From Desulfobulbaceae bacterium (lineage in GTDB: Bacteria; Bacteroidota; Ignavibacteria; Kapaibacteriales; UBA2268): a stretch of 38,474 nucleotides of DNA. Every line of letters begins with the position of its first letter. Positions within the stretch are counted from its first letter, which is position 1. Below are positions 1 to 38,474 of this stretch, piece by piece. Under the pieces are notes generated by a model. That model was not told the origin of the DNA. It did no database searches and was given only the letters and a program-made list of their open reading frames with translations. The DNA is taken from the NCBI GenBank assembly GCA_018335795.1, contig JAGXRP010000037.1, positions 1 through 38,474 on the forward strand, given 5' to 3'. The position numbers and the translations under genes are program-made.

Positions 1-157
1 CGCCACCGATGTAATTATTTTCGATATCGCTTATATCAATTTCATCAATAATTTTATTTATTGTCCTAACAGGATGAGTTTCTTTAATCATTTCATCAAG
101 AGATGGGGGAAGTAGAAACGCTTGTGATTGATTATAGTATTTAAACTTTGGTCTCAT
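1..157 (-). CDS. IS1182-family transposase, N-terminal part (gene runs off the window)
   Basis: Read leftward from the ATG at 155-157, this gives 52 codons before the window edge with no stop. The protein begins with a short basic segment, then the motif LLPPSLDEMI followed by a His-Pro-Val-Arg segment and a helix rich in Ile and Asp. That order (aromatic-rich start, LLPPSL, H-x-V-R) is typical of the N-terminal DUF772-like domain of IS1182/IS5-type DDE transposases. The catalytic domain lies outside the window, so I cannot tell whether the gene is intact. The element end seen at about 251-270 fits this gene as the only ORF of the insertion sequence. Family assignment is from memory of related proteins. 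Confidence 0.8.
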   Translation of the reverse strand, partial: MRPKFKYYNQSQAFLLPPSLDEMIKETHPVRTINKIIDEIDISDIENNYIGG

Positions 158-270
158 TGCATCGCTAACTTATTGTTGATTACAGCTGTTATGACGCCGA
201 TTTACACCTAGTATTTTCTCTTTTTTTTCCACAAAAATAACAAAAGTGGCTGCCCTTATGAGACAGCCTC
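1..270 (-). mobile_element. Insertion sequence (IS1182 type), one end
   Basis: About 100 bp upstream of the transposase ATG is a sequence that, read leftward from 270, begins gaggctgtctcataagggc. Ends of the form GGCTGTCTCATAAG are typical of IS1182-like elements in Bacteroidota. The segment 249-269 can also fold (ggctg...cagcc). I place the outer boundary at about 270. The other inverted repeat and the target duplication are outside the window, so the boundary is approximate. Confidence 0.6.
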
Positions 271-292
271 ATCTACGAGGTTGACAATTCTT

Positions 293-446
293 CCCACGGT
301 TAAAACCGTGGGCTATGTTTTTGTCATGTTCCCTTACCCACGAATAAATTCATGGGCTATGATTTCCTTACTCCATCTCCCTTCGACAAGCTCAGGGAGC
401 AGATTGCTTAGCCCATAAATCCATAACCCACGGTTGAAACCGTGGG
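293..446. repeat. Cluster of REP-like hairpins
   Basis: Three related palindromes share the pattern CCCACGGTT-(A/G)AA-ACCGTGGG followed by a conserved flank (GGCTATG or GGCAATG). They lie at 293-312 (strong), 337-356 (degenerate, one mismatched pair) and 427-446 (strong). A different palindromic unit, ctccct...agggag around ttcgacaagct, sits between them at 377-399. None is followed by a consistent T-run in one direction, so they look like dispersed REP/MITE-type repeats, not terminators. They directly abut the IS end. Confidence 0.7.
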
Positions 447-533
447 CAATGTTTTGGTCAAAACGCTGTTGCAGTCCCTACAAAAACAGTCGTGGTGATG
501 TTCTTCAAGCATTTTTTCCCCCACCCAAACAAC

Positions 534-571
534 AAAAGGCTAAACAAAATTCAAATTGAATTAGTTTAGCC
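534..571 (-). terminator. Rho-independent terminator of rpmG
   Basis: The arms ggctaaac (538-545) and gtttagcc (564-571) pair perfectly and the loop itself can fold (attcaa/ttgaat). Read on the minus strand the hairpin is followed by ttttgttgttt. It lies 51 nt past the rpmG stop. Confidence 0.55.
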
Positions 572-621
572 TGTTATTAGGCGTATGCGTAGTAAAAGCA
601 CTATGAGGGGCGGCTGTTACT

Positions 622-801
622 TTACTTTATTTCTTTGTGCAAAGTGTGTTTCTTCATGAATGGATTGTATTTCTTGATTTCCAATCTTGAAGGTGTGTTT
701 TGCTTATTTTTCGTTGTAGAATAACGTGAAGTCGGCACTCCTGCCGCTTTTGCCTCGGTACATTCGACCGTGATTATTATTCTCTGCTCTTTCTTTGCCA
801 T
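622..801 (-). CDS. rpmG: Large ribosomal subunit protein bL33
   Basis: A 59-codon gene, shorter than most ORF length cut-offs. The translation starts [18 protein letters not shown], has a [14 protein letters not shown] segment in the middle and ends [10 protein letters not shown], which matches bL33 along its full usual length. The protein is part of the 50S subunit near the E site. It has a single Cys (in VEC) and lacks the two CxxC pairs of zinc-binding L33 paralogues, so it is the zinc-independent form. It is transcribed leftward, divergent from the Rel gene, and is followed by a hairpin terminator at 538-571. rpmB, its frequent neighbour, is not next to it here. Confidence 0.93.
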
Positions 802-924
802 TTCTATACATTCCTGAGTAATTTACTATCAAAGAACTACAAATGTACGCAAGATTTTCCGAATAGCAAAAAAAATATTTAACTCTTTATTTCGAGATTA
901 TAAAGAAACATATTAACAGGACTT

Positions 925-2979
925 ATGACGCTCGATATTGAAAATAAATTAGAATCTTTCGCAAAAAGTTTCATTCCTACACTCGATTTAGTGCGTTCGA
1001 AGTCTGTTTTCGACGAAGTGAAGCAACTTAAGCTCGGTGATACGGCTTTGGTTACGGCTTTTCTTATCAATGCAGATTTGAGCGACCCAAAGACCAAAAA
1101 GCTGATTGCAGAAAATTTTGGGCAAAAAGTTGCTGAAAATATTGAGCTTCTTCACCGTATCGGAAAGGTTCAATTTCTCGAAACTACAAAAAACATTGCA
1201 TCCTTGCGGAAGCATTTCATCGAATTGACAGAGGAAGTGGAAATTATTTTCATCAAACTTGCCGAACGGCTTTGCAATTTGAATTTTGCCGATAAGGAAA
1301 AGCACGAGGATATTTTGAAATTGTCCGAAGAGGCTCTCTATCTATATTCTCCGATTGCACAACAACTCGGTATCCGAAAATTCTATACCGAGATGGAAGA
1401 TATTGCATTTCGCAACCTGTTCCCGGATGATTTCAATTATTTGGAAAAGATGATAGAAGCCAAACGCAATGTGTTCAACGCTAAATTGAATTCGATGCGG
1501 CACGATTTGAACAAGGTTTTGGAAAAATATTCGATTAAGGCGAAATTTCAAGCCCGTGTTAAAAGACCTTACAGTATTTATCGAAAATTGAAAAAGCAAA
1601 AAATTCCGCTCGATAAAATTTATGATTTGCTGGCTCTCCGCGTGATTATTGATACGGTCGAGCATTGCTATTTGACTCTTGGGGCGGTGCATAGCAATTG
1701 GATTCCGATTGACGGGCGTTTTCGTGATTGGATTTCATTCCCCAAAGCAAACGGCTATCGCTCCATTCAGACAACTGTAGTGACTCGCAATGGCGATAAG
1801 TTCGAAATTCAAATACGTACTGAAGATATGCACCAAGAAGCCGAATACGGTTCGTCGGCACATTGGGCTTACAAGCAAGGAGCTCAAACAACTACAAATA
1901 GTTGGATTGTCAGATTGCGCGAATTCCTCGAAAATGAAGAATATTTCGATAATCCTTATGAAGTTTTCGACAAGTTGAAATCGGAAATGAAGCGGGATTA
2001 CATCAACGTACTCACACCAAAGGGCGAAATATTTTCACTTCCCGAAGGCTCTACTCCTTTGGATTATTCATTCTCGGTTCATACAGATTTGGGCTATAGA
2101 ACGACGGGCGCACGCGTAAACGGAAAGTTTGTTAAGCTGAACACGGAACTAAAATCCGGCGACGTAATTGATATTATAAGCTCCAAAAATTCTTCACCTT
2201 CGCGTGATTGGCTCAAAATTGTCAAAACTAACCGCGCCCGCTCCAAAATTTTGAGATGGTTTAAGAAAAACGAGCAGGAAGTTTTCATTTTCGAGGGCAA
2301 AGTAGCTTGGGAAAAGCTCAAAACCAAGAATGTGAAAAAGCTCAAGGGATTTGACGACGAAAATAAATTCAAAAGTGGGTTGAACAAACTCGGCTACAAA
2401 TCGCCCGATGAATTTTATTATGCAATAGCTAATGGCTCTGCGAAGTGCTCATTGTTCACACTCAAAAGGATTTATCCCGATGCTTTCCGTAAGAAAGATG
2501 ATAATGAGAAAAAGTCGCGAACTTCAAATACAAAAGACGTGATGCCCAAAATCAGTGTTGAGGGTATGAGCGGAATTGAAACTATTTTGGCTAAATGTTG
2601 CAATCCAATTAAAGGCGAGCCTGTAATTGCATACATTACAAAAAGGTCTGAACTGAAGATTCATTCGGCAAATTGCCAATATCTGAAGACGCAAAATCTT
2701 GACCAAAGTAATTTCAAAAAAGCCGAATGGACAGGTGGAGAATCTTATCAAGTCGTCAAATTGCGGATTTTTGGCGAATCCTACTCTAATTTGCTTTCTA
2801 TTGTTGTGGACGAAGCCGACCAATGCAAGCTGAGGATAATGGATTCGTCACGAATTGTCAATCGTGCAGCAACAACGGGCTTATTGCTCGAAATTGAGGT
2901 CAACGACATTAACCAGCTTACGAAATTCACCAATAAATTGAAAAATCACAAATCTGTCGAAAGCGTCAAAAGCGTCTGA
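925..2979 (+). CDS. relA: RelA/SpoT-family (p)ppGpp synthetase with a degenerate hydrolase domain
   Basis: A 684-residue RSH protein that makes the alarmone (p)ppGpp from ATP and GDP/GTP during starvation. Domain order: HD-like region about 1-170, synthetase about 200-320, TGS about 358-418, helical region, Cys-containing zinc-finger-like region about 545-590 (AKCCNP, HSANC) and C-terminal ACT about 605-684. The synthetase has the substrate-binding segment RVKRPYSIYRK (211-221), RFRDWI, PKANGYRS and EIQIRTEDMH. The N-terminus is shorter than in bifunctional Rel, and the metal-binding His-Asp motif that should follow the first helices is replaced (FLINADLSD), while the later part (KLAERLCNLN, YSPIAQQLGI) is recognisable. 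I infer hydrolase activity is lost. AGGA lies just upstream of the ATG. The gene converges on the HAD gene with a 9-nt gap. Confidence 0.93.
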   Translation: MTLDIENKLESFAKSFIPTLDLVRSKSVFDEVKQLKLGDTALVTAFLINADLSDPKTKKLIAENFGQKVAENIELLHRIGKVQFLETTKNIASLRKHFIELTEEVEIIFIKLAERLCNLNFADKEKHEDILKLSEEALYLYSPIAQQLGIRKFYTEMEDIAFRNLFPDDFNYLEKMIEAKRNVFNAKLNSMRHDLNKVLEKYSIKAKFQARVKRPYSIYRKLKKQKIPLDKIYDLLALRVIIDTVEHCYLTLGAVHSNWIPIDGRFRDWISFPKANGYRSIQTTVVTRNGDKFEIQIRTEDMHQEAEYGSSAHWAYKQGAQTTTNSWIVRLREFLENEEYFDNPYEVFDKLKSEMKRDYINVLTPKGEIFSLPEGSTPLDYSFSVHTDLGYRTTGARVNGKFVKLNTELKSGDVIDIISSKNSSPSRDWLKIVKTNRARSKILRWFKKNEQEVFIFEGKVAWEKLKTKNVKKLKGFDDENKFKSGLNKLGYKSPDEFYYAIANGSAKCSLFTLKRIYPDAFRKKDDNEKKSRTSNTKDVMPKISVEGMSGIETILAKCCNPIKGEPVIAYITKRSELKIHSANCQYLKTQNLDQSNFKKAEWTGGESYQVVKLRIFGESYSNLLSIVVDEADQCKLRIMDSSRIVNRAATTGLLLEIEVNDINQLTKFTNKLKNHKSVESVKSV

Positions 2980-2988
2980 TTGCGAGAA

Positions 2989-3720
2989 TTATTCAGTCTC
3001 GAATGCTTGTTTACGTTTAACGATGGCAGCCCGGCGCTGTTTCATTTTCACTTTTGCCAAGATTACATTCTCGAAAATATTTCGAACATCGAAAAAACTT
3101 TTGAATGGATAATGCGGCACTTTGTTGTCGTTGCAGTATCGCGCAAGAAATTTCTTCGCAAAAATTATATCGCTATGCTCGGCAGCACAAAAATCCGAAT
3201 AACCGTCGCCAATATAAACTATAATAGCTTCTTCCGGCGAATTAGTCAGCAATACGTTCCGTTTACACGAGGCGCTCAGGCAATTGCAGGATTCGTCAGC
3301 TCCGTAAAATTCCGGAGAAATTTTGTCGCTAAAATTCAATTTATTGGCATATAAAGGTAAAGCGGAAAGACCTGCCAATTCAAGAAGTGGCTCGATATAC
3401 TCGCGAAAACCGTCACTAACAAGAGTTAGTTCAATTCCGCGTTCTTGGCAAAAATTCACGAAATCTACAAAATAGGGGTCAATTTCAAATTCTTTGGCAA
3501 AATCGGCAATGATTTCCGTATTCAGCTTATTGTCCAAAGTCTCTGTGATGCGATACCAATAAGTCTTTATGTCAATTTCGCCGCTTTTGAGCATTTTGCT
3601 CAATTCGTCAAATTCGCCGAAACGCTTGAAAATTTCATCTCCTAAGTCCTTAAAAGTCACAGTTCCATCAAAATCACAGAAAATTTTTATTACGAAATTC
3701 ATTTTTTTATCTACAGCCAT
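2989..3720 (-). CDS. HAD-superfamily phosphatase, MtnX-like
   Basis: About 243 residues. HAD motif I is KIFCDFDGTVT (nucleophile Asp in D-F-D-G-T), motif II is LVSDGF, and motif IV is YIGDGYSDFCAA followed by FAKK. The C-terminal YPFKSFFDV and the internal CKRN segment resemble the MtnX/DKMTPPase-like subgroup (methionine-salvage 2-hydroxy-3-keto-5-methylthiopentenyl-1-phosphate phosphatase), but I see no other methionine-salvage gene nearby, so the substrate is open. The open frame runs upstream to 3960 but that part overlaps cdsA on the other strand. I prefer the ATG at 3720; the ATG at 3702, directly before KIFCDFDGT, is also possible. No clear ribosome binding site precedes either. Confidence 0.8.
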   Translation of the reverse strand: MAVDKKMNFVIKIFCDFDGTVTFKDLGDEIFKRFGEFDELSKMLKSGEIDIKTYWYRITETLDNKLNTEIIADFAKEFEIDPYFVDFVNFCQERGIELTLVSDGFREYIEPLLELAGLSALPLYANKLNFSDKISPEFYGADESCNCLSASCKRNVLLTNSPEEAIIVYIGDGYSDFCAAEHSDIIFAKKFLARYCNDNKVPHYPFKSFFDVRNIFENVILAKVKMKQRRAAIVKRKQAFETE

Positions 3721-3761
3721 AACATTTAAAAAGATTAAATTCTTATTTTGCAAAATTAATA

Positions 3762-4679
3762 ATGGTAAAATTAAGAAAAAAGGCGGAACAATTGAACGAA
3801 CTATCCAAACGTACCTTGGTAGGCGTTGTCGGGATACCATTTGCATTGGTAGTAACTTACTTGGGCTCATGGTATTTTGCATCTGTCGTAATTTTGCTTT
3901 CGGTGTTGGCATTGTGGGAATATTATACTTTAGCTGAAAGGAAAAACGCCCGCCCTGCAAAGTATTTTGGACTCGTAATGAACGTAGCGATGCTGCTCAA
4001 TTTTTATTTATTTTTCGACAAAGGATATTTCGCAATTGTAATGTTTGCACAACTTAGCGTCCTATTTGTTGGCTCCATGTTAATACAACTATATATGCGG
4101 AACGAGCAAGCGATTGTTAATTTGGCTACAACCGTTGCCGGTGTATTGTATATGACATTCCTTTTGGGTCCATTACTTCTATTGCGAGAATTTGCTTCAG
4201 TCATTCAAATGTTTGATACTTTCGGGATGTCCGGCAATTATCTTAATGACCCGGTATTTTTGGAAAACAGCACTTGGGGAATTTTTGTCATTATCATTTT
4301 CTTTGCAATTTGGATTTGCGATTCAGCTGCATATTTCATTGGCAAAGCCTATGGCAAAAACAAGTTGTTCGCGAGAGTAAGCCCGAAAAAGACTTGGGAA
4401 GGAGCAATTGCAGGATTAGTATTCGCAGTTTTATCATTTTATACATTCAGTCTATTCTTTTTGCCCGAACTGCCGGCAATCCATGCAATTGTGCTCGGTA
4501 TAATCGTCGGGACTGCAGGGCAAATTGGCGACCTCGCAGAATCGCAACTTAAACGCGATGCAGAAGTCAAGGACAGTTCAGATATAATTCCCGGTCACGG
4601 TGGTGTGCTTGATAGATTTGACAGCATTATGTTTGTTAGTCCGATAATTTTGATATATTTACTCCTTTCGAATATTTGA
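3762..4679 (+). CDS. cdsA: Phosphatidate cytidylyltransferase (CDP-diacylglycerol synthase)
   Basis: A 305-residue inner-membrane enzyme that makes CDP-diacylglycerol from CTP and phosphatidate, the branch point to all phospholipids. Several hydrophobic segments span about 20-230. The family signature is complete near the C-terminus: SQLKRDAEVKDSSDIIPGHG, then GVLDRFD, matching S-x-x-KR-x4-KD-x-x-x2-P-x-HGG-x-DR-x-D. SPKKTWEG upstream is also conserved. The start codon lies 41 nt from the divergent HAD gene. No strong Shine-Dalgarno is visible, but the N-terminus (basic, then membrane segment) has normal length. A terminator follows at 4684-4718. Confidence 0.95.
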   Translation: MVKLRKKAEQLNELSKRTLVGVVGIPFALVVTYLGSWYFASVVILLSVLALWEYYTLAERKNARPAKYFGLVMNVAMLLNFYLFFDKGYFAIVMFAQLSVLFVGSMLIQLYMRNEQAIVNLATTVAGVLYMTFLLGPLLLLREFASVIQMFDTFGMSGNYLNDPVFLENSTWGIFVIIIFFAIWICDSAAYFIGKAYGKNKLFARVSPKKTWEGAIAGLVFAVLSFYTFSLFFLPELPAIHAIVLGIIVGTAGQIGDLAESQLKRDAEVKDSSDIIPGHGGVLDRFDSIMFVSPIILIYLLLSNI

Positions 4680-4683
4680 TTTG

Positions 4684-4718
4684 ATAAGGGCTATTCGCAA
4701 GAACAGCTCTTATTTTTT
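4684..4718 (+). terminator. Terminator after cdsA
   Basis: The stem is ataagggct (4684-4692) with agctcttat (4705-4713), one G-U pair. The loop is about 12 nt and a T-run follows directly (4713-4718). Confidence 0.7.
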
Positions 4719-5219
4719 GTGCTAAAGCAAGGACTGAAGAGCGTTCTGTGCGAAAATCTTAGGAAAGTAAAAAAAATTTCAATTTTTATTTGGAAATCTC
4801 AAAAACTCTATTTAGATTTGCATTGGTACTATATACACTATGAACAATTGTGTTAAAATGATAAATGATTCTGAATATAAAAGTTCTAATTTAGTTCACA
4901 GAAGTGGATACGTGGATACGTGGATACGTGGATACGTGGAACGACGCACAACATACAAGATTATTGTAAGTACTTATTCAATTCTTATAAACAGCTGACA
5001 GAGGAAAAACCGTACTCGAAAAAGCAAAAAATCTATACTATATATACAAACGCAAAGCATCTCCTACCAAGAAGAGAGCGAGGTGCAATTTGAGAGCGTG
5101 TTGAACTCTTGCCTCACGGGGAGTGGCGAGCAGTAGAATCCCCTTTCAATTAGTATCGCGTTTTATTTTATGTTTTATGTTCAAAATAAAAAATTATTAA
5201 CAAATCATTGAGTAAAACA
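4719..5219. other. Gene-free stretch of about 500 bp
   Basis: No reading frame or RNA gene that I recognise. It holds the 8-bp tandem repeat at 4904-4940 and, at about 5053-5160, a block richer in G and C than its surroundings (with short pairings such as cttgcc/ggcgag and gggga/tcccc). That block resembles a remnant of foreign DNA but has no open frame on either strand. The last 60 bases before the next gene are almost pure A+T and probably contain its promoter, though I could not place -33/-7 elements with confidence. Confidence 0.5.
4904..4940. repeat. 8-bp tandem repeat, 4.6 copies
   Basis: The unit gtggatac is repeated four times without a mismatch, followed by a partial gtgga. It is outside any gene, about 280 bp upstream of a secreted-protein gene. 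Perfect short tandem repeats of this kind can change copy number by slippage. Confidence 0.9.
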
Positions 5220-5810
5220 ATGAAAACATTATTATTTTTAATCGCATTCTTTTTGATTCAAATTGAATTATTCGCTCAATGCCCTCCGGATTATGATGGT
5301 CCTGAAACAGTAACAATACAAGTTTGCGAGGGTTGTTCAATACAAGCCACTTGGTGCTGTGGCACAGTAATAACACTATTTGGAAATAAACCGGCAATAC
5401 ATTTTTCAGATATTTTAGTAATTGGTGAAAATTGTATTAATTGTTTGGATTGGGCTATGACTCCAAGTGGTTGGGGTGTACCAGCAATTCCTTGGGAGTT
5501 GCTTATCGGGGCTGTTATGGGTTCCCATAAATTATGTTATGAAGTACCTCCTGTACTACCACCATGTGACCCAGCACCACCAGCCTCGTATAATATGATT
5601 GTAACAAATGGCGGCTGTTATACTCGAACTGAAACTTTGGAGGGAATTAGATATACACCTTGTGATACCGATGTACAAGCACTTTGTTATGAAAACTACA
5701 AGATTTGCTGGGAATTTGTAAATGGAGATTGGAGTGTAAGAGTTGAGGGTAGTAATAAACAACCAGCGTTCAATTGCATGGCACCGGATTGTTACCCAAT
5801 GTGCGAATGA
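5220..5810 (+). CDS. Secreted cysteine-rich protein of unknown function
   Basis: 196 residues. A typical signal peptide (MKTLLFLIAFF..., ending LFAQ) should be cleaved by signal peptidase I before the first Cys; the residues around it do not form a lipobox. The mature part has 16 Cys in about 176 residues, with VCEGC, WCCG, NCINC and a C-terminal cluster CMAPDCYPMCE. The even number fits up to eight disulfides in a periplasmic or exported protein. I do not recognise the family, and there is no T9SS tail. A TTG four codons upstream (5208) is an alternative start; the ATG gives the better signal peptide. The next gene, 75 nt downstream on the same strand, is T9SS-sorted and equally AT-rich, so the two may be expressed together. 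Confidence 0.75.
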   Translation: MKTLLFLIAFFLIQIELFAQCPPDYDGPETVTIQVCEGCSIQATWCCGTVITLFGNKPAIHFSDILVIGENCINCLDWAMTPSGWGVPAIPWELLIGAVMGSHKLCYEVPPVLPPCDPAPPASYNMIVTNGGCYTRTETLEGIRYTPCDTDVQALCYENYKICWEFVNGDWSVRVEGSNKQPAFNCMAPDCYPMCE

Positions 5811-5826
5811 TAACTTTTACAGGCAT

Positions 5827-5856
5827 AAGGCAGTGAAATATTATTTCGACTGCCTT
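5827..5856. terminator. Hairpin between the two secreted-protein genes
   Basis: Arms aaggcag/ctgcctt plus an inner gaaata/tatttc stem form a long, nearly continuous hairpin 16 nt after the stop of the Cys-rich gene. The downstream T-run is weak (gtgtcgttt), so it may attenuate or protect the 3' end and need not fully terminate. Confidence 0.45.
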
Positions 5857-5885
5857 GTGTCGTTTAATAATATTAAGGAACTACT

Positions 5886-7301
5886 ATGAAAATCGTACTT
5901 ACCATTTTAATCGCTTTATTCGTTTGGATGAATGCTGCATTCGCCCAAAGCCAAACACCAAGTTTGAAGTTTACAAGCAAATTCAATGACATTGATATTA
6001 TCAAATCAAGTACCAGATCAATTAATGTTGGCGATACATTATTATTTATTTCATCGGAGTATAATGATGATTATTTAAATATCTGTTTTGACAATAAATG
6101 TCTTAAATATTCAAATATTGAAATGGGAATTGATAATCCTGCGTATTTAAGATTGTTTGACGCTGAACATGTTCACAAAAACGACAACATACTCTGGATT
6201 TTAACACTTGATGGTATATTTATGTTTGATGGTGAAAATATTACTAGAAATACAAAATTATTGAAAATCCCTGATTCCCCATATAAAGGTTATTTTAATT
6301 TTGGTTTGTATAAACACTCTAACGGAGATATTTATATTTCAGGTACTAATCAACATTTGATAAAATATGATGGTATTAAATATGATACAATAGTTTCTCC
6401 TTTTAGTGACGAAGAAATTGGTATCAAGGGGAAGAGTCCTCAAACTAATTTAATAGGCATAGATAATAAAATCTATTTTCGTACAGTACAAGCTGATTTA
6501 GCATATTTGGATATTGAATCCCAAGAGTATCATTATCCTTTTGTGAAAGATGCTATAATTAATAATTTCTTAGCTGAAGAAGAATTATTACCTGATGCTC
6601 AACCTTTAATCAAAAATTTAAGAAAATATGGGGATAAATTATTTTTGTTTATTGACAATCTTAAGATTTCAAGTTTTTTTTATTTTGATGGAGAAAATAT
6701 AGAAAAAGTAGAACTCGACAAAGATATAATATTCCTTCAAGACTCATTATATAAAATTACTAATATATATATCGATAGTAAACTTAGAAAATGGTGTAAT
6801 CTACCATCTCAAAGAACAATTTATCCGCCTTACGATAAAAAGGAACACTATTTTATTATAGACAAAAACAATAATTATTTCAGGATTGAACCCGATAAAT
6901 ACGGATTTAACCCTTTAACAAATTTTTATGGATTACATGAGTTTAGCAATGGAACAACATATTTAAACATAAGTGGTGGTTTTTTAGTTGATGACCCACT
7001 TGGAGTTTCGGTAACTGAAAGCGTTCCATCTTTCTTTTTGAACAAAGTACGACCAAATCCGTTCAAAGACAGAGCACTAGTAGAATTAACCGCTACACGA
7101 GCTGCAATAGACAACATGAAAGTAGAAATCTTTGATTATTTGGGTCAAAGCATCAGGCAAATTGAACCTTTCATTACATATCAACCATCAAACGGACATG
7201 CAATTCTCGAATTAGAGACCGACGGAATTCGTCCGGGTTACTACTATCTCGTACTCACAGACCATAATGATACTCGTACAATGCCGATAATGATTAAGTA
7301 A
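5886..7301 (+). CDS. Exported propeller-like protein with type IX secretion sorting domain
   Basis: 471 residues. Signal peptide about 1-20 (ends AFAQ). The body has short repeated segments such as LTLDGIFMFDGENI and NQHLIKYDGIKYD, resembling blades of a two-component-regulator-type beta-propeller, but too diverged to count. The last 80 residues are a T9SS type A sorting domain: VRPNPFKDRA, then VEIFDYLGQSIRQ, then ELETDGIRPGYYYLVL and a basic end (MPIMIK). Family knowledge predicts outer-membrane passage by T9SS with removal of the tail. AAGGA precedes the ATG by 9 nt. The first two-thirds of the gene is visibly more AT-rich than neighbouring housekeeping genes. Biological role unknown. Confidence 0.85.
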   Translation: MKIVLTILIALFVWMNAAFAQSQTPSLKFTSKFNDIDIIKSSTRSINVGDTLLFISSEYNDDYLNICFDNKCLKYSNIEMGIDNPAYLRLFDAEHVHKNDNILWILTLDGIFMFDGENITRNTKLLKIPDSPYKGYFNFGLYKHSNGDIYISGTNQHLIKYDGIKYDTIVSPFSDEEIGIKGKSPQTNLIGIDNKIYFRTVQADLAYLDIESQEYHYPFVKDAIINNFLAEEELLPDAQPLIKNLRKYGDKLFLFIDNLKISSFFYFDGENIEKVELDKDIIFLQDSLYKITNIYIDSKLRKWCNLPSQRTIYPPYDKKEHYFIIDKNNNYFRIEPDKYGFNPLTNFYGLHEFSNGTTYLNISGGFLVDDPLGVSVTESVPSFFLNKVRPNPFKDRALVELTATRAAIDNMKVEIFDYLGQSIRQIEPFITYQPSNGHAILELETDGIRPGYYYLVLTDHNDTRTMPIMIK

Positions 7302-7349
7302 ATTGGAATTTTCCTCCCATCAGTTGTAACACCTGACGAAAAAAACACC

Positions 7350-7379
7350 AGTAGGGACACGGCGCGCCGTGTCCCTACT
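7350..7379. repeat. Perfect 30-bp palindrome (REP-like)
   Basis: Every base from 7350 to 7379 pairs around the centre ggcg|cgcc; the arms read agtagggacac and its complement. There is no T-run of terminator type. It lies between the T9SS-sorted gene and nuoA. Sequences of the form TAGGGACACGG..CCGTGTCCCTA recur in many bacterial genomes as dispersed repeats, so I take it as one copy of a mobile palindromic repeat. Confidence 0.75.
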
Positions 7380-7547
7380 TAATATTAAATATTTTGGACA
7401 GAACACTGTTATGTTCCTTCATGATTAGCTTAGGGCGTGTTCCGTTTGCTAATTTTTGTTATCGTTTTATAAATTTTTTTGTTTATTTGGAATGAATAAG
7501 CTAAATTTGAACTTCGTAAAGTTCGAAATTTAAGGAATTTGAATAAA

Positions 7548-7904
7548 ATGTTAGTTGATTATTTACCGGTGTTCATAATGATAGTGTTGGGCGGCATTGT
7601 CGGGCTAGCCTTTTTGTTTGGCTCTGAATATCTCGGCGCAAGGCGTTCAACAGAAGTGAAGAAATCCACGTACGAATCGGGGATGGTGCCTCGCGGTACA
7701 GCAAGAAATCGCTTCACAATTAAGTTTTACATGGTAGCTGTAAGCTTTTTGATATTCGATATCGAAGTAGTGTTCATGTATCCATGGGCAGTACAATTGA
7801 AAGAAATCGGCTTTACGGCTTTTTGGGCAATGTTAGTGTTCATAGTAATTCTCTTCGCAGGGTATTTCTATGAATTGAAAAAAGGAGGATTCGAATGGGA
7901 TTAG
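7548..7904 (+). CDS. nuoA: NADH-quinone oxidoreductase subunit A
   Basis: 118 residues with three membrane helices (about 6-28, 60-82, 88-108). Hallmarks are KKSTYESGM around residue 40-48 and the segment [21 protein letters not shown], with the acidic residues of helix 2 (D and E in FDIEVVF). This is a small membrane subunit of complex I that, with NuoH, J and K, borders the quinone cavity. The ATG at 7548 has AAGGA 11 nt upstream; a TTG at 7539 would be only 2 nt from it. The stop overlaps the nuoB start by 10 nt, and the nuoB Shine-Dalgarno (aaaggagga) lies within nuoA. Confidence 0.96.
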
Positions 7905-8473
7905 AAAATATATTATCGAAAGATGGATTTCTCACCACATCGGTTGAGGCAATCGCAAAATGGGCTCAAAAAAATTCGGCATGGCCCATGCCGCTTGGAA
8001 TTTCGTGTTGCGGTATCGAGATGATGGCATTCGCAGCTGCTCGTTTCGACGTGGCGCGTTTTGGTTCTGAAGTTTTCCGTATGACTCCGAGACAATCCGA
8101 TATTCTGCTCGTAGCAGGCACTGTTACTTACAAAATGGCTTGGGTGGTTCGTAAAATTTACGACCAGATGCCTGACCCAAAATGGGTAATGTCTATGGGC
8201 GTATGTGCCAGCACAGGCGGTATGTTCAGAAGCTATTCAGTAGTTCAAGGTATCGACCAATTCTTACCGGTTGATGTTTATATCTCGGGATGTCCGCCAA
8301 GACCTGAAGCCGTGATTCAAGGATTGATGACAATCCAGGAAAAAATTCAAAAGGCGCATCGTCCCGACTTGATTAATTTGGGTAAAAACGTATCAATGAC
8401 TCCAACCGGAGAAAAATTTGATTCAAAATTAGTATTTGACCCATTAAAAAAACGAGATTTAGTTCTTAAATAA
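7895..8473 (+). CDS. nuoB: NADH-quinone oxidoreductase subunit B
   Basis: 192 residues. It carries the ligands of iron-sulfur cluster N2, the last cluster before quinone: the double Cys in GISCCGIE (C38, C39), C104 in MGVCAS and C133 in SGCPPRPE. The [15 protein letters not shown] region is highly conserved. It acts in the peripheral arm of complex I at the membrane interface. Start is the ATG inside the end of nuoA, with a strong aaaggagga upstream. A terminator follows 21 nt after the stop, so nuoC and nuoD are not downstream here; the rest of complex I must be encoded elsewhere or lies outside the window. Confidence 0.97.
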
Positions 8474-8494
8474 ATAGTTGCTAATGTATTTATC

Positions 8495-8526
8495 AAGGGC
8501 TTGATTATCAAGCCCTTATTTTATTT
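8495..8526 (+). terminator. Terminator after nuoAB
   Basis: The stem is aagggcttg/caagccctt (8495-8517) with a short loop, followed by attttatttg. Confidence 0.7.
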
Positions 8527-8618
8527 GTATCTACTTCCGCAATCATAAGAAAAAATAACCGTGAATGCCGTTTTGCAAACAATGGGTAAATTTGATATTG
8601 AAACAATAAAACGTGCGT

Positions 8619-10058
8619 ATGAAGGAAAATAATACTGAGCATTTAAACATAGATGAGAAAATGTCAAAACCGAATGATTCGATTTGGCAACAACTCAAAG
8701 ACGCTATCAGAGGAACTGAAGCCGATTATACACAGATAACCATCAAGAAAGCAATTTTCTTATTGTCAGTGCCGATGATATTAGAATTGGTGATGGAATC
8801 TACTTTTGCCGTCGTGGACATTTTCTTTGTAGGTATGATTAATCCATCAGCGGTAGCAACAGTAGGATTGACAGAAACCTACCTATTCTTCCTCTATTCA
8901 ATCGCAATGGGACTTTCGATGGCTGTAACTGCAATAGTAGCCCGACGAATTGGTGAAAAAAATGAGATTGGAGCAAGCAAAGCAGCAGTGCAATCAATCA
9001 TAGTAGGACTTGTTGCATCATTACCATTTATGGTAGCCGGGATTTTCTTTGCGAAAGACTTGCTGACATTGATGGGTGCAGATACCTGGGCTCTTGAGCA
9101 TGGCTATCGCTACACGCAATGGATGCTCGGCGGCAATGCAGTGATTATGCTGCTGTTCATAATTAATGCTATTTTCAGAGGTGCAGGAGACGCTGCAATT
9201 GCAATGCGAGTGCTATGGATTTCAAATGGAATCAATTTGATTTTAGACCCGCTTCTGATTTTCGGATGGGGACCAATCCCGGCTTATGGTATCGAAGGCG
9301 CTGCAATGGCAACAAATATTGGGCGAGGGACAGCTGTATTGGTACAGCTTTTTGTACTTTTCCAAGGTGGAAAGCATATCAAGGTCTTAGTCTCGCATCT
9401 ACGACTTGATGTGAAAGTAATGCTTAACATCTTGAAGACCTCAATCGGAGGTATTGGACAAATGTTGGTTGCAATGTCAGCTTGGGTGTTTTTGATGCGG
9501 ATTCTTTCCGACGTTGGGAGCGAAGCAGTCGCCGGTGCTACAATCGCTATACGTATAATGATGTTCATGATGATGCCTGCATGGGGGCTATCAAATGCCG
9601 CAGCAACATTAGTCGGGCAGAATCTTGGAGCAGGAAGCCCCGAAAGAGCAGAGCAAGCCGTTTGGAGAGCCGGCTTTTACAATATGGCTTTTTTGATTTT
9701 GGTTTCGGTTATATTTTTTGCCTTCAATGAAGAGCTGATGAACATTTTCACTGAAGACGCAAAAGTAATTGCAATTGGCTCTGAATGGTTGCAAATATTG
9801 TCATTCTCATTCTTTGTTTACGGATGGTGGATGGTCACAGTGCAAGCATTCAACGGTGCAGGGGATACACGGACTCCGACATATATAAATATAGTATTCT
9901 TTTGGTTGATTCAGATTCCGCTTGCATATTATTTGGCGATTCATTTGGATTTGCAACAATCAGGTGTATTTTGGGCAGTTTTTGTCTCAGAAACCTCCGT
10001 AGGATTGTTCACCCTTTGGATATTCAAAAAAGGTCGCTGGAAAACGATGCAAGTTTGA
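8619..10058 (+). CDS. MATE-family multidrug/cation efflux transporter
   Basis: 479 residues with about 12 membrane segments in two homologous halves, after a hydrophilic N-terminus of about 45 residues that is longer than usual. Recognisable MATE segments are LSVPMILELVMESTFAVVDI in helix 1, NAIFRGAGDAAIAM, GIEGAAMATNIGR, and the second-half counterpart WGLSNAAATLVGQNLGAG and QAFNGAGDTRTPTY. The family exports drugs or metabolites in exchange for Na+ or H+. Substrate cannot be read from sequence. The chosen ATG at 8619 lacks a clear Shine-Dalgarno; a GTG at 8613 and the internal Met before SKPND at 8661 are alternatives. A hairpin (10075-10107) separates it from the next gene. Confidence 0.92.
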   Translation: MKENNTEHLNIDEKMSKPNDSIWQQLKDAIRGTEADYTQITIKKAIFLLSVPMILELVMESTFAVVDIFFVGMINPSAVATVGLTETYLFFLYSIAMGLSMAVTAIVARRIGEKNEIGASKAAVQSIIVGLVASLPFMVAGIFFAKDLLTLMGADTWALEHGYRYTQWMLGGNAVIMLLFIINAIFRGAGDAAIAMRVLWISNGINLILDPLLIFGWGPIPAYGIEGAAMATNIGRGTAVLVQLFVLFQGGKHIKVLVSHLRLDVKVMLNILKTSIGGIGQMLVAMSAWVFLMRILSDVGSEAVAGATIAIRIMMFMMMPAWGLSNAAATLVGQNLGAGSPERAEQAVWRAGFYNMAFLILVSVIFFAFNEELMNIFTEDAKVIAIGSEWLQILSFSFFVYGWWMVTVQAFNGAGDTRTPTYINIVFFWLIQIPLAYYLAIHLDLQQSGVFWAVFVSETSVGLFTLWIFKKGRWKTMQV

Positions 10059-10074
10059 CGATTATTAATAGCCG

Positions 10075-10107
10075 AATCCGTATATTTGAATTTTGAATAT
10101 ACGGATT
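10075..10107 (+). terminator. Hairpin after the MATE gene
   Basis: The arms aatccgtatatt (10075-10086) and aatatacggatt (10096-10107) pair over 12 bp. Only a weak T-rich tail (tagctta) follows, and the ATG of the RidA-like gene is 9 nt further on. It could act as a terminator or as a translational control element for the next gene. Confidence 0.45.
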
Positions 10108-10116
10108 TAGCTTATT

Positions 10117-10494
10117 ATGAAGACAATCTCAATTCCGGGAGCATTAGCTCCGGCAGGACATTACAGCCCCGCAATTATCTCAGGTGGCTTAGTCTATGTT
10201 TCGGGCATTTTAGCAATTGACCCCTTTGGCGGCACTAAATTGAGCGATAAAGATTTTGCAGCGCAAGCCGAACAAGTTCTCGCAAATTTGGAACTTATAT
10301 TGAATGAAGCAAAAAGTAGCTTATCGAAACTACTCAAAGTAACAGTATATATCACCAATATAAGCGATTGGGATGAATTCAACCGCATCTATGCCTCCAA
10401 ATTGGGCGACCATAAACCAGCTCGGACAGTCGTCCCCGTAAAAGAGCTTCACTTTGGATTAAAATTAGAGCTTGATGCAATAGCTACGGCATAA
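10117..10494 (+). CDS. RidA-family (YjgF/YER057c/UK114) deaminase
   Basis: 125 residues, the normal length. Conserved parts: HYSPAI and VYVSGILAIDP near the N-terminus, a central helix with LLKVTVYITNISDWDEFN, and the C-terminal PARTVVPVKEL whose Arg corresponds to the catalytic Arg of RidA, followed by the LELDAIA strand. RidA hydrolyses reactive enamine/imine intermediates released by PLP enzymes and acts as a cytosolic trimer. The usual GPYSQA motif is GHYSPA and the usual SGQ is SGI, so it may belong to a Rid subfamily other than archetypal RidA. It stands alone: a hairpin precedes it and about 105 bp separate it from the metal-efflux operon. Confidence 0.88.
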   Translation: MKTISIPGALAPAGHYSPAIISGGLVYVSGILAIDPFGGTKLSDKDFAAQAEQVLANLELILNEAKSSLSKLLKVTVYITNISDWDEFNRIYASKLGDHKPARTVVPVKELHFGLKLELDAIATA

Positions 10495-10522
10495 GGGAAA
10501 AAAAGCCCGCGGTCCAAATCTA

Positions 10523-10565
10523 TTGACAATGTTTTTTTCGACTTTATATGATGTTTGTATAACAT
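10523..10565 (+). promoter_or_regulatory. Candidate promoter of the metal-efflux operon
   Basis: TTGACA (10523-10528), an 18-nt spacer and TATGAT (10547-10552) resemble a sigma70 promoter. Directly downstream is the inverted repeat atgtt-tgtat-aacat (10551-10565), a possible regulator site. No metal-responsive regulator gene is adjacent, so operator function is a guess. Confidence 0.4.
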
Positions 10566-10599
10566 TTTTATATTATATTCGTATCAGGTAATATAAAAT

Positions 10600-10986
10600 A
10601 TGGTTTTATTAGCTAAAATACAAATAGTTCTGATTTTTTTGTCGTATGCATTCAACTTTGCACACGATTTGATTCCGCATGACCATTTGCAAGATTCGGG
10701 AACAATTTCAACAAAGTTTATTGACGATGTTGACCATGATTCTCATTTCCATTTTGGGCTATTTGACCATGAACATTTCAGCCAAACCCACAATACTCAA
10801 TTTAGAAGTCCGATTTGTTTGAAAATCGGAACAGATTGCACTATCGAATTGCCTTGCCCTGCCAATCATACTTATATAGAAATTGACTACCAAACTAAGT
10901 TCTTGTCATACTTAGCATTGGTATTTGCCTTATCTAACTCCGACGGAACACTAAACATTGCCGACAGAGCTCCTCCAAAAGCCTGA
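10600..10986 (+). CDS. Small His-rich protein, first gene of the metal-efflux operon
   Basis: 128 residues. A hydrophobic N-terminus (VLLAKIQIVLIFLSYAF) suggests an exported or membrane-anchored protein. It has about ten His, many beside Asp (HDLIPHDH, DDVDHDSHFHF, DHEHFSQTH), then two Cys (SPICLKIG, CTIELPCPANH) and a second hydrophobic stretch near 85-100. I do not recognise a named family. His/Asp clusters and its place 66 nt upstream of the adaptor gene suggest periplasmic metal binding, for example as a metallochaperone or buffer for the pump; this is inference. The ATG is preceded by AGGT. Confidence 0.65.
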   Translation: MVLLAKIQIVLIFLSYAFNFAHDLIPHDHLQDSGTISTKFIDDVDHDSHFHFGLFDHEHFSQTHNTQFRSPICLKIGTDCTIELPCPANHTYIEIDYQTKFLSYLALVFALSNSDGTLNIADRAPPKA

Positions 10987-11052
10987 TTAAATTCTTTACT
11001 CAAAATCGCATTTTTTTTATTTTGATTTATAAACTTTAATCAGGAAATTCCT

Positions 11053-12552
11053 ATGTATAATAGATTAGTTATTCTGCTTTTAGCTGTTTTTGTTATTTCA
11101 TGCAGCAAAGACAAACTTGACTTAGAACATGACCATGGAGATGAGCACGGGCATGGACATGGTGATATAGCCCACAAATATTCTGTTTTTGGCAATCATT
11201 ATGAATTGTATGCCGAAATTGCAAATCCCGTCGCAGGTGAGGAAACAGAATTTATCCTCCATTTTAACAAATTACCTTCTTGTGAACCTGTAACAGACAC
11301 CCCCTTATTATTCAATATCATCGGAATCGAGAGCCATAGAGTATCATTTGCCAAAGTCGATAGAAAGGGCATTTATACTCTCTCTGTAAAATTTGCAAAT
11401 CCGGGTATGATTTCGCTCGAAATGATTATCGGTACTGATGAATTTCGAGATACTCTAAGAATATCTGAAATTCAAATTTTCGCCGACGAACATGAAGCTG
11501 AACACGCTCTCGATATTGTTGACGAAGGATACATCGGATTTACGAAAGAAGATGCTTGGAGTCTCGGAGTAGTAACGGATTTAGTTACTTTCACTGAGTT
11601 TAGAAATTCCAAAAAAGCTATTGGAAAATTTGCCACAAAAACTGAAAAAGAAACCATAATAACTGCAAGGGTGGGAGGAATAGTCAGATTTTTGGGCGAA
11701 TCCATAACTTCCGGCAAACAAATTTCTGACAATCAAGGATTGTTTATTATTGCACCTTCCGGCTTTGAGGACGATAACACAGATGTTCGTTATTATCAGG
11801 CTAAATCACAATATGAAAAATCTAAAGATGAGTTGGATAGGGCTAAGAAACTGCTTGTGGACAAAATCGTTTCCGATAAGGAGTTTACAAGAATCAAATC
11901 TGAATACGATATTGCCGAAGCAAAGTTTACGAGTTATAATAATTATACTCCCAAATCCGGTACAATCATTAATTCGCCTTCCTCAGGTATGATAAAGGAA
12001 CTTTTCGTATCTAACGGTAATTACGTATCTCCCGGGCAAAATTTAGCAAAAATCATAAACATCGAGAGAATGATTGTCGAAGTTGAAATTTTGCAAAAGG
12101 ATTATCTTAAATTGCAGCCGATTAATGATGCATTAATTGATTTTGGCGAATATAAAGTGCCACTATCAGAATTGAACGGTAAATTGCTTTCAGTCAGTCC
12201 CTCGAAATCCGGTAATTTGAACTTTATTACAGTGTATTTCGAAGTCAATAATGCTTATAATTTTTTACCCGGGATGCCTGTAGAGGTGTTTTTGTATGGT
12301 GGCAAAGCCGATAAATCTCTTACGGTGCCTCATACTGCAATTTGGGAAGATTTGGGATATTTCTACGTATTTGTCCAAAAATCGGGCGAATTATATGAAA
12401 GACGCGAAGTTCAGGTCGGTGGATACGACGGCAAAAGTTACTTGATAACAGGCGGACTGGAAGAAAACGAGCGAATTGTCATTATTGGTACTTACAGAAT
12501 TGTCTTAGCTTCCAAAACATCAGAAATGCCTGCTCACGGGCATACTCACTAA
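11053..12552 (+). CDS. CzcB/CusB-type periplasmic adaptor of a heavy-metal RND efflux system (lipoprotein)
   Basis: 499 residues. Lipoprotein signal with lipobox VISC and Cys17. Directly after it is a His-rich segment (HDHGDEHGHGHG, about 26-37), and the protein ends in another His-containing tail (MPAHGHTH), both likely metal-binding. A beta-barrel/lipoyl-type core follows: VGGIVRFLGESITSGKQI, a coiled-coil hairpin with KSKDELDRAKKLL, then NSPSSGMIKELFVSNGNYV. A unique N-terminal domain of about 130 residues precedes the adaptor core. The family bridges the inner-membrane pump and the outer-membrane channel and hands metal ions to the pump. It lies 11 nt before the pump gene. Confidence 0.9.
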   Translation: MYNRLVILLLAVFVISCSKDKLDLEHDHGDEHGHGHGDIAHKYSVFGNHYELYAEIANPVAGEETEFILHFNKLPSCEPVTDTPLLFNIIGIESHRVSFAKVDRKGIYTLSVKFANPGMISLEMIIGTDEFRDTLRISEIQIFADEHEAEHALDIVDEGYIGFTKEDAWSLGVVTDLVTFTEFRNSKKAIGKFATKTEKETIITARVGGIVRFLGESITSGKQISDNQGLFIIAPSGFEDDNTDVRYYQAKSQYEKSKDELDRAKKLLVDKIVSDKEFTRIKSEYDIAEAKFTSYNNYTPKSGTIINSPSSGMIKELFVSNGNYVSPGQNLAKIINIERMIVEVEILQKDYLKLQPINDALIDFGEYKVPLSELNGKLLSVSPSKSGNLNFITVYFEVNNAYNFLPGMPVEVFLYGGKADKSLTVPHTAIWEDLGYFYVFVQKSGELYERREVQVGGYDGKSYLITGGLEENERIVIIGTYRIVLASKTSEMPAHGHTH

Positions 12553-12563
12553 GGGAGCAAAAA

Positions 12564-15500
12564 ATGGTAAACCAAATTCTTAAATTTTCGCTCGAAAACC
12601 GAATTTTCGTGCTTGTTCTGGGCTTCATTATTATTACGGTCGGGGCATTCATCAGCCGTGATATGGAAGTAGATATATTCCCGGATTTGAATGCGCCAAC
12701 AGTCGTTATCATGACTGACGCACATGGAATGGCGCCGGAAGAAGTCGAACGTAGTGTCACTTTTGTAATAGAATCAGCTATGAACGGTGCGCCCGAAGTT
12801 AGACGGGTTCGCTCAAATTCGACTCTGGGCTTTTCTATTGTATGGATTGAATTTGATTGGGGGACGGATATTTTCCGTGCTCGGCAAACAGTCAATGAAA
12901 GGCTTTCTACGTTATTAAACTCTCTTCCGCCGGGAGTGAGTACACCAATACTTGCGCCACAGACTTCGCTTTTGGGCGAAATCATGATTTTCGCGATGAC
13001 CTCGGATAGCTTGCCAGCAATAGATTTGAAGACTTATGCCGATTGGCAGGTCAAACCCAGATTGCTATCGCTTGGAGGCGTGGCTTACGTCACAGTTATG
13101 GGTGGAGATTCTAAACATTATTTGATTGCAGCTGACCCTGAAAAAATGCGTTACTATGACGTCAGCATGAACGAACTCCAAAATGCTTGCAATGAAATGA
13201 ATATTAATTCTGCAGGAGGATTCTTCAGCCAATACGGCAATGAATATGTTATACGTGGGATTGGCAGAACGAATGATATCAATGAACTGGGAAATATCCT
13301 TGTAAAAAGTGTCAACGGATTGCCCGTTAAAATTTCCGATGTCGCCGAAATCAAAATTGATGCACACCAAAAAATTAATGATGCATCGTATAACACTCAA
13401 GAGTCTGTAGTGTTTACTTTGACCAAACAACCAAAGGGAAATACAATAAAATTAACAGAAAAAGTGATTCAGACTCTTGATGAAATCAAAACTGTATTGC
13501 CCGGAAATGTTCAATTCCATACCGAGGTATTCAACCAAGCCGATTTCATAAATATTGCAATATCGAACGTAACCCGAGCGCTTATCGAAGGCGGGATTTT
13601 CGTTATCGTAATTCTTTTCATATTCTTATTGTCCGTCAGGACAACTTTCATTTCATTGTTAGCCATCCCATTGTCCTTGTTCACTTCCATTATTGTTTTG
13701 CAAATGCTTGGTCTGACCATAAATACGATGAGTCTCGGCGGTATGGCAATAGCTATCGGTTCGCTCGTTGATGATGCAATTATTGATGTCGAAAACGTGT
13801 TCAAACGCCTTAAGGAAAATGCAGTAAAGCCCGAACACGAGAAGCAAAAGTCACTTAAAGTTGTCTATGAAGCATCGAAAGAAATACGCGCATCTATTAT
13901 TAATGCCACACTGATAATTATCGTTACTTTTATTCCTCTTTTCTTCCTCACAGGAATGGAAGGCAGAATGCTCCAACCACTTGGTATTTCATTTATTGTC
14001 GCTCTATTCGCCTCATTGGTGGTCTCTATAACTATCACACCTGTATTATGCAGCTATTTGTTGACAAACCCAAAGACGCTTTCCTCAAACATTAACGGAA
14101 GTGCTTTAGTTCGTTATCTCACAGGTATTTACGAGAAAATTGTAAGATTTATTTTGCCTAAATATAAAATTATACTTTCAGTGTCTGCCCTTTTATTCCT
14201 GATTACACTGATAATCAATTTCTATCTTGGTCGGAATTTCTTGCCACCGTTTAACGAAGGCTCACTGACAATTAATTTAGCTACTTTGCCCGGGACATCT
14301 CTCGAGCAATCCACCGATATTGCTCGACAAGCTGAAAAGTTGCTAATGACAATCCCTGAAGTCGTTTCGGTGACCCGAAAAACAGGACGCGCTGAGCTTT
14401 CAGAACATTCTTTCGGCTCGAGTATATCCGAAATCGAAGTCCCCTTTTTAGTTGATGAGCGTACTCGGAACGAATTTCTGAAAGATGTCAGAAATAAACT
14501 TTCCTCAATTAATGGGGTGATTTATCATATAGGGCAACCAATAAGCCACAAAATTGACCATATAATATCAGGCTCCAAGACGTCAATCGCCATCAAATTA
14601 TACGGCACCGACTTGGACAGAATATATCGTTTGGCTAATGTCATTCGAAGTCGGGTTGTAAACATAGATGGTGTGGTGGATTTGAGTGTAGAGCAATTAG
14701 TAAATGTACCACAGTTACTTATCAAAGCAGAAAGAGATAAGTTGCAAGCTTATGGCATCACCATGAGTGATTTCCATAAGCTGGTAAACGATTTTATTGC
14801 CGGAAGTAAAGTCGGGCAAGTAATAGAATCGGACAGGACTTTTGATATATTACTCAGAATTGACGAATCAAATCGTAATAATATCGAAGCTATCAAATCA
14901 ATCTATATAGATACCGATTCCGGGAATAAGGTCATGCTCTCCGAAGTGGCTCAAGTTATAACGGCTAAAAGCGTAAATAGCATTAACCGAGAAAATGTCA
15001 AAAGACGTATAGTAATTTCGGCAAATGCTTTCGAGCGTGATTTGAAAAGTTTAATTGAAGAAATTAAAAGCGAAATTGACAAAGTTCCCTTACCTGAAAA
15101 TTATTACGTCGAATATGGCGGTCAATTCGAGGTTGAAGAGCAAGCTTCGCGTGTTTTATTTTCTGCTTCAATCTTGGCTATTATCATTGTATTTTTCATA
15201 CTTTATCAAGAATTTCGCAGCTTTATTTTGGCAGCAATAATTCTTATCAATCTGCCCCTATCATTGATAGGTGGTATTGCTACAGTTTGGGTTACCTCCG
15301 GAACGATTTCTATTCCTACAATAATTGGATTTATAACACTATTTGGTATTGCGACACGGAACGGAATTTTGCTTGTTTCCAGATATAAAAAGCTTATCAA
15401 TGACGGCAATGAATTGAAAGAATCAATAATAATTGGCTCAATGGATAGACTTAACCCAATTTTGATGACCGCACTATCCGCTGCATTGGCACTGATTCCG

Positions 15501-15668
15501 TTAGTGATTGCCGGAGATAAACCAGGTAACGAGATTCAAAGTCCAATGGCTGAAGTTATACTTGGCGGGCTGTTAAGTTCTACTTTTCTTAACCTAATAG
15601 TTATCCCGGCAGCATTTTATGCTGTTTTTAAGAAGTTTGGTTATAAAAAAATATTTGGAGCGAGATGA
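12564..15668 (+). CDS. czcA: CzcA/CusA-type heavy-metal efflux RND pump
   Basis: 1034 residues, the usual size of HME-RND pumps. RND layout: helix 1 (about 12-32), a large periplasmic loop beginning VDIFPDLNAPTVVIMTDA, helices 2-6 (about 340-500), helix 7 (about 540), a second large loop, and helices 8-12 to the C-terminus. The helix-4 proton-relay region reads GGMAIAIGSLVDDAIIDVEN, with the Asp and Glu typical of HME pumps. Such pumps export Zn/Co/Cd/Ni or Cu/Ag from periplasm and cytoplasm using protons; the sequence alone does not settle which, so the symbol names the family. AGGGAG precedes the ATG. The stop overlaps the next gene. Confidence 0.93.
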   Translation: MVNQILKFSLENRIFVLVLGFIIITVGAFISRDMEVDIFPDLNAPTVVIMTDAHGMAPEEVERSVTFVIESAMNGAPEVRRVRSNSTLGFSIVWIEFDWGTDIFRARQTVNERLSTLLNSLPPGVSTPILAPQTSLLGEIMIFAMTSDSLPAIDLKTYADWQVKPRLLSLGGVAYVTVMGGDSKHYLIAADPEKMRYYDVSMNELQNACNEMNINSAGGFFSQYGNEYVIRGIGRTNDINELGNILVKSVNGLPVKISDVAEIKIDAHQKINDASYNTQESVVFTLTKQPKGNTIKLTEKVIQTLDEIKTVLPGNVQFHTEVFNQADFINIAISNVTRALIEGGIFVIVILFIFLLSVRTTFISLLAIPLSLFTSIIVLQMLGLTINTMSLGGMAIAIGSLVDDAIIDVENVFKRLKENAVKPEHEKQKSLKVVYEASKEIRASIINATLIIIVTFIPLFFLTGMEGRMLQPLGISFIVALFASLVVSITITPVLCSYLLTNPKTLSSNINGSALVRYLTGIYEKIVRFILPKYKIILSVSALLFLITLIINFYLGRNFLPPFNEGSLTINLATLPGTSLEQSTDIARQAEKLLMTIPEVVSVTRKTGRAELSEHSFGSSISEIEVPFLVDERTRNEFLKDVRNKLSSINGVIYHIGQPISHKIDHIISGSKTSIAIKLYGTDLDRIYRLANVIRSRVVNIDGVVDLSVEQLVNVPQLLIKAERDKLQAYGITMSDFHKLVNDFIAGSKVGQVIESDRTFDILLRIDESNRNNIEAIKSIYIDTDSGNKVMLSEVAQVITAKSVNSINRENVKRRIVISANAFERDLKSLIEEIKSEIDKVPLPENYYVEYGGQFEVEEQASRVLFSASILAIIIVFFILYQEFRSFILAAIILINLPLSLIGGIATVWVTSGTISIPTIIGFITLFGIATRNGILLVSRYKKLINDGNELKESIIIGSMDRLNPILMTALSAALALIPLVIAGDKPGNEIQSPMAEVILGGLLSSTFLNLIVIPAAFYAVFKKFGYKKIFGAR

Positions 15669-16849
15669 TGAAAAACATAATATATATTATCGCAATTGTA
15701 ATATCAGCGAATGCTGCATCAGCTCAAAACATTGATGATGCTGTCAGAGTGATTTTATCGAATAATAAGTTGCTTAAAGCAAAAATCGAATATGTAAATA
15801 CAATTAATCTGGAATATAAAACAAACAATCTGCCTCCAAATCCCAGTATATCATACACTTACTTGATGAATAGTGCCGATACTGATTTGAATAGAACAGA
15901 GTTGATAATCGGGCAAAAATTTGATTTCCCGTCCACCTACTTTATCAAAGGAGATATAGCACGCAAAAGAGAAGCTGTAGGTAAATTCGAAATTGAATCC
16001 TATCGGCAAGAAATTGCTCTCAAAGCTAAAAATACACTATTAGAATATATATTTTTGCTAAATAGACATGAGCAACTTCAAGAAAGGTTTTTAACTGCTC
16101 AAATTATGGTAGAAATCGCCAATAAACGTTATGAAGCAGGAGACATCGGTATTACAGATTATAATAAATCACGAACGGAAATGCTGAAGCTCAAAAATTC
16201 TCTTAGCATGAGTGAATCCAATATATCATATTTGCAAAATTCAATTACCGAACTCAACGGCGGTCAAGCTATGGAATTAACAAAATTAAGTTTGGAGGAA
16301 GTATCAATACCTGCCACTTTCAACGATTTATATCAGCGAATTTATCAAAAAAGCATCGGGCTTAAAAGCCTCCAGACAGAGAATGATTTGTCCGAATCGA
16401 AGCTGAAACTTGCAAATCATCAGTGGTTACCCGGATTTGAAATCGGATACCGCCAAGACAATGAGCTGGGGACAAGGTTTTCAGGACTACATTTCGGATT
16501 GTCAATTCCACTTTTTGAGAACATGCACAAAGTTTCCAAAGCCGAGAGTGAGATGCAATTGGTCAACCTCAAAATCAATTCCTATCAAAACGAGTTGAAA
16601 TTGCATAAACAACGATTATTTGACAAATTAATCTCAACCCAAAAAGCCATAACCGAATATAAAGAAATTCTCGGGACATCAAATAATGCATTATTACTAC
16701 GAAAATCATTGGAAGCCGGCAATATTTCTATTTCGGAATATTATTTAGAATTAGGTTATTATTATGAAATTCAAGATATACTAATTGAACTTCAAAAAAC
16801 ACTCGAGAAAACAGCATCAGAGCTTACAATTGAATTATTCGAATTTTAA
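15665..16849 (+). CDS. CzcC/TolC-type outer-membrane efflux channel
   Basis: 394 residues. Signal peptide about 1-20 (ends ASAQ), then two repeats of the outer-membrane-factor fold: long amphipathic helices (for example ALKAKNTLLEYIFLL...IANKRYEAGDIGITDYNKSR) and beta segments (HFGLSIPLFE). It completes the tripartite efflux system with the adaptor and pump. The ATGATG start overlaps the pump stop (ATGA), so translation is coupled. The order is adaptor, pump, channel, with the channel last, unlike Ralstonia czcCBA. Confidence 0.88.
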   Translation: MMKNIIYIIAIVISANAASAQNIDDAVRVILSNNKLLKAKIEYVNTINLEYKTNNLPPNPSISYTYLMNSADTDLNRTELIIGQKFDFPSTYFIKGDIARKREAVGKFEIESYRQEIALKAKNTLLEYIFLLNRHEQLQERFLTAQIMVEIANKRYEAGDIGITDYNKSRTEMLKLKNSLSMSESNISYLQNSITELNGGQAMELTKLSLEEVSIPATFNDLYQRIYQKSIGLKSLQTENDLSESKLKLANHQWLPGFEIGYRQDNELGTRFSGLHFGLSIPLFENMHKVSKAESEMQLVNLKINSYQNELKLHKQRLFDKLISTQKAITEYKEILGTSNNALLLRKSLEAGNISISEYYLELGYYYEIQDILIELQKTLEKTASELTIELFEF

Positions 16850-16863
16850 TTGATAATAATATA

Positions 16864-16939
16864 AAGGTCTGAGCTTTGATTAATAGGATGAATACAATAA
16901 ATAAAATATAAAAATCATATTAATCATAGTTCAGACTTT
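16864..16939. repeat. Imperfect 20-bp inverted repeat
   Basis: The arms at 16864-16883 and 16920-16939 match at 17 of 20 positions in inverted orientation and are separated by 36 nt of nearly pure A+T. They lie directly after the efflux operon and touch the T9SS-tail remnant. This could be a degenerate terminator or the ends of a small decayed element. Confidence 0.5.
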
Positions 16940-17049
16940 CACAAACATCTGTTTACTATTCCCGATACTAACATTATACACTCCTCGTGGCAGACGGGAA
17001 ACATCAATTCTTACTCCTACTCCTTCGGAGAGGGTCTGGGTGAGATTTT
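16931..17049 (-). pseudogene. Remnant of a type IX secretion sorting tail
   Basis: Read leftward, the frame that ends at the TGA at 16931-16933 gives VRIDVSRLPRGVYNVSIGN and then SKQMFVKV, a textbook end of a T9SS type A sorting domain (L-P-x-G-x-Y, then K-x-F-V-K-V-stop). Upstream the frame continues only about 12 codons before an in-frame TAA, and that part overlaps a CCCTCTCCGAAGGAG-type sequence resembling a dispersed repeat. No start or gene body is present. I infer that a surface-protein gene was deleted or cut by a repeat and only its 3' end remains. Confidence 0.6.
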
Positions 17050-17053
17050 ACCC

Positions 17054-17096
17054 ACAAAAAAAAACTGCGACCCATTAATCTATGAGTCGCAGTTTT
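17054..17096 (-). terminator. Terminator of the hcp operon
   Basis: The 11-bp arms aaaactgcgac (17061-17071) and gtcgcagtttt (17086-17096) lie 19 nt past the hcp stop. On the minus strand the hairpin is followed by an uninterrupted run of T. Confidence 0.85.
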
Positions 17097-17115
17097 AGGT
17101 ATATTGGGCGGGAGT

Positions 17116-18747
17116 TTAGCCCAATATTTCTTGAAGGTCTTGTTCTGCCGTAGTTATTGGTTGAATATTAAAGTTCCGAACTAAAAATTCCAATACTTCA
17201 GGCTCAATAAATTGAGGCAAAGTCGGACCCAAACGAATGTTCTTGATTCCTAATGATAACAAAGTCAGTAGGATTGCGACAGCTTTTTGCTCGTACCATG
17301 ATAAAATAAATGATAGCGGCATCGAGTTTATATCTGTATCAAGTGCATCAGCCAAGGCTGTTGCGATTTTGATTGCGGAATATGCATCGTTGCATTGACC
17401 GACATCCATCAAACGTGGCAATCCTGCTACTTCGCCAAATTCAAGTTTGGTAAAGCGATATTTGCCACATGCAAGTGTCAATATAATGCTGTCTTTGGGC
17501 ACAGATTGAGCGAAATCTGTGTAATAATTGCGACCTACCCGCGCTCCGTCACATCCGCCAATCAAAAAGAATCTGCTAATTTCGCCTGATTTCACTTTTT
17601 CGACAATTACATCGGCATTGCTCAATACCGCATTATGCCCGAATCCTGTAAAGATGAATTTTTCAGCCGAATCTTCTTGGAATCCCGGTGCTTCGAGTGC
17701 AACTTGAATTAAATCCGAATAATCTCCGTTGGAAATGTGCTTAATTCCTTGCCAAGCGACCAAACCTGTCGTAAATAGACGCTCTGCATAAGTGTGTAAT
17801 GGGAATTGGATGCAATTTGTGGTCATAAGAATCGCACCGGGGAAATTGTCAAATTCCATTTGTTGCTCTTGCCAAGCTCCACCGTAATTACCGGCGAGGT
17901 GTTTGAATTTTCGTAATTCGGGGTATCCATGCGCAGGGAGCATTTCACCGTGAGTGTAAATGTTGATTCCTAAGCCTTCGGTTTGTTGGAGCAAATTGTA
18001 CAAATCGTTCAAATCATGCCCCGAAACTAAAATCGCTTTTCCTTTGATAGGTGTAATTCTCACTTTCGATGGCTCAGGATTGCCAAATTTACTTGTATGG
18101 GCTTTATCGAGTAATTCCATGACCTTTAGATTTTGTCGCCCGACATCCATTGACATTTTGAGCAAAACAGATGGGTCGTCGGAGATGCTTACTGTGGAAA
18201 GTGATTCGTGGAAGAATTTATAGACTTCTTCATCTTTGAATCCCAACAATAGAGCATGGTCTAAATACGCTGCAACACCTTTCAATCCGTAAATCACTAA
18301 TTCTTGCAATCCTGTAATAGTTTTGCCGAATTGTGCTTGTTTTGCAGGAATTGAAGTTTTGTACCAAGCTTCTTGAATAAATTGATAATCATCAACAAAA
18401 TTGAAAGTGGCGTAATCTGGCAGAATTGCTTCTTCGGCTATATTAGCTTTGAGTGCGATGTTTTTGGCTTCATCGCGAGCCTTGCAAACTTCAACCACCA
18501 TATCTTTGATTCTCAGTGCATCGAAATTGACATTTGTCATAGTAGCAAATAAAGCTTCTATGACATATTTATCATATTTTTCGGTACTGATATTATTTTG
18601 GTTGAGTATGTGTGTGTAATATGACAAGCCCTGAGTGGCATATTGCAAAATATCTTGCAACTTAGAAGTCAAATCATCTTTGCCGCACACGCCCATTTGG
18701 TCTAAGCATCTGAATCGAACATTTTGTTCACATTGATAGCAAAACAT
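17116..18747 (-). CDS. hcp: Hydroxylamine reductase / hybrid cluster protein
   Basis: 543 residues. N-terminal Cys C3, C6, C14 and C21 should bind the [4Fe-4S] or [4Fe-2S-2O] cluster proximal to the surface. The spacing C-x2-C-x7-C-x6-C is one residue different from the C-x2-C-x8-C-x5-C I recall for the Desulfovibrio protein. All hybrid-cluster ligands are present: H243 (SGHDL), E267 (HGEMLP), C312, C399 (GGCDG), C427 (LACGKY), C452 (GQCNDA) and E486 (WYEQKA). Hcp reduces hydroxylamine in vitro and is regarded as an NO reductase and protein S-nitrosylase in nitrosative stress. It is the last gene of a three-gene operon after the ferredoxin and cupin genes (13-nt gap), and AGGA precedes the ATG. 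Confidence 0.97.
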   Translation of the reverse strand: MFCYQCEQNVRFRCLDQMGVCGKDDLTSKLQDILQYATQGLSYYTHILNQNNISTEKYDKYVIEALFATMTNVNFDALRIKDMVVEVCKARDEAKNIALKANIAEEAILPDYATFNFVDDYQFIQEAWYKTSIPAKQAQFGKTITGLQELVIYGLKGVAAYLDHALLLGFKDEEVYKFFHESLSTVSISDDPSVLLKMSMDVGRQNLKVMELLDKAHTSKFGNPEPSKVRITPIKGKAILVSGHDLNDLYNLLQQTEGLGINIYTHGEMLPAHGYPELRKFKHLAGNYGGAWQEQQMEFDNFPGAILMTTNCIQFPLHTYAERLFTTGLVAWQGIKHISNGDYSDLIQVALEAPGFQEDSAEKFIFTGFGHNAVLSNADVIVEKVKSGEISRFFLIGGCDGARVGRNYYTDFAQSVPKDSIILTLACGKYRFTKLEFGEVAGLPRLMDVGQCNDAYSAIKIATALADALDTDINSMPLSFILSWYEQKAVAILLTLLSLGIKNIRLGPTLPQFIEPEVLEFLVRNFNIQPITTAEQDLQEILG

Positions 18748-18760
18748 GTTTATTCCTTAA

Positions 18761-19093
18761 TTAATTTGACCTTTTCATTAACAACAATGCTTTGGATTTT
18801 TCCAAAGTCTTCAACGAATGCGGTGCTTTTGACGGGATAATAAGCATATCACCCGTTTTGAGATGATTAACATCGCCGGAAACCGTGAAATCAACTTTAC
18901 CTTCGATAACATAGAAAAATGCTTCGTAGGGTGCTGAGTGCTCGCTGATGTATTGGTCTGCATCAAATGCGAAAAGAGTTACTTTTAAATCGTCAAAATG
19001 CTTGATAATTTTGCTCACTATTGAGCCTTCGTTGTAGTCCACCATATCTGCGAATGGGAATACTAATGCTTTTTGTTCTGAATTGTTTTCCAT
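18761..19093 (-). CDS. Small cupin-domain protein
   Basis: 110 residues forming one cupin barrel: SEHSAPYEAFFYVIEGKVDF (first cupin motif, with His and Glu) and LKTGDMLIIPSKAPHSL (second motif, with the conserved Pro and His). The metal ligands of motif 1 are reduced (H-x4-E without the usual HxH), so metal binding is uncertain. Small cupins of this kind often sit beside hcp genes; the role may be sensing or redox support, but is unknown. GAGG lies upstream of the ATG, 15 nt after the ferredoxin gene. Confidence 0.85.
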   Translation of the reverse strand: MENNSEQKALVFPFADMVDYNEGSIVSKIIKHFDDLKVTLFAFDADQYISEHSAPYEAFFYVIEGKVDFTVSGDVNHLKTGDMLIIPSKAPHSLKTLEKSKALLLMKRSN

Positions 19094-19108
19094 TTTTCTT
19101 ACCTCTTA

Positions 19109-19978
19109 TTAATTAATAGATTTTATTTTGGCACTGCTGCCATTGATTCCAATTGTATGTTCTTCGATTGGTAAAAGTAGCCCGGTTGAATTGTATGCTT
19201 TTCTCAAAATGTCTGTAAGTCCTGAGCAACATGGCACTTCCATTCGAAGCACGATGATTTTTTCGAGATTAGCCGTCGCAATTATTTGAGCTAATTTGTT
19301 CTGATAAGGCTCGGTATAGTCTAATTTAGGACACGCAAGAACGACAGCATTATTTTTAATGTAATCTTGCTGTATATTGCCATAAGCAACAGGAGCACAC
19401 GTGGACATAAGAATAAGTGTTTTGCCTTGCAAAAAATCTGAGCCGGGATTAACTAAATGCAATTGCACTGGCCAATGTTCCAATTCGGAATTAGTGTCCG
19501 ATTTCTTTTGATTGCTTGATTTGTTTTCGATTACATTCAAAGGTTTGAAAATCTTTTTTGGTGCACTGCCCGGGCATCCACCACCACTCTTTTCTGTCGG
19601 CATATCTTGCCCTCCGCCTTTGTTGATTATATTAACCTTGATTCCGATTTCTTCGAGATAATTTACGGCAATATTGAAATTGTCTAAATCACCCATATCG
19701 AATAGATGCAACAAATGAGCTTTTATATCTGCATCCGGGTCTTGGAGCAATCTTTCGAGCACTTCAATTTCGTTGTATCCTTCGGTTTCGCGTTCTTCAA
19801 AAGTGATTGCTCCCAAAGGACACTCACCAATACATGCTCCAAATCCGTCGCACAGCGAATCTTTGACGAGTTTTGCTTTGCCGTCAATGATCTGAATCGC
19901 CCCTTCATGACATGACGGAATGCAAAGTCCGCATCCGTCGCACTTGTCTTCGTCAATTTTTATTACTTTTCTAATCAT
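19109..19978 (-). CDS. Ferredoxin-domain iron-sulfur protein, probable electron donor of Hcp
   Basis: 289 residues. N-terminal two-cluster ferredoxin domain: CDGCGLCIPSCHEGA is a complete CxxCxxCxxxC, while the second motif CDGFGACIGECP has Phe in place of the second Cys, so the second cluster may be [3Fe-4S] or absent. This change is, as I recall, shared by related hcp-linked ferredoxins. A linker contains a CPG motif and Lys-rich segments. The C-terminal domain (about 175-289) has TCAPVAYG, ACPKLD and VPCCSG, with Cys that could bind another cofactor. It is the first gene of the leftward operon, so it is likely made together with Hcp to deliver electrons to it; that role is inferred. Confidence 0.88.
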   Translation of the reverse strand: MIRKVIKIDEDKCDGCGLCIPSCHEGAIQIIDGKAKLVKDSLCDGFGACIGECPLGAITFEERETEGYNEIEVLERLLQDPDADIKAHLLHLFDMGDLDNFNIAVNYLEEIGIKVNIINKGGGQDMPTEKSGGGCPGSAPKKIFKPLNVIENKSSNQKKSDTNSELEHWPVQLHLVNPGSDFLQGKTLILMSTCAPVAYGNIQQDYIKNNAVVLACPKLDYTEPYQNKLAQIIATANLEKIIVLRMEVPCCSGLTDILRKAYNSTGLLLPIEEHTIGINGSSAKIKSIN

Positions 19979-20018
19979 TTGTGTAATCTTTTCTTAATCA
20001 GACAAAAAATTCTGATAC

Positions 20019-20050
20019 AAAAATAAGACTAAATTTTCTTATTTGCAAAT
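20019..20050 (-). promoter_or_regulatory. Promoter of the ferredoxin-cupin-hcp operon
   Basis: On the minus strand TTTG (20050-20047), exactly 20 nt, then TATTTTTG (20026-20019) match the Bacteroidota consensus TTTG-N20-TAnnTTTG. Transcription would start about 30 nt upstream of the first ATG. Confidence 0.65.
20022..20045. promoter_or_regulatory. Operator candidate between hcp operon and Rrf2 gene
   Basis: AAATAAG (20022-20028) and CTTATTT (20039-20045) form a perfect 7-bp inverted repeat with a 10-nt A+T spacer. It fills the space between the -33 and -7 elements of the leftward promoter and abuts the rightward promoter. It is the best candidate for the binding site of the adjacent Rrf2/NsrR-like regulator. 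A second, shorter repeat (atcag...ctgat) lies at about 19998-20017. Confidence 0.5.
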
Positions 20051-20072
20051 TTTTTTTTATTTTTGTTATAAT
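20044..20072 (+). promoter_or_regulatory. Candidate promoter of the Rrf2 regulator
   Basis: TTGCAA (20044-20049), 17 nt, TATAAT (20067-20072) reads as a sigma70-like promoter 19 nt upstream of the ATG. A TAnnTTTG-like TATTTTTG also lies at 20058-20065, but without a matching -33. Confidence 0.4.
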
Positions 20073-20091
20073 ATTAAATAGGAAAATTAAA

Positions 20092-20529
20092 ATGACTGTC
20101 ATCTTCTCTAAAAAATGCGAGCTGGGGCTTCAAGCAGTCTTATATCTTTCGGCATTCCCAAAGAACACTCTTTTTTCGGCTTTGGAAATATCAGAGAAAA
20201 TCAATGCTCCAAAAGAGTTTGTTTCCAAAATTTTGCAAACCCTTACATCATCGGGGATTGTTGGCTCTAAAAAGGGCAACAGCGGAGGATTTTATCTCAA
20301 GATTGACCCCGGTTCTGTCCGTCTTATTGACGTTGTATCGGCAATTGACGGATTAGACTTGTTCCGCAACTGTGTGCTTGGTTTTCCCGGATGCAGTGTG
20401 GACGAACCTTGTCCCGTGCATGAATCTTGGGGGAAATTGCGAAATGAAACATATACAATGCTTAGCAACCAGACATTAGCAGAATTACGCGATATAACTG
20501 TAAATAAAATTAATTCTCTAAAGAAATGA
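20092..20529 (+). CDS. Rrf2-family Fe-S transcriptional regulator, NsrR-like
   Basis: 145 residues. N-terminal winged helix (about 1-70) with the Rrf2 signature KINAPKEFVSKILQTL and KKGNSGGFYL in the wing. Three Cys, C94, C101 and C107 (NCVLGFPGCSVDEPC), are placed like the cluster ligands of NsrR and IscR, with spacing C-x6-C-x5-C. NsrR senses nitric oxide through loss of its cluster and derepresses hcp and nrf genes. Its position between the divergent hcp operon and nrfHA, next to the palindrome at 20022-20045, supports that role. Whether the cluster is 2Fe or 4Fe cannot be told. Confidence 0.88.
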   Translation: MTVIFSKKCELGLQAVLYLSAFPKNTLFSALEISEKINAPKEFVSKILQTLTSSGIVGSKKGNSGGFYLKIDPGSVRLIDVVSAIDGLDLFRNCVLGFPGCSVDEPCPVHESWGKLRNETYTMLSNQTLAELRDITVNKINSLKK

Positions 20530-20561
20530 TTTGTCCCATTAAATATTTTTTCATACATTTG
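20530..20561 (+). promoter_or_regulatory. Promoter of nrfHA
   Basis: TTTG (20530-20533), exactly 20 nt, TACATTTG (20554-20561) match the Bacteroidota consensus TTTG-N20-TAnnTTTG. The start point would be about 30 nt upstream of the nrfH ATG. The -33 element begins at the very end of the Rrf2 gene. Confidence 0.65.
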
Positions 20562-20597
20562 ATAAAAGATATTGGTGTCTGATTATAAAAAAGATAT

Positions 20598-21185
20598 ATG
20601 CAAAAAAATAAAATTATAAGGGCTCTTATCCCACCCTATAATTGGCGAATGGCAGTAGCTATTACCTTTGGCGTGTTAGTAGGAATCGGGGCAACTGCAA
20701 TCCATTTGTCAAATTTTACTTCATATTTGTATGATGACCCTGCGACTTGTGTGAATTGCCACTTAATGACGCCGCATTATGCTACGTGGATGAAGGGCAG
20801 CCATGGTGGCAAAGTTACATGCAATGATTGCCATGTGCCACACGATAATATTTTCAACACCTATTATTTCAAGGCAAAGGATGGCACAAGACACGCCTAT
20901 GTGTTCACAACGCGTACCGAACCCGAAATAATCGCTATCAAAGAAGCCGGCATCGCAGTCGTTCAAGAGAATTGCAAGCGTTGCCACGACCACCAAATTA
21001 ATTCTGTTACTGCAGGAATTTTTTCAGAACGTAGTTTCAGCCATGGCGGAGACAGGCTTTGTTGGGATTGCCACAGAGAAATTCCGCACGGGAGAATTAA
21101 CAGCCAAACTGCTACACCTTACGCAAAGATTCCGAACCAAAACAACGCCATTCCCGAATGGCTAAAAAAATTGCAAGTTAAATAA
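20598..21185 (+). CDS. nrfH: Cytochrome c nitrite reductase, small subunit
   Basis: 195 residues. One N-terminal membrane helix (about 17-38) followed by a periplasmic tetraheme NapC/NirT-type domain with heme motifs at 51-55 (CVNCH), 75-79 (CNDCH), 126-130 (CKRCH) and 155-159 (CWDCH). NrfH oxidises menaquinol and passes electrons to NrfA. It is slightly longer than the roughly 160 residues of the Desulfovibrio/Wolinella proteins. The nrfA gene follows after 15 nt. Confidence 0.96.
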   Translation: MQKNKIIRALIPPYNWRMAVAITFGVLVGIGATAIHLSNFTSYLYDDPATCVNCHLMTPHYATWMKGSHGGKVTCNDCHVPHDNIFNTYYFKAKDGTRHAYVFTTRTEPEIIAIKEAGIAVVQENCKRCHDHQINSVTAGIFSERSFSHGGDRLCWDCHREIPHGRINSQTATPYAKIPNQNNAIPEWLKKLQVK

Positions 21186-21200
21186 TATTAAGGATTAAAA

Positions 21201-22691
21201 ATGTCAGAACAACCAAAAAGAAAACATTGGGTCAATTGGGCATTATTTGGTGCCACAGTTATTGTCGTATTCCTTGTAGGAATTTTTACTGCTCAAATCA
21301 TGGAACGTCGTGCAGAAAAAGTAGCACGATTCCAAATTATCAACGAATTACCCGAATACGAACCTCGTAATGAGGTTTGGGGCGAGAACTTCCCACGTCA
21401 ATGGGAAAGCTACCGCGGAACTTTGGACACAAACTTCAGAAGTGCGCACGGTGGTTCATCAAAAATTGATTATCTCGAAGAATTCCCCGAACTTGTTATT
21501 CTATGGGCAGGGTATGCCTTTTCAAAGGACTATAACCAAGGGCAAGGTCATGCCAATGCTATCAATAATATACGCAAGACTTTGCGTACAGGTGGGGCTG
21601 AAGATGCTCCTTTGCCCTCGACATGTTGGACATGCAAAAGTACTGACGTTCCGAGAGTAATGGCTGAAATCGGAGTCAAAGAATATTATGATAACAAATG
21701 GGTCAAAGTTGGGCAAGAATTTGTCAATCCGATTGGATGCCAAGATTGTCACGACCCGAAAACCATGAGTTTGCGAATTACAAGACCCGCTTTGATTGAA
21801 GCATTCGAACGTCAAGGAAATGATATTAAGGAATTTTCGCATCAAGATATGCGTTCGCTTGTTTGCGCTCAATGCCATGTCGAATATTATTTTAAAAAGC
21901 CCGGTAATTATTTGACTTTCCCATGGGACAAAGGTTTCTCGGCTGACGATATGGAAGCTTATTTTGACGAAATCGAATTTAGCGATTGGACTCATAAACT
22001 GAGTCGCGCCCCAATGCTCAAAGCACAACACCCTGATTACGAATTATTCATGACCGGTGTTCATGCCGAAAGAGGAGTGTCGTGCTCGGATTGCCATATG
22101 CCGTACAAAATGGAAGGTGGCGTTAAGTTTACTGACCACCACTTAAGTAGTCCACTCAGAAACGTTGCCGCTTCATGCCAAGTTTGCCACCGCGAAAGCG
22201 AAGCACAATTGATTAAAGATGTGACCTCGCGCCAAGATAAAGTATTGGAACTTCGTCGTTTGGCTGAGAAATCCCTTGCTGCTGCACATATCGAAGCTAA
22301 AGCAGCATGGGATGCAGGAGCGACTGAAACTCAGATGGCGCCTGTACTCAAACTTATTAGACACGCTCAATGGAGATGGGATTGGGTTGCTGCTGCTAAT
22401 GGTGTTGGATTCCATTCACCTGTTGAGGCTCTGAGAGTGCTTGGTACTTCAATCCAAAAAGCAGAACAAGCACGTGCACAAAACGCTCTTGTTCTTGTAA
22501 AATTAGGTGTCCAACTTCCTATCCCAATGCCTGATATTTCAACTAAAGAATTGGCTCAAAAATACATCGGACTCGATATAGACGCATTGAAAAAGGATAA
22601 AATCAAGCTTTTGGAAACTGTTGTCAAGGAATGGGATAAGCAAGCTTTGAAAAGACAAGGCACTTTAATTGATTATAAATTGAACAAATAA
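21201..22691 (+). CDS. nrfA: Cytochrome c nitrite reductase, catalytic subunit (ammonia-forming)
   Basis: 496 residues. N-terminal helix 11-33 (signal anchor). Five heme sites: CWTCK 142-146, the Lys-ligated catalytic heme that defines NrfA, and CQDCH 180-184, CAQCH 222-226, CSDCH 295-299, CQVCH 326-330. The calcium/active-site segment VEYYFKKPG follows heme 3, and the His in AQHPDYELF (H277) corresponds to the catalytic His. It reduces nitrite to ammonium with six electrons in the periplasm and also reduces NO and hydroxylamine. AAGGA precedes the ATG. Confidence 0.97.
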   Translation: MSEQPKRKHWVNWALFGATVIVVFLVGIFTAQIMERRAEKVARFQIINELPEYEPRNEVWGENFPRQWESYRGTLDTNFRSAHGGSSKIDYLEEFPELVILWAGYAFSKDYNQGQGHANAINNIRKTLRTGGAEDAPLPSTCWTCKSTDVPRVMAEIGVKEYYDNKWVKVGQEFVNPIGCQDCHDPKTMSLRITRPALIEAFERQGNDIKEFSHQDMRSLVCAQCHVEYYFKKPGNYLTFPWDKGFSADDMEAYFDEIEFSDWTHKLSRAPMLKAQHPDYELFMTGVHAERGVSCSDCHMPYKMEGGVKFTDHHLSSPLRNVAASCQVCHRESEAQLIKDVTSRQDKVLELRRLAEKSLAAAHIEAKAAWDAGATETQMAPVLKLIRHAQWRWDWVAAANGVGFHSPVEALRVLGTSIQKAEQARAQNALVLVKLGVQLPIPMPDISTKELAQKYIGLDIDALKKDKIKLLETVVKEWDKQALKRQGTLIDYKLNK

Positions 22692-22755
22692 ATTGTTTTT
22701 ATTTACTTTAGAACTTTAGTAATAATTGTTGAAATACTTTTTAACAGAGGGTTAG

Positions 22756-23958
22756 ATGAAAAAATTTACTGTACTATTATTGATTATTTTTCCTTATATC
22801 TTGAGTGCTCAAGATTGGGGAATCAAATTTAACGGTTTTGTCAAAACCGATGCGATGTTTGATACTCGCCAAAACGAAGCTGCTCGCGAAGGACATTTCC
22901 TATTATTTCCTTTAGACGAAAAGCAAGTTGAAGGTGGCGATGTCAACGAGACAATGAATTTCAATATGCTATCAATTCAAACGCGAATTACCGGCAAAAT
23001 CACAGCACCTGACTTTTTGGGTGCGAAAACCACAGGTATGATTGAAGGGGCATTTTTTGGTCATACGAATCCCGATATTAACGGTTTTAGATTGCGCCAT
23101 GCTTTTGTGAATTTGGATTGGGGTACATCAGAATTACTAATTGGGCAATATTGGGCGCCACTTTTTATTGACGAAGCCTTTGCCAAATCAATATCGTTCA
23201 ATACCGGCACACCTTTTCAGCCATTTTCTCGCAATCCGCAAATCCGCTATACAATAAAAGTAGATAAATTTCATGTGAACGTGGCTGCCTATTCAGAACG
23301 CGATTTTGCATCGAAAGGTCCTGACGGCGAAACATCAACTTATTTGCGAAACGCAGTTCTTCCTGTTCTGAATCTTGGTTTGAAATATAATACCGGAAGT
23401 ATGCTTTTTGCCGTCAATGCAAATTACAAATCCATCAGACCAAGATTGTTAACCGAAAAGAATCATATTGACGAGAACAAAGTTAATGCAATGACTTTCA
23501 ACGGTGCTATTAAATATTATGTCGAGGATTTCTTTGTTACTTTGCAAGGCTTATACGGACAAAACACATCGGCATTAACGATGCTTGGAGGCTATGCTAT
23601 AACAGCGATTGACGAAGAAACCGGCATGTGGGAATACACTCCATTAAATACTTTCTCCGGCTTTATTGATATGGAATACGGCAAAGTTTGGAAAATCGGA
23701 TTTTTGGGTGGGTATACACAAAATCTTGGTGCCGATGAAAATATCCGAGGTACTGTTTATGCGCGTGGTGCAAACATTAACAACGTTCTCCGTATTTCGC
23801 CAAGGCTTTCATATCGCACAGGAATGACTCAGTTCTCGACTGAAGTGGAAATGACACAAGCAGCTTATGGAACAAGAGCTACTTCAAAGGGTGTTATCGA
23901 AAACACTCACGATGTTATGAACATTCGTGTACTTTTAGCAGCAATATTATATTTCTAA
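22756..23958 (+). CDS. Outer-membrane porin-like beta-barrel protein
   Basis: 400 residues. Signal peptide about 1-18 (ends LSAQ), then alternating beta strands with aromatic girdle residues, ending in a hydrophobic strand (MNIRVLLAAILYF) with terminal Phe as for outer-membrane barrels. WGIKFNGFVKTDAMFDTRQ near the start and RLRHAFVNLDWGTSELLIGQYW are typical of the DcaP/porin-like group that includes alginate- and organic-acid-type porins. It lies 64 nt after nrfA without a promoter that I can see, so it is likely co-transcribed and may admit nitrite or an electron donor; substrate is inference. A terminator follows. Confidence 0.75.
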   Translation: MKKFTVLLLIIFPYILSAQDWGIKFNGFVKTDAMFDTRQNEAAREGHFLLFPLDEKQVEGGDVNETMNFNMLSIQTRITGKITAPDFLGAKTTGMIEGAFFGHTNPDINGFRLRHAFVNLDWGTSELLIGQYWAPLFIDEAFAKSISFNTGTPFQPFSRNPQIRYTIKVDKFHVNVAAYSERDFASKGPDGETSTYLRNAVLPVLNLGLKYNTGSMLFAVNANYKSIRPRLLTEKNHIDENKVNAMTFNGAIKYYVEDFFVTLQGLYGQNTSALTMLGGYAITAIDEETGMWEYTPLNTFSGFIDMEYGKVWKIGFLGGYTQNLGADENIRGTVYARGANINNVLRISPRLSYRTGMTQFSTEVEMTQAAYGTRATSKGVIENTHDVMNIRVLLAAILYF

Positions 23959-23983
23959 GAAAAATTTTCTTTGCATATTAAAG

Positions 23984-24014
23984 TCAACCATTTTATAGTG
24001 GTTGATTTTTTTTT
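23984..24014 (+). terminator. Terminator after the nrf-porin genes
   Basis: The stem is tcaacca (23984-23990) with tggttga (23999-24005), an 8-nt loop, followed by an unbroken run of T. Confidence 0.75.
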
Positions 24015-24028
24015 AATTATAATAAATA

Positions 24029-24060
24029 TTTGCATAATTGAACAATGTTCATTATTTTTG
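24029..24060 (+). promoter_or_regulatory. Promoter and operator of the TetR-type regulator
   Basis: TTTG (24029-24032), exactly 20 nt, TATTTTTG (24053-24060) match the Bacteroidota promoter consensus. Between them lies the perfect palindrome TGAACA-A-TGTTCA (24039-24051). A repressor bound there would cover the space between -33 and -7, the expected arrangement for TetR autorepression. Confidence 0.65.
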
Positions 24061-24106
24061 CGTTGTTGTAATATTTATATTGTAAATAATATTTAAAGAT
24101 GTTAAG

Positions 24107-24697
24107 ATGGACAAGAAGGAAATTCAAGAGCAAAGAATGAAGATGTATTTCATCAATGCTACCAAAGAGTTACTGAAAGGCGAAGGTCTTAAAAGTATCA
24201 GTGTGCGTAATATTGCCGAAAGAGCCGGCTACTCGTTTGGAACGCTGTACAATTATTTTGATGATGTTAAGGAGTTGATATTTATATGCGTCGAAGATTT
24301 CCAAACGGAGTGTCGGGAATTTATCGAAGAAAGAACCAAAACTCAAGCACAAGGAAAAGATAAACTTCGCGCTATTGTCAAATATTACATGTTCTATTTT
24401 GTTCAATATCCGGGAATTTTTGAATTGTTCTTTTTGGAACGTGCTAATGATGTGGGTAATAAAAAATCAACATTCGAGATGATATACTCGTTTTTAGATA
24501 AATTAAGTCGCGATGAGTGGAAGTATCTCGTTGAGCAGAGTGCTTTGAGCAAGCAACAAGCTCGGTTGAAGGCTGAAATCACAAAAAACATGGTTGTCGG
24601 AATGTTGATTTTTTACCTCAATAGACATAATCCTCAGTCATTTGATGAATTTTTGCAAAAAACTGAAATTTTATTAGATGAAATTCTGAATTTTTGA
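24107..24697 (+). CDS. TetR-family transcriptional regulator
   Basis: 196 residues. N-terminal helix-turn-helix: LLKGEGLKSISVRNIAERAG, YSFGTLYNYFDDVKEL (residues about 22-57), a clear TetR signature. The ligand-binding half is helical with FELFFLERANDVG, like the family branch in which the regulator controls a nearby transporter. The palindrome in its promoter is probably its own operator. It is followed on the same strand by the ZIP transporter gene with no promoter evident between, so the transporter is the natural co-regulated target. Confidence 0.9.
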   Translation: MDKKEIQEQRMKMYFINATKELLKGEGLKSISVRNIAERAGYSFGTLYNYFDDVKELIFICVEDFQTECREFIEERTKTQAQGKDKLRAIVKYYMFYFVQYPGIFELFFLERANDVGNKKSTFEMIYSFLDKLSRDEWKYLVEQSALSKQQARLKAEITKNMVVGMLIFYLNRHNPQSFDEFLQKTEILLDEILNF

Positions 24698-24759
24698 TTT
24701 GAGCATTTTGTCATTTGAAAGATTTGTATTACGTTACGAAAAAAAATCGGTTAAAAAAT

Positions 24760-25572
24760 ATGTTAGAATGGGCAAATCGTCAAGACGTAGTGTTGTTGGC
24801 ATTGTATGCTTCACTTTTCACTTGGAGCATAACTGCATTGGGAGCAGCAACTGTATTCTTTTTTAAAAGCATAAATAAACGCGTACTGAATGCTATGCTG
24901 GGTTTTGCAGCCGGAGTAATGATAGCTGCATCATTTTGGTCATTGCTCAATCCCGCAATCGAAATGGCGGAAGCAATGGGAATGATTCCTTGGGTTCAAG
25001 CTGTGGCAGGCTTTTTAAGCGGAGGGCTTGCACTCTTCTTAATTGATAGAATATTGCCCCACTTGCACTTAGGTTTGCCACGAACTGAAGCTGAGGGTAT
25101 CAAAACTTCGTGGCATAGGAGCATATTGCTTGTCCTTGCTATCACATTACATAATATTCCTGAAGGACTTGCAATCGGGGTAGCTTTTGGAGCATTGGCA
25201 ACTGATATGCCCGGTGCTTCAATGGCCGGAGCAATTGCTTTGGCATTAGGAATTGGCTTGCAAAATTTCCCGGAAGGTGCTGCGGTATCTGTCCCTTTGC
25301 GCCGTGAAGGCTTTTCCCGTTTGAAAGCGTTCACTTATGGGCAAGCTTCGGCAATCGTTGAGCCAATTGCAGCTGTTGTGGGTGCTTATGCTGTAATTAC
25401 TTTTTCATCTGTATTACCATTTGCGCTGTCTTTTGCCGCAGGTGCGATGATATTCGTTGTTGTAGAAGAATTAATTCCCGAATCGCAACAAGGCAATGAC
25501 ACCGACACTTCAACGATAGGCGCTATGCTCGGTTTTGCCATAATGATGGTGCTTGATGTGGCATTGGGGTAA
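24760..25572 (+). CDS. ZIP-family divalent metal transporter (ZupT/ZIP11-like)
   Basis: 270 residues, about eight membrane helices. The metal-binding helices carry [15 protein letters not shown] (ZIP signature) and [18 protein letters not shown], and [12 protein letters not shown] follows in a later helix, so the binuclear site residues are in place. A His-containing loop (LPHLHLG) lies in the cytosolic region. The family takes up Zn, Fe or Mn. I chose the ATG at 24760; the frame is open from a TTG at 24715, but that adds only a Lys-rich extension. It is 62 nt downstream of the TetR gene. Confidence 0.9.
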
Positions 25573-25598
25573 AGGTTGGAAAAAAGGTTAATCATTAT

Positions 25599-25639
25599 TC
25601 TCCGCATAATCAAAATAATCTCCGCAAATTGTGCGGAGA
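25599..25639 (-). terminator. Terminator between the convergent ZIP and methyltransferase genes
   Basis: The hairpin tctccgca/tgcggaga (25619-25639) has a 5-nt loop. On the minus strand it is followed by ttattttgatt. A second copy of tctccgcataat occurs at 25599, so a longer alternative stem is possible. It may work for both genes. Confidence 0.55.
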
Positions 25640-25669
25640 AAGTTTGGATAGGGATTTTGAGAGTCGGAA

Positions 25670-26590
25670 TTAAGCTACAACAAGGTGCAATGCTAATTGC
25701 TCGGGTCTTTCTTTCAAACCGTGATTATGAGATGTGATATGGTCTGTATCAAAATTACAAACTAACGCTTCTACAATTGTTCGTCTGTTTTCAATATTAG
25801 GACCATTATGATAAAAATGGTCTTTAGTCACAATGTTGAATTTGCTCCAAAATTTATTTATCATTTCATTTTCTCGCCAGTCATTATGATGCCAAGTTGA
25901 AAGAATAAATTTCGCCTTTGTTTCAGTCAATAGCTTAAACAAAAGTTCTTCATCTTGCTCTTTCCAACCGTTGTAATAATCAACGTGCCTGCCATAATAA
26001 GGTGGATCGCAATAAATAATATCGTCTTTAGTAGCAAGTGGAATAATATCTTCAAATGACTTGTTGTAAAAAGTCCAGTCCGGTTCGGGTTGAATAATTT
26101 GCGAAACTGTCGCTAATTGATTCGTAATTTTGGTAATATATGCTTGAGCAAATCTTTCAGGTTTTTTGCAAAAGGGAATGTTCCAATTTCCTTTACTACC
26201 AAATCTCATCATACCATTGAAGCCGGCGCGAGAAAGAAAAATAAAATCATATGGTGAAAATTCTCCGCTATTGAACCTTGTCCTTACTTTCAGATAATGC
26301 TCATAGCCTTTATTGTCGGCTTTCAATAAAAGTTCACCTTCTTTTTCGAGGTAGTGTTTCATCAAAGGTGCAGTGATTGTCTTTTGCTGCACACCTTTGT
26401 AGAAATTAATGATATGAGGATTTGTGTCGTTAAGAATTGCCTTTTTGTAACTGGAATTGAAAGCTACTACACCGGTTCCCAAAAACGGCTCAATCCACTT
26501 GCCGCTTACCTTTGGAGCAAGTTCCATTATCCAAGGTACTAACTTTGTTTTTATACCCTGACTTTTTATTGGTGGGACGAATACTTTCAT
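25670..26590 (-). CDS. Type II adenine-N6 DNA methyltransferase, M.EcoRV-like
   Basis: 306 residues, D12/Dam class. Motif X-like KTKLVPWI, motif I EPFLGTGVVAFN (34-45, AdoMet binding) and motif IV DPPY (195-198). The stretch GRHVDYYNGW followed by TWHHNDWREN and KDHFYHNGP closely matches what I recall of M.EcoRV, which methylates the first A of GATATC. The start overlaps the endonuclease stop by 4 nt, so the order is R then M and translation is coupled. The class normally protects the host from the partner nuclease. Length is close to the 298 residues of M.EcoRV. Confidence 0.92.
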   Translation of the reverse strand: MKVFVPPIKSQGIKTKLVPWIMELAPKVSGKWIEPFLGTGVVAFNSSYKKAILNDTNPHIINFYKGVQQKTITAPLMKHYLEKEGELLLKADNKGYEHYLKVRTRFNSGEFSPYDFIFLSRAGFNGMMRFGSKGNWNIPFCKKPERFAQAYITKITNQLATVSQIIQPEPDWTFYNKSFEDIIPLATKDDIIYCDPPYYGRHVDYYNGWKEQDEELLFKLLTETKAKFILSTWHHNDWRENEMINKFWSKFNIVTKDHFYHNGPNIENRRTIVEALVCNFDTDHITSHNHGLKERPEQLALHLVVA

Positions 26591-27504
26591 TTTGATTTGT
26601 CTCTTATGGTTCTTGCTACAATTTTATCCCATAGGTCTGTTCTGCCTTTAAACTCCAAAAAAGCTTTAAGTGTCGTGATTTTGATTGGGATGCCGTCTTT
26701 AACCATTGTGGCAGTGCCATGATTTATCCAATACTCGTCAAACCATTCTTCACCCAACTGACTAAAAATTCCGTTCTCATTTTTCAAGTCGGCAATGTCC
26801 AAAATTGAGCCAATATTCGCAGTATTTCCGGAACCTTGTTTGTCGCTTGCAATTTTCCATTTCTCTGCTGCAAAAAAGTCGAAGTTCTTGATTACTGAAG
26901 TGATAGATTTCAAATTCTTTACAGTTGTTACTTCACGTTGTCCAACTTTTTTGTTGGGTGTTTCATAGTCTTCTTGAAGTTCTTTAACTTGATAAATTTC
27001 AGTGTCAGTTATATCATCTTTAAAGTCTGTCCGAGTGTAAATTACACCTAAACAATAATGTCCAGTATATTGGCTGTAGGGGAATTGTATGTTTTTGTCT
27101 TTGTCTCTCTCTTTGAAGTAACCACCGTGACTTCCAAGTGTAAAACCCGCAGTTTTATTGTTTCGTCTGAAAGTTGTTTTGATGTCAAGAGCGAACTTTA
27201 CTTCCTCGTTATTCTTATTTACAAAAGTTAGGTCAGGATACCAATTTTGCTTCTCTGCAAGAATAATCTTGTATCCGATACTATCGGCAAACTGTAAAAT
27301 TTGAGGGAAGATGTGTATTTCAAGAATTTTTGAGACAATTTTGGTGTCTGATGAAATCGTATAAATGTTTTTGTAAACGTCAATAAATCCCTTTACAGTC
27401 CAGTCGCCATTATCGGTAGAAACATATTTTTCCAGTTTGTCAGCAAACTTGACAAGTTCACTTTTGAAGTCATTTTTATATTTATTTTTTTCGTCTAAAT
27501 TCAT
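26587..27504 (-). CDS. Type II restriction endonuclease, EcoRV-like
   Basis: 305 residues, compared with 245 in R.EcoRV. The catalytic PD-D/EXK site is complete: D91 in NWYPD, D107 and K109 in LDIKTT, with the same 16-residue spacing as D74/D90/K92 of EcoRV, and E62 in the position of EcoRV E45. The Q-loop KQNWYPD and the recognition loop GSGNTANIGS (from about 224) are nearly the same as QNHYPD and GSGNTTN of EcoRV, so the predicted site is GATATC, cut blunt. Extra sequence is at the N-terminus (about 30 residues) and before the recognition loop (about 25). The ATG is 4 nt after a TAnnTTTG element (27516-27509). Confidence 0.92.
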   Translation of the reverse strand: MNLDEKNKYKNDFKSELVKFADKLEKYVSTDNGDWTVKGFIDVYKNIYTISSDTKIVSKILEIHIFPQILQFADSIGYKIILAEKQNWYPDLTFVNKNNEEVKFALDIKTTFRRNNKTAGFTLGSHGGYFKERDKDKNIQFPYSQYTGHYCLGVIYTRTDFKDDITDTEIYQVKELQEDYETPNKKVGQREVTTVKNLKSITSVIKNFDFFAAEKWKIASDKQGSGNTANIGSILDIADLKNENGIFSQLGEEWFDEYWINHGTATMVKDGIPIKITTLKAFLEFKGRTDLWDKIVARTIRDKSK

Positions 27505-27565
27505 AATTCAAATGTAGTTAAAAATGTAGAAACTTTACCGAGCATGAGTATTAAAATATATATTT

Positions 27566-27796
27566 TTACTCTTGCAATTGTCTTTCCAACTTGTCCGCAA
27601 GCCATACTTTGATTATTGATTGGCGAGTTACCCCGAGCCGATTTGCTTCATCATCAAGTTTTGCAATCATCCAAAGAGGCAAATCTACATTGACTCGCTT
27701 CATCTCACGAGATAATTTTTTCGACTTTTTAATATCCAAATAAGCAGTGAGGCCTTCTCCATCGTCAAATTTCTTGTCAAATTCTTGCGCTTTCAT
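27566..27796 (-). CDS. Ribbon-helix-helix antitoxin (BrnA/CopG type)
   Basis: 76 residues. A ribbon-helix-helix DNA-binding segment occupies about 34-72 (KRVNVDLPLWMIAKLDDEA, NRLGVTRQSIIKVWLADKL): a basic beta strand followed by two helices. The N-terminus, with DDGEGLTAYLD, is the likely toxin-binding part. It overlaps the upstream toxin gene by 20 nt, the standard coupled arrangement of type II toxin-antitoxin pairs with toxin first. It is expected to neutralise the toxin and repress the operon. Confidence 0.82.
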   Translation of the reverse strand: MKAQEFDKKFDDGEGLTAYLDIKKSKKLSREMKRVNVDLPLWMIAKLDDEANRLGVTRQSIIKVWLADKLERQLQE

Positions 27797-28049
27797 ATAT
27801 TTTAATCTCCTCTATTCTTGAACGTCTTACTGATATTATCCTAACTCGATTTATACGATATGTTATTACCGCTGACCAATGTACACCGTCAATTTTTCCG
27901 ATAATTAAAAATCTTGGTTCGTCCACTGTAATTGCAGGTATCTCTATCGCATCAGCATCTGCCCATAATTCTTTCGATTTTTCGAAATCAATATTATGCT
28001 TGGCAAAGTTATTGACACTTTTTGATACATCGTATTCGAATTCAAACAT
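27777..28049 (-). CDS. BrnT-family (DUF497) toxin
   Basis: 90 residues, the usual length. Pattern: FEFEYDVSKSVNNFAKHNIDF at the start (F-x-x-D-x-x-K-x-x-x-N-x-x-K-H-x-I-x-F), a middle strand VDEPRFLIIGKIDG and the end RVRIISVRRSRIEEIKIYE, matching BrnT (R-I-I-S-x-R-x-A/S-x-x-x-E). BrnT adopts a RelE-like ribonuclease fold and arrests translation. The toxin precedes its antitoxin. A Bacteroidota-type -7 element TATATTTG lies at 28102-28095 upstream. The pair sits next to the restriction-modification genes. Confidence 0.85.
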   Translation of the reverse strand: MFEFEYDVSKSVNNFAKHNIDFEKSKELWADADAIEIPAITVDEPRFLIIGKIDGVHWSAVITYRINRVRIISVRRSRIEEIKIYESARI

Positions 28050-28094
28050 TTTAAAAACAATTATTTAATATGTAAAAAAGATATACTTTCTACT

Positions 28095-28102
28095 CAAATA
28101 TA
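28095..28102 (-). promoter_or_regulatory. Candidate -7 element of the toxin-antitoxin operon
   Basis: TATATTTG (TAnnTTTG type) on the minus strand, about 46 nt upstream of the toxin ATG. No TTTG lies at the expected -33 distance, so this is weaker than the nrfHA and tetR promoters. Confidence 0.35.
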
Positions 28103-28136
28103 AAACGATAATTTGAAATTTATATTTGAATCAATT

Positions 28137-29021
28137 TTATTTCCGCCGTTTTTCAAAAAAGCCGCCCACTTCGGAAATGAAAAGCCCAGCCATCATGATT
28201 GAAGCGCCGATGTACTCGCGAATGTTTAAGTATTCCGATAGAGTTAGGGCTGCAATGAAACCTGCGATTACCGGTTCGAGCGAGAATATCAATGCCGCCT
28301 TGACCGGTGTTGTATATTTCTGGACGCCAGTGTGGATGAATGTCACAAAAAATGATGCAAGAATGCCATTGAAAGCGAGTGCTATGAAGAGGTCTTTGGT
28401 TGGATTGAAATAAATATCACCATAATCGAGTAGGAAAAATGAAATTACTGCAAGCGGTGTTGCGGCAATGAATTGCATAACTACATACGCAGCTGTAAGA
28501 TTGAATCCGCGATCGTTCTTGGTGTATTTATCCATCAATGTGATGTAAAACGCCCAAAAGAATGTAGATAGTAGCGTTAAGACATCGCCGAAATTGATGT
28601 TGTCTATGCTTGGGTCGGTGAAAATGTACAAACCGATTGATGATACAGCGACACCAATTTTTGACCATAATTGAATTGGTTTGCGCTGAATCAGGTAAAA
28701 AACGAACGGAGTAATCGGGACGGTCATGCCGGTAATAAATGCAGATTTGGATACTGTTGTATAGCTCAATCCATAAGTTTGGAGCAAAAATCCTCCGCCA
28801 AAAAGCAAACCGAGAATTGCGCCACGTTTGAAAATTACGCGGTCTATTGATTTGAGATGCTTTCCGAAAAATGCCAATGAGAGCAATAGTGCAATGCAAA
28901 ATCGCAAAATTACAAATAGTGATGGAGGGCAATCGTCCAGCCCAACCTTAGTGAAAATAAATGTAGCTCCCCAAATGAAGGTAGCCGAAAATAGCATTAA
29001 TTCAGCTTTCCAAGATTTCAC
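28137..29021 (-). CDS. EamA/DMT-family transporter
   Basis: About 294 residues, ten membrane helices in two EamA repeats. The first helix begins AELMLFSATFIWGATFIFTK and the second repeat has FGDVLTLLSTFFWAFYITLM and ALIFSLEPVIAGFIAAL, the typical signature lines. The family exports metabolites or amino acids. No ATG lies at the expected N-terminus. I chose GTG at 29021, preceded by GGAAG; TTG at 29039 is an alternative, and the first ATG (28997) would trim the first helix. It lies 45 nt after the L,D-transpeptidase stop, so it is probably the third gene of the POT operon. Confidence 0.88.
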   Translation of the reverse strand: MKSWKAELMLFSATFIWGATFIFTKVGLDDCPPSLFVILRFCIALLLSLAFFGKHLKSIDRVIFKRGAILGLLFGGGFLLQTYGLSYTTVSKSAFITGMTVPITPFVFYLIQRKPIQLWSKIGVAVSSIGLYIFTDPSIDNINFGDVLTLLSTFFWAFYITLMDKYTKNDRGFNLTAAYVVMQFIAATPLAVISFFLLDYGDIYFNPTKDLFIALAFNGILASFFVTFIHTGVQKYTTPVKAALIFSLEPVIAGFIAALTLSEYLNIREYIGASIMMAGLFISEVGGFFEKRRK

Positions 29022-29066
29022 TAATTGTAGCTTCCACAAAAATTTTAAACCACAAAAATAAGCATT

Positions 29067-30230
29067 TTATCTCATGGAAGAAGAATCTTGATTTATTGGC
29101 TTAAATTCAGGGTCTGATTCTGATTTTGAATCGGCTTCTTTGGCTTCTCCAGCTTCTTTTTTCAGTTTTGCAGCTTTTTTCTTTCGCCTTAGTTCGTTGA
29201 AATCAATAGATTCTGTCAATACCACTCCTTCGCGGATATGTCCACGTGCTCGCAAAGTATCTTCAGCGACAACATATCTCTTCCTATCGGGAAGTATTCC
29301 ACGTGATGTTTTAGGAATTTGTTGAATTGGAATATATGCCTCTTCAAATTCCATCGGATTCTCGGGGACATCAATCAAAAAATCTTTATTGGATTTGAGT
29401 GCGAACCAAGGTCCTGTCTTTGGACGAGTGAAGTCGAAGACATCAAGGATGAGAACAGGTGTTCCTGTCAGATGAATGTAAATATTATTTGAATCTAATT
29501 TTCCACGTTGTCCCCATTTATAAAGCCATTCGGCATCATCGAGAAATTGCCTGACGCAAGAGTGCGAGGCGGCGTAACCGGGCATATCGAATTTGTGGAA
29601 TGCACTCCCCGAAAAACGATGAAAATTCCACGTAAATGGCATTATCCAAGTGCTGTCTAAAGAAGATTTCCGTACTTCCTGTTTCCAAACTAATGCATAT
29701 CTACCCGGGAAAGTTGGTGTTTTTTCCTTGCCTGTATTTGCAGCTGCAAACCGAACTTGAACACCGTTTTCATAAGCTGCGTAACATTGCCAACGATTCG
29801 ATACCAGAATTAATTTCGGTATATCGCGTGCTCCGTGATAATATTGGGGGAAAATCGAATAAGCGCACATGTTATCGAAATATTCCTTTGGGACTACGAC
29901 AGTATCACCAACTTTTACAAAGCGCCTTTCTTTCCGATTTAGTGTCAAAAAAGCTTTATTAATTGAGGGATTTTTCTCGTCCATTTTGAACTGTTCCCGT
30001 ATTTCGGCTAAGTGCTTATTATCTCGAATTACAATATGTTCGTATTCGATAAGTGGATATTTATCGTGTTTTGCGATTAATTCTGCTAATTCGACAGAAT
30101 CTTTATGAGCTTGTTCCAATTCTGCTTTAATCTCATCTTCTCTTTCTTCCGATTCGCTTCTACGGCTTTCGGAACAAGATGAAATCGAGATGACAATTGT
30201 TAGAACAATTACATATTTTAATAAAACCAA
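29067..30230 (-). CDS. YkuD-type L,D-transpeptidase lipoprotein
   Basis: About 387 residues. With the TTG at 30230 the protein starts with a compact lipoprotein signal (VLLKYVIVLTIVISISSC, Cys19), with GGA upstream. The frame is open back to an ATG at 30299, but that overlaps the transporter gene and adds an unlikely extension. Next come a charged coiled segment and a LysM-like piece (FLTLNRKERRFVKVGDTVVV). The YkuD domain contains HKFDMPGYAASHSCVRQF. The catalytic Cys (about 225) and both His are present, but the usual SHGCVR is SHSCVR. The C-terminus is Lys/Glu-rich. The enzyme class crosslinks peptidoglycan (3-3) or anchors lipoproteins to it in the periplasm. Confidence 0.82.
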   Translation of the reverse strand: MVLLKYVIVLTIVISISSCSESRRSESEEREDEIKAELEQAHKDSVELAELIAKHDKYPLIEYEHIVIRDNKHLAEIREQFKMDEKNPSINKAFLTLNRKERRFVKVGDTVVVPKEYFDNMCAYSIFPQYYHGARDIPKLILVSNRWQCYAAYENGVQVRFAAANTGKEKTPTFPGRYALVWKQEVRKSSLDSTWIMPFTWNFHRFSGSAFHKFDMPGYAASHSCVRQFLDDAEWLYKWGQRGKLDSNNIYIHLTGTPVLILDVFDFTRPKTGPWFALKSNKDFLIDVPENPMEFEEAYIPIQQIPKTSRGILPDRKRYVVAEDTLRARGHIREGVVLTESIDFNELRRKKKAAKLKKEAGEAKEADSKSESDPEFKPINQDSSSMR

Positions 30231-30243
30231 ACTATTTTCCAAT

Positions 30244-31659
30244 TTAAAAGTTAGATGATTCACGTGCACCGATAAATTTTTGATACAAAAGTAATCCAAC
30301 GATACAGAAAACGCCTATTCCACTAAAAAGTAGCCATAATTCGGCAGTATGAGCATGCGTTGAGACTTGTTCTTTAGTGATTCCAGCACCTTCAGCGATT
30401 GCTATTAAATCAGGGATTTTTATATCATCGGAAATTGTAGCACTCGGCACACTATTGCGAACGAAGGCAATCATCGGATTATCAACTAACTTAACATATA
30501 ACCATGCACCTAAATAGCCACCCACGAATGAACCAAAGAATCCGTACAAAAATCCAAATCCCATATAAGTTGCTTTTTTATCCTTAGGAGCTATCAGACC
30601 CAAATATGATATATACTTTGGATGTGCAGTCATTTCGCCGATTGAGAAAAGAATTATTCCGGCTAAGAAAATCCAAATATTGTTGCTGAATGCCAAAATT
30701 GCCATTCCTATCGTACCCATCGAAATCCCAACTATCAATGTGGGAAGTGCTTTCGTGTTTTTAACTATTGATGAAACAAACAGTTGCAGCGCAATAATTG
30801 TGAATGCGTTCACAACGGTAACGTGCTCTACGTCAAATTTCCAATCAAGTCCAGTTACTGAATGTACAAAATTATTGAGTGCTGATGCATCAACAAATTG
30901 TTGCACATACCACAATACCGAATCGAACATTTGGAAATACAGAATCCAGAACCAAGAGTAAATAAAAATAAAAAGCATAAAACGCCAATCCATGAAAACC
31001 AAGCCGATTTTCTTCCCAATATCGCCAAATATTGCGAAAATGGAATTTTGCGAATCGTCAATCTTTTCTCGTTCAGGTTCTTTATATAAAAACAAAGTCG
31101 GAATCAACATAAGTGAAGTTATAATTGCTGCCATAACCAACACATATGACCAATCCATAGACTTCAGCCATGGCACTACAACCAAAGGAAATATGAATGC
31201 TCCGAGGTTGATAGACCAATAAAAGATGCCGAATCCGAGACCACTGTTTGTTTCGTCTGTGACTTTTGCAATAGTTCCGGAAATAATCGGTTTAAACGTT
31301 CCGGCTCCGAAAGCCATTATGAGCAAAAACACAAAGACAGCAAGATAATCTGTTACTTGCGCCGTGAGGTAATATCCGATACCGAGCAGCGAAAATGCCA
31401 CCATCAATGTTTTCCGATAGCCTAATCTATCAGCAATTGCACCGGATAGAATCGGTAAAAAATAAAGCAGGGGTTGAATTGTACTTTTGATTGTGCCAAC
31501 TTCGGTCTTTGAGAAACCGAGCATATCTGTCAAATAGACCGACAAGATGCTCATAACGCCGTAATAAGCGCCACGCTCGAAAAACTCGAATACAATAACT
31601 ACCCAATATGTAGGCGGGAAATCCCGAAATGAAGCCTTCTTTTTTAATTCTGAATTCAT
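30244..31659 (-). CDS. POT/PTR2-family proton-dependent oligopeptide transporter
   Basis: 471 residues, 12 or more membrane helices. The POT proton-coupling motif ExxER is present at E25-x-x-E28-R29 (FEFFERGAYYG), followed by DMLGFSK, ADRLGYRKTL (MFS loop 2-3) and AFGAGTFKPIISG. A later conserved helix has FSIGEMTAHPKYISYLG. The family imports di- and tripeptides with protons. It is shorter than E. coli DtpA (500). It is the first gene of a leftward operon; the L,D-transpeptidase starts about 13 nt after its stop. Confidence 0.87.
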   Translation of the reverse strand: MNSELKKKASFRDFPPTYWVVIVFEFFERGAYYGVMSILSVYLTDMLGFSKTEVGTIKSTIQPLLYFLPILSGAIADRLGYRKTLMVAFSLLGIGYYLTAQVTDYLAVFVFLLIMAFGAGTFKPIISGTIAKVTDETNSGLGFGIFYWSINLGAFIFPLVVVPWLKSMDWSYVLVMAAIITSLMLIPTLFLYKEPEREKIDDSQNSIFAIFGDIGKKIGLVFMDWRFMLFIFIYSWFWILYFQMFDSVLWYVQQFVDASALNNFVHSVTGLDWKFDVEHVTVVNAFTIIALQLFVSSIVKNTKALPTLIVGISMGTIGMAILAFSNNIWIFLAGIILFSIGEMTAHPKYISYLGLIAPKDKKATYMGFGFLYGFFGSFVGGYLGAWLYVKLVDNPMIAFVRNSVPSATISDDIKIPDLIAIAEGAGITKEQVSTHAHTAELWLLFSGIGVFCIVGLLLYQKFIGARESSNF

Positions 31660-31677
31660 AAATTTACTTTTTTAATA

Positions 31678-31708
31678 TAAAAAAAAGCCGATTCCAAAAT
31701 ATACGGCT
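31678..31708 (-). terminator. Terminator after queG
   Basis: The stem agccg/cggct (31686-31708) has a 13-nt loop. On the minus strand it is followed by eight or more T. It separates the MBL-Rieske-queG operon from the POT operon. Confidence 0.65.
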
Positions 31709-31753
31709 TACTAAATTAATAAAAAGTGTGAAATCAAAAATTAAAAATTTTGA

Positions 31754-32725
31754 TTATTTTGTTTTGAGCGATGTTTGCAAAGCTTTTGAGTTTCGTTTCA
31801 AACCAAGTAATTTTAGCCGTTTGATTGGAGATTTACTAAATCGCTCGGTGAATTCGATATCCGACATCTGAGCAATAGAGTCATGCTGCAATACTGTACT
31901 GCCATTCCGGGGTTGGAATGAAACAAAGTCTGTAATTTTAGGTTTATTTTTATTCCATGGACAAACTTCTTGGCAAATATCGCATCCGAAAATCCATCCC
32001 TCCATTTTTTCGCTTATTTCCGTCGGGATTTCGATATGATGTTTTGCTTCGATAGTCCAATATGACAAGCATTTTCGCGAATCAACCACTCCATCGGCGA
32101 CAATTGCATCAGTCGGGCAGGCTTTGATACATTTGACACATGTTCCGCATTTGTCGGCAATTGCTGTATCAGGTTCGAATTCGGCTGTAGAAATAATAAC
32201 GCATAGAAAAAAATACGAGCCATAATCAGGCGATAGCACGAGGCTATTTTTACCTTGCCATCCGATTCCCGCTCGCACAGCCCATTGCTTTTCGAGAATG
32301 GGACCTGTGTCTATATAGCAGAGATTCTTAGAATCGGGAAATTCTTGGATTATAAGCGATTCGATTTCTTTTATTTTGGGCATCAAAACGTCGTGATAAT
32401 CATCGCCCCAAGCATACCTTGAAATTTTGCCTGCATTGACTTCCTTGATTTCGAATTGTGGATAATCAATCCCTGTGTAGTATGAATGGCTCAAAACGAT
32501 TACAGATTTTGCATTTTCGAGCACCAGCCCGATGTTGCGTCTTTTTTCTTTGTTACGTTCAAGCCACTGCATATCGGCGTGCATACCGTCATCCAACCAT
32601 TTTTGCATATTAGCAAATTCTGCGATTAATTCTTTAGCTTTTGCTATTTTCAAATCCAAAAAACCAAGTTTGGAAGCATGTGCTTTCAATTTATTTTTGA
32701 GCATTGTTGAAGTATTGGGCGACAT
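31754..32725 (-). CDS. queG: Epoxyqueuosine reductase
   Basis: 323 residues from the ATG at 32725. It catalyses the last step of queuosine synthesis, reducing epoxyqueuosine in tRNA, with cobalamin and two [4Fe-4S] clusters. Visible: LDDGMHADMQWL near the N-terminus, DTGPILEKQWAVRAGIGWQG (cobalamin and substrate region), cluster motif CGTCVKCIKACPTDAI, then CDICQEVCPWN. The N-terminal Met of the open frame (32737) overlaps the Rieske gene; the ATG at 32725 forms TAATG with its stop, so translation is probably coupled. A further ATG lies at 32704. No other queuosine gene is in the window. Confidence 0.95.
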   Translation of the reverse strand: MSPNTSTMLKNKLKAHASKLGFLDLKIAKAKELIAEFANMQKWLDDGMHADMQWLERNKEKRRNIGLVLENAKSVIVLSHSYYTGIDYPQFEIKEVNAGKISRYAWGDDYHDVLMPKIKEIESLIIQEFPDSKNLCYIDTGPILEKQWAVRAGIGWQGKNSLVLSPDYGSYFFLCVIISTAEFEPDTAIADKCGTCVKCIKACPTDAIVADGVVDSRKCLSYWTIEAKHHIEIPTEISEKMEGWIFGCDICQEVCPWNKNKPKITDFVSFQPRNGSTVLQHDSIAQMSDIEFTERFSKSPIKRLKLLGLKRNSKALQTSLKTK

Positions 32726-33123
32726 TATCTGCGCCAAATTGGGATTTGGAAGCTTGGCTTTTCGACATAAATCATATTTTCAATAATTTCGACTTTATAA
32801 GTCTTCAAATTCTTGATTCCTTGCCGTATATCAACATTTTGTCCTGTATCGAGCGAATAAGTCCATCCATGCAAAGGGCACATTACAGTCAAATCTTTGA
32901 TAATTCCTTCGTGAATACGGTCTGCATGGCGATGTGGACAAATATTATCAACGCAATAATATATTCCGTCAATTTTAAATAAAGCGAGTTGAAAATCATC
33001 GTCGCCTATAAATTGAATCCTTCTCCCCTTCTTGTCAATAATATCGTCAACGCGACAAACCTCAACGAAGCTTTCGCCACCGATGTTAATAGTTTTTGGT
33101 TGATTCAGTTCTATATCCATCAA
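32725..33123 (-). CDS. Rieske [2Fe-2S] ferredoxin
   Basis: 132 residues, a single Rieske domain without signal peptide or membrane segment. Ligands: C62 and H64 (CPHRHADRIHEG), C82 and H85 (CPLHGWTYSLDTG). It resembles small Rieske ferredoxins of dioxygenase or NirD type, which carry electrons in the cytoplasm. It lies between, and overlaps by 4 nt and 1 nt, the MBL hydrolase and queG genes. A role as electron carrier for QueG is possible from this coupling but is inference. Confidence 0.92.
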   Translation of the reverse strand: MMDIELNQPKTINIGGESFVEVCRVDDIIDKKGRRIQFIGDDDFQLALFKIDGIYYCVDNICPHRHADRIHEGIIKDLTVMCPLHGWTYSLDTGQNVDIRQGIKNLKTYKVEIIENMIYVEKPSFQIPIWRR

Positions 33124-33995
33124 AAGCCTTGTACCTGTTCTTTTACCACGAATCCTTTAGGTCCGTTTTCGATTCTGACTGCTTGAGTGAATGCGTCATG
33201 CTCGAAAAATATAATCCAATTTTCCTCAGCCGCTTGTGTGAAGTATTTCTTTTTTTCTTCGATTGTCGTTAACGGGAAATTATCATATCCCATTCCGTAT
33301 GCAATGCCCAAATGAGCCGTTGTAGGGGCTAAATCTGCACAATAGAGCAAAGTTTCGCCACCGTCAGAGATTTTGACCATTTGCATAAAACTTGTATGCC
33401 CATGAATTGGAATAACGCTGATTCCGGAGAATAACTCTCCCTCGCCGTCAGTAAATTCCAAGACATTTTCATCAATCAAAGGTTGGTAATTTTCGGGCAT
33501 AAATGATGCTCTATCTTTAACAGATGGTGATTTTGCCCATTCGAGATGCTTTTTCTGGACGTAATGCTTTGCATTGCCGAATACAGGTTGAGCTAATCCA
33601 TTGACTATTTCGGTCGAACCACCGCAATGGTCGAAATGTAAGTGAGTCAATATTACATCTGTGATTTCATCGGATTTGATGCCTGTAGATTGGGTCAATG
33701 TGTTGCGAATTTCGGATTTTGCAATGTCAATGTTGTACATCTCAACGAACTTTTCGTCATATTTTGTGCCATTGCCACTGTCAACCAAAATTTTTCTATC
33801 GTCAAATGTGATTACCAAAGGGCGTGATGCAAGAGGAATGCGATTGAACTCGTCGCCCTGATTGTATTTTTTGCTCCATAGATTCTTGGGAATCACTCCG
33901 AACATAGCCCCGCCATCTAAAGCAAACAAGCCTGTATCGAGTGATTTCACATCAAATTTGCCAATTTTCAATTTCGTTCTCGTATCGTTTAACAA
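33120..33995 (-). CDS. Metallo-beta-lactamase-fold hydrolase
   Basis: 291 residues. Zinc motif THLHFDHCGG (H118, H120, D122, H123), then PIHGHTSFMQ (third His), YCADLAPT (bridging Asp) and FFEHDA (last His), so both metal sites are complete. The layout (long N-terminus, VDSGNGTKYDEK before the motif) resembles lactonase/MlhB-like members of the fold; the substrate is unknown. The open frame has no ATG at its start: TTG at 33995, directly after an in-frame stop, is used, with TTG at 33971 as alternative. First gene of the coupled operon with the Rieske protein and QueG. Confidence 0.87.
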   Translation of the reverse strand: MLNDTRTKLKIGKFDVKSLDTGLFALDGGAMFGVIPKNLWSKKYNQGDEFNRIPLASRPLVITFDDRKILVDSGNGTKYDEKFVEMYNIDIAKSEIRNTLTQSTGIKSDEITDVILTHLHFDHCGGSTEIVNGLAQPVFGNAKHYVQKKHLEWAKSPSVKDRASFMPENYQPLIDENVLEFTDGEGELFSGISVIPIHGHTSFMQMVKISDGGETLLYCADLAPTTAHLGIAYGMGYDNFPLTTIEEKKKYFTQAAEENWIIFFEHDAFTQAVRIENGPKGFVVKEQVQGF

Positions 33996-34021
33996 TTATG
34001 TATAGTACAACGAAATAAAAT

Positions 34022-34029
34022 CAAAATTA
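34022..34029 (-). promoter_or_regulatory. Candidate -7 element of the MBL-Rieske-queG operon
   Basis: TAATTTTG on the minus strand fits TAnnTTTG and would start transcription about 20 nt before the TTG codon. The -33 region is poor (ACTG) and lies in the terminator hairpin. Confidence 0.35.
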
Positions 34030-34043
34030 TCATAAAAAGAAAA

Positions 34044-34082
34044 ACCGTACAGTTCTAATCATTTGATTTCGCTCTGTACGGT
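34044..34082 (-). terminator. Terminator hairpin, probably bidirectional
   Basis: The 9-bp arms accgtacag (34044-34052) and ctgtacggt (34074-34082) pair perfectly. On the minus strand it is followed by tttttctttttat. It is the first good stop signal after the tandem-repeat region for transcripts leaving the T9SS-sorted gene. Confidence 0.65.
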
Positions 34083-34149
34083 AATTTTTAAAAAACAACA
34101 ACTTTTTATTTCTAAAGCTTTTCTATTCTACTATCACAAGAAATAAAAA

Positions 34150-34364
34150 CCGCATAGTATTTTGTAATAGAGAAAAAGAAGCAAATACGTAAAACATAAA
34201 TACCAAAAAAATGAAACATAAAAAAAGAACAATGAAAACATAAATCTAAAAGCATGAAACATGATTCTAAAATACGTAAAACAAAATTCTAATTTAGTGA
34301 AACATAAATTCTAAAAAATATAAAACATAAATCCTAAAAAGTCTGAACCCAAAATACTATGCGG
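34150..34364 (-). repeat. Large inverted repeat enclosing seven degenerate tandem repeats
   Basis: Perfect 14-bp arms ccgcatagtatttt (34150-34163) and aaaatactatgcgg (34351-34364) begin 6 nt after the stop of the T9SS-sorted gene. On the minus strand the second arm is followed by TTTTTATTT, as in a terminator. The 187-nt loop contains seven tandem units of 20-23 nt (34189-34341) with the plus-strand core (g/a)(t/g)(a/g)AAACAtaaattctaaaa. The units differ from each other by several bases. There is no open frame. The whole 34000-34370 stretch has no gene. Confidence 0.8.
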
Positions 34365-34370
34365 CGATTT

Positions 34371-35663
34371 TTAATTAGCTACTATAAGTCTAGTGCTGAA
34401 AGCTCTCGAATCAATAATCATCTGCAAAACGTAAACGCCGTTACTTAAATTCGATACATTAAAACTAATCTGTTTTGAGCCCGGAGCTGCATATTCATCT
34501 AATATCACAGCCTCCTCATGACCAACACAAGAATAAACACGAATCACTATTCTTGATATTGTTTCAACTTCGTAAAAAATATTTGCGATAGTAGAAGCAG
34601 GATTGGGGCTGACTCTCAGGTAAACCTTGCCATAATCATTTTCGATTTGAGAAAATTTTTCGAGCATTGCCAACTGTTCTGCTGAAAATTGCGACTTAAT
34701 TGCTTCTTCAATCAACTGTCTGCATAGTTGAAACTCTCTTTTGTTATTTAATACATCTTTGTCGAAAGCAGTGCAGTACAAATGTTTGAAGTCTTGGTCG
34801 TTGAGATTGAATGCAAAGATATTGTAAACACCAAATTTGCTCTCGTCAAATCCGTTTTTCATGAATGACGCAAAGTCAACGTTTGCAAGATTGAATTCCA
34901 TTTTCGATTTTTCGAGTAGTTTTTCAAATTCGTCTATACTTTGGGACTTGTAAAAATCAGTGAAGTCTATTCGGGAGAAATCGAAATCAATTCCGCTCTG
35001 CCGAGAATTCATCTCATAGAATTCATCATAAACGTCTGAAAGATAAGTGTAATCCTTGTCGTAGAGCATCTCGAAATCTTGGTCGCCCAATGTACTTACT
35101 TTGCTTTCATTATTAGGTAAGTAGAAGTCAAATTTGTAGTTATCAGCGTAAAATGGTAGGAAACTTTGTTTGGACAAATCAAAATCGGAGTTAATGAAAT
35201 CCTGTTCAATATCTTGATGAAGTGAATAGTTCGGGAATTCGGTCAAATCTATTTCGAGCATGCCAAAGATTAATTTACTTTGGTTGTAATAATTGCTAAG
35301 TGTTGTCGGCTCGATTAAAAAATAGTTCATAACTTCATTATAACCGAGCATTGCTAATGATTCACTTTCGTCATTATAAAAAACATAAGTAAGAAGCTCC
35401 GGCTTAACTTTCAGATTCTTTTGCTTGAAAATGCCTAATTTGTCTAGTACTTTCAATTTGACAGTATTACCTAATTCGTCCAAACCTTCCATTCCATCGG
35501 CGAAACCATCATTGTTTTCGTCTATAAAATATATAGTATGCGAATCGTATGAATTTGGTGATAAGTTGATTGTTAAACGTTCTTGACTGTTCAATGCAAG
35601 TGGAATAACTAAGCTAAGAGCTATGATGAGAATAGCGTGCCGAATATACATAGAGATTTTCAT
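34371..35663 (-). CDS. Exported repeat-containing protein with type IX secretion sorting domain
   Basis: 430 residues. Signal peptide about 1-26 (ends LNSQ), with GGAGGA upstream of the ATG. Near the N-terminus YFIDENNDGFADGME resembles a calcium-binding loop of EF-hand/thrombospondin-3 type. The middle (about 145-270) has several related segments rich in Asp, Phe and Ser (DFDLSKQSFLPFY, DFDFSRIDFTDFYK, EFNLANVDFASFMK), an internal repeat I do not recognise. The end is a T9SS type A sorting domain: LRVSPNPASTIANIFYE, IVIRVYSCVGHE, SFNVSNLSNGVYVLQM and a short tail. It is predicted to be surface-attached or released. Function unknown. Confidence 0.85.
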   Translation of the reverse strand: MKISMYIRHAILIIALSLVIPLALNSQERLTINLSPNSYDSHTIYFIDENNDGFADGMEGLDELGNTVKLKVLDKLGIFKQKNLKVKPELLTYVFYNDESESLAMLGYNEVMNYFLIEPTTLSNYYNQSKLIFGMLEIDLTEFPNYSLHQDIEQDFINSDFDLSKQSFLPFYADNYKFDFYLPNNESKVSTLGDQDFEMLYDKDYTYLSDVYDEFYEMNSRQSGIDFDFSRIDFTDFYKSQSIDEFEKLLEKSKMEFNLANVDFASFMKNGFDESKFGVYNIFAFNLNDQDFKHLYCTAFDKDVLNNKREFQLCRQLIEEAIKSQFSAEQLAMLEKFSQIENDYGKVYLRVSPNPASTIANIFYEVETISRIVIRVYSCVGHEEAVILDEYAAPGSKQISFNVSNLSNGVYVLQMIIDSRAFSTRLIVAN

Positions 35664-35792
35664 TTCTGTTCCTCCACTTTATGAGCTTATGTTGTTTGCT
35701 AAAAGTAATATACAAAATATTTTTATATTATCCAAATATTATCGCAAATTATCTGAAAATAAATATTTTTTTTAGATTTAGACTAATAACAA

Positions 35793-35823
35793 TTGGTTAT
35801 TAAGCTACTATGTATTAGTTTTG
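35793..35823 (+). promoter_or_regulatory. Promoter of the PpiD/SurA-like gene
   Basis: TTG (35793-35795), 20 nt, TAGTTTTG (35816-35823) match the Bacteroidota consensus. The start codon is about 68 nt downstream. Confidence 0.55.
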
Positions 35824-35891
35824 TAGATTGAATTAAAATGCTTTTGTTAGAAAGATTATAAAAATTATTATAAAATGGAGTTAACGAGCTG

Positions 35892-38090
35892 ATGGGAACG
35901 TTACAAAACATAAGAAGAATGTCGCCGTACGTATTTGGGGTTTTTGCGGTTTTACTAGTTGCATTTTTTACAATCGGCGACCCTACGATTATCGAGGGTG
36001 TTCGTGGTACAACCGGTGACCCTAAAACTCAAGTGATAGCAACCATAAACGGGGCACCTATTTATTACCTTGATTATGAGCAAAGAATCAAAGACGAGGA
36101 AGAAAATGCAAAGCGAGAAGCCGAAAAATCCGGACAACCTTTTGATGCAAATGCTACTCGCCAACGTGTTTGGCAAGCCTTAGTTGACGAGGCTCTTCTC
36201 GAACAACAAATCAAAAATTTCGGTATAATGATTACTGATAATCAAATAAAAGAACAATTGATTGATAATCCTCCGGATTTCCTAAAGCAAATGTTTTCTG
36301 ATAGTGCAGGAAACTTCATGCGTTCTACATATATTGAACTGATTACCAAACCGGAAAATTATGTGAATTATATGGGGGGCGACCCCTCGAAAATTCCTCA
36401 GGAAGAAAAGGAATTGGCAGTTAGTAATTTCCGCAAAGATTTGTTCCGTATCGAAAAATACGTGGCGCAAGTTCTGAAACAAGAGGAATTGACCGCAGCT
36501 GTTGCTACAAGTAGTTCGATTATTTCGTCTGAATTCGCACGTATGAAATTCATTCAGGAAAACAGCACTGCGGATTTGAGATTCTTTCCATTGTTAATAA
36601 GGGATTTGCCCCAACAAGCTATGGAAGCCAAAAAAGAGGAAATCGAAGAATATTATAATAAGAACAAAAAATTATACAAACAGAAACCACAACGCAAAAT
36701 CAAATATATTGCGATGCCTTTAGTACCCTCGGCGGAAGATTCGGCTCGTTCGGAACGTAGAGCAAAGAACGTTTCTGATGAATTGATGGCTGCAGCAACT
36801 GATGCGGCAAAAGATAGTATTTTTGATATTAAATTGAGCGAATATAATGGTATGACTCATAACTATTTGATGGTCGAAGAAATTGACCCCCAAATTTACA
36901 GTATATTAAGCATACTTAAGCCCGGTCAAGTTGCCGGTCCTATAAATCGTCCTGATGGCACCTACTTCTTAAGAGTTGATGATGTCAGAAGCGGTGAAAA
37001 CGAAGTAGTCAAAGCAAGTCATATCTTAATAAATTTTGACAACAACAAGGATAGTGCAAAAGCAGAAGCTAATCGGATCTTACGCGAAGCAAAAAGTAAT
37101 CCTAATAATTTTGCATTACTTGCTATGCAATATTCCAAAGATCCGGGTTCAGGTCAACGAGGCGGCGACCTTGGATTTTTCGGCAAAGGACGTATGGTAC
37201 CTCCATTCGAAGAAGCTGCATTTGCCGCTAAAGTTGGTGATATTGTCGGTCCTGTAGAATCACAATTTGGATTTCATATTATCAAAGTTGACGACAAACG
37301 CTCAGAAGAACTAAAATACAGCGAGTTGAGATTGTCGCCAACATTGAGTACTGCCACAAAATCGCAACTTTTCCGTGACGCTCACTCAATCAAGAGCCAA
37401 ATCCAAGAAGGGCTTACTTTCGACACAGTAGCAGCAAGATTGGGATTGGAAGTGAAGGAAAGCCAATATTTTGATGCCAACATTCCGGTGTTAGGATCAA
37501 AACGCTTATCCGATATTGCTTTCTCTGAAGAAGTGGGATTTGTTTTTGAACCAGTCGAAATGGAAAGATACGGAGTTGTTTTGGCACAAGTTGCTGATGC
37601 GAAGGAAATCGGTATCAAGACTTTGGATGACGTCCGCGAAGAAATTTCGCGTAAGATTATCAAAAAGAAACAATTAGATATGCTTGCATCACAAATTACT
37701 CCTTATTTTGATAGAATCAAAGCACTTGGCGGACTTCAAGCCGCAGCCGAGCAAGATACAGAATTAGCTTCAAAAATTCAAGTTTTGAATGCGTTCAATA
37801 ATACGCCAACTATTCCCGGATTTGGTCAAGATGCAGCTTTTGCGGCAACCGTATTCAATTCTGAATTGAACAAACTCATCGGACCCTTCCGCGGTGAAAA
37901 CGGTTACTATATTATCACGGTCGAGAATATCACTAAACCTACTGATGAAGAGGTCAAAGTAGCAATGAAAGATTACAAAGCTGAATTGCAAGTTGCTACT
38001 AAGGGCTCAATCTTTTTCCAATGGTTCCAAAAAGTAAAAGAAGACGCTAAAATTGTTGACCAACGTAGCAAATTCTATCCCGAATATTAA
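35892..38090 (+). CDS. Periplasmic peptidyl-prolyl cis-trans isomerase, PpiD/SurA type
   Basis: 732 residues. One N-terminal membrane helix (about 11-29, YVFGVFAVLLVAFF), a SurA_N-like chaperone region (about 45-200, including RQRVWQALVDEALLEQQIK), a helical segment, and a parvulin domain at about 372-468: VVKASHILINFDN, YSKDPGSGQRGGDLGFFGKG, MVPPFEEAAFA, FGFHIIKVDD. A degenerate second parvulin-like region follows. With one anchor and a periplasmic body it resembles PpiD, which assists folding of exported proteins near the translocon. It has its own promoter and a strong terminator. Confidence 0.92.
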   Translation: MGTLQNIRRMSPYVFGVFAVLLVAFFTIGDPTIIEGVRGTTGDPKTQVIATINGAPIYYLDYEQRIKDEEENAKREAEKSGQPFDANATRQRVWQALVDEALLEQQIKNFGIMITDNQIKEQLIDNPPDFLKQMFSDSAGNFMRSTYIELITKPENYVNYMGGDPSKIPQEEKELAVSNFRKDLFRIEKYVAQVLKQEELTAAVATSSSIISSEFARMKFIQENSTADLRFFPLLIRDLPQQAMEAKKEEIEEYYNKNKKLYKQKPQRKIKYIAMPLVPSAEDSARSERRAKNVSDELMAAATDAAKDSIFDIKLSEYNGMTHNYLMVEEIDPQIYSILSILKPGQVAGPINRPDGTYFLRVDDVRSGENEVVKASHILINFDNNKDSAKAEANRILREAKSNPNNFALLAMQYSKDPGSGQRGGDLGFFGKGRMVPPFEEAAFAAKVGDIVGPVESQFGFHIIKVDDKRSEELKYSELRLSPTLSTATKSQLFRDAHSIKSQIQEGLTFDTVAARLGLEVKESQYFDANIPVLGSKRLSDIAFSEEVGFVFEPVEMERYGVVLAQVADAKEIGIKTLDDVREEISRKIIKKKQLDMLASQITPYFDRIKALGGLQAAAEQDTELASKIQVLNAFNNTPTIPGFGQDAAFAATVFNSELNKLIGPFRGENGYYIITVENITKPTDEEVKVAMKDYKAELQVATKGSIFFQWFQKVKEDAKIVDQRSKFYPEY

Positions 38091-38117
38091 GATTTAGAAA
38101 AGCAATTGAATATATAC

Positions 38118-38151
38118 AAATGGGGTTGATGCAAATCAACCCCATTTTTTT
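38118..38151 (+). terminator. Terminator after the PpiD-like gene
   Basis: A perfect 13-bp stem (38118-38130 with 38135-38147) with a 4-nt loop, running into nine T. Confidence 0.92.
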
Positions 38152-38293
38152 TTGTCAACTTATTTCAGGACGAGAAAAAAATCAAAAATATCTTTCTCTT
38201 TTGTAACTTTATTGCTTTTTAATGTGTATTTTAAATATTCGGAAATGAAAAATATTTCCTATATTTACAAAAATCTATAATGGGAGAATTTTT

Positions 38294-38474
38294 ATGAAAA
38301 GAGCATTTTTATTTTTGGTAACCGTAGCAATGCTGCTGATTGACACAAGTCCATTATGGACGCAAGGCGAACCCATATCGCTGCAAGAGATATGGAGACG
38401 AGAGGAGAATGGAATGACTTTTGAGCGAGTGTGTAAACCTGGGAGAATTGTAAAAATGGGTTTAATTAAAGATA
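38294..38474 (+). CDS. Start of an exported protein gene (cut by the window end)
   Basis: 60 codons with no stop. GGGAG lies 8 nt before the ATG. The product begins with a signal peptide (MKRAFLFLVTVAMLLI, ending near LWTQG), followed by a charged segment ISLQEIWRREENGMTFERV. No domain can be named from this part. A short inverted repeat (ggaaat...atttcc, 38241-38259) lies in the upstream region and may be part of its control. Confidence 0.75.
   Translation, partial: MKRAFLFLVTVAMLLIDTSPLWTQGEPISLQEIWRREENGMTFERVCKPGRIVKMGLIKD

Follow-up and report, generated by a model that had tools for sequence, protein, structure and literature searches.

A probably mobile EcoRV-family restriction-modification pair with a Bacteroidota-type promoter box at a fixed distance from the nuclease start codon

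The window (the whole stretch of DNA analysed here, 38,474 nt) very probably carries a mobile, apparently intact EcoRV-family Type II (IIP) restriction-modification (R-M) system whose one promoter is carried along with its genes. In the proposed mechanism, the endonuclease (R) would cut unmethylated GATATC as a dimer and the methyltransferase (M) would methylate an adenine in the same site. Both would be expressed from a single promoter within the cassette, marked by a -7 box of the Bacteroidota type; the transcript would start on the R AUG, giving an mRNA that is probably leaderless for R, and translation would reach M through an ATGA overlap, presumably by coupling. EcoRV relatives are common in the phylum and, as an enzyme, the pair adds little; what seems to be its sole new point is the promoter box fixed against the R start codon, which yields a concrete and cheap prediction of how an R-M system without a controller gene is expressed in Bacteroidota. 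An earlier sequence-only reading had proposed an EcoRV-type R-M pair in an FCB-group bacterium, and sequence, structure and relatives all support that identification. Its coordinates, the order of nuclease then methylase and the 4-nt overlap were right; both open reading frames lie on the minus strand. Papers are cited below by PMC number, for the excerpts of them that were available.

The R gene (26587..27504, minus strand, 305 aa) was assigned from its open reading frame, Pfam, a PDB match and a structural model. The Pfam profile Endonuc-EcoRV (PF09233) matched R with an E-value of 2.9e-101 and 338.4 bits (curated cut-off 25), and a PDB sequence search with R at E-values up to 1 returned eight matches, all of them EcoRV, the best at 3.3e-30. 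Aligned with EcoRV, R is identical at 81 of 242 residues. The EcoRV catalytic residues D74/D90/K92 correspond in this alignment to D91/D107/K109 of R, as the sequence-only reading had it, and E45, K38 and Q69 are likewise kept, as E62, K55 and Q86. The Q-loop and the recognition loop had been described as nearly identical to those of EcoRV; this holds in that Q69 and six of the seven loop residues are retained, with two differences, K85 in place of Q68 and an alanine in place of T187 (GSGNTTN, 182-188, in EcoRV; GSGNTAN, 224-230, in R). The alignment with R.EcoRV that had been proposed as a check sets the two loops against each other. Elsewhere R carries the substitutions Y95F and S112G. In a 47-sequence alignment that includes relatives from viral contigs, D91, D107, K109, Q86, G224, S225, N227, T228 and N230 are invariant, among others.

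The structure prediction proposed earlier was run on R. The AlphaFold2 model, built from 47 sequences, reached a pLDDT of 84.1 and a pTM of 0.83, and superposes on EcoRV over 233 residues with a Z-score of 24.2 and an rmsd of 2.8 Å; the next non-EcoRV entry, SwaI, has a Z-score of 11.5. Foldseek likewise placed EcoRV first, at 2.4e-18, with the next family at 0.034. By sequence and by model, the membership of R in the EcoRV family and its EcoRV fold are well supported. Sixty-three residues of R have no partner in EcoRV: 17 at the N-terminus, modelled as part of a helix spanning residues 3-28, 22 before the recognition loop (178-199), 20 within 249-305 and 4 elsewhere; conversely, three EcoRV residues have no partner in R. 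The extra length had been placed at the N-terminus and before the loop, which is correct for those 17 and 22 residues and overlooks the 20 toward the C-terminus. The 22-residue insert before the loop (26908..26973, minus strand), identified from the alignment and the model, is shared by a clade, occurs in some members of the long branch but not in others, and is poorly modelled: in a 16-sequence alignment it is present in L006, L008, L009, L011 and L012 and absent from L001-L005 and L023-L027. Most of it lies in the segment with pLDDT under 50 (residues 176-193), which suggests that the insert is probably flexible.

The M gene (25670..26590, minus strand, 306 aa), identified from its open reading frame and profiles, belongs to the D12/Dam family of N6-adenine methylases and has the motif DPPY at residues 195-198. 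It matched the Pfam profile MethyltransfD12 with an E-value of 6.4e-44 and 151 bits, and NCBIfam names it a Dam-family methylase. Long segments shared with M.EcoRV had been noticed from the sequence, and the alignment bears them out, with 162 of 295 aligned residues identical (55%).

Based on the conserved residues of R and the similarity of M to M.EcoRV, GATATC is the best prediction for the recognition site. The window contains four GATATC sites, compared with 10.2 ± 3.1 expected from dinucleotide shuffles, and at least four occurred in 99 of 100 shuffles. The sequence-only reading had listed these four positions correctly and completely as evidence that the site is not avoided locally, which is misleading given the expectation of 10.2. 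For whole genomes, the ratio of observed GATATC to a Markov expectation, derived from sample contigs that were picked for convenience and not at random, was 0.52 for the window's genome and 0.37 for a second R-bearing genome, against 0.75, 0.67 and 0.96 in three genomes without R. In the G000 sample, GATATC ranked 12th of 64 palindromes by observed over expected, several of those above it having expectations under 3. Among congeners, those with R hold 678 sites in 3.53 Mb and 662 in 3.6 Mb, and one without R holds 564 in 3.2 Mb. Since the density in this R-less congener is similar to that of its R-bearing relatives, site counts neither prove nor refute GATATC, and site avoidance was dropped as a test of it.

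That GATATC sites are not depleted relative to the R-less congener would also suit an enzyme of the same family with a different or relaxed specificity, for instance for a related palindrome, whose loop and backbone contacts differ from those of EcoRV as T187A in the loop, Q68K, Y95F and S112G might imply. We consider this unlikely, given that G-S-N-T-N in the loop and also Q69 never vary, either in the alignment with EcoRV or in that with the viral-contig relatives, and that M is so close to M.EcoRV over its 295 aligned residues. A preprint on wild Bacteroides acidifaciens points the same way (PMC12694586): eight methylated motifs were reported there, and removal of the only one of them present in a plasmid, GATATC according to the methods, gave transconjugants, the enzyme behind the motif being unnamed in the text available.

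The genes of the predicted GATATC system are arranged as in most of its relatives. The stop codon of R and the start codon of M share the sequence ATGA (26587..26590, minus strand, 4 nt, from the two open reading frames). We compared this junction across 81 loci, namely the window and the best 80 relatives. An exact 4-nt overlap was found in 42 of the 71 measurable loci, and the distance from R to M lay between -11 and +5 nt in 69 of them; the two exceptions are L068, where R ends early and leaves a gap of 101 nt, and L084, where R and M form one 620-aa frame. The ten loci outside this count have a split R (L044, L046, L082, L092), a start that was not called (L059, L061, L064), a split M (L049) or no M (L071, L107). 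Of the 80 relative loci, 78 have an M after R, and in the other two, L071 and L107, the record ends within 100 nt of R. Because 69 of 71 junctions are tight, a nuclease gene followed closely by its methylase gene is a property of the whole branch. The length of R, the gene order, the overlap and the lack of a controller had been presented as unusual; all four proved normal for the branch, and a nuclease gene ahead of its methylase gene in one operon has precedents in EcoRI and Eco29kI (PMC3874152). The supposedly odd features are thus common to a large natural branch, and this correction is itself of use.

Several of these loci have features of their own. The frame in L084 (3022-4884) is a natural fusion of an EcoRV-type R with a methylase (PF09233 and PF02086). 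R is split or shortened beside M in L044, L046, L082, L092 and L068, and in L049 it is M that is split, next to an R that looks intact. A Dam-family methylase of a second and clearly distinct type follows an R of the same branch in L065, L075, L076, L078, L083-L085 and L089, and also in L092, L093, L096, L097, L101, L102, L104 and L105 (16 loci in total, counted from scores of 302-331, compared with about 450-650 for the other M proteins). Its association with R proteins from within the one branch suggests that partners have been exchanged.

Broken R genes beside an intact M, as in L044, L046, L082 and L092, raise the question of whether the window itself holds a decayed or inactive system, a relic or an orphan methylase only. 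This is very unlikely: both open reading frames in the window are full length and have their catalytic residues, and a congener encodes an R and an M that match them at 95-96% identity.

EcoRV-type nucleases are widespread around the window's lineage. Of 395 genomes sampled from the phylum, 14 carry PF09233, counting the genome of the window; none of 14 controls does. Among species genomes, at least 595 stretches match a pattern and at least 518 encode a relative; the best 80 of these are 90% to 66% identical to R and are labelled mostly Bacteroidota, with some Chlorobiota, Ignavibacteriae, Marinimicrobia and Nitrospirae. Typically, these best 80 have an R of about 300 aa, with M after R at a junction that is tight or overlaps by 4 nt. 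Relatives also occur in 12 plasmid records and on 28 viral contigs, the latter at 30-53% identity, and no tblastn match was obtained among 50,697 phage records.

A close counterpart in a Chitinophagales metagenome-assembled genome (JAEUVA010000020, L028) has an R of 305 aa that is 90% identical, the 4-nt overlap and the same -7 box with a spacer of 4, but its upstream flank is unrelated to that of the window. On plasmids, Rhodothermus marinus pRMAR01 (NC_013502) encodes an R 52.5% identical (L003) followed by M with a 4-nt overlap, and Antarctobacter pSMS3-1 (NZ_CP022541) an R 51% identical followed by M with a 1-nt overlap. Neither has an annotated C gene beside the pair, as in the window, and both differ from it in having no 22-residue insert before the loop. 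The EcoRV system itself (E. coli plasmid pLG13, NC_005019) has homologous R and M, the same active site and fold and a nearly identical loop. It differs in that a helix-turn-helix C gene precedes R, M is divergent (PMC5333194) and R has 245 aa, whereas the window has an R-M tandem without C, an R of 305 aa and a promoter of the Bacteroidota type.

This promoter was recognized from its -7 element. In Bacteroidota, the positions T-12, A-11, T-8, T-7, T-6 and G-5 of this element are nearly invariant, and probable promoters begin transcription 4 or 5 nt downstream of it (PMC6847099). The window has TACATTTG at 27509..27516 on the minus strand, matching the -7 consensus TAnnTTTG, 4 nt before the R ATG; between the box and that ATG stands AATT (27516-27505, minus strand). 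Among 74 loci with 60 nt of upstream sequence, an exact box has a spacer of 4 in 28 and of 3-5 in 35, counts that are not independent, since the loci are related. In a close set of 33 loci (the window and L028-L063, minus four without a cleanly called R), which was picked after the pattern had been noticed, the exact box lies at a spacer of 4 in 24, and at least five of the six positions match at a spacer of 3-5 in 31, the exceptions being L043 and L049. The background was 3 exact boxes and 7 with at least five of six matches at a spacer of 3-5 in 165 host-sample open reading frames of at least 150 aa, with the first ATG taken as start.

Shared ancestry was weighed by comparing loci whose upstream regions are otherwise unalike. 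Of the 528 pairs of the 33 close loci, 514 have flanks counted as unrelated, with less than 45% identity over -100..-31. In these pairs, the six positions of the box reach column identities of 0.68-0.94 and those at -19 to -16 of 0.50-0.88, against 0.24-0.40 at the two free box positions, the spacer and -15 to -13 and a mean of 0.27 over -100..-41. Ancestry alone would have conserved the free positions too, so selection appears to act on the box and on its spacing from the ATG. The T-rich stretch at -19 to -16 fits the AT-rich motif reported at -18 (PMC6847099). Farther out in the branch the arrangement loosens: many more distant members have a box at least 18 nt upstream or no exact box, and of 15 measurable loci with the second methylase type, the exact box is 18-30 nt upstream in six, at a spacer of 3-4 in two and missing in the rest.

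The spacing of the box would put the start of transcription on or beside the R AUG, and a leaderless R mRNA, predicted from sequence, is the simplest reading. Such transcripts are rare in the phylum: in B. thetaiotaomicron, some 3.7% of 5' UTRs are shorter than 10 nt (PMC7366714), and in F. psychrophilum leaderless transcripts make up 5.5% of the mRNAs (PMC9723704). In E. coli, leaderless transcripts are reported to have lower initiation and to be absent from EcoRV, according to the available text of PMC5333194. Leaderlessness could thus hold R below M on entry into a new host. Among the literature matches listed, none deals, by title and abstract opening, with a leaderless restriction gene of EcoRV type or from Bacteroidota.

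In EcoRI and Eco29kI, the M promoter lies inside R, and the window differs from them in that its R contains no exact -7 box on either strand. Counting exact boxes of the -7 type only (TAHHTTTG), we found 4 sense boxes in the 33 close R genes, the window's included, compared with 22.3 ± 4.3 after synonymous codon shuffling (22.6 ± 3.7 in a repeat), and 29 antisense boxes compared with 41.7 ± 5.5. Another 41 R genes had 17 sense boxes (28.2 ± 4.2 expected), which brings all 74 to 21 against 49.0 ± 5.8, with at least one exact box in 18 of the 74; the size of this deficit overstates the evidence, given that these R genes share ancestry. No such shortage is seen in 147 host open reading frames (95 against 91.0 ± 6.7), so it is not a general one; the 77 M genes had 27 sense boxes against 32.5 ± 4.0. 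The scarcity of sense boxes inside R favours one bicistronic mRNA and disfavours the pattern of EcoRI and Eco29kI. A Kozak-like start signal, which in Bacteroidota consists of A at -3 and -6 (PMC6847099), was considered as evidence on M and set aside: upstream of 57 M starts, A occurs at -6 in 39 and at -3 in only 24.

The limits of the cassette were drawn by comparison with congeners. R was not found in congener G396, whose homology to the window breaks off at 25639 and is picked up again at 27564, giving an approximate R-M cassette of 25640..27563 that takes in about 59 nt before R. In G396, a Fic gene takes the place of R-M between the same transporter and the BrnA-BrnT-EamA block. In congener G395, R and M are present at 95 and 96% identity, and at that place BrnA is present and BrnT missing. 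The cassette may accordingly have been gained or lost between congeners. At L178:4538-5641 and 5640-5752, the Fic gene of G396 is of the DUF4172-Fic type and has repeated CTCCGCA...TGCGGAG motifs upstream; a copy of this motif stretch remains in the window at 25589-25639.

Directly upstream of R, on the same strand and 61 nt before it, the window has a BrnA-like antitoxin of the CopG type (27566..27796, minus strand) and a BrnT toxin (27777..28049, minus strand), both identified by Pfam and by congener comparison. The sequence-only reading had stated that there is no controller gene. Its statement stands in that four EcoRV-family C proteins gave no phmmer match among the open reading frames of window 22001-32000, although it had overlooked BrnT/BrnA. 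Position, strand and the CopG-type antitoxin could suggest that this pair is part of the system, with BrnA as controller and R-M driven from the toxin-antitoxin promoter, and on the Acinetobacter plasmid pANC7454.2 (L026:1344-1932) BrnT-BrnA lies directly before an EcoRV-like C-R pair with a convergent M. We hold this to be highly improbable. R-less G396 keeps BrnT/BrnA in the same place, with homology breaking just past the BrnA stop codon, and G395 keeps R-M where BrnT has been lost, so that BrnT/BrnA is a resident neighbour outside the R-M system and was ruled out as its controller. Moreover, R carries its own -7 box, and BrnT/BrnA was found in none of the 80 relative loci (phmmer, E 1e-4), about 60 of which have at least 1 kb of upstream sequence.

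The same four C proteins gave no match in the 81 loci at E 1e-4. This phmmer search is only moderately sensitive, and the absence of a C gene is therefore firm for the window and less so for each relative: the C proteins of EcoRV and Acinetobacter detect each other at 3.5e-10 and those of Geobacillus and Leuconostoc at 1.2e-8, and across these groups only Acinetobacter and Leuconostoc do so, at about 0.01. One open reading frame upstream of R in L065 (4213-4560) has a weak match to C proteins (6e-4 and 2e-3).

A broader and more speculative reading, which we find possible but doubtful, is that the controller gene has been replaced in cis in the Bacteroidota branch of the EcoRV family. A single mRNA, made from a portable promoter whose -7 box is fixed against the R start, would yield R by weak, leaderless initiation and M by coupled and more efficient initiation. 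Selection would act against M promoters within R, and the M:R ratio would be set by translation alone. Such a cassette would work in any Bacteroidota host and be silent outside.

Elsewhere in the window, positions 21201-22691 hold a gene of the cytochrome c552 family (Pfam, 571 bits), which we take to belong to the NrfA nitrite reductase family.
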